NCBI GenBank assembly: GCA_016839165.1
Contig: CP069300.1
Span: 434,001 to 498,000, forward strand
DNA: 64,000 nt
From: Bradyrhizobium sp. PSBB068
GTDB lineage: Bacteria; Pseudomonadota; Alphaproteobacteria; Rhizobiales; Xanthobacteraceae
Reading direction: 5' to 3'
Shown here piece after piece: positions 1 through 64,000 of the stretch. Each line of letters opens with the position of its first letter. Position 1 is the stretch's first letter. The translations under genes and the position numbers were made by a program. A model generated the notes under the pieces. It saw only the letters and a program-made list of their open reading frames with translations, did not search any database and was not told where the DNA came from.

Positions 1-2
1 GG

Positions 3-404
3 ATGCGCGAGTACTGGACGCGCGGCGTCGGCGCGGCGCGGCTCGCCGCCGAACTGCGCAGCGATCCGCAGATGTGCGGACTTGCGCTTTACAACGTTCG
101 CTTCCAGCAGTTGCCGGGGCGGGAACGCTTGGTCGGCCCGGTGCCGCTCTATGCGCTGCAGCCCGCCGATCCCCTTGCCGAGATGATCCTGCCGCCGCTG
201 CTGTTGCAGGCGACCCGGCCGGCCTTCAATCGCATCCTTGCGCGGCCCGAGGCGGCAAGCGACCTGCCGGTGGATTTTTCACGGCAAAGCTGCGCCCGCG
301 TCGGCTTCAGCGATGCCTGCATCTATGCCCGCGGGGGGAGCTGCGACGCATCGGTCGCTGCGCCCTTTGTCATCAATGACGTGCTCGTGAGGATGGGCCA
401 GTAG
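3..404 (+). CDS. C-terminal part of an unidentified protein (open at left edge)
   Basis: The frame is open to the left edge, so the ATG at position 3 may be internal and the gene probably starts outside the window. The 133 visible residues have no transmembrane segment. They show two Cys-containing stretches near the end (RQSCARVGFSDACIY and GGSCDAS). The layout, with CGLALYNV followed by VPLYAL and a Cys-rich soluble end, loosely recalls the periplasmic tail of membrane mannosyl/glycosyltransferases. That is inference only, and I do not assign a function. It ends about 110 nt before the tRNA gene. Confidence 0.5.
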   Translation: MREYWTRGVGAARLAAELRSDPQMCGLALYNVRFQQLPGRERLVGPVPLYALQPADPLAEMILPPLLLQATRPAFNRILARPEAASDLPVDFSRQSCARVGFSDACIYARGGSCDASVAAPFVINDVLVRMGQ

Positions 405-513
405 CAGGCGGCGCCGCGGCGATCGGCGTCAATGCGCGCTTGATCCGCCACCTCGGCCCGGGCTATGGTCCGGCTAGTCGCCCCCATGGGGTCGACCTCA
501 AGCAATTGAGATC

Positions 514-587
514 GCGGGCGTAGTTCAATGGTAGAACGGCAGCTTCCCAAGCTGCATACGAGGGTTCGATTCCCTTCGCCCGCTCCA
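514..587 (+). tRNA. tRNA-Gly (anticodon CCC)
   Basis: The cloverleaf folds by eye. The acceptor stem GCGGGCG (514-520) pairs with CGCCCGC (577-583). The anticodon stem GCAGC/GCTGC encloses the loop TTCCCAA, with anticodon CCC at 546-548. The T arm GAGGG-TTCGATT-CCCTT spans 560-576. Discriminator U (584) is followed by an encoded CCA (585-587). This isoacceptor reads GGG codons. Confidence 0.96.
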
Positions 588-662
588 GCCCTCAGGCGAA
601 ATTGCACGAGACGGTTTTGTCGGCGAGGCGATATATTTCGCGGCCATAGCGGGAGATTTTAC

Positions 663-914
663 GTGAGGTTGCCTGGAGCGCTGTTGCTCGCGCTGAGCGC
701 GCTTTGCATGACGAAGCCGGCATCGGCACAAACCTATGATCCTCGCTATCCCGTCTGCATGCATGTGTACGGCGAGCTGATCGGCGAACGAATGGACTGC
801 ATCTTCACGTCGCTGGAGCAGTGCCAGGCGGCAGCCGTAGGGAATCCGGCAACTTGCCTGATCAATCCGTTTTACGCGCCAAGGCCAACGCGTCCGGGCA
901 GGCCTGAACGCTGA
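663..914 (+). CDS. DUF3551 family small secreted protein
   Basis: This is a small predicted exported protein of about 83 residues. The frame runs back through the tRNA gene, so the true start lies downstream of it. A GTG at 663 opens directly onto a signal peptide: VRLPG, a hydrophobic LLLALSAL core, and a cleavage site near PASA-QTY. The mature part has the Cys spacing typical of DUF3551 (YPVCMHVYG, MDCIFTSLEQCQ, ATCLINPFY) and a Pro/Arg tail. DUF3551 paralogues are numerous in Bradyrhizobium and their function is unknown. The start codon is a choice on signal-peptide grounds, because no strong Shine-Dalgarno sequence is visible. Confidence 0.72.
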   Translation: MRLPGALLLALSALCMTKPASAQTYDPRYPVCMHVYGELIGERMDCIFTSLEQCQAAAVGNPATCLINPFYAPRPTRPGRPER

Positions 915-1191
915 CCTTTCCATTCATGCACGCGGGCTTGCCGATCTCCGCGCCGCAATCGCGATCCGGATTCCTGACCCGGCAGTTCCGCAAGACGCGC
1001 CACGCACGACGGTCCCGGGATATTGCGGCGATCTGTTCACGCAACGTGCGCGCCTAACGCATTGTACCCGACCTGTTCTTCTCACAACGCGCAGTTATGT
1101 TTCCGTAGTTCTCCGTCTTTGAGAACGGAGTTCCGCCGGAACTCGGGAGCGGCCGGCAAGTGCCCGCGGTTGCGTCGTTCTTTGGCGGCGA

Positions 1192-2211
1192 TCAGCGCCA
1201 GCCCATCGCCGGCGCGACGTGAGTCAGGATGCTCTCGATCACATGCGCGTTGTAGGCGACGCCGAGTTGATTGGGGACGGTCAGCAGCAACGTGTCGGCC
1301 TCTGCGATCGCCTCATCCGTCTTGAGCTGCTCGATCAGTTTGTCCGGCTCGGCGGCGTAGCCGCGGCCGAAGATCGCGCGCGTCCGCTCGTCGATGAAGC
1401 CGATCTGGTCTTCCTCCTGCCCGTTGCCGAAATAGGCGCGGTCGCGATCGTCGACCAGCGCGAAGATGCTGCGGCTCACCGAGACCCGCGGCTCGCTTGT
1501 GTGGCCGGCCTCTTTCCAGGCAGCACGGTACGCCCGGATCTGTGCAGCCTGCTGGATGTGGAAGGCCTCTCCGGTCTCGTCGCTCTTCAGCGTCGAGCTC
1601 TGCAGGTTCATGCGGAGCTTCGCGGCCCAGACCGCGGTCGCGTTCGAGCCGGCGCCCCACCAGATGCGTTCGCGCAGGCCTTGCGAGAGCGGTTCGAGCC
1701 GCAGCAGGCCGGGCGGATTGGGAAACATCGGCCGCGGATTCGGCTGCGCAAAGCCTTCACCGCGCAACAGGTCGAGGAAGATCTCGGCATGGCGCCGGCC
1801 CATGTCGGCGTCGGTCTGGCCCTCGCCCGGCTGGTAGCCGAAATAGCGCCAGCCATCGATCACCTGTTCGGGCGAGCCGCGGCTAATGCCGAGCTGCAGG
1901 CGCCCGCCCGCGATCAGGTCGGCCGCGCCGGCGTCCTCGATCATGTACATCGGATTTTCGTAGCGCATATCGATCACGGCGGTGCCGATCTCGATCCGGC
2001 TGGTCTTGGCGCCGACCGCCGCCAGCAGCGGGAAGGGCGAGGCGAGCTGCCGGGCGAAGTGATGGACGCGAAAATACGCGCCGTCAGCGCCGAGCTGTTC
2101 GGCGGCCACCGCAAGGTCGATGGATTGCAGGAGCACGTCCGCGGCCGAGCGGGCCTGGGATTGCGGCGAGGGCGTCCAGTGCCCGAACGAAAGGAATCCG
2201 ATTTTCTTCAT
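1192..2211 (-). CDS. LLM-class flavin-dependent monooxygenase (bacterial luciferase-like)
   Basis: A 339-residue TIM-barrel flavin monooxygenase of the luciferase-like superfamily, which uses FMNH2 and O2 on an unidentified substrate. Visible family signatures are the N-terminal MKKIGFLSFGHW, the AEQLGADGAYFRVHHF stretch, GTAVIDMRYENP, and LGISRGSPEQVIDGWRYFGY. The frame continues 30 codons upstream, but those codons read through a short tandem repeat (SFSHARL/TFSHAGI), so the ATG at 2211 is preferred. It stands alone on the minus strand, divergent from the OYE-type gene at 2500. Confidence 0.85.
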   Translation of the reverse strand: MKKIGFLSFGHWTPSPQSQARSAADVLLQSIDLAVAAEQLGADGAYFRVHHFARQLASPFPLLAAVGAKTSRIEIGTAVIDMRYENPMYMIEDAGAADLIAGGRLQLGISRGSPEQVIDGWRYFGYQPGEGQTDADMGRRHAEIFLDLLRGEGFAQPNPRPMFPNPPGLLRLEPLSQGLRERIWWGAGSNATAVWAAKLRMNLQSSTLKSDETGEAFHIQQAAQIRAYRAAWKEAGHTSEPRVSVSRSIFALVDDRDRAYFGNGQEEDQIGFIDERTRAIFGRGYAAEPDKLIEQLKTDEAIAEADTLLLTVPNQLGVAYNAHVIESILTHVAPAMGWR

Positions 2212-2259
2212 GTCGGCAATGTAGGCATGTCCGGCGCGAATTGCGATCCGTGGCGCGAT

Positions 2260-2301
2260 CCCGGCATGACTGAAAGTCAGCCGGGCATGACTGAAACTCA
2301 T
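2260..2301. repeat. Two-copy 21-nt tandem repeat
   Basis: Two adjacent 21-nt units (2260-2280 and 2281-2301) share GGCATGACTGAAA and differ at a few positions. They lie between the divergent monooxygenase and OYE genes and may be a remnant of a larger palindromic intergenic repeat. Confidence 0.5.
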
Positions 2302-2499
2302 CCAAGGATAGTGGAATGTGTTTACCAGCCGCGCGAATATCCGCGGCAGATGCTGCGGGTTTTGCGGATCGTGCCATTGCCCGGGTGCTGCATGCGTGCA
2401 GGTCCTGCCGCCTGCGCTGTTGTGCGGCTTGCGATTGCGGGACGCGCTGCCTAGCTTTCGGCCGCCATTCTCCCCGCCACCACGCGTCCGCAGGTCCCG

Positions 2500-3666
2500 A
2501 TGTCGCAGCCGTTTCTGTTTCAGCCGATCACGCTTCGCGGCGTGACCTCCCGAAACCGCATCCTGATTTCACCGATGTGCCAGTATTCGGCGACCGACGG
2601 CCTCGCCAATGACTGGCACCTTGTTCATCTTGGCAAGTTTGCCCAGGGCGGCGCCGGGCTCGTGATGGTCGAGGCCGCGGCGGTCGCGGCCGAGGGCCGC
2701 ATCACCCATGGCGATGTCGGTATCTGGAACGACGAGCAGATCGCGCCGCTCGAGCGCATCGCGGCCTTCCTGAAGGACAACGGCGCCGTGCCCGCGATCC
2801 AGCTCGCGCATGCCGGCCGCAAGGCCAGCATGCAGCGTCCCTGGTACGGCAATGCCGCGCTCGACGAGGCCGATCGCGCCCGCGGCGATCTGCCGTGGCG
2901 GACAGTGGCGCCGAGCGCGATCCCGATGGAGGAGGGCTGGCTGATGCCGCGCGCGCTCGATGTGGCCGAGCTCGCCGCGTTGCGCGAACAATGGCGGCGC
3001 GCCACCTTGCGCGCGGTGGAGGCCGGCTTCGAATTCGTCGAGGTGCATTGCGCGCATGGTTATCTGCTGCACGAATTCCTTTCGCCCTTGTCGAACCGCC
3101 GCAGCGACGCCTATGGCGGCGACCGCGCCGGGCGGATGCGCTATCCGCTCGAGGTCATCGAGACCGTGCGCGCCGCCTGGCCCGCGGAGCGGCCGCTGGC
3201 GGTGCGGATCTCCTCGGTCGATGGCGTCGAGGGCGGCCTGACGCTCGAGGACCAGATCGCGTTCGCGCGCGAAGCCAAGGCGCGCGGCGCCGATCTGATC
3301 GATTGTTCGTCGGGCGGCCTGCTCGGTTCGGCGACGGCGGCGCGGATTCCGCGCGGCTATGGCTTCCAGGTGCCCTATGCGGACGAGATCCGGCGCGCCG
3401 CCGAAATCGCCACCATCGCGGTCGGACTGATCCTGCATCCGCAGCAGGCGGAAGACGTGCTGGCCAATGGCCAGGCCGATCTGGTCGCGATCGGCCGCGA
3501 GGCGCTGTTCGATCCGAACTGGCCGCTGCACGCCGAGCTTGCGCTGGGCGGCGGAGGCGGCGAGGTGTTCGCGTCCTGGCCCAGGCAGTATGGTTGGTGG
3601 CTGGAGCGGCGCGAGCCCGGCCTGCGCAGGCTCGAAGGTCCGCCGCTGCCATACCGCGGCGTTTGA
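2500..3666 (+). CDS. NADH:flavin oxidoreductase, Old Yellow Enzyme family (YqjM/NamA-like)
   Basis: A 388-residue FMN-dependent ene-reductase of the thermophilic-like OYE class, expected to reduce activated C=C bonds with NAD(P)H. Landmarks are the N-terminal FQPITLRGVTSRNRI, the flavin-modulating Cys in SPMCQYSA (about residue 27), and the substrate-binding motif HCAHGYLLHEFLSPLSNRR. The phosphate-binding end, VGLILHPQQAEDVL followed by DLVAIGREALFDPNWP, is also clear. Length fits the family. The ATG at 2500 follows a weak leader. A DapA-family lyase starts 37 nt downstream on the same strand, so the two may be co-transcribed in degradation of an unknown small molecule. Confidence 0.92.
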   Translation: MSQPFLFQPITLRGVTSRNRILISPMCQYSATDGLANDWHLVHLGKFAQGGAGLVMVEAAAVAAEGRITHGDVGIWNDEQIAPLERIAAFLKDNGAVPAIQLAHAGRKASMQRPWYGNAALDEADRARGDLPWRTVAPSAIPMEEGWLMPRALDVAELAALREQWRRATLRAVEAGFEFVEVHCAHGYLLHEFLSPLSNRRSDAYGGDRAGRMRYPLEVIETVRAAWPAERPLAVRISSVDGVEGGLTLEDQIAFAREAKARGADLIDCSSGGLLGSATAARIPRGYGFQVPYADEIRRAAEIATIAVGLILHPQQAEDVLANGQADLVAIGREALFDPNWPLHAELALGGGGGEVFASWPRQYGWWLERREPGLRRLEGPPLPYRGV

Positions 3667-3702
3667 CGAGAACAGCTGACAACAAACTTGGGAGGTCGTC
3701 TT

Positions 3703-4632
3703 ATGCCAACAATCGCAAAGCGTCCCTATCGCGGCGTCTTCCCGGTGGCGCCGACCATCTTCGATGTCAACGGCAACCTCGACCTCGACGGACAGCGGCG
3801 CTGCATCGATTTCATGATCGATGCCGGCTCGCACGGCATCTGCATCCTCGCCAACTTCTCCGAGCAGTTCGTGCTCACCGATGCCGAGCGCGAGACCGTG
3901 ATGCATACGGTGCTCGAGCACGTCGCGGGCCGCATCCCCGTCATCGTCACCACCACGCATTTCTCCTCGGCGGTGTGCGCCGCGCGCAGCCGCGAGGCGG
4001 AGACCGCCGGTGCCGCGATGGTGATGATCATGCCGCCCTATCATGGCGCGACCTTCCGCGTCGGCGAGCCGGCGATCTATGAGTTCTATCGGGTGGTCTC
4101 GGATGCGATCGGCATCCCGATCATGATCCAGGACGCGCCGGTCGCGGGCACGCCGCTCTCGGTCGATTTCCTGGCGCGGATGGCGAAGGAGCTCGCCAAT
4201 GTCAGATACTTCAAGATCGAGGTGCCGATGGCTGCCAACAAGCTGCGCGGCCTGATCGAGAAGGGCGGCAGCGTGATCGAGGGGCCGTGGGACGGCGAGG
4301 AGGCGATCACGCTGATGGCCGATCTCGATGCCGGCGCGACCGGCGCGATGACCGGCGGCGGCTATCCCGACGGCATCCGCCAGATCATGGATCCGTTCCT
4401 CGCCGGCCGCCGCGACGAGGCGGTGCAGGCCTATGCGCGCTGGCTGCCGCTGATCAATTACGAGAACCGGCAATGCGGGTTGCAGGCTTGCAAGGTGCTG
4501 ATGCGCGAGGGCGGCGTCATCAAGTCGGACGCGGTCCGGCACCCGCTGCAACCGCTGCATCCGGCCACCCGCGCCGGACTGATTGAGATCGCGCGCACGC
4601 TCGATCCGGTCGTGCTGCGCTGGGGGCGCTGA
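3703..4632 (+). CDS. Dihydrodipicolinate synthase/N-acetylneuraminate lyase family protein
   Basis: A 309-residue class I aldolase-fold lyase. GVFPVAPTIFDVNGNLD opens the barrel as in DapA/NAL proteins. The Schiff-base lysine is expected in VRYFKIEVP (about residue 172). The GAMTGGGYPDGIR stretch replaces the usual GxIS region. The Shine-Dalgarno GGAGG (3691-3695) sits 7 nt before the ATG at 3703, which decides the start over an upstream TTG. It is unlikely to be the lysine-pathway dapA, because the immediate neighbour is a catabolic-looking OYE. A keto-deoxy-sugar or hydroxy-acid aldolase/dehydratase is more plausible, but the substrate is unknown. Confidence 0.87.
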   Translation: MPTIAKRPYRGVFPVAPTIFDVNGNLDLDGQRRCIDFMIDAGSHGICILANFSEQFVLTDAERETVMHTVLEHVAGRIPVIVTTTHFSSAVCAARSREAETAGAAMVMIMPPYHGATFRVGEPAIYEFYRVVSDAIGIPIMIQDAPVAGTPLSVDFLARMAKELANVRYFKIEVPMAANKLRGLIEKGGSVIEGPWDGEEAITLMADLDAGATGAMTGGGYPDGIRQIMDPFLAGRRDEAVQAYARWLPLINYENRQCGLQACKVLMREGGVIKSDAVRHPLQPLHPATRAGLIEIARTLDPVVLRWGR

Positions 4633-4755
4633 GCCGCACCGGCTGTTGCGTCCGGGTCGTCGCTCCGGCTGCATTCACATAACCGTCAACAACGGTATCT
4701 ACCGTTCCGATCCGGTACGGGGGAGCGGGGAATTCTCCCTCGCGGGTGGTTACGT

Positions 4756-4767
4756 CTGACCGGTCAG
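4756..4767. promoter_or_regulatory. Perfect 12-bp palindrome just before a start codon
   Basis: CTGACCGGTCAG is a perfect palindrome ending 7 nt before the ATG at 4775. It could be an operator or could influence translation initiation. Nothing in the sequence identifies a binding protein. Confidence 0.35.
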
Positions 4768-4774
4768 GCAGCGG

Positions 4775-5878
4775 ATGATCGAAACCTTCCGGGTTGGCCG
4801 TTATGCGATGCGCTACGGCCATTTCGTGCCGCGGCTTTACAACTATTGCCGGTCGCTCGGCTTTGAGCGGCAGCGTATGCTGCCGTCACGCGCCTTCTGC
4901 TCCGACGAGAGCCAGGGCTATCCGGTCATGCTGCTGGCCCAGCATTTCGGGACGTTTCCGTTCGACCACGGGCGGGTCGGCGGCAAGGTCGCGATCAACC
5001 GCCACGGGCCCTATGCCCATCACGGCGAGGACCTGGTGCTGATCCAGGCCAGCCATGTCGGCTACAATCCCGATGACGGCCGCTTCGGCGTCTATCAGCG
5101 CCATCGCACCGAAGGCTGCCGGTTCGGAGATTGCTGCGGCAAGCTCTGCGGCGTGCTGCGCTGGTACGAGGACGAATACGCGCATGCCTGCCGGCAGGTG
5201 CAGTGCGGCCGGCTCGATGGCGAGCCGGTGTTCCAGATCGACAATCAATATCTCGACGACAGCCGCAGCGAAGGCGTCTTTCTGCGGCTCGACCGCATGG
5301 TCGAGACGCCGCCGCAACCGTTGACCGTGCTGAGCACGTCCAAGGTCTTTCGCGCAGGCCATTCGATCCGCGAACGGTTGGGCGAAGCCTGCTTTGGCGA
5401 GACGCCGGCGCCGATCGGGACGGCGCTGTCACCCGAACTGTTTCACTTCCGCCGTGCGCTGGCCGAAGGTCCCGAGGGCCATGACCTTCTCGAGGCGGCG
5501 CTCGCGCCGGTCATGCCGGCCCTGGTGACGTCGCCGCATCCTGCGCTGGATGCCGCCCGCTTCGTCACCCAGGCCGAGTTCGACCGCACCTATCGGAGCA
5601 TCCTGCGCGAGCCGGCGTTTGCCACCAAGAACGTCCTGTTTGTCTCCGGCCTGAACATCGACGTCTCGCCGCGCGAGGGATTCCCGTTCCCGTTCACCAA
5701 ATTCGTGCCCTGGGCGGCCTATGCCCGGCTGTGCGACGGCCGCTCGTTCCTGCTCGAGCAGGAGCAGCTGGTCGAGACGCTCCGCCGGATGCCCGGCGAA
5801 AATCCGGATTGCCTGTCGTTCGACGGCACGATCGAGCAGATGACCACCGCGCCGGAAATCCGCATTCCGATCGGCTGA
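4775..5878 (+). CDS. Uncharacterised protein with a possible LCIB/C-type (theta) carbonic anhydrase core
   Basis: A 367-residue protein without signal peptide or membrane segment. The most conserved-looking block is residues 83-130: HGEDLVLIQASHVGYNPDDG, then GCRFGDCCGKLCGVLRWY. It contains His94 and a Cys cluster (115, 120, 121, 125). The order 'hydrophobic strand - x-HVG - x-DG - CG(x)-CG' resembles the LCIB/C carbonic anhydrase domain known from algal CO2-concentrating proteins and some bacteria. The rest is unfamiliar. The assignment is my pattern match, not a confirmed family. Its stop codon overlaps the start of the next small ORF (ATGA), so the two are probably translationally coupled. 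Confidence 0.5.
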   Translation: MIETFRVGRYAMRYGHFVPRLYNYCRSLGFERQRMLPSRAFCSDESQGYPVMLLAQHFGTFPFDHGRVGGKVAINRHGPYAHHGEDLVLIQASHVGYNPDDGRFGVYQRHRTEGCRFGDCCGKLCGVLRWYEDEYAHACRQVQCGRLDGEPVFQIDNQYLDDSRSEGVFLRLDRMVETPPQPLTVLSTSKVFRAGHSIRERLGEACFGETPAPIGTALSPELFHFRRALAEGPEGHDLLEAALAPVMPALVTSPHPALDAARFVTQAEFDRTYRSILREPAFATKNVLFVSGLNIDVSPREGFPFPFTKFVPWAAYARLCDGRSFLLEQEQLVETLRRMPGENPDCLSFDGTIEQMTTAPEIRIPIG

Positions 5879-6078
5879 TGGATATGACGACGCTTCCCGC
5901 CCTGCGTACCCCCGCTCCCCTCAGGCCACGCCTCGAGCGTCTTGAATTCGCAGACCGTGAGCGGGGTCTGACCCGACGTCACTTCATGCTCGGCTGTCTC
6001 GGTCTGGCGGCAAGCCAAATGGTTCGCCTGATCGACAGGCTGCAGCAACTGCCGCTGCTGCGCATTCGCTTCCCCTGA
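5878..6078 (+). CDS. Small hypothetical protein coupled to the upstream gene
   Basis: A 66-residue ORF whose ATG overlaps the preceding stop codon in an ATGA junction, which is the main support for it being real. It has a basic N-terminal half followed by RRHFMLGCLGLAASQ, a twin-Arg-plus-short-hydrophobic stretch. That stretch is too short and too far from the start to be a confident signal. No family was recognised. Confidence 0.45.
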   Translation: MDMTTLPALRTPAPLRPRLERLEFADRERGLTRRHFMLGCLGLAASQMVRLIDRLQQLPLLRIRFP

Positions 6079-6128
6079 CGGCATCGCGGCGAGCGCATCT
6101 TATTGAATCGCTTTGGCCGTGCGCTCGG

Positions 6129-6255
6129 TTCACCTCTCCCCATTTGGGGAGAGGTCGATTTGCGAAGCAAATCGGGTGAGGGGCCGCAGCTCCCACGAGG
6201 GACCGTAGACCCTCACCCGGCGCTACGCGCCGACCTCTCCCAAGGGAGAGGTGAA
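6129..6255. repeat. Palindromic intergenic repeat (CCTCTCCC...GGGAGAGG family)
   Basis: A 127-nt element bounded by inverted ends (TTCACCTCTCCC and GGGAGAGGTGAA). It contains internal hairpins, including GATTTGCGAAGCAAATC and CGGCGCTACGCGCCG. It belongs to the same general family as the elements at 34464, 37052 and 39025. It fills the convergent gap between the small ORF and the DUF445 gene and may also serve as a bidirectional transcript end. Confidence 0.8.
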
Positions 6256-6296
6256 CCTCCGCCGTCGATCCAGGTTCAACTTAATCCCGTCATGCG

Positions 6297-7544
6297 CTAC
6301 AGCCAGCGCGAGACCGAGAAGATCAGCAGCCCGACGAGCCCTCCGACGACGGTGCCGTTGATCCGGATGAATTGCAGATCGCGCCCGACCTGCATTTCGA
6401 TCCGCATGATCAGCGTTTCGGTGTCCCAGTTTTCGACCACCTTGCGGATGAAGGCCGCGATCTCCTGGCGCCGCGATGCGACGGCGCGCAGCGCGGCGAC
6501 GCGAAGCCAGCGGTTGATACGGTCGCGCATCTCGGCATCGTCCCGGACCCGGGCGGCAACCGACGTGAGGGCGGTTTCGATCGCGTCCGCAATCGCGGCC
6601 GAGGTCGCTGCGGAATTCAGCCGCATCTCGATGGCGTGCCACATCGCGTCGATCTGTCCGATCACGGCGGGATTGTCGAGCATCTGCTGCTTCAGCTCCT
6701 CGCCCCTGGCGAGGTATTCGGGATCGGTGGCGAGCCGGTCGATCAGGCGCTCGATCTCGGCCTTGAGCTCGACGCGCCAGGGATGGTTCGGCTCGCGCAT
6801 CTCGTCGAGCGTCTGGCTGACGCCGGAGATGACGCGGTCGGCCACCATGCCGTCGACCCATTTCGGAACGAACCGGTACGAGCGCTGCGAGACCTTCTTG
6901 CGGATCGTCTCCTTGTTGTTGGCGAGCGCCACGCTCGCCGATGTGATCAATCGCTCCACCAGCGCCTGGGCGTTGCCATGCGCCCATAATAGCGCCAGCA
7001 CCCGCGAAGCGAGCGGGGCCGCCGGAACCGCCGCGATGCCCTGCCGAGTGCGGCGGGTCAGAAAGGCGTTGATCTCGGCGCTCGGCGTCGCCTGCAGGGC
7101 CTGATGGACCGCCGAGACCGTGCGTTGGGCCGCGCTGCGGGCATGCGTCGGCCGCTCGATCCATTGCGCCGTCCAGCCGGCGATGTCGACGTCTCGGATG
7201 CGATCGCCGACCACGCGGGGCGACAGGAAATTGTTGGCGATGAAGCGGCCGAGCGCGACCGCGATGCGTTGCTTGCTCTGCGGAACGATCGCGGTGTGCG
7301 GGATCGGGATGCCGAGCGGATGACGGAACAGCGCGACGACGGCGAACCAGTCGGCGCAGGCGCCGATCATGCCGGCTTCGGCGAAAGCGCGCGGATAGGC
7401 CAGCCACGGCCAGTGCGGCTGCGCCATCGAGGTCGCCAGAAATACCAGCAGCATGAACACGAGCAAACCCGTGGCCAGCGTGCGCATGCGGCGAAGGTCG
7501 CGCAGCCTGGTGTCCTCAGGCGGAAGCACGGCGCCGATGTCCAA
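6297..7544 (-). CDS. DUF445 family membrane protein
   Basis: A 415-residue DUF445 (YjiN-like) protein. It has an N-terminal transmembrane segment (LATGLLVFMLLVFLATS), then the family block AFAEAGMIGACADWFAVVALFRHPLGIPIPHTAIVP, a long charged helical body, and a C-terminal hydrophobic end (GTVVGGLVGLLIFSV). The start is a TTG at 7544, 15 nt after the EcsC stop. Weak initiation would fit translational dependence on the upstream cistron. It is the last gene of the minus-strand block that begins at 11626. The biochemical role is unknown. Confidence 0.82.
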   Translation of the reverse strand: MDIGAVLPPEDTRLRDLRRMRTLATGLLVFMLLVFLATSMAQPHWPWLAYPRAFAEAGMIGACADWFAVVALFRHPLGIPIPHTAIVPQSKQRIAVALGRFIANNFLSPRVVGDRIRDVDIAGWTAQWIERPTHARSAAQRTVSAVHQALQATPSAEINAFLTRRTRQGIAAVPAAPLASRVLALLWAHGNAQALVERLITSASVALANNKETIRKKVSQRSYRFVPKWVDGMVADRVISGVSQTLDEMREPNHPWRVELKAEIERLIDRLATDPEYLARGEELKQQMLDNPAVIGQIDAMWHAIEMRLNSAATSAAIADAIETALTSVAARVRDDAEMRDRINRWLRVAALRAVASRRQEIAAFIRKVVENWDTETLIMRIEMQVGRDLQFIRINGTVVGGLVGLLIFSVSRWL

Positions 7545-7559
7545 TTGCTGCCAAACGCC

Positions 7560-8399
7560 TCATACCGTCGCGACGCCGCGCCGCGGCCCGAGCCCGGCTG
7601 CGATCGCCGCATAGTGTTGTCGAACGCCCGCGCTGCCGTGCAGCCGCTCCAGCCGGCGCACGGTGAAGTGACCTTTCGCGATCTTCTGGAAATGGTCCAT
7701 GAAGATGACGTTGACGGTTGCGCCGAACGCTGCGCCGATGATCGGCACCGCGCCGGCCGCCGCCTTGTCCGAGACCACCAGCCCGAACCGGGAGACGATT
7801 TCGCTGACCAGGTTGGAGATCACCGGGGCGGAGGCATCCACCGCGCCGCGCTCCAGGATGTAGGCGGCGGCGTCGCTGGTGTATTTGCTGATCAGCGCGC
7901 GGGCGGCGTAGTAGCCGATGTCGAGATTCTCGTCGGTTCGCTTGGTGCCGTAGGCGAACACTTCGAGGCAGGCGAGCCTGGCCTCGATCCGGGAGAGGTC
8001 CTCGCCCTGGTGCCGCGCGATCTCGGCGATCGCGCGCAGCATCAACGTCGTGGTCAGAGGCAGCTCGACCGCGAGCGCACCGAAGCCGAGCAGGCCGCTC
8101 ACGCCACCGGTCACGCCGGCGAGAAACGATGAAAAGGTGACCGCGGGTGCGGGCGGCGGCTTCTCGTCGAGCGTATCGACGGCGACTTCCAGCCCCTTCA
8201 TCACCGCCGTGCGCACCAGTCCGCTGAGCTGGCGGTTGGCGGCTTTCGGCAGCAGGCCCAGGACCCGGTTGACGGGGATGCCGGCATAGTCGGCGATCCT
8301 TGCCGCGAGGTTGGAGCTCTCCAGCGTCCTGACTGCGGCTTGTAGTGCGGCGTGATCGCCGGGAGGAAGCAGGACGAGCTGGGTGACATCCTGGCTCAT
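7560..8399 (-). CDS. EcsC family protein
   Basis: A 279-residue EcsC-family protein. The ATG at 8399 overlaps the stop of the P-type ATPase gene (ATGA), fixing both the start and the operon link. The family core has a Gly/Leu-rich central segment (FLAGVTGGVSGLLGFGALAVELPLTTTLMLRAIAEIA). It continues through a CLEVFAYG stretch and ends in AVPIIGAAFGATVNVIFMDHFQKIAKGHFTVRRLE. EcsC is named after the third gene of the Bacillus ecs ABC operon, and its molecular function is not established. Membrane association is likely. Confidence 0.83.
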   Translation of the reverse strand: MSQDVTQLVLLPPGDHAALQAAVRTLESSNLAARIADYAGIPVNRVLGLLPKAANRQLSGLVRTAVMKGLEVAVDTLDEKPPPAPAVTFSSFLAGVTGGVSGLLGFGALAVELPLTTTLMLRAIAEIARHQGEDLSRIEARLACLEVFAYGTKRTDENLDIGYYAARALISKYTSDAAAYILERGAVDASAPVISNLVSEIVSRFGLVVSDKAAAGAVPIIGAAFGATVNVIFMDHFQKIAKGHFTVRRLERLHGSAGVRQHYAAIAAGLGPRRGVATV

Positions 8400-10513
8400 T
8401 GATAGCGCAGAATTGGCCGGATGCCGTTGAGGCTCGCCAGGATCGCCGAGCCGTTGCTGATGATGGCGGTCACCTCGGGCGTGATCAGGCCGCCCGGCAG
8501 GGCCAGTCCGAGCGCCAGCGTGTTGAGCGCGGCGACGATCGCGTAGTTCTGCTTGATGAGGCTGACCGCGCCTTGCGAGATCTCGACCGCCTTGACGAGC
8601 TTCCACAGCGAATCTTCCATCAGGATGACGTCGGCGGATTCGTGCGTGACTTCGGCGCCGTGCTTCATGGCGATTCCGACATCGGCGAAGCTGAGCGCCG
8701 GCGAATCGTTGATGCCGTCGCCGACCATGGCGACCCGGCGGCCCTGGCGCTGCAGCTCCTGGATGACGCCGGCCTTGTCGGCCGGCAGCATGTCCGCGAA
8801 GTGCTCGGTGAGCCCCAGCCGGTTGCAGACGGCCCGCGCCACGACGGCATTGTCGCCGGTCAGCATGATGCTGTTCTTGACGCCCAGCTCATGCAGCCGC
8901 TGGATCACCGGACGGCTCTCCTCGCGGATCTCGTCAGAGTAAGGCACGAGGCCCGCGAGCTTGCCGTCCACGGCGATGTAGAGGCTCGAATAGCCGCGCT
9001 CGTCGAGCGCCGCGCGATCATGCACCGCGGCGTCGACGATGATCTCGCTCTGGCGCATGAAGCGCTGATTGCCGACATGGACATAGTAGCCGTTGACCTG
9101 GCCCTCGACGCCGAGGCCGAGACGGTAGGTGGTCTCGTTGCACGGCGGGATGTTGACGGCGAGCTGGCGGGCGCGGCTGCGCAACGCCTCGGCGACCGGA
9201 TGTTGCAGCTTGGTCTCGGCCGCCGCGGCGAGCCCGAGCAGGTGGTTCGGCGTGATGTACTTCTGATAGGAGATCACATCGATGACCGCCGGCGTGCCGT
9301 GGGTCAGTGTGCCGGTCTTGTCGAACACCATGGTGTCGATCCCGGCGAGCTTCTCCATGTGGCCGCCGCTCTTGATGATCATGCCGGTGCGGGCGGCCAG
9401 CGTCATCGAGGACAGCACGGATGTAGGGGCGGCGACGCGAATGCCGGTGCCGTAGTCGACGATGACGAGCGAGAGGAAGCGATTGAAGTCGCCGGAGACC
9501 ATGGCGGTGCCGGTGGCGAGCGCCAGGGTCGGGGTGACGAGCCGGTCGGCGAAGCGTTCGGCATGGTTCTGCATGCGGGTGTCGCCGATCGGCGCGGATT
9601 CGATCAACCGCACGATCTGGCCGGCGGTGGTCGCCGTCCCGACGCGCAAGGCACGCAACGTGATCTGGCCCTCGCGGATGACGGTAGCGGCGAAGGCCGC
9701 TTCGCCCTTGCCGCGATGCACCGGCAGGCCCTCGCCGGTGATCGTCTTCTGGTCGATGGTGGCGGAGCCGTCGATGATCTCGCCGTCGACCGGGATCATC
9801 TCGCCGGGATACACCACGACGATGTCGCCGTTCTTGAGCTCGGCGGCGGGAATCGACACCACCTCGCCGTCGCGCAGCAGCCAGGCCGTCTTCGACTGGA
9901 ATTCGAGCAGCTCGTTGATCGCCCGTCGCGAGCCCGCAGCGGTCAGGTCGCGGATCCAGTCGCCGAGCTTGATCAGCCAGGTGACGATGCAGCCGGCCAG
10001 CGGGTTGCCCTGGAGCACCGACGCGCTGATCGCGAGCGTATCGAGCACGTCGATGTTCAGCCGGCTCTCGTTCGCCCAGACCTTCCAGGCGCGCTTGGCG
10101 ATCGGGATCGCATTCCAGAGCATCAGCGGCATGTTGATCGCCGTGATCACCGGATTGGCGCTCAAAGCCATGAACAGGGACAGCGTCGGCAACGCCAGGG
10201 GCGAACGCTTCGAGACCTCCGGGACGCTGGCGCGTTGCGCGCCCGCATCCTGCGCGGCGCCGGCGCCCAGCGCCTTGAGGTCGGCCAGGCTCATGCGCTT
10301 GAAGCTGTTCAGCAGCAACAGCAGTCTTTGCTCGTGAGCCGGATCGTATTCCAGCACGAGGCTCGCGCAGTCGTAGTTGATCCGCGCGGTCCTGATGCCG
10401 TCCTGCGCCCGCAGCCAGCCGAGGCAGATCTCGCCCAGCTTGCGATTTTGGCCGAGCGCGGGAATGCTCAGACGGATGCGCCCTGGCATGGAGTGGCAGA
10501 AGCGGAAGTCCAT
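8396..10513 (-). CDS. P1B-like cation-translocating P-type ATPase lacking the CPC motif
   Basis: A 705-residue P-type ATPase. In order it shows an N-terminal HMA2-like domain (SMPGRIRLSIP, residues about 8-75, without a CxxC metal site), actuator TGE (about 259), phosphorylation motif DKTGT (Asp about 398), the P1B-type HP dipeptide (LQHPVAEAL, about 438), TGDN, and GDGIND (about 600). The membrane helix that normally carries CPC reads VIVDYGTGIRVAAPTSV, i.e. YGT in place of CPC. Transported ion selectivity therefore cannot be taken from classical Cu/Zn/Co pumps. It overlaps EcsC by 4 nt and lies 25 nt after the HMA2-protein gene. Confidence 0.9.
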   Translation of the reverse strand: MDFRFCHSMPGRIRLSIPALGQNRKLGEICLGWLRAQDGIRTARINYDCASLVLEYDPAHEQRLLLLLNSFKRMSLADLKALGAGAAQDAGAQRASVPEVSKRSPLALPTLSLFMALSANPVITAINMPLMLWNAIPIAKRAWKVWANESRLNIDVLDTLAISASVLQGNPLAGCIVTWLIKLGDWIRDLTAAGSRRAINELLEFQSKTAWLLRDGEVVSIPAAELKNGDIVVVYPGEMIPVDGEIIDGSATIDQKTITGEGLPVHRGKGEAAFAATVIREGQITLRALRVGTATTAGQIVRLIESAPIGDTRMQNHAERFADRLVTPTLALATGTAMVSGDFNRFLSLVIVDYGTGIRVAAPTSVLSSMTLAARTGMIIKSGGHMEKLAGIDTMVFDKTGTLTHGTPAVIDVISYQKYITPNHLLGLAAAAETKLQHPVAEALRSRARQLAVNIPPCNETTYRLGLGVEGQVNGYYVHVGNQRFMRQSEIIVDAAVHDRAALDERGYSSLYIAVDGKLAGLVPYSDEIREESRPVIQRLHELGVKNSIMLTGDNAVVARAVCNRLGLTEHFADMLPADKAGVIQELQRQGRRVAMVGDGINDSPALSFADVGIAMKHGAEVTHESADVILMEDSLWKLVKAVEISQGAVSLIKQNYAIVAALNTLALGLALPGGLITPEVTAIISNGSAILASLNGIRPILRYQ

Positions 10514-10538
10514 GGATTACGCTCTCGCCCCTGGCGGA

Positions 10539-11096
10539 TCAGGCCGTCGCGCCTGCCGGCTCCGCCTGCTCGGCGTCACGCATGTTGGCCTGGATCATGT
10601 GGTTGAGGGCAAACACTGCCAGCGTGACCCAAACCGGCGTCGCCGCGGTGGCGCCGACCTCGAAGATGGTGAAGCCGGCGATGCCGGCTGCCAGCACGAT
10701 CTTCAGATCGATCACGTTCCCGGTGGAGACCTTGATCCCGTTGTCGAAGTCCTTGAAGAAGTCGACAATGACCCTGGCCGTGTGCGAATGCTCGGCGAGA
10801 TACTCGGCTTCCTGTTCGATCTTGTTCGCCAGCGCGTCAATTTCATTGGTCGGCGGCTTGTAGTGACCGCCGGTGTGATGCTGCAGCCGGCCGTGAAACT
10901 CGTCATGCCGGTCGGTGTCGTAGTGCAGCACGATGCTGCCGGTCGCCGGGTTGACCAGGACTTCCTCGATGCCGGGAATGACGCTGAAGGTCTGCTTGAT
11001 CTGTTCAAGAAGCTCGGGGTTCTCCTTGGCCGACGGCACCTTCATGCGAATCCGGCCCGGAACCTGATGCGCAATCTGCAGCTTCATCTTGGTCAT
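10539..11096 (-). CDS. HMA2-domain membrane protein
   Basis: A 185-residue protein. Residues 1-75 form an HMA2-like ferredoxin-fold domain with the signature HQVPGRIRMKVP and no CxxC motif, matching the N-terminus of the ATPase next door. This is followed by a helical charged linker (LANKIEQEAEYLAEHSHTA) and two hydrophobic segments near the end (IVLAAGIAGFTIFEVGA, WVTLAVFALNHMI). The ATG at 11096 has GAGAGG upstream; the frame extends 28 codons further with no support. It is a likely partner or regulator of the ATPase. Confidence 0.8.
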   Translation of the reverse strand: MTKMKLQIAHQVPGRIRMKVPSAKENPELLEQIKQTFSVIPGIEEVLVNPATGSIVLHYDTDRHDEFHGRLQHHTGGHYKPPTNEIDALANKIEQEAEYLAEHSHTARVIVDFFKDFDNGIKVSTGNVIDLKIVLAAGIAGFTIFEVGATAATPVWVTLAVFALNHMIQANMRDAEQAEPAGATA

Positions 11097-11230
11097 CGCA
11101 TTCCTCTCACAGCGTTCCAACGCCGGCGCGGGGACGCGAATGATGCCGTCGTCAAATTGCCTGCAGCGCCGGCGTCGCAAGGTTGATCACCGGCGCGCTT
11201 CGCCGTCTTGTGTCTGCCCGTCCGGCCCGT

Positions 11231-11626
11231 TCAGGCCGCAGGCGACGCCCGGCCGTCTGCCGCCGTCTTGCTTTCCGGCGCCTTGCTCTCGGCCTTCACT
11301 TCGGCAACGATGTCGTTGACCTGCTCATGGGCCTCGGCAAACATCTCGCGCGACTTCTGGGCGAACTTGTAGGTGCCGCGAACGGTGGACTTGAACAGCG
11401 GATTGAGTGCGCCCGCCAGCTTCGGCAGGTACTTCGGCGCCGCGACTGCGGCAACGCCGAGTGCAAGTCCCGGCAGCAAGGCAGCTTCGAACACCGCAGC
11501 ACCGACAGCCACCACCGCGACGACCGCAACCGTCTTGTTGATGCCGCCACCCTCCTCGGACTCCTGCTCGGGGGCCTCGTTGTGGAAGGCGGTATCGTGA
11601 CTGCTACCATTGTGGTTCGGGTTCAT
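11231..11626 (-). CDS. DUF5132-like small membrane protein
   Basis: A 131-residue protein with a polar, acidic N-terminus, a strongly hydrophobic Ala/Val segment (VAVVAVVAVGAAVFEAALLPGL), a PKYLPKLAGAL turn, and an amphipathic charged tail (KSREMFAEAHEQVNDIVAEVKAE). It resembles DUF5132 proteins that accompany HMA2 proteins and P-type ATPases. AAGGG seven nt upstream favours the ATG at 11626 over one eight codons earlier. It is the first gene of the block; a 134-nt gap separates it from the HMA2 gene. Confidence 0.68.
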   Translation of the reverse strand: MNPNHNGSSHDTAFHNEAPEQESEEGGGINKTVAVVAVVAVGAAVFEAALLPGLALGVAAVAAPKYLPKLAGALNPLFKSTVRGTYKFAQKSREMFAEAHEQVNDIVAEVKAESKAPESKTAADGRASPAA

Positions 11627-11692
11627 CGGAAATCCCTTGTGACCGCTCAACTAACTGCAGTTTCACCAATAACGGCGGATTGAAATGGATTC

Positions 11693-11710
11693 ATGACAGT
11701 TTGATTACAG
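11693..11710 (-). promoter_or_regulatory. Pho box (PhoB-type) ahead of the DUF5132/P-type ATPase block
   Basis: On the minus strand the 18 nt read CTGTAAT-CAAA-CTGTCAT: two 7-nt direct repeats separated by 4 nt. This is the architecture and near-exact consensus of a PhoB site. It lies about 67 nt upstream of the DUF5132 start codon, in the only intergenic gap preceding the block, and is correctly oriented. Binding is inferred. Confidence 0.6.
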
Positions 11711-11872
11711 TCGTCCGACCGGCTGCGGCGGCACGGTGTCGCAGCGCAGCAAGACGCGCAATTGCGGGTCGAGAGAGCATCCAAAGCGGCCGCCCAAGCC
11801 GCGTGTTTCTGTGTCTTTGTTTATCTATGCTGCTGTTTTGAAACAATAAATGGCTGGTGCTTTCGGCGCGCT

Positions 11873-13072
11873 CTACCGGTCCCACGTCACCGGCAGATCC
11901 AGCAGGCCGCGGAACGCCCAGCCGCCGATCCGCGGCGGCCGGTCCTCGATCAGGCGCAGGTTCGTCAGCCTGGTGAAGATCGCGGGCAGCGCGACGTCGG
12001 CGACCATGGCGCGCGAGGCCCAGGCGCCGGCGCAGAAATGCGGGCCGGCGCCGAACGCGATGCTCTTGCTGGCGTCGCGGCGGATGTCGAAGCGGTCGGG
12101 CTCGCTGAAATGCTTCTCGTCGCGGTTCGCCGAGCCGAACATCAGGAATACGCGTTCGTTGGTTTCGAATGCGACATCCCGGATCGTCCAGGGTTTGGCG
12201 ATCCGCCGCGGCGACATCCCGATCGGCGAGATCCAGCGCGCATATTCCTCGAACACCTGCAGCCACGGGATCGCGCCATCAGTCGCCAGCGCCAGCTGAT
12301 CGGGATGGGTCAGCAGCGCCCACACGGTGCCTGCGATCGCATCACGCGGCTCGTTCTGGCCGCCCGAGATCGCAAGCTTGATGTTGGCGCGCACGCTCGC
12401 CATCGGCATGTCGGTCTGCAGCAGCACGCCGAGCAGGCTGAGGTCGGGGGCCTTGCGCAGCCTTGGAGCCATCTCGTCGATCGCGGCGTCGATGCCCGAG
12501 GTCGCGGCATGGCAGCGCGCCTCGATCGCGGGATCGCCGACGTAGTTCGCGATGCCGTCGATCATGCCCTGCGACCACGCGTTCATGTCCTGGAAGCGCA
12601 TGTTGGTGAGGCCGGTGATCGATTTCAGGCACTCAGCCGAGAACGGCAGCGCGAAGGCCTGCACGAAATCGACGACGCCGTCCGGCTTCAGTTCGTCGAG
12701 GATGCGCGTCGCGTGTCCGGCGAACTGCGCGGTCCAGTGCGATTTGACGGTCTTCGGTGAGATCGTCGGGAAGATCGCCTTGCGCTCGTTCATGTGCGCG
12801 TCGCCGTCCTTGCGCATCATGTTATGGCCCATCAGCCTGTTCATCAGCCCCTCGGGCTGGTGCGACGAGAACACGTCGATCTGCTTCTCGCAGATGAAGA
12901 TGTCGTCGCGGTTGCACAGCAGCGTGCTGCCGAGCTGCGGCACGAACGCGATCGGCGCTTGTTTGCGCATGCGCGCCAAGGTCGGATAGGGGTCCTGCCA
13001 GAAGGCGGGGACGTCGATGTCGAAATGGGGAGCGGTGCTCACGGTGTATGGCCTCAGGTTCTCAACGAGCAT
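11873..13072 (-). CDS. Cytochrome P450
   Basis: A soluble bacterial P450 of about 399 residues. The heme-ligand loop is FGAGPHFCAGAW, with the ExxR-helix region in VFEEYARWISP and a PERF-like EPDRFDIRR. The I-helix reads AISGGQNEPRDAI, so the usual acid-Thr pair of the proton-delivery motif (AGxD/ET) is replaced by N-E. This suggests altered O2 activation or a specialised substrate. Upstream codons in frame are translated palindromic repeat, so the ATG at 13072 is preferred, though the exact start is uncertain. No ferredoxin or reductase gene is adjacent. Substrate unknown. Confidence 0.9.
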   Translation of the reverse strand: MLVENLRPYTVSTAPHFDIDVPAFWQDPYPTLARMRKQAPIAFVPQLGSTLLCNRDDIFICEKQIDVFSSHQPEGLMNRLMGHNMMRKDGDAHMNERKAIFPTISPKTVKSHWTAQFAGHATRILDELKPDGVVDFVQAFALPFSAECLKSITGLTNMRFQDMNAWSQGMIDGIANYVGDPAIEARCHAATSGIDAAIDEMAPRLRKAPDLSLLGVLLQTDMPMASVRANIKLAISGGQNEPRDAIAGTVWALLTHPDQLALATDGAIPWLQVFEEYARWISPIGMSPRRIAKPWTIRDVAFETNERVFLMFGSANRDEKHFSEPDRFDIRRDASKSIAFGAGPHFCAGAWASRAMVADVALPAIFTRLTNLRLIEDRPPRIGGWAFRGLLDLPVTWDR

Positions 13073-13120
13073 AATCCGCCATGCCCATCCGGTCTGTCCC
13101 CATGATTTGGGACACACACC

Positions 13121-13221
13121 GTCATCGCCCGACTTGATCGGGCGATCCAGTATTCCAGAGGCAGTCATTGTCGATTGAGAGGCCGCGGCGTACTGGATTC
13201 CCCGCTTTCGCGGGGAATGAC
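13121..13221. repeat. Palindromic intergenic repeat (GTCATCGCCCGA...GGGGAATGAC family)
   Basis: A roughly 100-nt element with inverted pairs CGCCCGACTTGATCGGGCG and CCCCGCTTTCGCGGGG and a central TCCAGTATTCCAGAGGC / GTACTGGA pairing. It is of the type frequent in Bradyrhizobium intergenic regions. It sits between the LuxR regulator and the P450 gene. Confidence 0.8.
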
Positions 13222-13292
13222 AGCAGAGAATAATGGCGGCATGGTCGCGCAAGACGACGCAACCGGCGCAGCGGCAACTTTAGCGCGGGGCG

Positions 13293-14090
13293 TCAGTTCA
13301 GCTGGCGTACTGAGGCCGTCAGCCGCAGCGCGATCGCGAACAGCTCGTTTTGCGAGGAGATGCCGAGCTTGTCATAGGCGCGCTTGCGATAGGTGAGGGC
13401 GGAGTGCAGCCCGATGCCGAGGCTGGCTGCGATCGCCTCCGAGCTGAGGCCCGAGAGGATGCGAAGGCAGACCTCCTGCTCGCGCCCGGTCAGCCGGGCG
13501 AGCGGCTCTGTGGTCGCAAACAGGGTCTTCAACCGCTCAATGGGATCGACATCCGCTGCCGCGTCGCGCTGGAAGTGCCGTGCCACGGCAGCGGTCAACG
13601 CGGGCGCCACTGCGGCGAGGCGCGCGATCTGCGCGCGGCTGAAGCGCCCTTGCGCGGTGATCTGGTAGAAATTGACGTAGAAGCAGGTGTCGCCGGTCCA
13701 GATCGCGGAAGCGAACTTGTCGACGATGTCGGAATCGTCGAAGAAGATCTTGCGATAACCGTCGCTGTACATGCGGCGGGCGAAGGTCGGCAGCATGATC
13801 GGCGTGGCCTGTGCCTGCCCCTCGAACACCGCGTCACGATTCGGATCGGCCTGGTGGAAATGCTCGGAATAGGCGATCCCGAGGTCGCGCCCGGTCGGGA
13901 TGTTGCCGACGTCGAGCAGGCACGCGGCGGACCGCGGGCCCGTGAACGAGAACACCATGCAGTGACCGACCCCGGCGACCCGGCGTAGCGTGTCGATCAG
14001 GGCCTCCGCAAAGCTGTCGCGGCCAATCGCCAGCAGCGCCGGCGTGATGTCGCTGACGACCGACGTGTTGAAGGCGTGATCGGCCTTCAT
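13293..14090 (-). CDS. LuxR-family transcriptional regulator
   Basis: A 265-residue regulator. The C-terminal 65 residues are a clear LuxR/GerE helix-turn-helix (LTGREQEVCLRILSGLSSEAIAASLGIG, then RKRAYDKLGISSQNELFAIAL). The N-terminal about 190 residues form a sensor domain without a recognisable receiver Asp or a convincing acyl-homoserine-lactone pattern. The ATG at 14090 is followed by MKADHAFNTS. It lies upstream of and co-directional with the P450 gene, but a repeat element separates them. Control of the P450 is possible but unproven. Confidence 0.87.
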   Translation of the reverse strand: MKADHAFNTSVVSDITPALLAIGRDSFAEALIDTLRRVAGVGHCMVFSFTGPRSAACLLDVGNIPTGRDLGIAYSEHFHQADPNRDAVFEGQAQATPIMLPTFARRMYSDGYRKIFFDDSDIVDKFASAIWTGDTCFYVNFYQITAQGRFSRAQIARLAAVAPALTAAVARHFQRDAAADVDPIERLKTLFATTEPLARLTGREQEVCLRILSGLSSEAIAASLGIGLHSALTYRKRAYDKLGISSQNELFAIALRLTASVRQLN

Positions 14091-14154
14091 GGTGGTCCTC
14101 CCTGTGTTTCGGGAAGACTAGCAGCGGGATTGCGGGGGTGGAAGCGGTCCCCCC

Positions 14155-14259
14155 CGTCATTCCGGAGCTCGCGAAGCGAGAGCCCGGAATCCATTTCGCC
14201 GCAGGCCTTGTGGCCCGATGGATTCCGGGCTCGACGCTGCGCGTCGCCCCGGAATGACG
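14155..14259. repeat. Palindromic intergenic repeat (CGTCATTCCGG...CCGGAATGACG family)
   Basis: A 105-nt element bounded by exact inverted ends CGTCATTCCGG and CCGGAATGACG, with GAGCTCGCGAAGCGAGAG and GACGCTGCGCGTC hairpins inside. It is closely similar to the element at 42221-42323. It fills the gap between the LuxR gene and the NTF2-like gene. Confidence 0.85.
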
Positions 14260-14294
14260 AGAGGATGTAGGTCGCGGTTTACCTGAAGAAGCCG

Positions 14295-14657
14295 TTAGGC
14301 CCCCGGCACCTGGTCGAGGAAGCCGGTGATGCTCCTGATCCGGCCGTCCTTCAGCAGGGCGAAGTCGGTGCCCTTGATCGGGCTGTCGACGCCGTCGGGC
14401 CCGAGGCCCCAGGAGAAGCGGACGTGGTCGCCGAAGCCGTTCGGCTCGCCGATCAGCTTGAAGGTGAAGTCCGGAAACTTCTGCTGCACGCCGGCGATCA
14501 GCGCATCGACGCCCTCATGGCCGTCGCCGCTCATCAGCGGATCGACATAGCGCGCATCACTGGTCCAGTTTGTGCTCAGCATCTCGCGGCGCCGGCTCGG
14601 CGTCCGCTCGTTCCAGAGCGCGATGTAGTTGCGGGCGACGGTGGCATGGTCGGTCAT
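14295..14657 (-). CDS. SnoaL/NTF2-like (nuclear transport factor 2 fold) protein
   Basis: A 120-residue SnoaL-type cone-fold protein. Typical features are an N-terminal helix ending in YIALWNERTPSRRREML, then DARYVDPLMSGDGHEGVDALI and a C-terminal strand block GTDFALLKDGRIRSITGFLDQ. Such proteins are small isomerase/hydrolase folds or binding proteins of unpredictable specificity. AAGGAGA lies directly before the ATG at 14657. It is downstream of, and on the same strand as, the broken LysR gene. Confidence 0.85.
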   Translation of the reverse strand: MTDHATVARNYIALWNERTPSRRREMLSTNWTSDARYVDPLMSGDGHEGVDALIAGVQQKFPDFTFKLIGEPNGFGDHVRFSWGLGPDGVDSPIKGTDFALLKDGRIRSITGFLDQVPGA

Positions 14658-14767
14658 GGTGCTCTCCTTCTCAAGTGCCGTCCTTAAGCGGCTGTCCGGA
14701 CTATCGAAGGTTTGCAGGCGTCGATCGATTACCTCTGACGTCATCGCGCGCGTGACGGCGGCGCGGC

Positions 14768-15677
14768 CTATGGCCTGATATAGGCCTCGGGATCGCCGCG
14801 CGCGTGCGCCTCCATCGCATCGAGGAAGCAGCGCACCTTGGCCGGGACGAATTGCCGCGCCGGCAGCAGCGCGTGCACGTTGAGCGGCTCGCAGGCGTGG
14901 TCCGGCAACAGCCGCCGCAACTGGCCGGCCGCGACTGCGGCGCGGGTGTAGCTCGCGGTCACCCGCAGCACGCCATGGCCGGCGAGCGCGGCTTGCAGGC
15001 GGACATGAGCATTCGAAGAGGTGAGACGCGCGCGATCGACCGCGAGATGCTCGACGGCGCCGCCGGGTGCGGTGATCGCCCATCGCGGATCGCTGGGACC
15101 CGTCAGAAGTGGCAGCTGTCTCAGCTCGTCCAGTGTGCGCGGCTCGCCGAACTTCTCCAGCAGCGCCGGCGCCGCGAACAGGCCGCGCTCGAGGGTGAAG
15201 ACGCGCCGGATCACGATGCCGGCCGACGGCAGCGGCGCCTCCAGCATCGCGAACACGATGTCGTAGTTCTCCGCGATCGGGTTGACGATATCGTGCTCGA
15301 CATCGATCGCGGATCGCGAGCTCCGGATAGCGGCCCATCACCGCGCAGGCGACCGGCCCCGCGTGATGCGCGCCGAATTCGTACGGCGCCTTGATGCGCA
15401 GCGTGCCGGCGACCGCGCTCGACATCGCCAGCGCCTCGCTGTGGGTGTCGTGCAGCGCCGCGAACAGCGGACGCACCTTGCGATAGATCGTCTCGCCGGA
15501 ATCGGTCAGCCGCAAATGCCGCGTGGTCCGCTCGATCAGCCGCAGCCCGAGATTGGCCTCGAGCCGTTGCACCGCAGCACTAAGGCTCGACTTGGGGTGA
15601 CCGAGCACGCGCGCAGCCGCACTGAAGCCGCCATGCTCGACAACTTCGCAAAACAGCTCCCAGTCACGCCACTCCAT
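14768..15677 (-). pseudogene. LysR-family regulator gene interrupted by a frameshift
   Basis: The first part (MEWRDWELFCEVVEHGGFSAAARVLGHPKSSLSAAVQRLE) is a normal LysR helix-turn-helix plus linker, starting at the ATG at 15677. After YPELAIR (about 15309) the frame is lost. The remainder of the substrate-binding domain (IDVEHDIVNPIAENYDIVF..., to YIRP at 14768) continues in another frame. One extra G on the minus strand at about 15308 explains this exactly: removing it joins AIR to IDVEHD. It is either a recent pseudogene or a sequencing error. Whole, it would be about 302 residues and divergent from the Rieske oxygenase gene, its likely target. Confidence 0.85.
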
Positions 15678-15783
15678 GGCCGATTGTCCATCCACCGGTA
15701 CAGTGTGTCCAGCCAAATCGGATTATCCCGGCGGCCGCAATCCCCTAACCTCGTTGCAAGCAATATTGCATCGGGAGGGTGAA

Positions 15784-16851
15784 TTGGCTGACGACGACGG
15801 GATTTTCCTGCGCAACGCCTGGTACGTGGCGGCGCTGAACCACGAGCTGATCGACGGCAAGAAGCTGGCGCGCACCATCCTGGAGCGGCCGATCGTGATC
15901 TATCGCGGCGCCAGCGGAAAGGTCGTCGCGCTCGACGACCGTTGCTGCCATCGCGCGGCGCCGCTCTCGATGGGACGGGTCGAGGGCGACGACATCAGGT
16001 GCATGTATCACGGCATGAAGTTCGCGGCCGACGGCAAGTGCATCCAGATCCCCGGCCAGGACGCGATCCCCGCCAAGCTCGGCGTGCGCAGCTATCCCGT
16101 GGTCGAGCGCTACAACATGATCTTCATCTGGACCGGCGATCCGGAGAAGGCCGATCCGAAGCTGATCCTCGACTATCCGCCGCTCGAAGATCCCAAATGG
16201 CGCGGCCTGCCGGGCTATATGCACTACAAGGCCAACTGGCTCCTGATCGTCGACAACCTCAGCGACTTCGCGCATCTCGCTTTCGTGCACACCAACACGC
16301 TCGGCGGTTCCGAGGAATATGCCTACAAGACCAAGCCGGTCGCGATCGAGAAGCTGGAGGACGGTTTCCGCGTCGAGCGCTGGCACATGGGCGCCGATGC
16401 GCCGCCCTACCACAAGAAGGTGATCCCGAACAAAGCCGACATGGTCGATCGCCGCAATGTCGGCCGCATGATCGTGCCGGGTATCTTCACGCTCGACACG
16501 ATGTTCGCGCCGGCCGGGCAGGGCGCGGAGAAGGGCGTTCAGGTGCCGGGCACCCGGCAATACCGCAACGCGCAGTTCATGACCCCGGAGACGCGCTCCT
16601 CAACGCACTTCTTCTGGAACTATCTGCACGATTTCGACACCGACAACGCGAACATCGCGCTGTCGCTGCGGCATTCGCTCGAGGAGGCCTTCAACGAGGA
16701 CAAGGACTTCATCGAGGCGCAGCAGAAGGTGCTCGATGCCGATCCGGATTATCAGTTGCTGGCGATCGGCGCCGACGCGCCGTTGACCTATTTCCGCTGG
16801 CTGTTCGCGCGCCGGCTCGATACGGAGAAGGCAACGGCACGGGCCGCATGA
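15784..16851 (+). CDS. Rieske non-heme iron oxygenase, alpha subunit (vanillate demethylase VanA-like)
   Basis: A 355-residue aromatic-ring or O-demethylating oxygenase component. The Rieske centre is CCHRAAPLSMGRVEGDDIRCMYHG (C-x-H ... C-x2-H). The mononuclear iron site is in DNLSDFAHLAFVH (D..H...H). Preferred start is the TTG at 15784, because GGGAGG lies just upstream and the protein then begins MADDDGIFLRNAWYVAAL, as homologues do. The longer frame overlaps the divergent LysR gene. No reductase gene is next to it. Substrate unknown; methoxy-aromatics are a reasonable guess. Confidence 0.92.
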   Translation: MADDDGIFLRNAWYVAALNHELIDGKKLARTILERPIVIYRGASGKVVALDDRCCHRAAPLSMGRVEGDDIRCMYHGMKFAADGKCIQIPGQDAIPAKLGVRSYPVVERYNMIFIWTGDPEKADPKLILDYPPLEDPKWRGLPGYMHYKANWLLIVDNLSDFAHLAFVHTNTLGGSEEYAYKTKPVAIEKLEDGFRVERWHMGADAPPYHKKVIPNKADMVDRRNVGRMIVPGIFTLDTMFAPAGQGAEKGVQVPGTRQYRNAQFMTPETRSSTHFFWNYLHDFDTDNANIALSLRHSLEEAFNEDKDFIEAQQKVLDADPDYQLLAIGADAPLTYFRWLFARRLDTEKATARAA

Positions 16852-16975
16852 TCGCGGCGGCGCCGGCTGTCCGCGCCCCGCCAAAGTCGCGCCGGGATCG
16901 CGAGATCGTGACTTCCCGGCATGGCTTCCGTTCCGGCTGGTTGACGTAAGGTGTTCGACCTTAATTCGTCGGTTC

Positions 16976-16989
16976 TTGATCGGGGTCAA
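16976..16989 (+). promoter_or_regulatory. FixK/FNR-type box
   Basis: TTGATCGGGGTCAA matches the FixK2/FNR pattern TTG-N8-CAA with dyad symmetry. Its centre is 57 nt before the PhaC-like start codon. If the activator binds at -41.5, transcription would begin near 17024 and leave a short leader. Known FixK2 targets in Bradyrhizobium are microoxic and denitrification genes. Confidence 0.7.
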
Positions 16990-17039
16990 GGTTTAGACCT
17001 GCGCCGGCCTGACCATCTTGGTCGGCGATCAATCGGTGA

Positions 17040-18194
17040 ATGAGCTTGCGCGAAAAAGCAGACCCCTCTGAACGGAGTGGCAGCACCAACTGGGTGCAGC
17101 ACGCTTGGCTATGGCCGTTTGAGGCCATGCGATTGGCGCTGGACATCTCCTCACAATGGTACCCGGATCGCCCGGCCGAGCCCACAGATGCGTCAGACGA
17201 ACAGGAACTGCCCTGGACGACGGCCAATTCCGTCGCGCTGCAATTGCCGACGATGCGCCTGCTCGACTTCTCGAGCGCGGTCGAGGGCCCGCCGCTGCTG
17301 GTCTGCGCGCCCTACGCGCTGCACCGCGCGAAGATCGCGGATCTTGCACACGGCCACAGCCTGATGGCGGCGTTGCAGGAGGCCGGTACTGCACGTCTCT
17401 ATCTCACCGATTGGCGCTCGGCGACGCCGGAGATGCGGTATTTCTCGATTGACACCTTTCTGTCCGATCTCAACGTCGCCGTTGACACCATCGGACCACC
17501 CGTCGACCTCGCAGGTCTCTGTCAGGGAGGATGGCTGTCACTGCTCTATGCGGCGCGCTTTCCCGACAAGGTGCGGCGGCTGGTGCTTGCGGGCAGCCCG
17601 GTTGACGTGTCGGTGCCGTCGGAGCTTTCCAGGATGGTCGCCTCGCTCCCGCAGCAATCCTTCGAGGCAATGGTGCGGCAGGGTGAAGGGATCGTCAGCG
17701 GCGAGCACATGCTTCAGGTCTGGAGCCTCCCGTTCAACCTGCTTGACGTGGAGGCTGCGCTGCAGCGGCGGCTCGACGGCAAGTCGGAGGATGCGCGGGT
17801 CCTGCTCGATCGCTTTACGCGCTGGAACGACGAGACGCTTGATCTGCCCGGCACCTACTACCTCGAAGTGACCGACTGGATCTTTCGCCAGAACCGGATC
17901 GCGGCCGGAGACTTCGTTGCGCTCGGTCGCAAGATCGATCTTGCCGCAGTGACCTTGCCCGTCTTCCTGCTCGCTGCGGAGAAGGACATCGTTGTTCCGC
18001 CTGATCAGGCATTCGCGACAATGCGGCTCCTGGGCACGCCGCCCGCATGGTTGCAATGCGACACCGAGCCGTGCGGCCATCTCGGCCTGTTCGTCGGCTG
18101 CATGGCCCTGACCGGCCCGTGGCGCCGGATTGCACGCTGGCTTCAGTCCGATCTCGACGAGGCCACAGGCGGGCGAGCGCGGATCAGCGCGTGA
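17040..18194 (+). CDS. Short PhaC-like alpha/beta hydrolase (polyhydroxyalkanoate synthase family)
   Basis: A 384-residue protein with the PHA-synthase version of the lipase box, GLCQGG (Cys161 nucleophile). It also has the PhaC-like RWNDETLDLPGTYYLE segment, catalytic Asp in AAEKDIVVP (about 316) and His in PCGHLGLFVG (about 347). It is far shorter than class I PhaC (about 600 residues), closer to class III PhaC, and no phaE partner is visible. It may synthesise or remodel PHA, or act as a thioesterase. The FixK box just upstream points to expression under low oxygen. A terminator for the convergent RidA gene follows its stop. Confidence 0.8.
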   Translation: MSLREKADPSERSGSTNWVQHAWLWPFEAMRLALDISSQWYPDRPAEPTDASDEQELPWTTANSVALQLPTMRLLDFSSAVEGPPLLVCAPYALHRAKIADLAHGHSLMAALQEAGTARLYLTDWRSATPEMRYFSIDTFLSDLNVAVDTIGPPVDLAGLCQGGWLSLLYAARFPDKVRRLVLAGSPVDVSVPSELSRMVASLPQQSFEAMVRQGEGIVSGEHMLQVWSLPFNLLDVEAALQRRLDGKSEDARVLLDRFTRWNDETLDLPGTYYLEVTDWIFRQNRIAAGDFVALGRKIDLAAVTLPVFLLAAEKDIVVPPDQAFATMRLLGTPPAWLQCDTEPCGHLGLFVGCMALTGPWRRIARWLQSDLDEATGGRARISA

Positions 18195-18200
18195 GGCGCC

Positions 18201-18242
18201 AAATGAAAATGCCCCGAACTGCGGTTTCGCAATCCGGGGCAT
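18201..18242 (-). terminator. Rho-independent terminator of the RidA gene
   Basis: ATGCCCCG (18209-18216) pairs with CGGGGCAT (18235-18242), with inner GCG/CGC pairing. On the minus strand the hairpin is followed by TTTTCATTT. It lies 38 nt beyond the RidA stop, in the convergent gap with the PhaC-like gene. Confidence 0.75.
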
Positions 18243-18279
18243 CGAACGTCCATCGCGATGTCGCGCTTACTTGTCGCGC

Positions 18280-18630
18280 TTACTTGGCCGCGACGACCAT
18301 GATCTCGACATTGTACTGGGGCGCCGCAAGCTTGGCCTCGACGGTGGCACGGGCCGGGGTGTTGCCCGCGGAGACCCAGCCATCCCACACCGCGTTCATC
18401 TCCGGGAAGGTCTTCATGTCGGTGATGTAGATGGTCGCGCTGAGGAGCTTCGACTTGTCGGTGCCGGCCTTGGCGAGATGGCCGTCGATGATCGACAGGA
18501 TGTCCTTGGTCTGGTCGGTGACGCTGCCGCCCGCCGCCTTGCCGGCGACGACGCCGGCCAGATAGACGGTGTTGCCGTGTACGACAGCCTGGCTCATGCG
18601 CGGGCCGGTTTCGAAACGCTGAATGCTCAT
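18280..18630 (-). CDS. RidA family (YjgF/YER057c/UK114) protein
   Basis: A 116-residue Rid-family protein: MSIQRFETGPRMSQAVVHGNTVYLAGVV at the N-terminus and TRATVEAKLA-type ending (NTPARATVEAKLAAPQYNVEIMVVAA). The Arg that binds the substrate carboxylate in RidA proteins is expected in PARATVEAKL. Family members hydrolyse reactive enamine/imine intermediates, although several subfamilies have other activities. GGAGA upstream supports the ATG at 18630 rather than a GTG four codons earlier. It has its own terminator and no obvious operon partner. Confidence 0.93.
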   Translation of the reverse strand: MSIQRFETGPRMSQAVVHGNTVYLAGVVAGKAAGGSVTDQTKDILSIIDGHLAKAGTDKSKLLSATIYITDMKTFPEMNAVWDGWVSAGNTPARATVEAKLAAPQYNVEIMVVAAK

Positions 18631-18758
18631 TTGGGTCTCCACTTGAATGGCGGAAACTCTCTAGCCTGCCGGCGCGTCCGCCGCCACTGCGCAATTTGCA
18701 GCACGGCTCACGGAAATCGCCTGAATTGCACCGAGATCACCTCGGCGCAATCGCGTTG

Positions 18759-20204
18759 TCACGAATGCGGCTGGAACGCCCAGCGCGCGAACAGGGCGAT
18801 CCGCTCGGCCGGCCACGCGCCATCGCACGGCATCGTGCCGGCCTCGAGGCGAGCCAGAATCTGCCGACTGTGCTTGCTGACGTCTTCCTCCTTCCAGAGA
18901 TCGAAAGCGAACAGCATCGAATTGCGGTCCATCGGCCGGAACAGCGGCCGGATGTGCTGTTCGAATTGCACCTCTTCATCGGGACCCGGCAGCACGACGC
19001 TGACCTCGTTCGCGCCCTGCGCATCGTCTGCGATGGCGGATGGTCGCGCCGCGGGCGTCGCGTTGCAGACCCACCACCAGCGCGGCACCGGCATGTTCGG
19101 CGGCGGTGTCGCGTCGGCGCCGGAATTCTCCACCGCGATCCGCGAGCCCCATTCGATATAGGCGACGAAGGCGGCGCGGAATTCCGGATCGGATGGCAAG
19201 CCGGCGTCGTCGGCGCTCTGCACCATGTAGGTGGCCCACAGCGCGCGCTGCTCCGGCCGGATCTCCTTGCCGATATGTTGCGACACCATCCGCCGATAGC
19301 CGCCATAGCGTTCGGTATAGAAGCGCGGGCCACCGAACACTTCGCTCAGCCAGGCCGCGACCCGTTCCGGATGGTCCGGCGACATCTCGGCGAACAGCGG
19401 GCCGAGCAGCGGATCCTCCGGCACGTAGCGGCTGTAGAAGATGCGCGTCATGTCGAGCAGCGCCGGATAGCCGCCAGCCCATTCGAACAGCGTCGGCTCG
19501 CGCAAGGGATCGGGGACGGGATCGTGAAAATCGACATTCCAGTGCATGCCGCTGCAGAACGGTTTGTTCAGCGATGAACCGCAGCGGCACAGGCTGGCAT
19601 GTTCCTGCGACGCACCTTCGTTTCGTGCGATCGGCGCGCCATCCTCACCGACCAGTTCGACATGGCCGGTGAGCCGATAGGGGCCGTCCTTCGACACTTC
19701 GATCTGCGGCGGCCGGTCGACGTCGGACAGGTTGGTGTCCCGCGCGGGACCAATGCCGATGCCGAGTGCGCCCGACGGACACCTGCGCACCGCGTTGATG
19801 AGATCATCCAGACGCGCCCCGCTTGGCGCGATGAAAGGCTCCTCGCCGAGATGAAACACGGAATTGAGCCGGTCGGTGCAAAAGCCGGAATGCGCGCAGG
19901 TGCCGCGATTGTCGAACACATAGGCTTGTTGTCCCGCATGGACGTCGAGCTTGTCGGGCACCCGCCGCGGATCCCTGCCGTCGGTGAAGCCGCGCGCGAC
20001 GTGGCTGTCGTCGCAGAACGGCTTTGTCTGCGATTGTCCGCAGCGGCACAGCCGCACCGGCGCCTCGGCTGCAACAGGCACACCGAGATGATCGACGATC
20101 GCAATGCCGGGCTCGGCTTCGTAGGGACCGTTGCTTCTGACGACGATGCGCTTGCGCGGCTTCTGCTTGTCGTTCGCACGCTCGACGGAACTGTCTTCTG
20201 TCAT
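18759..20204 (-). CDS. Fusion of two CDGSH iron-sulfur domains, a Fer4_19-like domain and a truncated globin
   Basis: A 481-residue cytoplasmic protein with at least five parts. CDGSH site 1 has Cys53, Cys55, Cys64 and His68 (PFCDDSH). A divergent ferredoxin-like region follows with CAHSGFC (103-109) and RRCPSGAL (Cys142). CDGSH site 2 has Cys206, Cys208, Cys217 and His221. Residues about 245-360 look like a group II truncated hemoglobin (FYSRYVPEDPLLGPLF, then MVSQHIGKEI with His310 as the likely proximal ligand). A C-terminal domain ends with MPCDGAWPAE. This suggests a redox or NO/O2-handling protein moving electrons between clusters and heme. Divergent from the HxlR regulator at 20310. 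Confidence 0.85.
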   Translation of the reverse strand: MTEDSSVERANDKQKPRKRIVVRSNGPYEAEPGIAIVDHLGVPVAAEAPVRLCRCGQSQTKPFCDDSHVARGFTDGRDPRRVPDKLDVHAGQQAYVFDNRGTCAHSGFCTDRLNSVFHLGEEPFIAPSGARLDDLINAVRRCPSGALGIGIGPARDTNLSDVDRPPQIEVSKDGPYRLTGHVELVGEDGAPIARNEGASQEHASLCRCGSSLNKPFCSGMHWNVDFHDPVPDPLREPTLFEWAGGYPALLDMTRIFYSRYVPEDPLLGPLFAEMSPDHPERVAAWLSEVFGGPRFYTERYGGYRRMVSQHIGKEIRPEQRALWATYMVQSADDAGLPSDPEFRAAFVAYIEWGSRIAVENSGADATPPPNMPVPRWWWVCNATPAARPSAIADDAQGANEVSVVLPGPDEEVQFEQHIRPLFRPMDRNSMLFAFDLWKEEDVSKHSRQILARLEAGTMPCDGAWPAERIALFARWAFQPHS

Positions 20205-20309
20205 GCCTTGCAGTATTCCCTGAACTCGCCCAACCCGCGCAAAGCGTGCTTAGATGGATCGATGGCGGCGCTCAACGAACCAGATGGAAAGTGCCGCAGG
20301 AGAGTTGCG

Positions 20310-20657
20310 ATGATCCGCAAGACCAAGCGCAAATATGGTTGCCCGGTCGAGTTCTCGATCGACCAGCTCAGCGGCAAATGGAAGACCGTGATCCTGAGCC
20401 GCCTCAAGGTCCGCCCGATGCGCTACGGCGAGTTGCGCCACGACATTCCGCAGCTCAGTGACAAGGTCTTGACCGAGCGCCTGCGCGATCTCTGCAACTC
20501 GGGGTTCGTCAAGCAGGAGCGCGGCGGCGGCGCCTCGCGCTATTGCCTCACCAGGCGCGGCGAGATGCTGAAGCCGATGCTGCAGGCGCTGTACGATTGG
20601 GGCGAGGCGAATGCGGACACGTTCGGGGTGCGCTTCGCCAGCGTGGAGGTGGAGTAG
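20310..20657 (+). CDS. HxlR-family transcriptional regulator
   Basis: A 115-residue winged-helix regulator with the full HxlR pattern: YGCPVEFSIDQLSGKWKTVILSRL, then MRYGELRHDIPQLSDKVLTERLRDL and RYCLTRRGEMLKPML. The Cys in YGCP matches the position used for redox/electrophile sensing in several HxlR proteins. AGGAGAG lies 6-12 nt before the ATG at 20310, which fixes the start. It is divergent from the CDGSH-globin gene with about 105 nt between starts, so it is the obvious candidate regulator of that gene. Confidence 0.93.
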   Translation: MIRKTKRKYGCPVEFSIDQLSGKWKTVILSRLKVRPMRYGELRHDIPQLSDKVLTERLRDLCNSGFVKQERGGGASRYCLTRRGEMLKPMLQALYDWGEANADTFGVRFASVEVE

Positions 20658-20833
20658 GGCAAGATGAGATCGGGCTGTGGCCGCGGGGCGAGGGACACTT
20701 TGCGCAATTTCTGAATATTAGAAGAATGCACCTGAGTTGCCCGACGTGTCAAGTCGCTCGGTCGCTCGGTGCCTGACCGAACGCCAGCGGCTCCTTTGCA
20801 TGGGGTTGTTTTCGATATTTTAAGCCCGCGTGC

Positions 20834-22492
20834 CTAACCCACCGCCTTCGCCGCCGCGCGCCCGGCGTTGCGGCCGGAGAACAGGCAGCCGCCGAGGAAC
20901 GTCCCCTCCAGCGAGCGATAGCCGTGCACGCCACCGCCGCCGAAGCCGGCGGCTTCACCGGCGGCATAGAGCCCGCTTATGATCTGGTGATCGTTGCCGA
21001 ATACGCGTGAATCGAGATCCGTCTCGAAGCCGCCGAGCGTCTTGCGGGTCAGGATGTTGAGCTTCACTGCGATCAGCGGGCCGTGCTCGGGATCGAGGAT
21101 GCGGTGCGGCTTGGCGGTCCGGATCAGCCGGTCGCCGATATAGCGCCGCGCATTGTGCAGGTTCATCACCTGCGCATCCTTGACATAGGGGTTGGTGATC
21201 TCGCGGTCGCGCGCCTCGATCTGCGCCTTGATAGCGTCGGGCTGCAACAGGTCATTGCCGGCGAGCTTGTTCATGGCAGCGACGAGGTCGGCGAGGTTGT
21301 CGCGCACGATGAAGTCGGCGCCATGCTGCTTGAAGGCTTCGACCGGCGCCGGCGCGCCCTTGTTGGTGGCGCGCTTGATCGTCATGCGCCAGCTCTTGCC
21401 GGTCAGATCAGGGTTCTGTTCGGAGCCTGACAGCGCGAACTCCTTCTTGATGATGCTCTGGGTCAGGATGAACCACGAATAATCGTAGCCGGTGCCCATG
21501 ATGTAATGCAGCTGCCCGAGCGTGTCGGAGCCCGGGAACAGCGGCGCCGGCAGCCGCTTGCCTGATGCGTCGAACCACATCGACGACGGCCCGGGCAGAA
21601 TCCGGATGCCGTGACGCGGCCAGATCGGGTTCCAGTTCTGGATGCCCTCGACATAGTGCCACATGCGGTCGCGGTTGATCAGCCGCCCGCCCGCGGCCTC
21701 GGTGATCCCGATCATGCGGCCGTCGACATGTTCGGGCACGCCGGAGATCATGAACTTCGGCGGTTCGCCGAGCCGCCGCGGCCAGTTTTGCCGCACCAGG
21801 TCGTGATTGCCGCCGATGCCGCCGGAGGCGACGATGACAGCCTGCGCGCGCAGCGTGAAATCGCCGACCACATTGCGCGAGGAGCTCTTGCCGCGCTCGA
21901 CCGAACTCGGTTCCAGGATGGCGCCGCTGACGCCGTCGACCGTGCCGTTGCTGACGCTGAGCGCATCGACGCGATGGCGGAACTTGAACACCAGCAGTCC
22001 GCTCCTGGCGGCCTCGCGCGCGCGGCGCTCGAACGGCTCGACGATGCCGGGGCCGGTGCCCCAGGTGACGTGAAAGCGCGGCACCGAATTGCCGTGGCCC
22101 ATGGCGTCGTAGCCGCCGCGCTCGGCCCAGCCGACGACGGGGAAGATGCGATGGCCCATCGCGCGCAGCCAGTCGCGTTTCTCGCCCGCCGCGAATGCGA
22201 CATAGGCCTCCGCCCATTTGCGCGGCCAGTGATCCTCGTCACGATCAAAACCCGCGGTGCCCATCCAGTCCTGCAGCGCGAGGTCGATCGAATCCTTGAT
22301 GCCGAGCCGGCGCTGTTCCGGCGAATCGACCAGGAACAATCCGCCGAACGACCAGAAAGCCTGGCCGCCGATGCTCTGTTCCCCTTCCTGATCGAGCACG
22401 ATGACGCGCTTGCCTGCGTCGGCGATCTCGGTTGCGGCGACCAGGCCGGCAAGTCCGGCGCCGATCACGATCACATCTGCATCGTCAGCCAT
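20834..22492 (-). CDS. FAD-dependent dehydrogenase (fumarate reductase/3-ketosteroid dehydrogenase-like flavoprotein)
   Basis: A 552-residue flavoprotein of the FAD_binding_2 family. The Rossmann dinucleotide site is DVIVIGAGLAGLVAATEIADAGKR near the N-terminus. The family end GLYAAGEAAGFGGGGVHGYRSLEGTFLGGCLFSGRNAGRAAA completes the FAD site. The central region fits a FAD-binding dehydrogenase annotated in many alphaproteobacteria, often near steroid or cyclic-alkane genes, but no such genes are adjacent. GGGGGA upstream supports the ATG at 22492. It probably oxidises or desaturates a cyclic ketone; substrate unknown. Confidence 0.88.
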   Translation of the reverse strand: MADDADVIVIGAGLAGLVAATEIADAGKRVIVLDQEGEQSIGGQAFWSFGGLFLVDSPEQRRLGIKDSIDLALQDWMGTAGFDRDEDHWPRKWAEAYVAFAAGEKRDWLRAMGHRIFPVVGWAERGGYDAMGHGNSVPRFHVTWGTGPGIVEPFERRAREAARSGLLVFKFRHRVDALSVSNGTVDGVSGAILEPSSVERGKSSSRNVVGDFTLRAQAVIVASGGIGGNHDLVRQNWPRRLGEPPKFMISGVPEHVDGRMIGITEAAGGRLINRDRMWHYVEGIQNWNPIWPRHGIRILPGPSSMWFDASGKRLPAPLFPGSDTLGQLHYIMGTGYDYSWFILTQSIIKKEFALSGSEQNPDLTGKSWRMTIKRATNKGAPAPVEAFKQHGADFIVRDNLADLVAAMNKLAGNDLLQPDAIKAQIEARDREITNPYVKDAQVMNLHNARRYIGDRLIRTAKPHRILDPEHGPLIAVKLNILTRKTLGGFETDLDSRVFGNDHQIISGLYAAGEAAGFGGGGVHGYRSLEGTFLGGCLFSGRNAGRAAAKAVG

Positions 22493-22766
22493 TTTGGTGT
22501 CCCCCGTCCCGCCGCGATTCAAGACCGCGTCACTGTTCGCGGTCAACGCCAAATGGACCTTGCCTGTGGCGGCAAGGCATCAAATGGTTGCGGCAAGTTG
22601 TTCCGGTTTGGGACCTTTTCCACGCGCCACTGCAGCGTGCGCGCAACACCCAATTTGATTTTGTTTTGACCGGCTTCGCTCGTCTGGACAAAAATCCAGT
22701 CTCGCAACACGCTCACGCCGTCTGCATCACAAGACCAACAGATTCGGTTTGGACTGGGGCTGGCCA

Positions 22767-23234
22767 ATGAAGTTGATGACGGGGTTGCTCGCGGCGGTTC
22801 TCCTGCTGGCGGGAATGGGGGCGTCACAAGCAGTGGTCAGGATCGCCGACGATCGCGGCGGCAAGATCGGGGTCTATGTCGACAAGTACCAGGACCTGCG
22901 CACGTCGGGTGAGACCGTGATCATCGACGGGCTGTGCGCCTCGGCCTGCACCATCGTGCTCGGCAAGGTTCCTCATGACCGGATCTGTGTGACCTCGCAC
23001 GCCAGTCTCGGCTTCCATGCCGCCTGGGATTACGGCGACAACGGCCGGCCGGTGCCCAACCCCGAAGCCACCCATATGCTGTACCTGATGTACCCGCCGG
23101 CGGTGCGCAAATGGATCAACGATCGCGGCGGCCTGACCCGGCGGATGATCTTCCTGCAAGGCAAGCAGCTGCAGGCGCTGTACAAGCCGTGCTATCTCAA
23201 CGCCCAGGCTTCGGCGCCCAAACCCGCGCACTGA
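22767..23234 (+). CDS. Periplasmic ClpP/crotonase-like protein (COG3904 type)
   Basis: A 155-residue predicted exported protein. A signal peptide (MKLMTGLLAAVLLLAGMGASQA) leads into DRGGKIGVYVDKYQDLRTSGETVIIDGLCASACTIVLG. The CASACT motif is the serine-containing nucleophile loop of ClpP-like periplasmic proteins, and SHASLGFHAAW supplies a candidate His. Whether it is an active protease is unknown. A second, longer relative with CASACVLV is encoded at 48117-48965. The start at 22767 rather than 22749 is chosen because it begins the signal peptide. Confidence 0.72.
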   Translation: MKLMTGLLAAVLLLAGMGASQAVVRIADDRGGKIGVYVDKYQDLRTSGETVIIDGLCASACTIVLGKVPHDRICVTSHASLGFHAAWDYGDNGRPVPNPEATHMLYLMYPPAVRKWINDRGGLTRRMIFLQGKQLQALYKPCYLNAQASAPKPAH

Positions 23235-23383
23235 GCGGCCGATCTCGGCCTAACGTCCTTTCGCGCATGGCCGGTAACCTGGGGCATGATGGGACAGGCA
23301 GCGGAAATCGGCTCGCTATCATTTGACGGCCCGCGACCGCCATAGCGCTTGCTGCCTTGGGGAACCCGGCTTATCTGAACCGG

Positions 23384-23572
23384 ATGGTTCAGCCGATCTC
23401 CACCCGATCCGAGCACGTGACGGCTCTGCAGGGCCGGGTGGCGTCGATGATCCTGTGGGGCGCTGCCGGCATCGGCGGATTGGCCTTGCTCGCCGCTGCC
23501 GCGCTCTGGTTCCACTACGGGACCGCGGTGTTTTTCGAAATGATCACGGCCGGCATCTCCGCCTGCTTCTGA
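23384..23572 (+). CDS. Small single-pass membrane protein preceding SCO
   Basis: A 62-residue ORF with a soluble N-terminus (MVQPISTRSEHVTALQGRV) and one strong transmembrane segment (AGIGGLALLAAAALWFHYGTAVFF). It ends 18 nt before the SCO-family gene on the same strand and is probably co-transcribed with it, so a role near respiratory-chain assembly is possible. The start could also be the TTG at 23357. No family recognised. Confidence 0.6.
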   Translation: MVQPISTRSEHVTALQGRVASMILWGAAGIGGLALLAAAALWFHYGTAVFFEMITAGISACF

Positions 23573-23590
23573 CAAGGACGCCCTCACACC

Positions 23591-24181
23591 ATGACCCGGA
23601 CCACGCGCCCATTGGTGATCTTCGCTGCCTTCGCGGGCAGTCTGGCGGTCGGCCTGTTCCTCATGCTGTGGGCAGTCGGCGGCTTGCGCACCGTCGCAGC
23701 GCCGGCCGCGATCGGCGGGCCGTTCCAGCTCACCGATCAGTCCGGCCAGACCGTCACCGACAAGAACCTCCAGGGCAAGCCGACGCTGATCTTCTTCGGC
23801 TTCACCCATTGCCCGGACATCTGCCCGACCTCGTTGTTCGAGATTTCCGAGGTCCTGAAGGCGATGGGCAAGGACGCCGACCGCGTGAACGCCTATTTCG
23901 TTTCGGTCGATCCGGAACGCGACACCGCTGCGGCGATGAAGGACTATCTGTCGAGCTTCGATCCGCACCTCAAGGGCCTGACCGGCGATCCCACAGCGAT
24001 CGCCAAGGTGCTGTCGAGCTATCGCGTCTACGCCAAGAAGGTGCCGCTGAAGGATGGCGACTACACGATGGATCACACCGCGCTGATCTATCTGATGGAC
24101 CGCGACGGCCATTTCGTCGCGCCGTTCAATCTGAAACGGACGCCCGAAGAGGCGGCGGTCGATCTCAAACGGTATCTCTGA
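23591..24181 (+). CDS. SCO1/SenC family protein (copper delivery to cytochrome oxidase)
   Basis: A 196-residue membrane-anchored thioredoxin-fold protein. It has an N-terminal anchor (PLVIFAAFAGSLAVGLFLMLW), the copper-binding CxxxC in FTHCPDICPTSL (Cys74, Cys78), and the conserved His in MDHTALIYLMD (about 163). These are the three SCO ligands. SCO proteins load the CuA site of cytochrome c oxidase or act as thiol reductases on its assembly factors. No oxidase gene is adjacent in this window. Confidence 0.95.
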   Translation: MTRTTRPLVIFAAFAGSLAVGLFLMLWAVGGLRTVAAPAAIGGPFQLTDQSGQTVTDKNLQGKPTLIFFGFTHCPDICPTSLFEISEVLKAMGKDADRVNAYFVSVDPERDTAAAMKDYLSSFDPHLKGLTGDPTAIAKVLSSYRVYAKKVPLKDGDYTMDHTALIYLMDRDGHFVAPFNLKRTPEEAAVDLKRYL

Positions 24182-24273
24182 CCGCCCTTTCCGGTTCGGG
24201 ATTCGCCCAATCGGCGCTCGCATCACGCGCCGGATGGTCTATAAGCCGTTCAATTCCCTGATTATTGCCGGTT

Positions 24274-25299
24274 ATGCCCAATCCGTCCGCCCAGCCTTTT
24301 GCCGTCCGCTCGCGCCAGCTTCGCCTGGCCGCGGGGATGATTGCCGCCGTCGTGCTGGTGATGGCGGAGCCCGCGGTCGCACAGACACCACCGGCACAGC
24401 CACCGCAGGCGCCAGCGGCCAAGCCGGCCGCTGCGCCGCCTCCGCCCGCAAGGCCTGCCCCGGCACCAGCGGCGCCCCCGGCGGCAGCTGCCCCGTCGCA
24501 GCCGAATCAGCCGCCCAAGGCCGCCGAGGCTGCGCCGCAGGCGGTGCCGGGCTTCTGGGACCCGCGGCGCCGGCCGGATCGGCCGGACCTGTCGCGGCTC
24601 ACCGTGATCCGCTTCCTGACCGAGACCGATTATCCGCCGTTCAACTTCACCGGTCCGGACGGCAATCCGGCCGGCTTCAACGTCGATCTGGCGCGCGCGC
24701 TCTGCGACGAGATCAAGGTCACCTGCACTATCCAGATGCGCCGCTTCGAGACCCTGATCGATGCGCTCGCCACCAACCGGGGCGACGCCATCATCGCCTC
24801 GATGGCGGTGACGCCGCAGCTGCGCGCCAAGGTCGATTTCACCGATCCCTATTACCGCGCGCCGGCGCGCTTCGTGTCGCGCCGCGACAATGTGATGCCG
24901 GAAATCCGCCCGGAATATCTCGAGGGCAAGAAGGTCGGCGTCATCGGAGGCACTTCGCACGAGGCCTACCTCAAGGCGATGTTCACCGACGCCGAGATCC
25001 ATTCCTATCCGGATAACGATGCGCTGCGCGCGGCGCTGCGCCGCGGCGAGGTCGACTTCATCTTCGGCGATGCGATCTCGCTGGCGTTCTGGATCAACGG
25101 CACCGATTCCGCCGAATGCTGCGCGTTCTCCGGCGGCCCCTTTGTCGAGAGCCGCTATTTCGGCGAGGGCGTCGGCATCGCCGTGCGCAAGGGCAACGAC
25201 CTGCTGCGGCAGTCGCTGAACTGGGCGCTGTTCCGGATCTGGGAAAAAGGCCGCTTCACCGACCTGTGGCTGCGCTATTTCTCGATCAGCCCGTTCTAG
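24274..25299 (+). CDS. Family 3 solute-binding protein with a Pro/Ala-rich spacer
   Basis: A 341-residue periplasmic amino-acid-type binding protein (SBP_bac_3). The signal peptide (LRLAAGMIAAVVLVMAEPAVAQ) is followed by an unusual spacer of about 60 residues made of Pro and Ala. The binding domain then starts at VIRFLTETDYPPFNFTGPDGNPAGFNVDLARALCDEI. It continues with the typical GDAIIASMAVTPQLRAKVDFTDPYY and KVGVIGGTSHEAYLK. The ATG at 24274 is preferred over a TTG three codons earlier. No permease or ATPase lies beside it, so it is an orphan; a signalling or sensing role is possible. Confidence 0.88.
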   Translation: MPNPSAQPFAVRSRQLRLAAGMIAAVVLVMAEPAVAQTPPAQPPQAPAAKPAAAPPPPARPAPAPAAPPAAAAPSQPNQPPKAAEAAPQAVPGFWDPRRRPDRPDLSRLTVIRFLTETDYPPFNFTGPDGNPAGFNVDLARALCDEIKVTCTIQMRRFETLIDALATNRGDAIIASMAVTPQLRAKVDFTDPYYRAPARFVSRRDNVMPEIRPEYLEGKKVGVIGGTSHEAYLKAMFTDAEIHSYPDNDALRAALRRGEVDFIFGDAISLAFWINGTDSAECCAFSGGPFVESRYFGEGVGIAVRKGNDLLRQSLNWALFRIWEKGRFTDLWLRYFSISPF

Positions 25300-25302
25300 C
25301 TC

Positions 25303-25347
25303 CGTCATTCCGGGGCGAAGCGAAGCATCGAACCCGGAATCTCGAGA
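25303..25347. repeat. Half-element of the CGTCATTCCGG palindromic repeat
   Basis: CGTCATTCCGGGGCGAAGCG followed by a GAACCCGGAATC stretch matches one end of the elements at 14155 and 42221. The second half is missing, so this is a truncated copy. Confidence 0.6.
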
Positions 25348-25367
25348 CTCCCGTCGTTTTGCATTTT

Positions 25368-27057
<1,690 letters not shown>

Positions 27058-27217
27058 ACTTCCGTTCCTCCCCGCGAGGGGAGGGACAAAGAGCCGCAAA
27101 ATGCGGATGGCTGATCCCCGGCAATTTCACCGGAGGTCTGCGGCGGACTGCGCTACACTGGCTCCATAAAATCAGCACGGCCTCCGCAGAGCGGCCGGCA
27201 CAGATGGGAGCGCGCGC

Positions 27218-28003
27218 ATGCAGTTCAGGGTTTCGCCGACATCGCTGCAGGACAGTACGAGCGCCGAGGAATGGCAGGCGCGGGTCGATCTCGCCGCGGC
27301 GCATCGGCTCGCCTACATCCACGGCTTTTCGGAAGGCATCTTCAACCATCTCACCTTCGTAGTGCCCGGCCGCAGCGACCGCTACTACCAGATCCCGTTC
27401 GGCATGCACTGGTCGGAGGTGACTGCGTCGTCCTTCATGGAGGTCGGTATCGACGATGCCGAGGTGAAGCGCGGCGAGGGTGAGGTCGAGCGCTCCTGCT
27501 ATTGCATCCACGCGCCGATCCACAAGGCGCTGCCGCAAGCCAAGGCGGTGTTCCACACCCACATGCCGTATGCGAGCGCGCTGACGCGGCTCGAGGATCC
27601 TCGCATCAAGGAGATCGGCCAGACCGAGGTCGGACTGTCGGAGGCGATCGCCTATGACGACCTCTATACCGGCCCTGCGCTCGACCCTGCGGAAGGTGCG
27701 CGGCTCGCCAAGGTGATCGGCAACAAGACCATCCTGTTCATGGCCAATCACGGCATCTCGACCGTCGGCGCGACCGTCGCCGATGCCTATGATCGGCTCT
27801 ACTACATCGAGCGCGCCGCGCAGGTGCAGATCTACGCGATGTGGACCCAGCAGCCGCTCAAGCAATTGCCGCAGCATGTGGTGGAAAAGACCAAGCGCGA
27901 TTTCCGCGACGATCACCTCTACAGGGGCCCAAGCCCGTCGCAGCGGCATTTCGATGCGCTGAAGCGGATGCTGGACCGCAAGGAGCCGGACTACGCGACG
28001 TAG
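27218..28003 (+). CDS. Class II aldolase/adducin family protein
   Basis: A 261-residue protein with the zinc-binding pattern of class II aldolases: HTHMPYASAL (two His) and a third His in FMANHGISTVG, plus the FNHLTFVVPG N-terminal motif. Members include fuculose-1-phosphate aldolases and decarboxylases, but this subfamily (YYQIPFGMHWSEVTASSFMEV) has no defined substrate. GGGAG precedes the ATG at 27218. It is followed by a palindromic repeat and then the oppositely oriented S24 regulator. Confidence 0.9.
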   Translation: MQFRVSPTSLQDSTSAEEWQARVDLAAAHRLAYIHGFSEGIFNHLTFVVPGRSDRYYQIPFGMHWSEVTASSFMEVGIDDAEVKRGEGEVERSCYCIHAPIHKALPQAKAVFHTHMPYASALTRLEDPRIKEIGQTEVGLSEAIAYDDLYTGPALDPAEGARLAKVIGNKTILFMANHGISTVGATVADAYDRLYYIERAAQVQIYAMWTQQPLKQLPQHVVEKTKRDFRDDHLYRGPSPSQRHFDALKRMLDRKEPDYAT

Positions 28004-28019
28004 TTCGCGTCAAACTCCG

Positions 28020-28142
28020 CCGTCGTCCCGGCGAAAGCCGGGACCCAACCACAGGGCTGGGTTGGTTGGGCAGGTTGCGGCCTCAGCGTGCGTAAGCAGT
28101 GCTATGCGGTGGTTATGGGTCCCGGCCTGCGCCGGGACGACA
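28020..28142. repeat. Palindromic intergenic repeat (CGTCGTCCCGGC...GCCGGGACGAC family)
   Basis: A roughly 120-nt element bounded by CGTCGTCCCGG and CCGGGACGAC, with GGCGAAAGCCGGGACCCA opposite TGGGTCCCGGCCTGCGCC. A common Bradyrhizobium-type intergenic palindrome between the convergent aldolase and S24-regulator genes; it may act as a transcript end for both. Confidence 0.8.
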
Positions 28143-28169
28143 CCGATTGTGTGGTGACTGCATCGCCTG

Positions 28170-28823
28170 CTACTGGCTCGCCCACACCACCCGCGCGATC
28201 CACGCGACCTCCTCGGCATCGAGCATGCGGTCGGGGTGCTCCGGATTGAGCGAGGCGAGCTCCAGCACCTTGCCGGTGCGGCGCTTCAACTCCTTCACCA
28301 TCACCTCGCCGCCGGTGGTGCGCACCACGACGCGGTCGCCGCGGCGGATCGCGGTTGCCGGCGACACCACGATGATGTCGCCTTCGCGATAGGCCGGCTT
28401 CATCGAGTCGCCGTCGATCTCGAGCGCATAGGCGTGCTCGTCTGACGTTGCCGGCAGCGCCACCTCGTCCCAGCCCTTGCCGGCGGGAAAACCTGAGTCG
28501 TCGAAATAGCCGCCGGCGCCGGCCTGCGCGAAGCCGAGCAGCGGCACCGACTGGCCGCCGCGCGGGCCGTCGCCGAGCAGCTGCACGAAGGTCTCCATGC
28601 TGGCGTTGCTCGCGGCCAGCGCCTTGGAGAGCGATTCGGTCGATGGCCAGCGCTCGCGGCCGTCGCCGGTCACGCGCTTGGACTTGTTGAACGTGGTGGG
28701 ATCGAGGCCGGACTGCTTGGCAAGTCCGGACGGTGACAGGCCGGCGCGTTCGGCGAGCCGGTCGAGCGCGGCCCAGACCTGAGCGTGGGTCAGCGGTCGG
28801 GCGGCTTTGGACTGTTTGGCCAT
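28170..28823 (-). CDS. S24-family (LexA/CI-like) transcriptional regulator
   Basis: A 217-residue protein with an N-terminal helix-turn-helix (RAGLSPSGLAKQSGLDPTTFNK) and a C-terminal S24 peptidase domain. The catalytic Ser is in IDGDSMKPAYREGD and the Lys in VMVKELKRR. A possible self-cleavage Ala-Gly lies in LLGFAQAGAGG between the domains. This resembles LexA or phage CI repressors, but no phage genes are near. It is a stand-alone regulator, with targets unknown and autoregulation likely. The 200-nt gap upstream (28824-29022) holds the promoters of this gene and DUF952-pyrD. Confidence 0.88.
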   Translation of the reverse strand: MAKQSKAARPLTHAQVWAALDRLAERAGLSPSGLAKQSGLDPTTFNKSKRVTGDGRERWPSTESLSKALAASNASMETFVQLLGDGPRGGQSVPLLGFAQAGAGGYFDDSGFPAGKGWDEVALPATSDEHAYALEIDGDSMKPAYREGDIIVVSPATAIRRGDRVVVRTTGGEVMVKELKRRTGKVLELASLNPEHPDRMLDAEEVAWIARVVWASQ

Positions 28824-29022
28824 CGAGGATATCCCGGATGGTAGGAATTATTGCCTGAAACTTCGATTTTCGCAAATCTGCCGCCGGATCTGGCGCGGCA
28901 CCGCTTGAGTTGCGCCGCTACCGCCGATACGGTCCCTCGCTCGCCAGTTGGCGTCTGGGGCATTTCCCCTCAAATCCGGATAAAACCCCAAGAGACTCAA
29001 GGACAAAAGGGAAGGCCGGGCC

Positions 29023-29367
29023 GTGCCCATGATCTATAAAATCACCCCCGCTTCGGCCTGGCGCGAAGCCGAGCGGCAGGGCGTGTACCGGGGCAGTGCG
29101 GACGACAATCGCGACGGCTTCATCCATTTTTCCACGGCCTCGCAGGTCGCCGAGACCGCGCGCAAGCATTACCACGGACAAACCGGCCTGTTCCTGGTCG
29201 CGGTCGACGCCGATGCGCTCGGCGATGCCCTGCGTTGGGAGCGGTCGCGCAATGACGAACTGTTTCCACATCTCTATGGCGAACTCGACCTCGGCGCGGT
29301 CACCGAAATCCTGAGCCTGCGCGCGCGCTCCGACGGCGGCCACGACGTTCCGGAGCTCAAGCCGTGA
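29023..29367 (+). CDS. DUF952 family protein
   Basis: A small soluble DUF952 protein of 112-114 residues: MIYKITPASAWREAERQGVYRGSADDNRDGFIHFSTASQV is the family signature, with PHLYGELDLGAVTE near the end. GGGAAGG (29009-29015) is 7 nt before the GTG at 29023 and 13 nt before an ATG at 29029, so either may be used. The function is unestablished. Its last codons overlap the start of pyrD (GTGA), indicating an operon. Confidence 0.9.
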   Translation: MPMIYKITPASAWREAERQGVYRGSADDNRDGFIHFSTASQVAETARKHYHGQTGLFLVAVDADALGDALRWERSRNDELFPHLYGELDLGAVTEILSLRARSDGGHDVPELKP

Positions 29368-30461
29368 TCCGTGCCTTCGACGCCTTCTCGCTGCCGCTGC
29401 TGCGCTGGTTCGATCCCGAGGATGCCCATCGCATGGCGATCCAGGGCCTGAAACTGCTGCCGCCGGTCCGGCTGCGGCCGGATGATCCCAAGCTCGCGGT
29501 GCGCGCCTTCGGGCTGAACTTTCCGAATCCGATCGGCATGGCGGCGGGGTTCGACAAGAGCGCCGAGGTGCCTGACGCGCTGTTGCGGCTCGGCTTCGGC
29601 TTTGTCGAGATCGGCTCGGTGACACCGAAACCGCAGGCCGGCAATCCGCGGCCGCGGCTGTTTCGCCTCGAGCGCGACGAAGCCGTCATCAACCGCATGG
29701 GCTTCAACAATGACGGCGCGGAAGCCGTGCTGCGGCGGCTCGCCGCGCGCGCCGGCGGTGGCGGCATCGTCGGCGTCAATGTCGGGGCCAACAAGGATTC
29801 AGAGGACCGCATTGCCGACTACGTGAAGCTGATCGAGACCTTCGCGCCGGTCGCGAGCTATTTCACCGTCAACGTCTCCTCGCCGAATACGCCGGGCCTG
29901 CGCAATCTGCAGCAATCGGCGGCGCTCGACGATTTGCTGGCGCGGGTGATCGATACCCGCGAGCGCGTGCGCAAGAACGCCGGCGATTCACCGGTGCTGC
30001 TGAAGATCGCCCCGGATCTGAGCCTCGCCGAGCTCGACGACGTCGTGCACATCGCTCGCTCGCGCGGCGTCGACGGCATGATCGTCGCCAACACCACGCT
30101 GGCGCGTCCCTCGACCTTGCGCGAGGAAACCCGTGCCAAGGAGCAGGGCGGCCTGTCGGGCCGTCCGTTGTTTCGCCTCTCGACGCGGATGGTGGCCGAG
30201 ACCTATGTGCGTGTCGAAGGCGCCTTTCCCTTGATCGGCGTCGGCGGCATCGATTCCGGCGGCGCCGCGCTGACCAAGATCCGCGCTGGCGCCAGCCTGA
30301 TCCAGCTCTATTCCTCGCTGGTCTACAAGGGCATCGGCCTGGTCGAGGACATCAAGCGCGATCTGTCCTCGACCCTGCTGCGCACGGGGCGCGACTCTTT
30401 GTCGGAAATCGTCGGCGCCGACGCCGCGGCCATCACGGCCGAGGACTGGCCGGTGAGGTAG
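29364..30461 (+). CDS. pyrD: Dihydroorotate dehydrogenase (quinone), class 2
   Basis: A 365-residue class 2 PyrD: membrane-associated, FMN-dependent, oxidising dihydroorotate to orotate with ubiquinone in pyrimidine synthesis. The N-terminal amphipathic segment (LLRWFDPEDAHRMAIQGL) is the quinone-side membrane anchor. NPIGMAAGFDKSAEVPD, FVEIGSVTPKPQ and NVSSPNTPGLRNLQ (with the catalytic Ser) are diagnostic. It starts with GTG overlapping the DUF952 stop. Its 3' end overlaps the convergent MATE gene by 29 nt. Confidence 0.97.
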   Translation: MIRAFDAFSLPLLRWFDPEDAHRMAIQGLKLLPPVRLRPDDPKLAVRAFGLNFPNPIGMAAGFDKSAEVPDALLRLGFGFVEIGSVTPKPQAGNPRPRLFRLERDEAVINRMGFNNDGAEAVLRRLAARAGGGGIVGVNVGANKDSEDRIADYVKLIETFAPVASYFTVNVSSPNTPGLRNLQQSAALDDLLARVIDTRERVRKNAGDSPVLLKIAPDLSLAELDDVVHIARSRGVDGMIVANTTLARPSTLREETRAKEQGGLSGRPLFRLSTRMVAETYVRVEGAFPLIGVGGIDSGGAALTKIRAGASLIQLYSSLVYKGIGLVEDIKRDLSSTLLRTGRDSLSEIVGADAAAITAEDWPVR

Positions 30462-31776
30462 CGAACGTCTTCCGCAGCATCGCCGGATAGCGCAGGCCCT
30501 GCAGGCCGCCGCGGGCGACGTAGAAGCCGATCAGAGCGATCCACAGGCCGGTGTTGCCGTATGCGCTGAGCGCCCACCAGGTGGCGAGGAAGATCGCGAG
30601 CGAGGCCAGCATCAGATTGCGCATCTCGCGCGCCCAGGTTGCGCCGACATAGATGCCGTCGAAGCCGAACGCGAACACGCCGGGCAGGGGCGCCATGACC
30701 ACGAACGGCAGGAAGTCGCGCGCATAGCGGCGCACGTCGTCGCTGGTCGTCATCAGCTTGATCAGCGCCGGTCCGAACAGTGCGAACAGCACCGACACCA
30801 CCAGCGCAAAGCCGATGCCCCACAGCAGCACCAGCCGGGTCGAATCGGCAAAGCCGCGTCCGTCGCGCGCGCCGAAGGCGCGGCCGCACAGCTGCTGGGC
30901 GGCGTTGGCGAGGCCGTCGAGAAAGAAGGCGCTGACCAGCAGGAAGTTGTTCAGCACCGAATTCGCCGCCAGCGTGACGTCGCCCTCGCGCGCGCCCTTG
31001 GCGGTGAAGAACAGGAACACGACGATCAGCGCCGCGGTACGGACCATGATGTCGCGGTTGACGGCCAGCATGCGCATCAGCTTGGTGCGATCGAACAGCG
31101 TGGCCGCGGGAACCGCGAAGCCTGTTTGCGAGATCCGCCACGCCACGACGATGCCGACAACGAAACCAGCGGTCTCGGCGAGCACGGCGGCGATCGCGGC
31201 TCCGGCAATGCCGGCGCCATAGGCCTGCACCAGCAGCACGGTCGCAATCATGTTGATCAGGTTGATCACGATCTGCAGCGCCAGCGCCAGATTGGCGCGC
31301 GCCTGGCCGACCAGCCAGCCCAGGATGACGTAATTGGCGAGCGCCAGCGGCGCCGACCAGATCCGGATCATGAAATAGGTTTTCGCCGCACGCGTGACGC
31401 CTTCGCTGCCGCCCATCAGCTGGAACGTGATTGCGGCGAGCGGCAGCTGCAGCGCGATCAGCGCGGCGCCGATCAGGCCGGCGACGATGAAGCCGCGCAC
31501 CAGGATCGCGGCGTATTCCTGCGGCTCGCCGGCGCCTTGCGCCTGCGCGGTGAAGGCCAGTGTGCTCATGCGCAGGAAAGCGAACAGCCAGAACAGGCAA
31601 TCGAAGATCACCGAGGCCATCGCCACCCCGCCGAGCTGCGCAGCATCGTCGAGGCGGCCGATCGCGGTGGTCGAGACGATGCCGATCAGCGGCGTGGTCA
31701 AATTGGCGACCATCGCGGGGCCGGCGATGGCGAACACCTGGCGGGTGGAGATCTTCGGGTGGATGGGTGCGTGCAT
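30433..31776 (-). CDS. MATE family efflux transporter
   Basis: A 447-residue inner-membrane exporter with about twelve hydrophobic segments in two similar halves, starting IFAIAGPAMVANLTTPLIGIVSTTAIGRL as in DinF-type MATE proteins. It has the second-half equivalents AANSVLNNFLLVSAFFLDGLANAAQQLCGRAFGARD and GFDGIYVGATWAREMRNLM. It probably expels cationic or aromatic compounds using Na+ or H+. The start is the ATG at 31776. Its last 29 nt overlap pyrD on the other strand, a compact convergent junction. Confidence 0.93.
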   Translation of the reverse strand: MHAPIHPKISTRQVFAIAGPAMVANLTTPLIGIVSTTAIGRLDDAAQLGGVAMASVIFDCLFWLFAFLRMSTLAFTAQAQGAGEPQEYAAILVRGFIVAGLIGAALIALQLPLAAITFQLMGGSEGVTRAAKTYFMIRIWSAPLALANYVILGWLVGQARANLALALQIVINLINMIATVLLVQAYGAGIAGAAIAAVLAETAGFVVGIVVAWRISQTGFAVPAATLFDRTKLMRMLAVNRDIMVRTAALIVVFLFFTAKGAREGDVTLAANSVLNNFLLVSAFFLDGLANAAQQLCGRAFGARDGRGFADSTRLVLLWGIGFALVVSVLFALFGPALIKLMTTSDDVRRYARDFLPFVVMAPLPGVFAFGFDGIYVGATWAREMRNLMLASLAIFLATWWALSAYGNTGLWIALIGFYVARGGLQGLRYPAMLRKTFATSPASPRP

Positions 31777-31896
31777 GGCTACGGTTGCAAGGAATGTATG
31801 CTTCTAGCGCGTCGTCCGTCGCGCGACCATGCCGGAATTGTGCTCAGAGCAATGCGGCGGCGAGGGGGGTGGGCAGCCGGCAACGCAATTGCGTCG

Positions 31897-32631
31897 TCAG
31901 AACACCACGACCAAGCCGTCGCTCGCGGCCGCATAGGGTAGCTCGTCGATGCGAGCGAGCACGTCGTCGCTCATATGGGTCAGCACCACTCGCCTTGCGT
32001 TGATGACCGGCAAATGCGCTTCCAGCGTTTTCAGGCTGAGATGGTTCTTGACCGTTCTGTCGTAGGTGTAGGCTTCGGCGATGAAGAGGTCTGCGTTCTG
32101 CGCGGCCGGGATCAGCGCGTCGGTCCACTCGGTGTCGGCGCTATAGCAGACGGTGCGGCCTTCCGCCTCGACGCGATAGGCGAGAAACGGCCCGCCGGAT
32201 TCGCCATGCACCACAGGGTAGGGCGTCACGGTCACGTCGCCGAAGCTGCGCCGTTCCCTTGGCGCGAGCGTGACGACGGACAGGTCGAAGCGCTGCCTGG
32301 TTTTGGAGGAATGCTCGAACATCACCTCCATCACTTCGGGCAATTTCGTCTCGATGCCTTGCGGCCCCGCGATCACCAGCGGCCGGGTGCGGCGGGAGAA
32401 CTGCGCATCGAGCAGGAAGAACGGCAATCCGGCAAAATGGTCGCCGTGGAAATGCGTGATCAGGATCAGGTCGATCGCGTCGCGGTCGATCTCGAGCCGC
32501 TTCAGCGCCGGCAGCGAGGAGGCGCCGCAATCGATCAGGAAATTGACGCGCTCGCTGCTGACGTGGAAGCAGGTGTTGAAGCGGCCGCCGGAGCCGAACG
32601 CATCGCCGCAGCCGACAAATCGCAATTGCAT
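31897..32631 (-). CDS. MBL-fold metallo-hydrolase (RNase Z-like)
   Basis: A 244-residue metallo-beta-lactamase-fold protein. MQLRFVGCGDAFGSGGRFNTCFHV opens like RNase Z-type enzymes. The metal-binding HFHGDHFAG, the Asp in CYSADTEWTD, and a late His in VLTHMSDDVL complete the site. It lacks the long exosite arm of true RNase Z, so the substrate is uncertain; a phosphodiesterase or hydrolase is likely. AAGGGAAGG upstream supports the ATG at 32631. It is followed by nothing on the same strand and preceded by DUF6460 at 22 nt, suggesting an operon of the two. Confidence 0.87.
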   Translation of the reverse strand: MQLRFVGCGDAFGSGGRFNTCFHVSSERVNFLIDCGASSLPALKRLEIDRDAIDLILITHFHGDHFAGLPFFLLDAQFSRRTRPLVIAGPQGIETKLPEVMEVMFEHSSKTRQRFDLSVVTLAPRERRSFGDVTVTPYPVVHGESGGPFLAYRVEAEGRTVCYSADTEWTDALIPAAQNADLFIAEAYTYDRTVKNHLSLKTLEAHLPVINARRVVLTHMSDDVLARIDELPYAAASDGLVVVF

Positions 32632-32653
32632 CGGCTGCGGGCCTTCCCTTGGA

Positions 32654-32962
32654 TCACCGGCCGCGCGGCGCACCGAACAGCCGCGACAGCAGCCAGATCG
32701 GGATCACGATCACGGCGCCGAGCAGGAAGTAGCGCCAGGCCCAGTTGATCGCGTCGAAGCCGAAATCCCAGATGGTCTGGAACAGCCTGCGGACGCTGTA
32801 GAGGATGTTCCATGGGTCGAGGCCGATCGCGGCGAGCACGACGCCGACCAGGATCGAGAGCAGGATCAGCCGGAACGCCACCGAGAGCGGCGAGCCGCCG
32901 AGAAAGCGGTACAGGCCGTCGCTCTGGCCTCCGGCCGGCAAGTCCCTGACGTCGTTCGGCAT
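32654..32962 (-). CDS. DUF6460 family small membrane protein
   Basis: A 102-residue inner-membrane protein. A polar N-terminus is followed by two hydrophobic segments (FRLILLSILVGVVLAAIGL and YFLLGAVIVIPIWLLSRLF) around LDPWNILYSVRRLFQTIWDFGF. AGGAGA precedes the ATG at 32962. Function unknown. It runs into the MBL hydrolase gene on the same strand. Confidence 0.8.
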   Translation of the reverse strand: MPNDVRDLPAGGQSDGLYRFLGGSPLSVAFRLILLSILVGVVLAAIGLDPWNILYSVRRLFQTIWDFGFDAINWAWRYFLLGAVIVIPIWLLSRLFGAPRGR

Positions 32963-33061
32963 CTGTATCTCCTGGCGGAATTGTCCGCGCATTATAGGTC
33001 ACGGCGGAGCACATGGGAAATCCGTGAGCGGCGATCAATGGCTGCCATGCGGCTTGCGGGT

Positions 33062-34918
33062 TTAACTTCCTGTCATGGAGATTAACATCCGTTCAAGTGT
33101 CTCCAGCCGGTCGGCCTCGCGCGGCGGCTTGTCCCAGCGCAGCCGGCTGATCCGGGGAAAGCGCATCGCGACGCCGGATTTGTGACGCGACGAGCGCTGC
33201 AGGCCCTCGAACGCGACCTCCAGCACCAGCCCCTGATCCGGCTCATGCACGACATGCCGCACCGGGCCGAACTTCTCGGTGGTGTTGCGGCGGACGAAGC
33301 GGTCGATCTGCAAAAGCTCCTCGTCGGTGAAGCCGAAATAGGCCTTGCCGACCGGCACCAGCTCGTCGCCCGCATCGCCGCGGGTCCAGACCCCGAACGT
33401 GTAGTCGGAGTAGTATGACGAGCGTTTGCCGTGGCCCCGCTGGGCATACATCAGCACCGCGTCGATGATGTGCGGATCGCGCTTCCATTTCCACCATGGG
33501 CCCTTCGGCCGTCCCGGCAGATAGGGCGCGTCGCGCCGCTTCAGCATGACGCCCTCGACGGCGTCGGCATCGTCGCCGGCGCCGGCGCTTTTCGGATCGG
33601 CGCGCGCCGCGGCCAGTTCCTCCCAGCTCGCGAACGGAACCGTCGGCGACAGGTCGATGCGCGGATCGCCGAGCCTGGCGACGAAGGCTTCGAGATGCGC
33701 GCGCCGTTCAGTGAATGGGAGCTCGCGCAGATCGTTCTCGTCGTCGCCGAGCAGGTCGTAGGCGCGCAGATGGATCGGGAATTCCTTGATCAGCTTCGGC
33801 GAGACGACTTTGCGGTTCAGCCGCTGCTGCAAGACGTTGAAGGTCTGCACGCGGCCGTCGCGCAGCACCAGCAATTCGCCGTCGACCGCGCCGGGCAGAT
33901 GCAGCGAGGGCACGAGGTCGGGGAAGCTGCCGGTGATGTCCTCGCCGGTGCGCGAATAGAGCCGCGCCTGGATGTGACCGCGCGCGTCGCGGCCGGCGAC
34001 CGCCTGCACGCGGATGCCGTCCCACTTCCATTCCGCGCTGAACTCGGCGGCGTCGAGATTGGCGAAGTCGCTATCCTCGATCGGATGCGCCAGCATCACC
34101 GGGCGGAACGGGGTCGGATCGCGGTTGACCGGCTTGTCGCCGCGGCCTTCGAGCCATGCGAACAAGTCGAGATAGGGCGGTGACAGCCCGGGCCACATCA
34201 GCTCGATCTCGTGCGGGTCCTTGTCGCCGAGTGCCGCCGCAGCGGTCTTCGCCAGCCGAGCCGAGATCCCGATCCGCATCGCGCCGGTGACGAGCTTCAG
34301 CAGCGCCCAGCGCCCGGTCTCGTCGAGCTCGTCCAGCCAGCGCGCCAGTTGCGCCGGCAGCTCCGCCTTGCCGAGCGTGCGCAGCGTCGTGACGACGTCG
34401 GTCAGCGTCGGGGGAGGTGGGTTGTTGTGCGTGCGTGGAGTCTCGGCGACATCTCGCCCGCGGTACCCCTCTCCCTCACCCTCCCCCGCAAGGGGGGAGG
34501 GAACCCATCCAACAGTGCGTCCCTCACTCATGTCGGTCACAACGTTGCTGTGAGGTGAGCACGACGGTTGGGCTCCCTCCCCCCTTGCGGGGGAGGGTTG
34601 GGGAGAGGGGTAGCCCAGCAAAGACTCGTTGTGAGATGCGCCAGTCGCCTTCGGCCACATCAACGCGACGGTCTCGGAGAGATCGCCGACGTAATCATAG
34701 GAATAGCCGAACAGCACCGGATCGGTGCGTTCGGTGATCAGGTCACGGATCAAGCCCGGCTTGGCGTGCTTGAACGACAATGCACCGGTCAGCGCCGCCA
34801 GCGCGTAGCCGCGGTCCGGATCTTCGGTTTCGCGGAAATAGCCGACCAGCAGCCTGATCTTGTTGTTGCGGCCGGGCTCGTAGGCGAGCCGGTCGAGCAG
34901 TTCGGCAAAGCGGTTCAC
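33062..34918 (-). CDS. ATP-dependent DNA ligase of the ligase/Lhr-helicase repair cluster, with an in-frame repeat insertion
   Basis: A 618-residue ATP-dependent ligase. The nucleotidyl-transfer Lys is in AEWKWDGIRVQAV. Further motifs are DGELLVL and PFTERRAHLEAF, with VMLKRRDAPYLPGRPKGPWWKWKRD and an OB-fold C-terminus. It forms a repair set with the adjacent exonuclease and the helicase and PdeM genes further right. Between MWPKATG and PPTLTDVVTTL about 70-75 residues, including PSPQPSPARGEG and PSPLAGEGEGEG, are encoded by a palindromic repeat (34464-34612) and its edges. The frame stays open, so the gene is probably functional. Its ATG overlaps the exonuclease stop. Confidence 0.93.
   Translation of the reverse strand: MNRFAELLDRLAYEPGRNNKIRLLVGYFRETEDPDRGYALAALTGALSFKHAKPGLIRDLITERTDPVLFGYSYDYVGDLSETVALMWPKATGASHNESLLGYPSPQPSPARGEGAQPSCSPHSNVVTDMSEGRTVGWVPSPLAGEGEGEGYRGRDVAETPRTHNNPPPPTLTDVVTTLRTLGKAELPAQLARWLDELDETGRWALLKLVTGAMRIGISARLAKTAAAALGDKDPHEIELMWPGLSPPYLDLFAWLEGRGDKPVNRDPTPFRPVMLAHPIEDSDFANLDAAEFSAEWKWDGIRVQAVAGRDARGHIQARLYSRTGEDITGSFPDLVPSLHLPGAVDGELLVLRDGRVQTFNVLQQRLNRKVVSPKLIKEFPIHLRAYDLLGDDENDLRELPFTERRAHLEAFVARLGDPRIDLSPTVPFASWEELAAARADPKSAGAGDDADAVEGVMLKRRDAPYLPGRPKGPWWKWKRDPHIIDAVLMYAQRGHGKRSSYYSDYTFGVWTRGDAGDELVPVGKAYFGFTDEELLQIDRFVRRNTTEKFGPVRHVVHEPDQGLVLEVAFEGLQRSSRHKSGVAMRFPRISRLRWDKPPREADRLETLERMLISMTGS
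34464..34612. repeat. Palindromic repeat element inside the ligase coding sequence
   Basis: The left arm (34464-34506) and right arm (34570-34612) are near-perfect inverted copies around TACCCCTCTCCC...GGGAGAGGGGTA. Each arm also holds a hairpin (CCTCCCCCGCAAGGGGGGAGG type). It is the same family as the intergenic elements at 6129 and 37052. It contributes about 50 codons to the ligase without stops. Confidence 0.85.
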
Positions 34919-35979
34919 GATGTCGCCTCGCCGTCGGGCTTGGCCTCGCCTTCGCCGGTGACTGCCGCGGTCTCACCCTCGTCCTCGTCGCCATAGCCGA
35001 CCAGATCGAGCGGCCGCGCGGCAAGGCCCTTGCTCTTGCACCAATGCACCAGCGCGTCTTCCTGGCCGTGGGTGACCCAGATTTCGCCGGCGCCGGTGGC
35101 CGCAATCGTCGCCGTCAGCCCGTCCCAGTCGGCGTGATCCGAGATCACCAGCGGCAGCTCGATGCCGCCTTGTCGCGCGCGTGCGCGCACCCGCATCCAG
35201 CCCGAGGCGAAGGCGGTGACCGGATCGGGGAAGCGACGCGTCCACACGTCCGATGTCGCGCTGGGTGGCGCCAGCGTGATGGTGCCGGCAAGCTCGGCCT
35301 TCTTCATGCCGCGCGCAGGCCGGAGCTCGCCGAGCGGAATGCCGCGCTCCTGATAATAATACGTGATCTTCTCCATCGCGCCATGCAGATAGATCGGCGC
35401 GTCGTAGCCGGCCTCGCGCAGCAGCGCGATCACCCGCTGCGCCTTGCCGAGCGAATAGGCGCCGACCAGATGCGCACGCTCCGGAAACAGTTTGACGGAC
35501 GCGAGCAGCTTGTTCACCTCGCCGGCGGCATCGCCATGGCGGAACACAGGCAATCCAAACGTCGCCTCAGTGACGAAGACGTCGCAGGGCACGAGCTCGA
35601 ACGGCGCGCAGGTCGGGTCCCGCGCGTCCTTGTAGTCGCCGGAGGCGACGATGCGCCTGTCCTTGCAGGTGACCGAGATCTGGGCGGAGCCCAGCACGTG
35701 GCCGGCGGGATGAAACGACACCGTGACGTCGCCGAGCCTGATCTCCTCGCCATAGGCGACCGCCTGCACGGAGCCGGCGAAATTCTCGCCATAGCGCAGC
35801 CGCATCATGTCGAGCGTTTCCTGGGTCGCAAGCACCGCGCCGTGGCCCGTCCGCGCGTGGTCGGAATGGCCATGGGTGATCAGCGCCCGTTCGACCGGCC
35901 TGACAGGATCGATGTGGAAGCCGCCGGGCTTGCAGCAAAGCCCGGCCGGGACGGGCATCAGGATGTCTTGCGAGCGCAT
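34915..35979 (-). CDS. Ligase-associated DNA exonuclease (MBL/beta-CASP-type)
   Basis: A 354-residue metallo-beta-lactamase-fold nuclease. The metal site is ITHGHSDHARTGH. The family stretch HPAGHVLGSAQI follows, then IVASGDYKDARDPTCAPFE, an AYSLGKAQRVIALL helix and a final LPLVISDHADWDG and WVTHGQEDALV. It is thought to process DNA ends for the neighbouring ligase. The ATG at 35979 is preferred (MRSQDILMPVPAGLCC); 14 more codons are open upstream. It overlaps the ligase start by 4 nt. Confidence 0.92.
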   Translation of the reverse strand: MRSQDILMPVPAGLCCKPGGFHIDPVRPVERALITHGHSDHARTGHGAVLATQETLDMMRLRYGENFAGSVQAVAYGEEIRLGDVTVSFHPAGHVLGSAQISVTCKDRRIVASGDYKDARDPTCAPFELVPCDVFVTEATFGLPVFRHGDAAGEVNKLLASVKLFPERAHLVGAYSLGKAQRVIALLREAGYDAPIYLHGAMEKITYYYQERGIPLGELRPARGMKKAELAGTITLAPPSATSDVWTRRFPDPVTAFASGWMRVRARARQGGIELPLVISDHADWDGLTATIAATGAGEIWVTHGQEDALVHWCKSKGLAARPLDLVGYGDEDEGETAAVTGEGEAKPDGEATS

Positions 35980-36116
35980 TGGTCCTATATAGGCGGTCAA
36001 ACCGCGATGTTTAGCCGTCATGCCCGGGCTTGACCCGCGCCTCCATCTCCGGAAAAAGTCCGTGCCTTGATGGATGGCCCGACCGGGGCTGTCGCAACAT
36101 CGGTTCCTTGAAGAGA

Positions 36117-37043
36117 ATGGCGCCCCGCCTGTTCCTGTCCTCCGGCGACCTCGTTGCCGACCGCCGCTACGAGTTTGCGCGCGACCTGCAATTGAAGGGC
36201 GACCTGCCGGCCGCTGCCGAGCTGCTCGAACAGGCGATCGAGCTGGTGCCGAAATTTCCGTCGGCCTGGTACACGCTGGGCAAGATCCGCCTCGAGCTCG
36301 GGCAACGCGAGGCCGCGATTGCGGCCTTCCGCGCCGCGCGCGACGCCGATCCCGAGGACCGCCACGGCGCCGGCCTGCATTTGATGCAGCTCGGCATCGA
36401 GCCGGTCAGTTCGATGCCGCCCGGCTATGTGCGGACGCTGTTCGATCAATATGCGCCGCGCTTCGAGGCGGCACTGGTCGGCGATCTCGGCTATCGCGGC
36501 CCGGCGCTGCTGTTCAAGGCGGTGCTGTCGGTGCGCGCTGCCGCGAAGAAGCCGGCGTTCTTCAAGCGCGCGATCGATCTTGGCTGCGGCACCGGGCTCG
36601 CGGCCGGCGCATTCGCGCGGCATGTCGATCGCTTCATCGGGATCGACCTGTCGCCCCGCATGATCGACAAGGCGCGCGCCACCGGCCTCTACGCCGAGCT
36701 CGAGGTCGACGACATGCTCAACGGCATTGCCGGCAAGCCGGATGCCAGCGCCGAATTGATTCTCGCCGCGGATGCGATGGTCTATATCGCCGATCTCGCG
36801 CCCGTGCTCGCCGAGGCGAGGCGCGTGCTGGTCGCGGGCGGCGTGTTCGCGTTTACGACCGAGACCCATGACGGAGAGGGTGTCATCCTCGGCGAGGGGC
36901 TGCGCTACGCCCACAGCGCAGCCCATGTGCGGGCAACCGTTGCGGCCGCCGGGCTGACACTGGCGCTGCTCGACGATCTCTCCGCGCGCAACGAGGACAA
37001 CATCCCGGCACCTGGGCTTGTCGCAGTTGCCGTCAAGCCGTGA
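36117..37043 (+). CDS. TPR-containing class I SAM-dependent methyltransferase
   Basis: A 308-residue protein. Residues about 15-85 form TPR-like helices (FARDLQLKGDLPAAAELLEQAIELVP, AWYTLGKIRLELGQREAAIAAFRAA). Then comes a methyltransferase domain with the SAM-binding AIDLGCGTGLAAGAFARHVDRFIGIDLS and motif II-like LILAADAMVYIADLAPVLAEA. The ATG at 36117 has AAGAGA just before it. Substrate unknown. It lies divergent from the exonuclease and separates the two halves of the DNA-repair set. Confidence 0.87.
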   Translation: MAPRLFLSSGDLVADRRYEFARDLQLKGDLPAAAELLEQAIELVPKFPSAWYTLGKIRLELGQREAAIAAFRAARDADPEDRHGAGLHLMQLGIEPVSSMPPGYVRTLFDQYAPRFEAALVGDLGYRGPALLFKAVLSVRAAAKKPAFFKRAIDLGCGTGLAAGAFARHVDRFIGIDLSPRMIDKARATGLYAELEVDDMLNGIAGKPDASAELILAADAMVYIADLAPVLAEARRVLVAGGVFAFTTETHDGEGVILGEGLRYAHSAAHVRATVAAAGLTLALLDDLSARNEDNIPAPGLVAVAVKP

Positions 37044-37051
37044 CGTTCTTG

Positions 37052-37189
37052 ACCTTCTCCCCTTGTGGGAGAAGGTGGCGCGGATGCAATCCGCGCCGGA
37101 TGAGGGGTCTCTATCCGCGGAGACAGACCCCTCACCCGGCTTCGATGCTCTCGCATCGAAGCCACCCTCTCCCACAAGGGGAGAGGGTG
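37052..37189. repeat. Palindromic intergenic repeat (ACCTTCTCCC...GGGAGAGGGT family)
   Basis: A 138-nt element with outer inverted arms (CCTTCTCCCCTTGTGGGAGAAGG and CCCTCTCCCACAAGGGGAGAGGG) and inner hairpins such as GGCGCGGATGCAATCCGCGCC and GCTTCGATGCTCTCGCATCGAAGC. It lies between the methyltransferase and the substrate-binding protein genes and is the same family that has entered the ligase and helicase genes. Confidence 0.85.
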
Positions 37190-37331
37190 CATGTTCATGC
37201 ATCTCGCTCCCGAACTTGAGTCTACACGCTACGCATTTGCCGTGACGCGGCATTGCGTCGCGAAGCCGTGACTTCGTGCTTGCCCGGCGCTGGGCGGAAT
37301 GCGAGAGCTTTGCGCCTCAGGGAGAGACACA

Positions 37332-38558
37332 ATGAAAAAACATACGCGGCGCGAATTCGGCGCCACCGCATTGTCCGTGATCGCAGCGTCCGTGCTGCCG
37401 GCGCCGTTCGTCCGGGCCGCGGACAAGAAGTACGATCCGGGTGCAAGCGACACCGAGATCAAGCTCGGCCAGACCGTGCCGCATTCCGGCCCCGGCTCGC
37501 TCTATGGCGTGCTCGGCCGCGTCGGCGAAGCCTATTTCCAGATGCTGAACGACAAGGGCGGCATCAACGGCCGCAAAGTGAAGTTCCTCACCATGGACGA
37601 CGCCTACAGCGCGCCGAAATGCGTCGAGGCGACGCGCCGCCTGGTCGAGCAGGAGGAGGTGCTGGCGCTCTATGGCTCGCTCGGCACCGCGCCGCAGACC
37701 TCCGTGCACAAATATCTCAATTCCAAGGGCGTGCCGCAGTTGCTGCTCAATACCGGCGCCTCGAAGTGGAACGACCCGAAGAACTTCAAATGGACCATGG
37801 CGGGCCTGCCGCTCTATCCGACCGAGGCGCGCATCCTCGCCAAGCATGTCGTCAGTGTGAAGCCGAACGCCAAGATCGGCATCCTCTACCAGAACGACGA
37901 TTTCGGCCGTGACTTCCTCGGTCCGTTCAAGAAGGTGCTGACTGACGCCGGCGGCAAGGCCCAGGTGATCATGGAGCAGACCTACGATCTCACCGATCCG
38001 ACGGTCGATTCCCAGCTGATCAATCTGTCGAAGTCGGGCGCCGACGTGTTCTACAACATCACCACAGGCAAGGCGACGTCGCAGTCGATCCGCAAGGTGG
38101 CCGAGCTCGGCTGGAAGCCGTTGCAGCTGTTGTCGGCGGGCTCGACCGGCCGCTCGATCCTGAGCGCCGCGGGGCTGGAGAACGCCAAGGACATCGTCGC
38201 CATCCGCTACAACAAGGAAGTCGGCGTGCCGCGTTACGAGAAGGATGCTGATGTGATGGCGTTCGAGGAGCTGCGCAAGAAGTACCTGCCGAACGTCGAT
38301 CCTGACAACACCATCGCCTTCGCCGGCTACGGCCAGGCGGCGACGATGGGCGAAATCCTGCGCCGCTGCGGCGACGATCTGACCCGCGCCAACGTGCTGA
38401 AGCACGCCACCACGCTGGCCGGCTTCCACTCGCCCTATTTCCTCGATGGCATCAATTACAGCTACACGCCCGACGACTACACGCCGATGAAGACGCTCTA
38501 CATCTCGATCTTCAACGGCAAGGACTGGGACCTCGCCGGCGAGCCGATGACGGAGTAG
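37332..38558 (+). CDS. ABC transporter substrate-binding protein, branched-chain amino acid/amide type (LivK-like)
   Basis: A 408-residue periplasmic binding protein. A twin-arginine-like leader (MKKHTRREFGATALSVIAASVLPAPFVRA) precedes the binding domain, which has IKLGQTVPHSGPGSLYGVLGRVGEAYFQMLNDKGGINGRKV and IGILYQNDDFGRDFLGPFKK, both typical of the family. GGGAGAGA precedes the ATG at 37332. No LivHMGF genes are adjacent, so it is an orphan receptor for an unknown ligand, possibly an aromatic acid. Palindromic repeats flank it on both sides. Confidence 0.92.
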   Translation: MKKHTRREFGATALSVIAASVLPAPFVRAADKKYDPGASDTEIKLGQTVPHSGPGSLYGVLGRVGEAYFQMLNDKGGINGRKVKFLTMDDAYSAPKCVEATRRLVEQEEVLALYGSLGTAPQTSVHKYLNSKGVPQLLLNTGASKWNDPKNFKWTMAGLPLYPTEARILAKHVVSVKPNAKIGILYQNDDFGRDFLGPFKKVLTDAGGKAQVIMEQTYDLTDPTVDSQLINLSKSGADVFYNITTGKATSQSIRKVAELGWKPLQLLSAGSTGRSILSAAGLENAKDIVAIRYNKEVGVPRYEKDADVMAFEELRKKYLPNVDPDNTIAFAGYGQAATMGEILRRCGDDLTRANVLKHATTLAGFHSPYFLDGINYSYTPDDYTPMKTLYISIFNGKDWDLAGEPMTE

Positions 38559-38578
38559 GGGGCGCAGACGCCCCCATC

Positions 38579-38664
38579 CCGTCATTGCGAGCGAAGCGAA
38601 GCAATCCATCGATCCATTCGGGGAAAGATGGATTGCTTCGTCGCTTTGCTCCTCGCAATGACGG
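38579..38664. repeat. Palindromic intergenic repeat (CCGTCATTGCGAG...CTCGCAATGACGG family)
   Basis: An 86-nt element with perfect inverted ends CCGTCATTGCGAG and CTCGCAATGACGG and a GCAATCCATC...GATGGATTGC stem. It is a well-populated type in Bradyrhizobium and may act as a transcript end after the substrate-binding protein gene. Confidence 0.85.
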
Positions 38665-38762
38665 TCGAGTTGGGGGTGGCGGAGGCGAACATCCCCCTTG
38701 CCATCTGCTGCCATTTCCGTCCCGCCCTCGACGAAGCCGCCTGAACCGCCTACCTCTTGGGC

Positions 38763-41477
38763 GTGTCGACGCTCGATCTCTTTTCCGTCCCGCCGTCGGA
38801 AACGGCCGATCTCTTGCCGCGCCAGTTTCGCGACTGGTTCGCCTCACGCGGCTGGTCGCCGCGCGAGCATCAGCTTGCGCTGCTGGCGAAAGCACGCGAG
38901 GAGCGTTCGGCGCTGCTGATCGCGCCCACGGGTGCCGGCAAGACGCTGGCGGGGTTCTTGCCGACGCTGGTGGAGCTGAGCGGTGAAGCGAGCGCAACGA
39001 CTCTACACGCACAAACTCGATCGCCACCTCCCCCCTTGCGGGAGAGGGGTATGCCGCTTGTTCCGAACGATACGGCTTACCCCTCTCCCCAACCCTCCCC
39101 CGCAAGGAGGGAGGGAGCCCTACCAGCGAGCGCTGCGGAGCCAAGAAGAAGCCTCGTCTCCACCGGCCGCGGGGTTCGCCGCAGCGGCGGGCTGCACACG
39201 CTCTACATCTCGCCGCTGAAGGCGCTTGCGGTCGATATCGCGCGCAATCTGGAGACGCCGGTTGCCGAGATGGGCCTGCCGATCCGGATCGAGACCCGCA
39301 CCGGCGATACGCCGGTGTCGCGACGGCAGCGGCAGCGGCGCTATCCGCCTGATATCCTGCTCACCACGCCGGAGCAGTTGGCGCTGCTGCTGGCGTCCGA
39401 CGACGCGCCGTTCCTGTTCTCGTCGCTGAAGCGCATCGTGCTCGACGAGCTGCACGCGCTGGTCACCTCCAAGCGCGGCGATCTGCTGTCGCTCGGCCTG
39501 GCGCGGCTCTGGACCATCGCGCCACAGGCGCGTGCCATCGGCCTCTCGGCAACCGTAGCCGAGCCCGAGCAACTCGCGCGCTTCCTGGTGCCGCAGCCGG
39601 GCGGCGCGAGCGCATCCGCCGACGTCGTCACTGCCGGCGGTGCCGCGCCGCCGGTGGTCGAGATGCTCGACACGCGCGAGCGGCTGCCGTGGTCCGGCCA
39701 CAGCGCGCGGCACGCGCTGCCCGAGGTCTATGAGCTGATCAAGCGCAACAAGACCACGCTGGTGTTCGTCAACACCCGCAGCCAGGCCGAGATGCTGTTC
39801 CAGGACCTCTGGCGGATGAACGACGATGGGCTCGCGATCGCGCTGCATCACGGCTCGCTCGACGTCGCGCAGCGCCGCAAGGTCGAAGACGCGATGGCTG
39901 CGGGAAAACTGCGCGGCGTGGTCTGTACCTCCTCGCTGGATCTCGGCGTCGACTGGGGCGATGTCGACCTCGTCATCAATATCGGCGCGCCCAAGGGATC
40001 GTCGCGGCTGATGCAGCGGATCGGTCGCGCCAACCACCGCTTCGACGAGGCTTCGCGCGCCGTGCTGGTGCCGGCCAACCGGTTCGAGGTGCTGGAATGT
40101 CGTGTCGCGATCGATGCCATCGCCGAGAATGCGCAGGACACGCCGCCGTTGCGCCTAGGTGCGCTCGACGTGCTGGCCCAGCACGTGCTCGGCTGCGCCT
40201 GCGGCAAGCCGTTCCTGTCCGACGAACTCTACGATGAGGTCAGGACCGCGGCACCCTACGCATCGCTGTCGCGGACCGATTTTGACGACGTCGTCGATTT
40301 CGTCGCGACCGGAGGCTACGCGCTGAAGACCTATGAGCGTTTCGCGCGGATCAAGCAGGACAAGCAGGGCCGCTGGCGCGTCACCAATCCCAAGGTACGG
40401 CAGAGCTACCGCCTTAACGTCGGCACCATCGTCGAGGAGACGATGCTGAAGGTGCGGCTAGTGCGCTCGCGCGCCGGCGGAACCGGGTCGACCGGCGCGA
40501 TCGCGCGCGGCGGCCGGATGCTCGGTGAGATCGAGGAGGTCTTCATCGAGGGCCTGGTGCCCGGCGACACTTTTGTCTTTGGCGGTGAGGTGGTGCGCTA
40601 CGAGGCCTTGGTCGAGGATCAGGTCTACGTCTCTCGCGCCAATGACAAGGACGCAAAAGTGCCGTCCTATATGGGCGGCAAGTTCCCGCTCTCGACCTAT
40701 CTCGCCGAACGCGTGCGCAAGCTGCTCGACAACAGCCGGGCGTGGAACGGATTGCCGGACCAGGTGCATGACTGGCTGTCGCTGCAGCGGAAATTCTCCC
40801 GCGTGCCCGCGGTGCGCGAGCTGCTGGTGGAAACCTTTCCGCGCGGCGGCAGTCATTATCTCGTCTGCTATCCGTTCGAGGGGCGGCTCGCGCACCAGAC
40901 GCTCGGCATGCTGCTGACGCGCAGGCTGGAGCGCGCCCGCGCCCGTCCACTCGGCTTCGTCGCCAACGAATACGCGCTCGCGGTCTGGGGTGTCGGTGAT
41001 CTCTCCTTCATGATCCGGCATGGCAAGCTCGACCTCAACGCGCTGTTCGATCCCGACATGCTCGGCGACGACCTCGAGGCGTGGCTTGCGGAATCCGCCT
41101 TGATGAAGCGCACCTTCCGCAACTGCGCGATCATCTCCGGCCTGATCGCGCGCCGCTTCACCGACGAGGAGAAGTCGCGCCGCCAGGTGCTATTCTCGAC
41201 CGATTTGATCTACGACGTGCTGCGCAAGCACCAGGCCGACCACGTGCTGCTGCGTGCCGCGCGTGGCGATGCCGCCACGGGATTGCTCGACCTTCGCCGT
41301 CTTGGCGACATGCTGTCGCGCATCCAGGGCCGAATCACCCACAAGGATCTCGACCACGTTTCCCCGCTTGCCGTCCCCGCGCTGCTGGAAATCGGCCGCG
41401 AGTCAGTTTATGGCGAAGCATCCGACGAGCTTCTGGCCGAGGCGGCCGAGGAACTCGTGCGGGAGGCGACAACCTAA
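38763..41477 (+). CDS. Ligase-associated DEXH-box (Lhr-like) DNA helicase, with an in-frame repeat insertion
   Basis: A superfamily 2 helicase of about 904 residues (Lhr-core type). Walker A is LIAPTGAGKTLAGF and the DEXH box is VLDELHAL. Others are IGLSATVAEPEQ, TTLVFVNTRSQAEMLFQ, LDLGVDWGDVDLVINIGAPKGSSRLMQRIGRANHR, and the Lhr-specific C-terminal domains. Between FLPTLVELSG and GLHTLYISPLKAL about 70 extra residues, including YPSPQPSPARREG, coincide with a palindromic repeat (39025-39122). The frame is intact. The start is probably the GTG at 38763. PdeM follows 24 nt downstream. It partners the ligase and exonuclease on the opposite strand. Confidence 0.92.
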   Translation: MSTLDLFSVPPSETADLLPRQFRDWFASRGWSPREHQLALLAKAREERSALLIAPTGAGKTLAGFLPTLVELSGEASATTLHAQTRSPPPPLRERGMPLVPNDTAYPSPQPSPARREGALPASAAEPRRSLVSTGRGVRRSGGLHTLYISPLKALAVDIARNLETPVAEMGLPIRIETRTGDTPVSRRQRQRRYPPDILLTTPEQLALLLASDDAPFLFSSLKRIVLDELHALVTSKRGDLLSLGLARLWTIAPQARAIGLSATVAEPEQLARFLVPQPGGASASADVVTAGGAAPPVVEMLDTRERLPWSGHSARHALPEVYELIKRNKTTLVFVNTRSQAEMLFQDLWRMNDDGLAIALHHGSLDVAQRRKVEDAMAAGKLRGVVCTSSLDLGVDWGDVDLVINIGAPKGSSRLMQRIGRANHRFDEASRAVLVPANRFEVLECRVAIDAIAENAQDTPPLRLGALDVLAQHVLGCACGKPFLSDELYDEVRTAAPYASLSRTDFDDVVDFVATGGYALKTYERFARIKQDKQGRWRVTNPKVRQSYRLNVGTIVEETMLKVRLVRSRAGGTGSTGAIARGGRMLGEIEEVFIEGLVPGDTFVFGGEVVRYEALVEDQVYVSRANDKDAKVPSYMGGKFPLSTYLAERVRKLLDNSRAWNGLPDQVHDWLSLQRKFSRVPAVRELLVETFPRGGSHYLVCYPFEGRLAHQTLGMLLTRRLERARARPLGFVANEYALAVWGVGDLSFMIRHGKLDLNALFDPDMLGDDLEAWLAESALMKRTFRNCAIISGLIARRFTDEEKSRRQVLFSTDLIYDVLRKHQADHVLLRAARGDAATGLLDLRRLGDMLSRIQGRITHKDLDHVSPLAVPALLEIGRESVYGEASDELLAEAAEELVREATT
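39025..39122. repeat. Palindromic repeat element inside the helicase coding sequence
   Basis: Inverted arms CACCTCCCCCCTTGCGGGAG-AGGGGTA (39025-39052) and TTACCCCTCTCCCC...CGCAAGGAGGGAGGGAG (about 39077-39119). The right arm closely matches the arms of the element in the ligase gene. It is read in frame and without stops in the helicase, between helicase motifs I and Ia. Confidence 0.8.
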
Positions 41478-41501
41478 CGCTGATGCTGTGAGGAACAGGA
41501 C

Positions 41502-42212
41502 GTGACGGCAAGCGCGCCAGCTTTGCGAGACGGTGACGACATGCGCGCTTCGAGGGTCATGGTGGCGGATGTCGGCTTTGTGGCGGATTTTTCCGGCGCG
41601 CTGTTCTGGGAAGAACAGCGCCTGCTCGTGGTGTCAGACCTGCATTTGGAAAAAGGCTCGAGCTTCGCTGCCCGCGGCGTTTTGCTGCCGCCCTACGACA
41701 CGGTGGCGACGCTGAGCCGGCTTGCCGCCGTGATCGCGCGGCACGATCCACGGCAGGTGATCGCGCTCGGTGACAGTTTTCACGATCGCGAGGCGCATGA
41801 ACGTCTCTCCGGGGCCGACCGCGAGGCGCTCGCGGCATTGCAAATGCGGCGCAACTGGATCTGGATCGCCGGCAATCACGATCCGGCGCTGCCGTCCAAT
41901 CTCGGCGGCGTGGTCGCGACCGAAGTCGCAATCGGCCCGATCGTGTTCCGCCACGAGCCGACCGGCGCGAGCGGCGAGATCGCCGGGCACCTGCATCCCA
42001 AGGCGCGGGTGCCGACCCGCGGTCGCTCGATCGAGCGGCGCTGTTTTGCCAGCGACGGCGAGCGCGCGGTGATGCCGGCGTTCGGCGCCTACACCGGGGG
42101 CCTCAGCATCCGCGACGCGGCGTTCGCACGGATTTTCGGATCGCCCGGCTTCATGGCCCATGTGCTGGGCGACAATCGCGTCCACGCATTCGCAGCGTCG
42201 CGGTGCTCCTAG
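41502..42212 (+). CDS. pdeM: Ligase-associated DNA damage response endonuclease PdeM
   Basis: A 236-residue calcineurin-like metallophosphoesterase. The metal-site motifs are all present: VVSDLHLEKGSSFAARG, ALGDSFHD, IAGNHDP and GHLHPKARV. The GTG at 41502 follows GAGGAACAGGA. The helicase stop is 24 nt upstream, so the two are an operon. In this family the enzyme is the nuclease/phosphoesterase member of the ligase-Lhr-exonuclease-PdeM set. Confidence 0.93.
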   Translation: MTASAPALRDGDDMRASRVMVADVGFVADFSGALFWEEQRLLVVSDLHLEKGSSFAARGVLLPPYDTVATLSRLAAVIARHDPRQVIALGDSFHDREAHERLSGADREALAALQMRRNWIWIAGNHDPALPSNLGGVVATEVAIGPIVFRHEPTGASGEIAGHLHPKARVPTRGRSIERRCFASDGERAVMPAFGAYTGGLSIRDAAFARIFGSPGFMAHVLGDNRVHAFAASRCS

Positions 42213-42220
42213 ATTCGCAT

Positions 42221-42323
42221 CGTCATTCCGGGGCTCGCGAAGCGAGAGCCCGGAATCCATTGAGCCGCATCATTCGTGAATGAATGGATTCCGGGCTCGT
42301 GCTTCGCACGCCCCGGAATGACG
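42221..42323. repeat. Palindromic intergenic repeat (CGTCATTCCGG...CCGGAATGACG family)
   Basis: A 103-nt element with exact inverted ends and GGGCTCGCGAAGCGAGAGCCCGG and CTCGTGCTTCGCACG hairpins. It is closely similar to 14155-14259. It lies between the convergent PdeM and LysR genes. Confidence 0.85.
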
Positions 42324-42333
42324 GATAAATACC

Positions 42334-43197
42334 CTAAGCCGCCTTTGCCTGCACACTCTCGCAATACTCGGCGAGCCGGTCGGCCAGCCGCAACGTCGCG
42401 GGGCGGGCCTCGGGGGCGGCGACGAGGGCGACTTCGGTGCGCTCGATCGGCGCAAAACCGTCCTTGGCGGTCAGCACGCGGTGCTCGGCCTGGATCGACA
42501 TTTCCGAGAGAATGCTCAAGCCCAGCCCCGCAGCGACCGCGGCCTGGATGCCGGCCAGGCTGGAGGAGGTGTAGGCCATGTGCCAGTTGCGGCCGGCGCG
42601 CTCTAGCGCATGGATGGCGTGGGCGCGGTACAGGCAGCCCGAGCCGAAGCCGATCAGCGGCACCGAGCCGGCCGTGGTGTCGCGCGGATGGCTCTTGCTG
42701 GTGACCCAATGCACGCGTTCCGGCCACACCGCGATGCCGGCTTTCTCGCTGGCAGCGCGCTTGATCAGCGCCAGATCGAGATCGCCGCGCTCGAGATCGC
42801 GGTAGAGATACAGGCTCTGGCCGGAGCGCACGTCGAGCCGCAAATTCGGATGGCTGCGCGCGAACGTCGCAAGCAGTCTCGTCAAGCGGTAGGCGGCAAA
42901 GTCCTCGGTGATGCCGATCCGGATCGCGCCCTCGCTGCCGGGGCGCGAGAGCACGTCGCGGGCCTCCTCCGCGAGCGACAGCAGTCGCCGCGCATAGGTC
43001 AACAGCCGTTCGCCGGCCTCGGTCGGGGTGACGTCCTTGCCGCTGCGGATCAACAGCGGCTGGCCGACGTCCTCCTCCAGGCGCTTGATCTGCTGGCTCA
43101 CCGTCGATTGCGTGCGGTGGACGCGCTCACCGGCGCGGGTGAAGCCGCCGGCATCGACCACCGAGACGAAACTGCGCAACAGCTCCAGGTCGAGCAT
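42334..43197 (-). CDS. LysR-family transcriptional regulator
   Basis: An intact 287-residue LysR protein: MLDLELLRSFVSVVDAGGFTRAGERVHRTQSTVSQQIKRLEEDVGQPLL is the helix-turn-helix, followed by an effector domain beginning GAIRIGITEDFAAYRL. GGAG eight nt before the ATG at 43197 supports that start; an ATG at 43209 is also open. It is divergent from the DMT exporter gene, with about 107 nt between starts, so that gene is its likely target along with its own promoter. Confidence 0.93.
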   Translation of the reverse strand: MLDLELLRSFVSVVDAGGFTRAGERVHRTQSTVSQQIKRLEEDVGQPLLIRSGKDVTPTEAGERLLTYARRLLSLAEEARDVLSRPGSEGAIRIGITEDFAAYRLTRLLATFARSHPNLRLDVRSGQSLYLYRDLERGDLDLALIKRAASEKAGIAVWPERVHWVTSKSHPRDTTAGSVPLIGFGSGCLYRAHAIHALERAGRNWHMAYTSSSLAGIQAAVAAGLGLSILSEMSIQAEHRVLTAKDGFAPIERTEVALVAAPEARPATLRLADRLAEYCESVQAKAA

Positions 43198-43304
43198 CGC
43201 AGGCTCCATTCATAAATCCACTGGAAGCCAGTCTATCATTTAATTTCCAAATATCAACGCGACGGCCTAGATCATGGGCGATGGAGAAATTCCAGGAGAA
43301 ATCC

Positions 43305-44249
43305 ATGTCCGCCGCATCTTCGATCGCCGTCCCTCGCGTCCGCTTCAACACCCTGCCGCTGCTGATCGCGCTGTTCTGCCTGCTCTGGAGCTTCGCCTTC
43401 GTCGCCGGCAAGGTCGGCGTCACCGATTGCCCGCCGCTGATCCTGCTCGCCGCGCGATTTTCGCTGGCCGGCATCCTGATCTTGGCGGTCTCGCTGCTGC
43501 GCCGGGACGCATGGGATCTGACGTGGCGCGATGCCGTCGTGTTCGCCGTGCTCGGCGTCGCCAACAACGCGCTCTATCTCGGTCTCGGCTACACTGGTCT
43601 GAAGACGGTCTCTGCCGGTCTCGGCACGCTGATCGTGTCGGCCAATCCGGTGTTCACCGCGGTGCTGGCGGCGCTGTTACTCGGCGAGGCGCTGACCTGG
43701 CGCAAGGTCGCCGGCCTGCTGCTCGGAATCGCCGGCGTCGCCTTCATCGTCTGGCATCGCATGTCGATCGGATCAGACAGTCCGCACGGCGTCCTGTTCA
43801 CGCTGGCTTCGCTCGCCTCGATCGTCGCGGGCACTATCCTGTTCAAGCTGCTCGCGCCCAAGGGCAATTTGTGGATCGGCAACGGCATCCAGAACATTGC
43901 CGGGGGCCTTGCGGTGATGCCGTTCGCCTTCGCGTTTTCCAGCGTAGGTGACATCGTGCCGAGCGCCCGGCTCGCCGGCGCCTTCGCCTTCCTGGTGCTC
44001 GGCGGCTCGATCCTCGGCTACGTGATCTGGTTTCATCTGCTGAAGGTGTGCGGCGCCACCGCTGCCAGCGCCTATCACTTCCTGATGCCGCCGCTCGGCA
44101 TGCTGTTCGCCTACCTCGTGCTCGGCGAGCATGTCGAATTCCGCGATCTGCTCGGCATCGTTCCGGTCGCGCTCGGCATCTATCTGGTGACCCGCCCCGC
44201 CGCGGCTGTCCCCAGCGCCTCCTTCAAGTCGGGGTCGCCACGGCCATAG
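43305..44249 (+). CDS. DMT-superfamily (EamA) transporter
   Basis: A 314-residue inner-membrane protein with ten hydrophobic segments in two EamA repeats. The first opens LPLLIALFCLLWSFAFVAGKVGV and LILLAARFSLAGILILAVSLL; the second-repeat landmarks are ILGYVIWFHLLKVCGATAAS and MPPLGMLFAYLVLGE. AGGAG sits 7 nt before the ATG at 43305. It is an exporter of amino acids or metabolites, probably controlled by the divergent LysR protein. Confidence 0.93.
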   Translation: MSAASSIAVPRVRFNTLPLLIALFCLLWSFAFVAGKVGVTDCPPLILLAARFSLAGILILAVSLLRRDAWDLTWRDAVVFAVLGVANNALYLGLGYTGLKTVSAGLGTLIVSANPVFTAVLAALLLGEALTWRKVAGLLLGIAGVAFIVWHRMSIGSDSPHGVLFTLASLASIVAGTILFKLLAPKGNLWIGNGIQNIAGGLAVMPFAFAFSSVGDIVPSARLAGAFAFLVLGGSILGYVIWFHLLKVCGATAASAYHFLMPPLGMLFAYLVLGEHVEFRDLLGIVPVALGIYLVTRPAAAVPSASFKSGSPRP

Positions 44250-44314
44250 AGGCTTGGGTTTCGCCGCAGGAACCAGGCGGTATCCGGCTCGTTGTCAGAC
44301 GCTGGAACTGGGAC

Positions 44315-45642
44315 ATGACGCGGCAAGGGACGATCTCGCACCACGACCAAGATGACGATGCGCCGGCGGAAAAGCCTCGGCGCCAGCCGTCCAGCTTCAG
44401 CCGCATCTTCAAGGCGCTCGGCCCCGGCCTGATCACCGGGGCCTCCGATGACGACCCGTCCGGTATCGGCACCTACAGCCAGGCCGGCGCGCAGCTCGGC
44501 TATGGCATCGGCTGGACCATGCTGCTGACCTTCCCGCTGATGAGCGCGATCCAGGAGATTTCGGCGCGGCTCGGCCGTGTCAGCGGGCACGGAATTGCGG
44601 GCAATGTCTGCAGGCACTATCCCGGCTGGCTCCTCGCTATGGTGGTGACGCTGCTGTTCATCGCCAACACCGTCAACATCGCCGCCGACCTGTCGGCGAT
44701 GGCGGACGCAACCAGGTTACTGATCGGCGGTCCGGCCATCCTCTATGTCGTGCTGTTCGGCGTGACGTCGGTGGTCGCTCAGATATTCATGAATTACCAC
44801 CGCTACGTCGGCGTCCTGAAATGGCTGACGCTCAGTCTGTTCGCCTATGTCGCGGCGCTCGCCTTTGCCCAGGTGTCGTGGACACAGGTGCTGGCCGGCG
44901 TGGTGCTGCCGCGCGTCACCTGGAGCGCGGACTATTTCACGACCATCGTCGCGATCCTCGGCACCACGATCTCGCCCTATCTGTTTTTCTGGCAGGCTTC
45001 GCAGGAGGCCGAGGAGCAGCGGGTCGATCCCGACAAGCATCCGCTGATCAAGCGGCACTACGGCGCGCAGCGCGAATTCTCGCGCATCCGCGCCGACACC
45101 ATCACTGGCATGGCATTTTCCAACCTGATCGCGCTGTCGATCATCGTCACTGCCGCGGCCACGCTGCATGTGGCCGGCAAGACCGACATCCAGACCTCGG
45201 CGCAGGCCGCCGAGGCGTTACGCCCGATCGCCGGACCCTTTGCCGAGGTGATCTTCGCGCTCGGCATCGTTGGCACTGGCCTGCTGGCGATCCCGGTGCT
45301 TGCGGGAGCGACGGCCTATGCGGTCAGCGAGGGACGTCGATGGCCGGTCGGGCTGGCACGCAAGCCGAAGGAGGCGATCGCGTTCTATTCGGTGCTGGCG
45401 CTGTCGGGCGGCATCGGCATCGCGCTCAACTTCACACCGATCGATCCGATCTCGGCGCTGTACTGGAGCGCAGTCGTCAACGGCGTGCTCGCCGTGCCCG
45501 TGATGGTGCTACTGATGGTCATGGCACGCCGCAGGGAAGTGATGGGAGGCTTCGTGATCGGCGGGTGGCTGTACTGGCTCGGCTGGCTCTCCACGGCTGC
45601 GATGGCGCTCAGCGTGATCGCGATGGGGATCGGGTTTCTCCT

Positions 45643-45646
<4 letters not shown>
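44315..45646 (+). CDS. NRAMP-family related divalent metal transporter with altered metal-site motifs
   Basis: A 443-residue membrane protein with about eleven hydrophobic segments and a polar His/Asp-rich N-terminus (SHHDQDDD). The NRAMP fold is clear, but helix 1 reads GASDDDPSGIGTY instead of the canonical DPGN, and helix 6 reads GTTISPYLFFWQASQE where classical transporters have MPH. The Met that favours transition metals is thus replaced, implying other selectivity. ATG at 44315. The frame extends upstream into the DMT gene, so initiation close to that stop (66 nt away) suggests co-transcription. The 3' end touches the Lrp remnant on the opposite strand. Confidence 0.87.
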
Positions 45647-46919
<1,273 letters not shown>

Positions 46920-46923
<4 letters not shown>

Positions 46924-47849
46924 GGCGGCGCTCCGCCGGTTTCGCGGATGCTGAACAGGTCCTGCGGCTGGATCACCAGCTCGACCGCAAAACGGATGCC
47001 GACCGCGAGCACCAGCAGGCCGAGCAGGAGGCGCAGGTGCTCGCCGCGGATCTTCTGGCCGGCGCGGGCGCCGAACTGCGCGCCGGTGACGCCGCCGATC
47101 ATCAGGATCAGCGCCAGCACGGCGTCGACCAGATGGTTGGTCACCGCGTGCAGCATGGTGGCGAACACCATCGTCACGAGGGTCAGCACCATCGAGGTGC
47201 CGATCACGGTCGAGGTCGGCACCCGCAGCACATAGATCATCAGCGGCACCAGGATGAAGCCGCCGCCGATGCCCATGACCGCCCCGATGAAGCCGATCAC
47301 GAGCCCGACCACGACGACCGGAATGACCGAGAGATAGATCTTGGAGCGCTTGAAGCGCAGCTTCAGCGGGAGGCCGTGGATCCAGCCATGGCTGCCCGGC
47401 TTGCGCAGCGCGACCGGGCGTCCGCCGCGGGCGCGCAGCATCGCGCGCAGGCCTTCCCAGAACATCAGCCCGCCGACCGTCGTCAGCAGGATGACGTAGG
47501 ACAGCGCGATCATCAGGTCGAGCTGGCCGAGCGAGCGCAGGAAGGTGAAGGTCCACACCCCGAGCGCGGTGCCGAGTGTGCCTCCGACCAGCAGCACTGC
47601 CGCCAGCAACGGGTCGATCGCGCGCCTGCGCCAATAGGAGATCGCGCCGGAGAACGAGGAGGCTGCGATGTGGCTGGCGACCGAGGCCACCGCGACCGCG
47701 GGCGCGATGCCGACGAAGATCAGGAGCGGCGTCATCAGGAAGCCGCCGCCGATCCCGAACATGCCGGAGACGAATCCCACCGCCGCGCCCATCGCCAGGA
47801 TGAGGAAGACATTGACCGGAATGTCGGCGATCGGGAGGTAGAGCTGCAC
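46920..47849 (-). CDS. TauE/SafE family anion exporter
   Basis: A 309-residue inner-membrane protein with about eight to nine hydrophobic segments in two repeats. The duplicated signature GFVSGMFGIGGGFLMTPLLIF and GFIGAVMGIGGGFILVPLMIY is diagnostic. Family members export sulfite, sulfoacetate or other organic anions. The start is a GTG at 47849. It forms a two-gene operon with the TIGR02186 gene. The 267-nt gap upstream (47850-48116) shows no gene. Confidence 0.92.
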
Positions 47850-48116
47850 GCGCGTCGCTTCTTGTCGGTTCGCCGCATGCTGGGGCGCAAGGCCGCATCA
47901 CGGCGTGATGTCGTTCGGGTCGGGCATTCTCCGGCTGAACGAATCCGGTCGGCGCGCGAGGCGCAGGCGAACGCGGGTCGATTGCCGCGTTCTTGCATAA
48001 CCGAATTCGGCGGGAGGAGGGACTAAAGATTCCGCTCCGGGTGGCATTTTTCGCCGCACGTTGCCGCTCGGTTGCGCACGTGGTTGATAATTCAGATTAA
48101 TGACATCTGTATCGGC

Positions 48117-48965
48117 TCAGGGCTGATCGACCGGCGTCGTGATCAGGTTCAGCGCGAGCGCTTCCTTCGGGCTCAGCCAGCGGATATCCGAGGTCTGCGA
48201 CATCGCCTCGACGATCCCGGAAGAGACGCCCATCTTGGTCATGTAGCCAAGCACCATGCCCTGGATGCGTTGGGCCTCGGCAAGCGGATCGCTGACCGGT
48301 GCGCTGGTCGTGAAGCGATGTACGCCGAGCCGCGAGCCGGCGATGCCGTAGCGGGTCGCGCCGCCGGCATAGACCAGGACGCAGGCACTGGCGCAGGCCG
48401 CGGGGCGCAGCTTGCCCGAGGCGTCTGCGGTGGCGACCGCGGTGACGAGCCCGTGTGTGCGGATGACCTCGCCCATGATCGCGGCCTGGTTCAGCGCGCC
48501 GCCCTGCGACGACAGCAGCACGGCATCGCCGGCGGCGAGACGCGCCTCGCTGAGGCGGTCGCGGAACCAGCTCGCACTGGCCGAGCCGATCTTGCCGCTG
48601 ATCGCCAGCGCGCGCCGGCCGCGGCCCGACCCGTCGATGTCGACGTCTGATATCACCGCCGACGTCATGCTCGCCGCGATGTAGGTCTCGCGCCAAAAAT
48701 CCCAGGCACCCGGCCGCGACAGGTCGCGATAGGCCTGAATGGCGACGCTCGACAACAGCAGCACGAAGATGACGACGGACCACAGCGAGAACCGGAAGGT
48801 GCGCGGCGGCGATGCCGCGTTGACCTGCGCGGGTGGAGGCGGCGAAGGCGGAGTGTTGGGACGCGCAGCAAATGGAGACGGCGTCTGACGCGGCGGCGCG
48901 ACGCGGGGACCGGTCGGCGACGAACGATGGCCCGTTCCATCATCCTGACGATCGTCGACGGACAA
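48117..48965 (-). CDS. Membrane-anchored ClpP/crotonase-like protein (COG3904 type)
   Basis: A 282-residue protein with a Pro-rich cytoplasmic N-terminus (PSPPPPAQVNAASPP), one transmembrane helix (FSLWSVVIFVLLLSSVAIQAY) and a periplasmic ClpP-like domain. The latter shows AISGKIGSASASWFRDRL, AVLLSSQGGALNQAAIMGEVI and the nucleophile-loop motif CASACVLVYAGG. It is related to the shorter secreted protein at 22767. The TTG start at 48965 is supported by GGAGG upstream. Activity unknown. Confidence 0.75.
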   Translation of the reverse strand: MSVDDRQDDGTGHRSSPTGPRVAPPRQTPSPFAARPNTPPSPPPPAQVNAASPPRTFRFSLWSVVIFVLLLSSVAIQAYRDLSRPGAWDFWRETYIAASMTSAVISDVDIDGSGRGRRALAISGKIGSASASWFRDRLSEARLAAGDAVLLSSQGGALNQAAIMGEVIRTHGLVTAVATADASGKLRPAACASACVLVYAGGATRYGIAGSRLGVHRFTTSAPVSDPLAEAQRIQGMVLGYMTKMGVSSGIVEAMSQTSDIRWLSPKEALALNLITTPVDQP

Positions 48966-49069
48966 GCCTGACCCTCCGGAACGCAGGCGCGATTGGCGCG
49001 CGACTACGCGCCTGTCTACACGGCAGGAGGGCGGAGGTACAGGACAGCGGCGCCGCAGCTAGCCTCGCT

Positions 49070-52000
49070 TTAATGAGCCGGTGCGGCCAGCGCCGCGGTC
49101 CGCTTCGACGGCTGCCTGACCGGCTTCGCCGCCGCAGGCTGCGCGGGGGCGCCGTCCCAGCCGCCGGCCGGGGCCGGCACGTTGACCGCATCGCTCGGCT
49201 GCGGTTCGGGAGTAAAGGTCTGGATCGCAAGCTTGGCGGCGGCCAGTGACTGCGGGTCGAGCCGCTTGGCAATATCGTCGCGCTTGTGGCCGGCGTCGGC
49301 GTCGCCCTGTGCGGCCGCGAGGCTGAACCATTTGAAGGACTCGGCGAGGTTCTGTTCGACCCCGATGCCGCGGGCATAGAGGATGCCGAGATTGACCTGG
49401 CTGTCGGCGACGCCGCGATCGGCCGCCTTGCGGAACCATTGCGCGGCGCTCTTGTAGTCGGCGCCCTTGCCGCCGCCATCGGCGTCGAGCACGGCGAGGT
49501 TATGCATCGCCTTGGCGTTGCCGCGCTCGGCGGCCTGCACATAGAAGCGCCGTGCGGTATCGAAGTCGCGCTTCACGCTGAGGCCCTTCTCGTAGAAGGT
49601 GCCGAGCCGGAACATCGCGGGCACCACACCGGCCTGTGCCGCGCGGCCATACCATTTGGCGGCCTCGTCGACGTTGGCGGTCACGCCCTTGCCCTCGGCA
49701 AAGCGGACGCCGACTTCATAGGCCGCGGCCGCATCGCCCTTGATCGCGGCCGTGCGCAGCGCCGGACCGCCGATCGCGTCGGGCAGCTTTTCGCCCGCCG
49801 GAATCTGGATCGTTGCGAGCTTGCCGCCGAGCGGTGGCGCGGTTGGAATGCTGCCGGTGACGTCGTTGGCGGCGGCCGCGGGCGTCGCCACGGCCGGGTC
49901 CGGCGCGGCGGCGGGTGCCGGCGCAGGGGCCTGAGGGATCGTCACCTGCGCGGCGTCGAGCGTGTTCGGCGCCGGCGTGTTGTTGGACTGGCGGCCGAGC
50001 GGGGTCGGCGAGGTCATCGATGGGCCCGGCGCGGCGGGCGCCGACGGCGCAGGGGTGACGGGAATGTCGGCGGGCGGCTGCACGGCGGGCGCCGCCGGCT
50101 CGCGCTGCTCGATCGCCGGCGCCTGTGGCGCGGAGCTGCTGTCGAGCAGGTTCATCGCCATCTTGGCAGTGGAGAGCAGGATCACGACCACGCTGGCACC
50201 GACCAGCAGCGAGCGGATCTTGGAGGTGATGGTCGACGGCTGGGCCTCCGCCGCGCCGGTCGCCGGTGCGTCGGCCTTGGCGCCGGATTTGGCGGCAGCC
50301 TTCGCCGCCTTGTCGGCCTTCTCCTTGGCCTTGGCGGCGGCCTTGCTCGCTGCGCGCGCCGCCTTCTCGTTGACGGGCTGTGCGGCGGCGGCCTGCGCGG
50401 CGCGGCGCGCGGCGGCGATGAAGCTCGAGGTCGAGACCGGCTCCTTCTTGCCCGCAGGAAGATCAGAGATCGCGCGCTCGGAATCCGCGATCCGCTCCGA
50501 CGGCGACGACACCCGGCCCGACGGGCGCGTACCCGGCTCGAGCGGATGATCCGGCGGCAGTTCCGGTGCGATCACAGCGCGCGCGGACGCCGCGTGCGGC
50601 TCAAGGATCTCGCTGATCGCGCGCGGCGGCAGCGGCGGCGGCGGGCTCTCGACCGGCTGCGCGGCATGGAATTCGCGCGGCGCGGACATGAAGTGCTCCT
50701 GCGCCAGCGCAGGATTGGGTAGTTCGGGCCGGTACGAGTCCGGCCTGTACGATTCAGGTTGGGGATGTGCGACCGGCTGCGGCATCGCCGCGCGCGGCAT
50801 CTCCATCCGCGGTGCGTCCATCCGCAGCTCGGCCGGCGCGGGGGCGGGCGGAGCCGGCGGCGGCGCGCTGCGCACCGTGCGCAGATCGTTCTCGATCATC
50901 GCCAGCCGGTCGACGACATGGCCGAGCGTGTTGTGAACCGTCTCCAGCGAATCCTGGGTGCGGCGATCGGTTTCCGACTGGCTGAAGCGGATGTCGGACA
51001 GCTCGCGCTTCACCAGATCGACGATGCCGCTGTCCATCATCGGCTGCGGCGCCGATGTGTTGACGGTGTTGCGGGTGGCGTCGGCGAGCGAGGCGAGATG
51101 GGCGTGCTGCGCCTCGAGGTGCCGCATGATGTCATGCAGCCCCTCCTCGACCCGGCCGAGATTGCCGGAGCGCTGGTCGGCCGATTCAAGGCGTTCGAGC
51201 AGATAGGAGACGCGCTGTTCGAGATGGGTGAAGGCCGACGAGCTGTCATTGCCGACCTGGAGACGGTCGATCCGCTCCGACAGCGAGCGCAGGGCGCCCT
51301 CGATCGCGTCGGTGTTGTCGTAGCCGGCCGGCCGCTCGCGGCCTTCCAGCGACGAGGCCAGCGCCGCGATGCGCTGCTCGATCCCGGCGAAAGCGTCGCC
51401 GTAGGAGTCGCCGCGCGACATCTGCGACAGCTGGTCGACCTTCGCCGCCAGCGCGTGCACGTCCCCGGAGAGCTGCAGCAGCGCGTCGTTGGAGGCGACA
51501 TTGGAGACGATGGCGCGCAGCGCCGCGATCGCGCTCTCGAGCTGGTGCACCGTCGACGGATCGTCGTTGGCGCGCAGGATCATGTCGAGCTTGGCGCCGA
51601 GATTGCGGATCGCCTCGTCGTAGCCGGTGAGCTGCTCGGCGGGCGTCAGCGTGCGCAGCGCCTCGCGGATCTCCGACAGCGCGCGCTCGATGCCGGCAAT
51701 CGCCTGGCCCTGGCCGTTGTTGCTGTCCTGACGGATCTCGTCGATCCGGTGGTGCAGCGAGCGGATCTCGTTCTCGATCGACTCGATCGCGCGGCGCGGC
51801 ATCGCCTCGGTGATCGCCTGGCGGATTTCCGCGAGCTCGCCGCGGAACGACGCGATCGACTGCTCGATGTGGTCGGGCCGTTGCAGCGCCTCGATCTGGC
51901 TCGTGATCTTGAGCAGGTGACGCTCGAGCGAGGAGAAGTCCGGGCCGGCGGGCGCTGCCAGCGGCGGCGCGTAGGCGGCCATCGGCGGGGCCGGCTCCTG

Positions 52001-52624
52001 CATCGGCGGCGCGCTGCGCTGTGGCATCTGCCGCGTTGCCGGGCCATCGAGCTCGTTCTGGCGCGCGGCGATTTCCGCGATCGCGGAATCGAACGACGCC
52101 GGGCTTAGCGGCGGCGAGGGGCGGTAGACCTGGGCTGCTGCGCGCTCGACCGCTTCCGCCTGGCGCAGCCTTTCCTCCAGTTGCCGGTCCTGCATCTGCG
52201 GCTCCCGCTGCATCTGCGCTTCACGCATCGGCTGGGGCTGCGGCTCGCGCGCCGGCTGCGGCCGCGAGATTTGCGACAGCCGCGCATCGAGGCGCGAAAT
52301 CGCGTCGTTCAGCTGTCGCGCCACCGCGGGCTGGCCGCGCGGCACCTCGGCGCGCACGGCTTCGCCGCGCGACAGCGGCTTTGCAATCTGCTCGATCTGG
52401 CGGGTGATCGCGTCGAGCCGCTGATGGATATCGGCGACGTCGCGGCTCTCCCGGCTCGGCATCGGCTGCCGTTGCTCCATGCGCCAATCCGGCGGGCTCG
52501 GTTCGCCGACGGTCGAATTGAGCCAGTCGTTCAGCGACATGCCGGCGCGGCGCGCAGCCGCTTCGGCCCTGTCGCGGACGGAGGGATCGATGCCGTCAAC
52601 ACTCCACGATACGCGCGAATTCAT
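49070..52624 (-). CDS. PodJ-like polar localisation protein with coiled coils and Sel1 repeats
   Basis: A protein of about 1184 residues. The N-terminus (VSWSVDGIDPSVRDRAEAAARRAGMSLNDWLN) is a conserved opening in PodJ-like proteins. A long helical, coiled-coil-rich region follows (about 150-560), then a Pro-rich segment and a Lys/Ala-rich stretch (AARAASKAAAKAKEKADKA). One transmembrane helix (SLLVGASVVVILLSTAKMAMNLL, about 800-825) leads to a periplasmic part with Sel1-like repeats (AAAYEVGVRFAEGKGVTANVDEAAKWYGRAA, four copies). PodJ organises the new cell pole in alphaproteobacteria. The ATG at 52624 is chosen over an upstream ATG. It has a CtrA-like site upstream. Confidence 0.85.
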   Translation of the reverse strand: MNSRVSWSVDGIDPSVRDRAEAAARRAGMSLNDWLNSTVGEPSPPDWRMEQRQPMPSRESRDVADIHQRLDAITRQIEQIAKPLSRGEAVRAEVPRGQPAVARQLNDAISRLDARLSQISRPQPAREPQPQPMREAQMQREPQMQDRQLEERLRQAEAVERAAAQVYRPSPPLSPASFDSAIAEIAARQNELDGPATRQMPQRSAPPMQEPAPPMAAYAPPLAAPAGPDFSSLERHLLKITSQIEALQRPDHIEQSIASFRGELAEIRQAITEAMPRRAIESIENEIRSLHHRIDEIRQDSNNGQGQAIAGIERALSEIREALRTLTPAEQLTGYDEAIRNLGAKLDMILRANDDPSTVHQLESAIAALRAIVSNVASNDALLQLSGDVHALAAKVDQLSQMSRGDSYGDAFAGIEQRIAALASSLEGRERPAGYDNTDAIEGALRSLSERIDRLQVGNDSSSAFTHLEQRVSYLLERLESADQRSGNLGRVEEGLHDIMRHLEAQHAHLASLADATRNTVNTSAPQPMMDSGIVDLVKRELSDIRFSQSETDRRTQDSLETVHNTLGHVVDRLAMIENDLRTVRSAPPPAPPAPAPAELRMDAPRMEMPRAAMPQPVAHPQPESYRPDSYRPELPNPALAQEHFMSAPREFHAAQPVESPPPPLPPRAISEILEPHAASARAVIAPELPPDHPLEPGTRPSGRVSSPSERIADSERAISDLPAGKKEPVSTSSFIAAARRAAQAAAAQPVNEKAARAASKAAAKAKEKADKAAKAAAKSGAKADAPATGAAEAQPSTITSKIRSLLVGASVVVILLSTAKMAMNLLDSSSAPQAPAIEQREPAAPAVQPPADIPVTPAPSAPAAPGPSMTSPTPLGRQSNNTPAPNTLDAAQVTIPQAPAPAPAAAPDPAVATPAAAANDVTGSIPTAPPLGGKLATIQIPAGEKLPDAIGGPALRTAAIKGDAAAAYEVGVRFAEGKGVTANVDEAAKWYGRAAQAGVVPAMFRLGTFYEKGLSVKRDFDTARRFYVQAAERGNAKAMHNLAVLDADGGGKGADYKSAAQWFRKAADRGVADSQVNLGILYARGIGVEQNLAESFKWFSLAAAQGDADAGHKRDDIAKRLDPQSLAAAKLAIQTFTPEPQPSDAVNVPAPAGGWDGAPAQPAAAKPVRQPSKRTAALAAPAH

Positions 52625-52750
52625 GATTCCGTCCGGTCCCGACTCCGGCGCCATACTCTGCGCCCGCAGCCTCCCCGCGCATTCCCGTTAAGAGACAATC
52701 GAATTCTGCGCTGGTCGTCTGCTTCAGCTGCTGACTTTTTCCCGTCACGG

Positions 52751-52765
52751 TAAATAACGGGTTAA
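52751..52765 (-). promoter_or_regulatory. CtrA-like site upstream of the PodJ-like gene
   Basis: On the minus strand TTAA-CCCGTTA-TTTA matches the CtrA pattern TTAA-N7-TTAA at seven of eight fixed positions, 127 nt before the start codon. A separate TTAACGG half-site lies at about 52685-52691. Suggestive only. Confidence 0.4.
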
Positions 52766-52899
52766 GGAATGCAGCCGGCGGGCTTTAAAGTTAGGGATTC
52801 CGGGAACCTGTTGCGCCGGATCAGGACAGGCCTATCGTTTTCAGGCAAAGCGGATTCCGCTTGGCGTGACGAACACGGCAAGCCGTGACGAGTTTGCTT

Positions 52900-53487
52900 C
52901 TAGCCGTTGTTCTCGCGCTTGCCGTCGGCGAGCGGCGTGACGTTGCCGCGGCCGGACATCGCCGACAGCGCATCGAGCGCTTCCTCGCACCACTCCACCA
53001 CGACGCGCTCGTGGCGCATCCCGAGCCGCAGACTGAGCATCTTGCCGACATCGGCCGCAGGCGCGGTGCCGTCGGGGAAGCGCTTGTTGAGCAGGCGCTC
53101 GTAGCGCTCATAGCGGTCGCGGTGATGTTCCAGCCGCGCCATCAGGTCGGTGCGCAGCGGCTCGATGTCGACGCAGTCGAGCGCATAGAGCCGGACCAGC
53201 AAATCGTCCTTGATCGAGGGCGGAACGCTCGGCCGCGCCGCCCAATGCTTCAGCGCTGCGCGGCCCTCGGCCGTCAGCGTGTAGACCAGCTTGTTGGGCT
53301 TGCCCGACTGCACCACCTCGCGGCCCTGGACATGGCCCTTGTCGCGCAGCCGGGAGAGCTCCCGGTAGATCTGCTGATGGTCGGCCTTCCAGAAGAAGCC
53401 GATCGAGGCGTCGAACGTCTTGGCGAGCTCGTAGCCCGTCATCGGACGTTCCGTGAGGCAGGCGAGGATTGCGTCACCGAGTGCCAA
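52900..53487 (-). CDS. PadR-family transcriptional regulator
   Basis: A 195-residue regulator. The winged helix (ILACLTERPMTGYELAKTFDASIGFFWKADHQQIYRELSRLRDKGHVQ) is followed by a C-terminal helical dimerisation domain of the Vir_act_alpha_C type. The start is a TTG at 53487 preceded by GGAGG with 6-nt spacing; no ATG is better placed. It is divergent from the beta-oxidation operon, with an inverted repeat in between, so it is the likely repressor of that operon, probably sensing an acyl-CoA or aromatic acid. Confidence 0.92.
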   Translation of the reverse strand: MALGDAILACLTERPMTGYELAKTFDASIGFFWKADHQQIYRELSRLRDKGHVQGREVVQSGKPNKLVYTLTAEGRAALKHWAARPSVPPSIKDDLLVRLYALDCVDIEPLRTDLMARLEHHRDRYERYERLLNKRFPDGTAPAADVGKMLSLRLGMRHERVVVEWCEEALDALSAMSGRGNVTPLADGKRENNG

Positions 53488-53533
53488 CGCCCACCTCCAT
53501 CTGAGTTCCCAAATCGACCATTCACAAGTTCGC

Positions 53534-53571
53534 TTGACTTTATGCGTTACTGTGCATATGCGTCAATATGC
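53534..53571 (+). promoter_or_regulatory. Putative promoter with overlapping PadR operator
   Basis: TTGACT (53534-53539) and TATGCG (53557-53562) are spaced 17 nt, as -35/-10 elements would be. The inverted repeat GCATAT-GCGTCA-ATATGC (53554-53571) overlaps the -10, so a bound repressor would block transcription of the fad operon. Confidence 0.45.
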
Positions 53572-53649
53572 ATATGATGATCGGCGTGCCGCCTTCTCGT
53601 GCGCAGCCGATGTTCAGGCTTCTACAACCCAGCCGCAGGAGACGTCCGA

Positions 53650-54066
53650 ATGAGCAAGCCGGGCCTCGACAAGTGGTACGCCTACATGAAGTCCCACGAC
53701 ACCGCCGCTTTGTGGGATCTGCTGCATCCCGACGCGGTGTTCGAAAGCCCGGTCGTGCACACGCCGCAGCGCGGCCGCGACATCACCTTCAAATACCTGA
53801 CCAGCGCCGCCAAGGTGCTCGGCGGCCCGACCTTCAAATATCTGGGCGAATGGAAGAGCGACAGCGGCGCGGTGCTCGAATTCGAGAACGAGATCGACGG
53901 CATCAAGCTCAACGGCGTCGACATCATCACCTTCGACGGTGACGGCCGGATCACGCATTTCAAGGTGATGGTGCGCCCGCTCAAGGCGATCAACCTGCTG
54001 CATCGCATGATGGGCGAGGAGTTGATGAATCAGAGCGGCGCAACGTCGCAATCACAGTCTCGCTAG
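53650..54066 (+). CDS. NTF2/SnoaL-like protein heading the beta-oxidation operon
   Basis: A 138-residue cone-fold protein: LDKWYAYMKSHDTAALWDLLHPDAVFESPVVHTPQRGRDITFKYL, then a beta block ending IITFDGDGRITHFKVMVRPLKAINLLHRMMG. AGGAGA lies upstream of the ATG at 53650. It precedes the acyl-CoA dehydrogenase by 108 nt and appears to be the first gene of the PadR-controlled operon. Proteins of this type with beta-oxidation genes have no defined reaction; ligand binding is plausible. Confidence 0.85.
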   Translation: MSKPGLDKWYAYMKSHDTAALWDLLHPDAVFESPVVHTPQRGRDITFKYLTSAAKVLGGPTFKYLGEWKSDSGAVLEFENEIDGIKLNGVDIITFDGDGRITHFKVMVRPLKAINLLHRMMGEELMNQSGATSQSQSR

Positions 54067-54174
54067 CACCTGCCGCGGACCTCCGGAACCGGATAAGGTC
54101 CGTTCCAACAAACCCAAGGACAAGCTGCGCAGCATCGGCCGCACATGCGGCCACGAGCCAGCCGGGAGATCAGC

Positions 54175-55962
54175 ATGCCGACCTACAAAGCCCCCGTCGA
54201 AGACGTCAGCTTCCTGCTCAACGACGTTTTCCAGATCGACCGCTACGGCAATCTTCCCGGCTTCACCGACGCGTCGGCCGACGTGCGCGAGGCGATCCTC
54301 GGCGAGGCCGCCAAGCTCAGCGAAGAGGTGCTGCAACCGCTCAACCGCACCGGCGATCTCGAAGGCTGCAAGCGCAATGACGACGGCAGCGTCACCACGC
54401 CGAAGGGCTTCAAGGACGCCTACAAGCAGGTCGCCGAGGGTGGCTGGCTCGGCCTCTCGGCGCCGACCGAATTCGGTGGCCAAGGCTTGCCGGTGACGCT
54501 GTCGCAGGCGGTCAACGAATTCCAGATCTCCGCCAACATGGCGTTCTCGATGTATGGCGGCCTGACCATGGGCGCGACCGCGGCGCTGCTGGTGCACGGC
54601 ACGCCCGAGCAGAAGAAGACCTATGTGCCGAAGATGGTTGCGGGCGAGTGGACCGGCACCATGAACCTGACCGAGCCGCAATGCGGCACCGATCTCGGCC
54701 TGCTTCGCACCAAGGCCGTGCGTCAGCCGGACGGCAGCTTCAAGATCACGGGCACCAAGATCTTCATCTCCGCCGGCGAGCATGACCTTGCCGAGAACAT
54801 CATCCATCTCGTGCTGGCGCGGATCGAAGGCGCGCCGGCCGGCATCAAGGGCGTCTCGCTGTTCGTCGTTCCCAAGGTGCTGGTCAACGCCGACGGCTCG
54901 CTCGGCCAGCGCAACGGCGTCACCTGCGGCTCGATCGAGCACAAGATGGGCATCCACGGCAATTCCACCTGTGTGATGAACTACGACAACGCCACCGGCT
55001 GGCTGATCGGCGAAGAGAACAAGGGCATGCAAGGCATGTTCGTGATGATGAACGAGGCCCGCCTCGGCGTCGCCGTGCAGGGCCTCGCGCAGTCCGAGGT
55101 CGCCTATCAGAACGCGGTCGCCTATGCCCGCGAGCGCCTGCAGGGCCGCTCGCTGACCGGCGTCAAGGAGGCCGACAAGCCCGCGGATCCGATCATCGTG
55201 CATCCCGACGTGCGCCGCACGCTGCTCACCATCCGCGCCTTCAACGAGGCGGCGCGCGCCATGGTGGTGTGGACCGCACTGAAGAGCGACGTCGCGCACC
55301 GTTCCAACGACCCGAAGGATCGTCAGGCCGCCGACGACCACATGGGCCTGATGACGCCGGTGCTGAAGGGTGTCCTGACCGACACCGGCTTTGCCAACAC
55401 GGTCTCCGCGCAGCAGATGTTCGGCGGCCACGGCTATATCGCCGAGCACGGCATGGAGCAGTTCGTCCGCGATGCCCGCATCGCGATGATCTATGAGGGC
55501 GCCAACGGCATCCAGGCGCTCGACCTGGTCGGCCGCAAGCTGCCGCGCGACGGCGGCCGCGCCGTGATGGCGTTCTTCGGTGAGGTCGGCGCCTTTGCCA
55601 AGGAGCATGGTGGCGACGAGGCGATGAAGCCGTTCGTGACCCCGCTTTCGGCCGCTCTCGGCCATCTGCAGCAGGCCACCGGCTGGCTGATGCAGAACGC
55701 GCTGACCAAGCCCGACAATGCCGGCGCGGCCGCGACCGATTACATGAAATTGTTCGGCCTGGTCGCGCTCGGCTACATGTGGGCGAAGATGGCCAAGGTC
55801 GCGCAGGACAAGGCTGCGGCCGGCGCCACGCCTTACCTCAACACCAAGCTCGTCACCGGCCGCTTCTTCATGGAGCGGCTGCTGCCGGAGACCGCCGTGC
55901 ATCTGGCCAGGATCCAGAGCGGCAGCGCCACCACGATGGAACTGGCCGCGGAAGCGTTCTGA
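54175..55962 (+). CDS. Acyl-CoA dehydrogenase (FadE-like, long form)
   Basis: A 595-residue FAD-dependent acyl-CoA dehydrogenase that introduces the alpha-beta double bond in fatty-acid oxidation. Visible are GWLGLSAPTEFGGQGLP, MNLTEPQCGTDLGLLRTKA, the FAD-binding QQMFGGHGYIAEHGMEQFVRDARI and the catalytic Glu in IYEGANGIQALDL. The extra C-terminal domain (after residue 465) marks the long bacterial form. GGGAG precedes the ATG at 54175. The thiolase and FadB/J genes follow on the same strand. Confidence 0.95.
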   Translation: MPTYKAPVEDVSFLLNDVFQIDRYGNLPGFTDASADVREAILGEAAKLSEEVLQPLNRTGDLEGCKRNDDGSVTTPKGFKDAYKQVAEGGWLGLSAPTEFGGQGLPVTLSQAVNEFQISANMAFSMYGGLTMGATAALLVHGTPEQKKTYVPKMVAGEWTGTMNLTEPQCGTDLGLLRTKAVRQPDGSFKITGTKIFISAGEHDLAENIIHLVLARIEGAPAGIKGVSLFVVPKVLVNADGSLGQRNGVTCGSIEHKMGIHGNSTCVMNYDNATGWLIGEENKGMQGMFVMMNEARLGVAVQGLAQSEVAYQNAVAYARERLQGRSLTGVKEADKPADPIIVHPDVRRTLLTIRAFNEAARAMVVWTALKSDVAHRSNDPKDRQAADDHMGLMTPVLKGVLTDTGFANTVSAQQMFGGHGYIAEHGMEQFVRDARIAMIYEGANGIQALDLVGRKLPRDGGRAVMAFFGEVGAFAKEHGGDEAMKPFVTPLSAALGHLQQATGWLMQNALTKPDNAGAAATDYMKLFGLVALGYMWAKMAKVAQDKAAAGATPYLNTKLVTGRFFMERLLPETAVHLARIQSGSATTMELAAEAF

Positions 55963-56035
55963 ATAATTGCCGCCGCAGTGCTGCGGCGGCGCTTCCTTCC
56001 GTATATATTATGATCCTCATATCAAGGAGGGCGTC

Positions 56036-57244
<1,209 letters not shown>

Positions 57245-57263
57245 GGCGAGGGGAGCGAGCAAC

Positions 57264-59477
57264 ATGGCTTACAAGAATTTCAAGTTCGACGTCGACGCCG
57301 ACGGCATTGCTCTCGTCACCTGGGACATCCCGGGCCGTTCGATGAACGTGTTCGACGAGGTCTCCACCCAGGAGATCGGCGAGATCATCAAGCAGACCAC
57401 CAGCGATCCCGCGATCAAGGGCGTCGTGATCACCTCGGCGAAGGAGGCGTTCTGCGCCGGGGCCGACCTCTCCATGCTCGAGGGCATGAACCGCGCTTAC
57501 GCACAGCTCTTCAAGGAGAAGGGCGAGGAAGCCGCGAACCAGATGCTGTTCGAGCAGAGCCGCCAGATGTCGCTGTCGTTCCGCGCGATCGAGACCTCGG
57601 GCAAGCCGTGGGTCGCCGCGATCAACGGGCTTGCGCTTGGCGGCGGCTTCGAGATCACGCTGGCCTGCCACTACCGCGTCGCGGCCGAAAACCCGAAGAC
57701 CCGGCTCGGCCTGCCCGAGATGAAGGTCGGCCTGTTCCCCGGCGCCGGCGGTACCCAGCGCGTGCCGCGTCTCGTGCAGCCGGCTGATGCGATGCAACTG
57801 CTGCTCAAGGGCGAGGCCGTCAATCTCACCCGCGCGAAGGCGCTCAATCTGATTCACGCCGTGGTGCCCGCGGCCGATCTGATCAAGGCGGCGAAGGACT
57901 GGATCAAGGGTGGCGGCAAGGCCGTCGCGCCGTGGGACGAGAAGGGCTTCAAGCTGCCCGGCGGCCCCGTTTTCTCGAAGGCCGGCATGCAGATGTTCCC
58001 GGCCGGAAACGCGATCTATCGTCGCGAGACCTACGACAATTATCCGGCCGCGCGCGCCATCATGAGCTGCGTCTATGAGGGCCTGCAGCTGCCGATCGAC
58101 GCTGCGCTGCGCGTCGAGTCGCGCTACTTCGCCAAAGTGCTGCGCTCGAAGGAAGCGGCGGCGATGATCCGCTCGCTGTTCCTGTCGATGCAGGAGCTGA
58201 ACAAGGGCGCCCGCCGCCCGGCCGGCGTGCCGCCGACCAAGGTCAAGAAGCTTGCCGTGATCGGCGCCGGCTTCATGGGCGCCAGCGTCGGTTATGTCTC
58301 GGCGCAGGCCGGCATCGACGTCGTGCTGGTCGATCGCGACCAGGAGAGCGCCGACAAGGGCAAGGGCCACGCCAAGACCGTTGTCGACGGGCTGATCGCG
58401 AAGGGTCGGATGAAGCAGGAGGCGGCCGACGCCATCCTGGCGCGGATCTCGGCGACATCAGACTACAACGTGATCTCGGACTGCGACCTTGTCATCGAGG
58501 CGGTGTTCGAGGACCGCAAGGTCAAGGCCGACACCTATGCCAAGGCGCAGCCGCTGCTGAAGCCGGGTGCGATCTTCGCCTCCAACACCTCGACCTTGCC
58601 GATCAACTCGCTGGCCGAGGAGTTCAAGGACCAGGGCAAGTTCATCGGCATCCACTTCTTCTCGCCGGTCGAGAAGATGATGCTGGTCGAGATCATCCTC
58701 GGCAAGAACACCGGCGATGTCGCGCTGGCGACCGCGCTCGACTATGTCCGCGCGATTGGTAAGACGCCCATCGTGGTCAACGATAGCCGCGGCTTCTTCG
58801 CCAACCGCTGCGTGATGCGTTATATCTCCGAGGGCAACGAGATGCTGCTCGAAGGCGTGCCGCCGGCGATGATCGAGAACACCGCCAGGATGGCCGGCAT
58901 GCCAGTTGGGCCGCTGTCGCTGCAGGACGAGGTCGCGCTCGATCTCGGCCTCAAGATCACCAAGGCGACCGAGGCCGATCTCGGTCCCAACGCGATCGAC
59001 CAGGCGCAGAAGAAGCTGATCGTCGAGATGGTCGAGAAGCAGGGCCGCTTCGGCCGCAAGAACGGCAAGGGCTTCTACGACTATCCCGAGAAGGGCAAGG
59101 GTCAGAAGAGCCTGTGGCCGGGGCTCGCCGATCTGCAGCCGAAGCAGCTCGATCCGGATACGCTCAGCGTCGAGGAGTTGAAGCAGCGCTTCCTGGTGGT
59201 GCAGGCGGTGGAAGCCGCGCGCACCGTCGAGGATCACGTCATCACCGACGTGCGCGAGGCCGATGTCGGCTCGATCCTCGGCTTCGGCTTCGCGCCGTTC
59301 ACTGGCGGGGCGCTGTCCTACATTGACTTCATGGGCACGAAGAACTTCGTCGCGCTCTGCCACGCCTTCGAGAAGAAATACGGCTCGCGCTTCACGCCGC
59401 CGAAGCTGCTCGAGGAGATGGCCGCCAAGGGCGAAACCTTCTACGGCCGCTTCCCGCCGAAGAAGCAGGCGGCGTAA
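57264..59477 (+). CDS. fadJ: Multifunctional enoyl-CoA hydratase / 3-hydroxyacyl-CoA dehydrogenase
   Basis: A 737-residue two-domain enzyme. The N-terminal crotonase part has [21 protein letters not shown] and [22 protein letters not shown], with the catalytic Glu in [21 protein letters not shown]. The dehydrogenase part starts at [31 protein letters not shown] (NAD site), with [16 protein letters not shown] and [19 protein letters not shown]. It performs hydration and NAD-dependent oxidation in beta-oxidation. The choice between fadB and fadJ is not settled by sequence. It is the last gene of the operon. Confidence 0.95.
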
Positions 59478-59504
59478 GCGCCGTCTCTCTCCGGGACACA
59501 TCGT

Positions 59505-59542
59505 ACAGGATCAAGCCGGTCATCGATCCGACTTGATCCTGT
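59505..59542 (+). terminator. Long inverted repeat after the fad operon
   Basis: ACAGGATCAAG (59505-59515) pairs perfectly with CTTGATCCTGT (59532-59542), forming an 11-bp stem beginning 28 nt after the fadJ stop. There is no clear T-run, so it may be a weak terminator or a transcript-stabilising hairpin. Confidence 0.5.
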
Positions 59543-59659
59543 TGTGCGACGGTCACGGCGGTCAAAGTCCCGCCACGCCTGCTCCCAACTGGCACCACGC
59601 TGCTGGCATCACTCTTGCTGGTTGATCGCCAGAGACGATCAGGCTCGGGTGTCGTGCAA

Positions 59660-59851
59660 ATGGGTGTTGTGCTCAAGCATGGGGTCACTGAAACCGCGGG
59701 CAAGCGTTCGTGGCCGGCGCCGCGACGATGGAATCCGCTGCGACTGCGCGGCAAGGGCCCGTCATGGACAGGCCTTGCACTACTGGTTCTGGCCGTTGAT
59801 CTTGTGCTCGCGGCCGCGGCGTGGAACGCCGTCGATTTCTTCCGCCATTGA
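59660..59851 (+). CDS. Small single-pass membrane protein
   Basis: A 63-residue ORF: a basic N-terminus (KRSWPAPRRWNPLRLRGKGPSW) and one transmembrane helix (TGLALLVLAVDLVLAAAAW) close to the end. The positive-inside charge distribution supports it being a real membrane peptide. Its last 72 nt overlap the 3' end of the membrane-protein gene on the minus strand. No Shine-Dalgarno is clear; a TTG lies 15 codons upstream. Confidence 0.5.
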   Translation: MGVVLKHGVTETAGKRSWPAPRRWNPLRLRGKGPSWTGLALLVLAVDLVLAAAAWNAVDFFRH

Positions 59852-60088
59852 GCCGTCATTGTCCGGCAACAGCAAGGCGCCGGCGAGATAGGCGATCTGG
59901 CTGAATGCGAGGCAGGCGACCAGGATCGGGGCGCCGGTGGCAAATGCATAGCCGTCGGACTGGAGCACGATTGCCGCGAGCACCGCGATCAGCGGCGACA
60001 CCAGCATCAATGTCCAAACCCGAAAGTACAAACTGGTTGCCAGCCCGACGAGCGTGCTGGTCAATAAAAGCGTGGAGACGATCGTCAC
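59780..60088 (-). CDS. Small multi-pass membrane protein
   Basis: A 102-residue ORF with three strong hydrophobic segments (VSTLLLTSTLVGLATSLYF, TLMLVSPLIAVLAAIVLQ, PILVACLAFSQIAYLAGALLL) and a charged C-terminal tail. It starts with GTG. Its 3' end overlaps the small membrane-protein gene on the plus strand by 72 nt, where the minus-strand product encodes only its polar tail. Family not recognised. Confidence 0.6.
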   Translation of the reverse strand: MTIVSTLLLTSTLVGLATSLYFRVWTLMLVSPLIAVLAAIVLQSDGYAFATGAPILVACLAFSQIAYLAGALLLPDNDGSMAEEIDGVPRRGREHKINGQNQ

Positions 60089-60258
60089 ATTTTCAGACCA
60101 GTTGGAGCCGAGGGCGCGCCGCAGGTCATAGTCGGTCAGTTGGATCGCACGAACAAGGACGGCAACGCCCTCAGCCGGAAGTACGCCGACTTAGTCTTAA
60201 CCGGTAGAATGCGGATTAAATTTGATTTGATCCACGGCGCGCCGAAAGTTTGCACCGC

Positions 60259-61551
60259 TCATTTCTCCCTGAAGGCGCGGTGCACCTGGTCCGCCAGCGG
60301 CTTCATCAGATACGACAGCACCGTGCGCTCGCTGGTCGGGATGAACACCTCGAGCGGCATGCCCGGCAGCAGATGCGCGGTCGCGAGCTTGTTCAGCTCC
60401 GGCGCTGGAATCGCAATGCGGACAAGGAAGTAGGTCGGGGTCGTCTTGTCGTCCCGCGACACATCGGCGCCGATCCGGCTGACCTCGCCCTCGATCTCCG
60501 GCGTGGTGCGCTGGTTGAAATTGGTGAAGCGCAGCACCGCGGATGCGCCGAGCTTGACCTGATCGATATCCTGCGGTGCAACATGAGTTTCCACGATCAG
60601 ATTGTCCTGGTCGGGCACGATGGTCATGATCGTTTCGCCGGCCGCGATGACGCCGCCCTGGGTGTGGATGGTGAGATCGTGCACGACGCCGGCCTGCGGC
60701 GCGCGGATCTCGAGCTTCTCGGTCTGGTCCTTCGCGGTGACCTGCTTCTCGATCGCGTCGGCATATTTGGCCCTGATGTCGGCGAGCTCCTTGGCGACGC
60801 CGGAGCGGAAATCCTGATCGACCTGCAGGATCTTCAGCTCGGTCTCCGAGATCTTGCCCTTGGCCTGCGCGATCGATGCGGTGAGCTGGCCGCGCTCGCC
60901 GAGCAGCCGCGCCGAATCGCGCTGCAGCGCGCTTAGACGAGACAGCGAGACTAGGCGCTGTTCCCAGAGCTGCTGCACGCCGGTCAGCTCGTTGGCGATC
61001 AAATCGGCTTCCTGCTTCTTGGCGCTCAACTGGTCCTGCATGCCGCCGATCTGCTCCTTGAGCTGCGCGATCTGCTCCTTCAACTGCTGCTTCTGCCCGT
61101 CATTGGCGTCCTTGCGCAGCTGGAAGAACCGACGCTCGCCCGAGACGACGGCCTGCGCCGCGGGGTCGCTGAGCGATGCCACGCTGTCGGGAAATACGAT
61201 CTCGGCGTCACCGTCGCGTTCGGCCTGTAGCCGCGCGCGGCGCGCCTCGAGCTCCCACAGGCTCTTGGTCACGGCGGTGAGGTTGGCTTGTGCCACCGTC
61301 TCGTCCATCAGGATCAGCAAATCGTCCTTGGCGACGCGGGCGCCGTCCTCGACCAGCAGCTTCTTGGCGACACCGCCGGAGGGGTGCTGCACCTTCTTGA
61401 CGCTGGATTCGACCACCAGCGATCCCTGCGAGATGATCGCGCCCGACATCCTGGTGGCCGCGCCCATGATGCCGATGCTGGCGACGAGGAACGCCGCGGC
61501 CATCGCGACCGCCAGGATGTGGTGATGGACCGATTGCCGGGCGCTAGGCAT
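60259..61551 (-). CDS. HlyD-family type I secretion periplasmic adaptor (PrsE-like)
   Basis: A 430-residue membrane-fusion protein. An N-terminal membrane helix (ILAVAMAAAFLVASIGIMG) is followed by a lipoyl half (GSLVVESSVKKVQHPSGGVAKKLLVEDGARV). A long coiled-coil hairpin follows (about 90-290: QLKEQIAQLKEQIGGMQDQLSAKKQEADLI), then the second lipoyl half (KLEIRAPQAGVVHDLTIHTQGGVI) and a C-terminal beta domain. It links the inner-membrane ABC exporter to an outer-membrane channel. It overlaps the ABC gene by 8 nt. No TolC gene is present in the window. Confidence 0.95.
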   Translation of the reverse strand: MPSARQSVHHHILAVAMAAAFLVASIGIMGAATRMSGAIISQGSLVVESSVKKVQHPSGGVAKKLLVEDGARVAKDDLLILMDETVAQANLTAVTKSLWELEARRARLQAERDGDAEIVFPDSVASLSDPAAQAVVSGERRFFQLRKDANDGQKQQLKEQIAQLKEQIGGMQDQLSAKKQEADLIANELTGVQQLWEQRLVSLSRLSALQRDSARLLGERGQLTASIAQAKGKISETELKILQVDQDFRSGVAKELADIRAKYADAIEKQVTAKDQTEKLEIRAPQAGVVHDLTIHTQGGVIAAGETIMTIVPDQDNLIVETHVAPQDIDQVKLGASAVLRFTNFNQRTTPEIEGEVSRIGADVSRDDKTTPTYFLVRIAIPAPELNKLATAHLLPGMPLEVFIPTSERTVLSYLMKPLADQVHRAFREK

Positions 61552-63346
61552 TTTGCCGGGGCTCCGCGTCCTTCTTGCGCTTGCGGCGCGCCGGTGCCGG
61601 CTGCGCAGCCTTCGGCACCAGCAGCGGCAGCACTGCAGCCGTGGTGCCGAACGCCTGCATGCGTCCTTCGTTCAGCACCAGCATGTGATCGACCGCCTGC
61701 AGCACCGCGGGCCGATGCGCGATCACGACCACGATGCCGCCGCGAGCACGGACGCGCGCGATAGCATGGATCAGCGCGCGCTCGCCCTCGGAGTCCAGAT
61801 TCGAGTTCGGCTCGTCGAGCACCACCAGGAACGGATCGCCATAGAGCGCGCGGGCCAGCGCAATGCGCTGCCGCTGGCCGCCCGACAGCATCAGGCCGCC
61901 GTCGCCGACCTCGGTCTCATAACCGTCAGGCAGCCGGAGGATCAGCTCGTGTACGCCGGCCTCGCGCGCGGCGGCCAGCAACCTGCCGGCGTCCGGGCTA
62001 GCTGCGAAGCGGGAGATGTTCTCGGCGACGGTCCCGCGGAACAATGCGACGTCCTGCGGCAGGTAGCCGATCGACGGGCCCAGCGCGAGCGGATCCCATT
62101 GCGCCAGCGTCGCGCCGTCGATCCGGATCACTCCACGCACCGGTGCGCCGATGCCGACCAGCGCGCGCGCCAGGGTCGACTTGCCGGAGCCGCTGGGGCC
62201 GACCACCGCGACCGCATTGCCGGCGCGCAGTGCAAAGCTCACCTCGTGCAGCACCACGGCATCGGAGGCCGGTGCGGTCAGGCTGATCGAGGTGACACGG
62301 ACCTCGTTCTTCGGCGCGGGCAAAGGCGTGAACGCCGACCGCGACGGCACCGCCGCCAGGGCTTCGGCAAGCTGGCCGACGCTGGCGCGGACCGCGATGA
62401 AGCTGCGCCAATTGGCGATCGCAAGCTCGATCGGCGCCAGCGCGCGGATCGAGAGAATGGTTGCGGCCAGCATCACGCCGGCGGTGGCCTGCTGATTGAT
62501 AACGAGCCAGGCGCCGAGTGCCAGCACGCCGGATTGCAGGATCATGCGCAGGAAGCGCGAGGCGCTGCCGAACGTGCCGGTCAAATCGGAGGTCACGCGC
62601 TGCATGTTGAGATAGGCCTGCGTGCGGTCCGACCACAGCTCGGCCATCCGCTGCTGCATGCCGAGCGCGTGCACCACGGGCGCGTGGTAGAATGCGGTCT
62701 CCGCCATCTGCCGCCGCGACGAGGCGAGCGCGACCAGCGCGCGCGTCGGCGCGCGCGTGAACAGCTCGGCGGCGACCGTGATCAGTGCCAGCGCGATCGC
62801 GCCGCCGGCGACTGCGAGCCCCATCAGCGGATGAAACAGCGTGCAGACGATGATGTAGAGCGGGGTCCATGGCAGGTCGAAGATCGCGACCAGGCCGCTG
62901 CCGGCGATGAAGCCTCGAATGCTGTCGAGGTCGCGCATGATCTGCAGGCCGTCGCCGTTCGGCCGGCTCAGCGAAGCATGCTGCACGCTGTCGAACACGG
63001 CGCCGCGAATGCTCTCGTCGAAGATTTCGGCGATGCGCGCCAACAGCCGGCTGCGCAGCACATCGACGCCGGCCTGCACGACGAGCAGCACCAGCGCGAT
63101 CACGAGCAGGCCGACCAGGGTTGGGATGCTGCGGCTCGGCAGCACGCGGTCATAGGTCTGCAGCATGAACACCGGGCCGACCAGCATCAACAGATTGACG
63201 AGGCCGCTCGCCATCGCCACGGCAACCAGCGCGCCGCGCACGGCCGTGATCGCATCCCGGATTTCAACCGGCAGTGAGGAGAAGCGTTTGCCCTGACCGA
63301 TCATCGCGCCCCGCGGATGTTCAAGCCTGTGATGCCCAATGGACAT
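61544..63346 (-). CDS. Type I secretion system permease/ATPase (PrsD/PrtD-like)
   Basis: A half-size ABC exporter of about 600 residues. The N-terminal membrane domain has six hydrophobic segments, starting LVNLLMLVGPVFMLQTYDRVLPSRSIPTL as in PrtD proteins; no C39 peptidase domain precedes it. The ATPase has Walker A GPSGSGKST, signature LSGGQRQRIALARALYG and Walker B LVVLDEPNSNLDSEGE. The start could be the ATG at 63346 or 63304. A Lys/Arg-rich tail ends the protein. It is probably driven together with the Gly-rich protein gene 57 nt upstream, its likely cargo. Confidence 0.93.
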   Translation of the reverse strand: MSIGHHRLEHPRGAMIGQGKRFSSLPVEIRDAITAVRGALVAVAMASGLVNLLMLVGPVFMLQTYDRVLPSRSIPTLVGLLVIALVLLVVQAGVDVLRSRLLARIAEIFDESIRGAVFDSVQHASLSRPNGDGLQIMRDLDSIRGFIAGSGLVAIFDLPWTPLYIIVCTLFHPLMGLAVAGGAIALALITVAAELFTRAPTRALVALASSRRQMAETAFYHAPVVHALGMQQRMAELWSDRTQAYLNMQRVTSDLTGTFGSASRFLRMILQSGVLALGAWLVINQQATAGVMLAATILSIRALAPIELAIANWRSFIAVRASVGQLAEALAAVPSRSAFTPLPAPKNEVRVTSISLTAPASDAVVLHEVSFALRAGNAVAVVGPSGSGKSTLARALVGIGAPVRGVIRIDGATLAQWDPLALGPSIGYLPQDVALFRGTVAENISRFAASPDAGRLLAAAREAGVHELILRLPDGYETEVGDGGLMLSGGQRQRIALARALYGDPFLVVLDEPNSNLDSEGERALIHAIARVRARGGIVVVIAHRPAVLQAVDHMLVLNEGRMQAFGTTAAVLPLLVPKAAQPAPARRKRKKDAEPRQNA

Positions 63347-63402
63347 GGAGAGGGAGTTGCGGAAGCGCGGCGATCGCGCGCATCCGCCGATTTGCGGCAA
63401 TC

Positions 63403-64000
63403 TCAGAGGATGTGTGTGCCGTGCGCATCAAGGATGCCGTGACCATGTGTGAGCGGCGAGAGCAGGTCATGCCCGATCGTGCCGAGATCGACCGGTGTGG
63501 AGGCCGGCGCGCTCGCGGCGTGTCCGGCGGCGCTGCTGTCGCCGAGCAGACTGAGGTTGAGACTGCCGAGCAGATTGCCGGCCAACCCGTCGGCGCCGAC
63601 GCCGCCGAGACTCGGAATGTTGAGACTCGGAATGTTGAGCTCGTGCGTGCCGGTGAGAGCGCCGAGGTCGAGCAGATGCGGGCCGATCGTGACGCCGGCC
63701 AAATGGCCGCTGCCGGAGCCAATGAGGCCGCCAAGCAAGCCGCCGAGCGGTCCGTTGCCTGCGGTGTCGCCGCCGAGATTGAGCAGGCCGCCATCGAGCA
63801 AGCCGTGCGTCAGCTGGCTGACCAGTCCGGTGACCGGGCTCAGCAGACCGCTGACATCGGAGACTGCCGTATCAACCAGCCCCGAGACGGCATGAATCAC
63901 GCCGCTGATATCGGCGCCGAGATGCGCGACCGTCTCGCCGAGATTGCCGGCAAGGATTTGTCCCGGCACGACCAGAATGTCGGCGACCAGATTGGCATGG
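63403..64000 (-). CDS. Gly/Leu-rich probable type I secreted protein (5' end beyond the window)
   Basis: About 199 residues are visible. The frame stays open to the right edge, so the GTG at 63969 is not necessarily the start. The composition is dominated by Gly, Leu, Ser and Asp in loose repeats (GLLSPVTGLVSQLTHGLL, GPLGGLLGGLIGSGSG, a duplicated NIPSL). There is no Cys or visible signal peptide in the visible part, and it ends in a short hydrophobic tail (AHGTHIL). Composition, an uncleaved C-terminal end and position directly before a PrsD/PrsE-type exporter suggest it is a secreted substrate. It lacks clear GGxGxDxxx RTX nonapeptides. Confidence 0.6.
   Translation of the reverse strand, partial: HANLVADILVVPGQILAGNLGETVAHLGADISGVIHAVSGLVDTAVSDVSGLLSPVTGLVSQLTHGLLDGGLLNLGGDTAGNGPLGGLLGGLIGSGSGHLAGVTIGPHLLDLGALTGTHELNIPSLNIPSLGGVGADGLAGNLLGSLNLSLLGDSSAAGHAASAPASTPVDLGTIGHDLLSPLTHGHGILDAHGTHIL

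Follow-up and report, generated by a model that had tools for sequence, protein, structure and literature searches.

A conserved five-gene block around a P1B-like ATPase without a CPC site in Bradyrhizobium, with possible links to phosphate and iron

The window analyzed here, the whole stretch of 64,000 nucleotides from Bradyrhizobium sp. PSBB068, contains a block of five genes on the minus strand. From the lowest coordinates upwards, these encode a DUF445 protein (6297-7544; 415 aa; PF04286, 351 bits), an EcsC-family protein (7560-8399; 279 aa; PF12787, 92.7 bits), a P1B-like ATPase (8396-10513; 705 aa; PF00122, 127.5 bits, and PF00702, 103.7 bits), an HMA_2 protein (10539-11096; 185 aa from ATG, with a longer frame starting at 11180; PF19991, 64.2 bits), and a DUF5132 protein (PF17195, 34.1 bits). 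The gene for the last extends from 11231 to 11650 when started at TTG (139 aa) or to 11626 when started at ATG (shorter form). Read from the DUF445 end to the DUF5132 end, the intergenic distances are 15, -4, 25, and 134 nt, the negative value reflecting an ATGA by which the EcsC gene overlaps the ATPase stop. Coordinates and Pfam matches agree with the order, overlap, and 15-134 nt gaps given in a preliminary description of this DNA, and the GRIR-x3-P motif that it placed in both the ATPase and the HMA_2 protein is indeed there (PGRIRMKVP and PGRIRLSIP). Upstream of the DUF5132 gene, a Pho-box-like direct repeat (CTGTAAT-CAAA-CTGTCAT) is found at 11693-11710 of the minus strand.

Judged by its sequence, the ATPase has the catalytic core of the heavy-metal subfamily of P-type ATPases: it scores 500.2 bits with TIGR01525 (cut-off 346.25), also exceeds the cut-off of TIGR01512, and retains intact DKTGT, TGE, and GDGIND motifs. 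It has an N-terminal GRIR domain and matches HMA_2 at 29.8 bits, for a cut-off of 30. Alignment to CopA (3j09) identifies membrane helix 4 as DYGTGIRVAAP, with YGT where CPC is expected; no CPC, SPC, or TPC was found in this helix, which bears two charged residues, D353 and R359. The 34 ATPases found with a D..TG[IV]R signature (hereafter TGIR ATPases) form a single clade (SH-aLRT 100), CxxC is absent from 33 of them, and all 12 alphaproteobacterial members contain DYGTGI. The clade groups with 14 of the 16 DYSC ATPases (SH-aLRT 96) in a tree that includes no sequence named FezB.

Neither the HMA_2 nor the DUF5132 protein of the window contains a cysteine. The former combines its GRIR domain with a hydrophobic C-terminal part, and its lack of thiols makes it likelier to be a docking partner or hard-ion carrier than a copper or zinc chaperone. 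The latter consists of a hydrophobic segment followed by a helix-like stretch ending in DIVAEVKAE. An uniterated profile built from 31 cyanobacterial DUF5132 proteins matches all 11 block-type copies (best E 4.8e-15), and DUF6110-type intermediates suggest that DUF5132 may be kin to the DUF6110 and DUF1490 (PacL) small proteins. Direct comparison of DUF5132 with DUF1490 is not significant (E 0.56 with the cyanobacterial profile, hhalign probability 15%), the alphaproteobacterial profile gave no DUF1490 match, and the window protein matches PF17195 and not PF07371 (DUF1490). Small proteins of the DUF1490/DUF6110/DUF5132 group are encoded upstream of several related ATPases; the DUF5132 gene also lies upstream of its ATPase on the same strand, but with the HMA_2 gene between.

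One explanation of these features is a soft-metal (zinc, cadmium, cobalt) efflux platform, distantly related to PacL-Ctp, in which the metal would be bound outside helix 4. The two TIGR matches and the upstream small proteins are consistent with it, as are the closest PDB relatives of the ATPase, which are Cu, Zn, and Cd ATPases. However, the absence of CPC, SPC, or TPC from helix 4 and of CxxC from nearly all TGIR ATPases, the cysteine-free small partners, and the presence of CPC in the ATPase of the sole clear DUF1490 locus examined argue against it, and we consider this explanation rather unlikely.

The block was sought in 146 genomes of the host genus, of which 10 contain all five genes and 12 contain any HMA_2 cluster. 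Gene order is the same in the 10 block loci (window locus counted). EcsC was found in all 10 block genomes and in none of the 136 others, and at least two DUF445 matches were found in all 12 HMA_2-cluster genomes and in none of the remaining 134; these counts are not independent, because seven of the nine other blocks occupy the same chromosomal place as that of the window (two are elsewhere). The EcsC distribution indicates conservation beyond chance. L111 and L113 share the block, with its flanks shared little or not at all. The five genes form a genuine unit, conserved together; far from rarely co-occurring, they travel as a block, and the earlier proposal of a transport or membrane-homeostasis machine with largely uncharacterized parts is supported in that this is a single conserved transport unit made of poorly characterized parts.

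The block DUF445 is a block-specific paralogue, distinct from the other DUF445 of the genome (block clade support 100/97), in a tree that leaves out L115, where the gene is split, and seven cyanobacterial loci in which the profile picked up none (L253-L259); L260 and L120 denote a single gene in it. EcsC matches the PADLOC candidate-defence profile PDC-S29 at 36.2 bits. AlphaFold models were unusable for both EcsC (pLDDT 34.7, two sequences tried) and DUF445 (pLDDT 44.0, one sequence).

Beyond the genus, a second alphaproteobacterial family shows identical gene order with 41-66% protein identity, and a three-gene set of DUF5132, HMA_2, and P-type ATPase reaches into Cyanobacteria; the neighbourhood search that had been proposed, run here on Proteobacteria and Cyanobacteria, recovered relatives in both. 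In 31 cyanobacterial genomes, the 10 kb on either side of DUF5132 contained neither EcsC nor DUF445, the closest case being a DUF445 about 16 kb away (genome G682). In other alphaproteobacterial genomes, EcsC and DUF445, each without the other, adjoin DUF5132/HMA_2/P2-type ATPase sets (L119-L121, L229, and L231). The wider core is DUF5132, HMA_2, and the ATPase, and EcsC and DUF445 are a clade-specific, alphaproteobacterial addition. Hence, the idea of one five-gene machine stands insofar as the genes are found together and travel jointly, but the machine is not indivisible. It might even be supposed that EcsC and DUF445 are mere passengers and that the functional unit is the core, as their absence from the cyanobacterial neighbourhoods would allow. 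Against this, within the genus sample only cluster carriers have EcsC and the extra DUF445, the order is kept in the second family, the ATPase and EcsC genes overlap, and each helper recurs with the P2-type sets, which makes the passenger status very unlikely.

In tblastn searches of plasmids, DUF5132 gave no match and HMA_2 three weak matches in 72,556 records, and viral contigs contained no relatives of EcsC, DUF445, or HMA_2. A contig scan using motifs that are partly generic to P-type ATPases yielded only L004 (duplicated as L197) as block-like among the matches listed (80 loci), and more may exist. One candidate, L122 (G414), was dropped, its DUF5132 match being below cut-off and blastp detecting no related neighbours. 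Matches of an iterated HMA_2 profile, which drifted into ordinary HMA domains, were left out of the counts.

The repeat upstream of the block has no mismatch to the Pho-box consensus. A scan of the window at no more than one mismatch gave one match for 0.12 expected, which is not significant alone since at least one match occurred in 11 of 100 shuffles. A similar repeat is present at -45 to -79 in all 10 genus loci, with 0 (five loci), 1 (two), 2 (two), or 3 (one) mismatches to this consensus, and is absent, at up to 3 mismatches, from L232, L004, and the P2-type loci. This element suggests control by phosphate starvation. At L111, the block adjoins genes for PPK2 and a PHO4-family transporter.

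Such a context could indicate a pump for a polyphosphate counter-cation (Mg2+, Ca2+, or Mn2+) serving phosphate homeostasis, e.g. by filling or emptying an acidocalcisome-like store. The conserved repeat and the L111 neighbours are compatible with this role, as are the oxygen-type residues in helix 4 and the association of similar small proteins with P2-type ATPases. Nevertheless, PPK2 and PHO4 adjoin the block at this one locus only and the cyanobacterial relatives point to Feo, so that a counter-cation pump appears a fairly unlikely answer.

The link to Feo comes from cyanobacterial neighbourhoods, 35 of the 40 listed places having been analyzed. FeoA or FeoB is encoded near 12 of 21 TGIR loci versus 0 of 13 other DUF5132 loci; the raw counts were 13/21 and 3/14 before removal of non-FeoB GTPases at L173 and L189 (DUF697 GTPases) and L158 (MnmE), and L174, which has FeoAB and whose TGIR motif lies in a disrupted reading frame, was set aside. 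By Pfam, the match at L033 is a GTP-bdg/HflX-type GTPase, and the FeoB at L175 is a 105-aa piece. Ferritin-like DUF2202 is found near five cyanobacterial TGIR loci (two checked by Pfam), both the TGIR and the DYSC clade include members with Feo genes nearby, and a DtxR-type repressor is near one DYSC locus. Beside the alphaproteobacterial blocks, profiles detected neither Feo nor DUF2202, and no other ferritin or iron-regulator gene was recognized when the flanks were skimmed. Because of this, and because the Feo association falls mostly within one of two cyanobacterial subclades, the iron link is carried over to the block by homology.

A phosphate-responsive operon could also encode a lipid-translocating or membrane-remodelling P-type ATPase, not an ion pump, acting in the membrane changes of phosphate starvation together with EcsC and DUF445, its partners in the envelope. 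The charged D353 and R359, the loss of the usual metal ligands, the repeat, and the two membrane-associated helper families would fit, but the ATPase sequence is firmly P1B-like and the cyanobacterial neighbours are Feo and ferritin-like genes, leaving lipid translocation highly improbable.

We favor, with a probability of roughly 0.45, a block that is an operon for a phosphate-linked P-ATPase membrane platform whose cargo is ferrous iron or a different hard cation, where both substrate and direction are what we infer. DUF5132 would sit in the inner membrane beside the ATPase and cluster or stabilize it, as PacL1 does for its own ATPase, and the HMA_2 protein would dock on, or exchange with, the GRIR domain of the ATPase. 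With ATP as its energy source, the ATPase would either export its cargo, ferrous iron or a different oxygen-liganded divalent cation, from the cytosol or deliver it to a membrane-bounded store. The trigger may be phosphate shortage, when phosphate no longer buffers iron, and EcsC and DUF445 may be membrane-associated helpers assembling the platform or compartment. A bolder and doubtful extension is that TGIR ATPases constitute a new P1B subclass with a cysteine-free transport site that fills a membrane-bounded store of iron-phosphate or polyphosphate with ferrous iron; in the host genus this ferrosome cousin would be PhoB-controlled, with EcsC and DUF445 shaping or anchoring the compartment, and would couple iron storage to phosphate status.

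The block provides a shared, testable context for DUF5132, EcsC, and DUF445, three families whose function is unknown, and also for HMA_2. For the rule that assigns substrates from helix 4, it matters that a P1B-like pump subclass has no thiol ligands there. One operon would tie iron handling to phosphate starvation, and the small partners DUF5132, DUF6110, and DUF1490 may belong to a single superfamily whose members serve P-type ATPases of several kinds.

The label of an undescribed system, for which the block was initially named the best candidate, is too strong as it stands because a small membrane protein, a GRxR/HMA_2-type domain, and a P1B-like ATPase together resemble both PacL/Ctp and Fez; the apparent novelty lies in an ATPase subclass that has no CPC site and in its links to iron and phosphate. 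The canonical P1B ATPases CopA and ZntA have the catalytic core and motifs in common with the block ATPase, which differs by lacking CPC and CxxC and by other residues in helices 5-6. The mycobacterial metal efflux platforms of PacL (DUF1490) with CtpC, CtpG, or CtpV also pair a P1B-like ATPase with an adjoining small protein in which a hydrophobic segment is combined with a D-[IV]-xAEA-type stretch at the C terminus, and the chain DUF5132-DUF6110-DUF1490 may connect them to the block; here, in contrast, the ATPase lacks CPC, a separate HMA_2 gene intervenes, and EcsC and DUF445 are added. P2-type ATPases with an N-terminal HMA_2 (L119, L120, L229, and L231), which resemble mycobacterial CtpH/CtpI, are likewise accompanied by DUF5132 and HMA_2 together with DUF445 or EcsC but belong to another class, with PEGLP in helix 4 and, in L119, a Cation_ATPase_C domain. 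EcsABC of Bacillus subtilis shares an EcsC family member with the block, which has no ecsA/ecsB-type ABC genes and whose EcsC adjoins a P-type ATPase and DUF445. Finally, the iron-storing ferrosome (Fez) operons are built, like the block, around a P1B-type ATPase (FezB, P1B-6), and we guess that the DYSC clade, sister to TGIR and with DUF6110-like partners, is the FezB clade; the block differs from Fez in its cysteine-free D-x-x-T-G-I-R helix 4, its EcsC and DUF445 genes, and its Pho-box-like element.

All five genes of the preliminary description were found on the minus strand of the window (G000:C1:434001-498000, within a 7.67-Mb genome) at 6297-11626, each named by Pfam: DUF5132, the HMA_2 protein, a P1B-like ATPase, EcsC, and DUF445. 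The ATPase passed TIGR01525, a heavy-metal P-type model, with 500 bits and retains DKTGT, TGE, and GDGIND. A sequence search gave no convincing solved relative for EcsC, DUF445, or the HMA_2 protein (best E 0.037). Upstream on the same strand, and separated by 222 bases from DUF5132 in its longest frame, lies a cytochrome P450 gene (11873-13252).

The proposal that the five genes form a co-occurring unit was borne out within the genus. HMA_2 (PF19991) occurs in 12 of 146 sampled genomes; ten of these, window included, carry all five genes in the same order, and EcsC (PF12787) is present in precisely those ten. In the remaining two (L119 and L120), DUF5132, two HMA_2 genes, and DUF445 stand beside a P2-type ATPase that is roughly 1060 aa long and itself contains an HMA_2 domain. 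DUF445 is nearly universal (141/146), but at least two matches are confined to the 12 HMA_2 genomes; one count of three arises because the DUF445 of L115 is split over two frames. The Fisher p values, 1e-15 for EcsC and 8e-18 for multiple DUF445 matches, overstate independence, as the genomes are related. Block DUF445 copies (10 rows, one from another family) grouped as a single clade (100/97), well separated from the remaining DUF445 proteins of these genomes, with a program warning that long branches meet at this clade. Seven block loci (L110, L112, L114-L118) share the window's flanks and hence its chromosomal place. In L111 the similarity covers the block and a single flanking gene, and in L113 it is confined to part of the block (6319-11530).

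Beyond the genus, HMA_2 was detected in 9 of 385 genomes of the class sample, 6 above the cut-off. One genome from another family (G1219, locus L232) has the five genes in order, with protein identities of 41-66% and the sole DUF445 found in that genome. A Rhodospirillales MAG (L004) has the first four, followed shortly downstream by a Cas9-like gene with HNH and RuvC_III domains (L004:5888-8395). Other loci combine DUF5132 and HMA_2 with a P2-type ATPase, together with EcsC (L229, L231) or the sole DUF445 of the genome (L121). At L119:5884-12115, L120:7406-13628, L229:6787-13916, and L231:5649-12755, the P2-type ATPase is roughly 1000 aa long, begins with an HMA_2 domain, and is found together with DUF5132, HMA_2 encoded by separate genes, and either DUF445 or EcsC. 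Only 3 of 398 genomes in the phylum sample, counting the window's own, carry DUF5132; it is commoner in the cyanobacterial sample (31/194), where no EcsC or DUF445 was found within 10 kb of a DUF5132 match in any of the 31 genomes; the nearest DUF445 is about 16 kb away (G682).

In membrane helix 4 of the window ATPase, Y-G-T aligns to the CPC of CopA, with Asp before it and G-I-R after it. When the ATPases from all fetched loci were sorted on this motif, 34 had D..TG[IV]R (TGIR; 12 alphaproteobacterial, 22 cyanobacterial), 16 had D[YF][SA]C (DYSC), 18 had CPC (every fourth one sampled, together with L191 and L019), and 5 fell in none of these classes. In a quickly built tree that kept the motif columns, the TGIR ATPases formed a single clade (SH-aLRT 100), joined by 14 of the 16 DYSC types (SH-aLRT 96); those of L012 and L228 clustered with CPC ATPases, which makes DYSC non-monophyletic. 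D353, T356, G357, and R359 are conserved by group definition, while D155, D158, R188, D311, T312, R313, and R345, none of them used to define the group, are invariant in all 34. CxxC is absent from 33 of the 34; cysteines elsewhere number four in the median, and the window ATPase has six, none in helix 4. The helix-4 site argues against a thiol-bound metal.

We fetched 35 of the 40 cyanobacterial DUF5132 places listed, and 21 contain an intact TGIR ATPase. FeoA and/or FeoB lie in the fetched stretch of 12 of these, within 3.6 kb of the ATPase in 11 and at 9.3 kb in L183; Pfam confirmation covered eight of the 12 and found FeoB or FeoA in each (L160, L161, L170, L175, L177, L181, L183, L184). 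Among the 14 other loci, L174 has FeoAB with a broken TGIR frame, and the remaining 13 have no Feo after two other GTPases were dropped (12/21 versus 0/13, Fisher p 6e-4, with L184/L185 and L170/L196 near-duplicates). The link is concentrated mostly in one of two cyanobacterial subclades. Its most compact form is a one-strand run of FeoA, FeoB, DUF5132, HMA_2, TGIR ATPase, and ferritin-like DUF2202 (L170:7537-14496, L196:7456-14448), DUF2202 exceeding the Pfam cut-off in the two copies tested; a second small DUF5132-like protein, starting MSLIHW, follows DUF2202. Among 80 loci listed by a contig scan with partly generic P-type motifs, the ATPases with FeoA/FeoB nearby are those of L012 and L014, both DYSC, and that of L045, a CPC type. 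A DtxR-type iron-dependent repressor (L006:3281-4050) is divergent from the DUF6110 protein preceding a DYSC ATPase. The alphaproteobacterial blocks yielded neither Feo nor DUF2202.

An uniterated profile of the 31 cyanobacterial DUF5132 proteins recovered every block-type copy (11/11, best E 4.8e-15) and, at E ≤ 0.01, five of the nine small proteins encoded upstream of DYSC ATPases, but its match to the DUF1490 protein was no better than E 0.56. A profile of the alphaproteobacterial copies matched none of the nine at 0.01, nor the DUF1490 protein. With hhalign, cyanobacterial DUF5132 scored 98% against the alphaproteobacterial family, 68% against the nine DYSC-linked proteins, and 15% against DUF1490. 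Four tested intermediates (L014, L192, L005, L006) exceeded the Pfam DUF6110 cut-off and L061 fell below; L192 also scored 25.9 against DUF1490 (cut-off 28.4), and one of the L019 proteins stayed under both cut-offs, with 25.4 for DUF1490 and 17.3 for DUF5132. From these comparisons, DUF5132, DUF6110, and DUF1490 are probably one superfamily, with moderate support for DUF5132-DUF6110 and weak support for DUF1490. In the loci seen, DUF5132 accompanies TGIR or P2-type ATPases, DUF6110-like proteins DYSC, and DUF1490 CPC (one locus); L019 is mixed. This Anaerosolibacter locus (L019:1051-9839) holds a tandem pair of small-protein/P1B-like ATPase units plus a P2-type ATPase, one ATPase having ACPKPAY in helix 4. 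Separately, a long DUF2061 protein (L111:1117-3264) is encoded some 6 kb upstream of the block in L111, close to a DUF155 gene; it includes a 31-residue segment with 58% identity to the window DUF5132 protein.

Upstream of DUF5132, the sequence most clearly shared by the 10 genus loci contains a direct repeat, CTGTAAT-CAAA-CTGTCAT in the window (11693-11710), with no mismatch to the Pho-box consensus. Judged on the window alone, the repeat lacks significance: the single match at ≤ 1 mismatch compares with 0.12 expected, and 11 of 100 shuffled sequences gave one or more. A same-strand scan within 300 bases upstream placed it in all 10 loci between positions -45 and -79, counted from the start of the longest DUF5132 frame, with 0 mismatches in five, 1 in two, 2 in two, and 3 in one; 80 control loci from other organisms (1.13 Mb) gave 0 perfect matches, 6 with one mismatch, and 43 with two. 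The three-mismatch repeat, that of L111, counts for little because such matches are common. The L111 block adjoins PPK2, with a one-mismatch site on the opposite strand between the two and a PHO4-family transporter nearby. At ≤ 3 mismatches, no such repeat was found in L232, L004, or the five P2-type loci tested.

The simplest account is that the block is a P-ATPase platform that handles ferrous iron or some comparable hard cation and is tied in this genus to phosphate starvation. The ATPase would be the pump, DUF5132 its small membrane partner, and HMA_2 the docking-domain protein, with EcsC and DUF445 as putative membrane partners added to the platform; transport could serve either efflux or the filling of a store. 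The nearest known kinds are presumably the PacL platforms and the Fez ferrosome operons.
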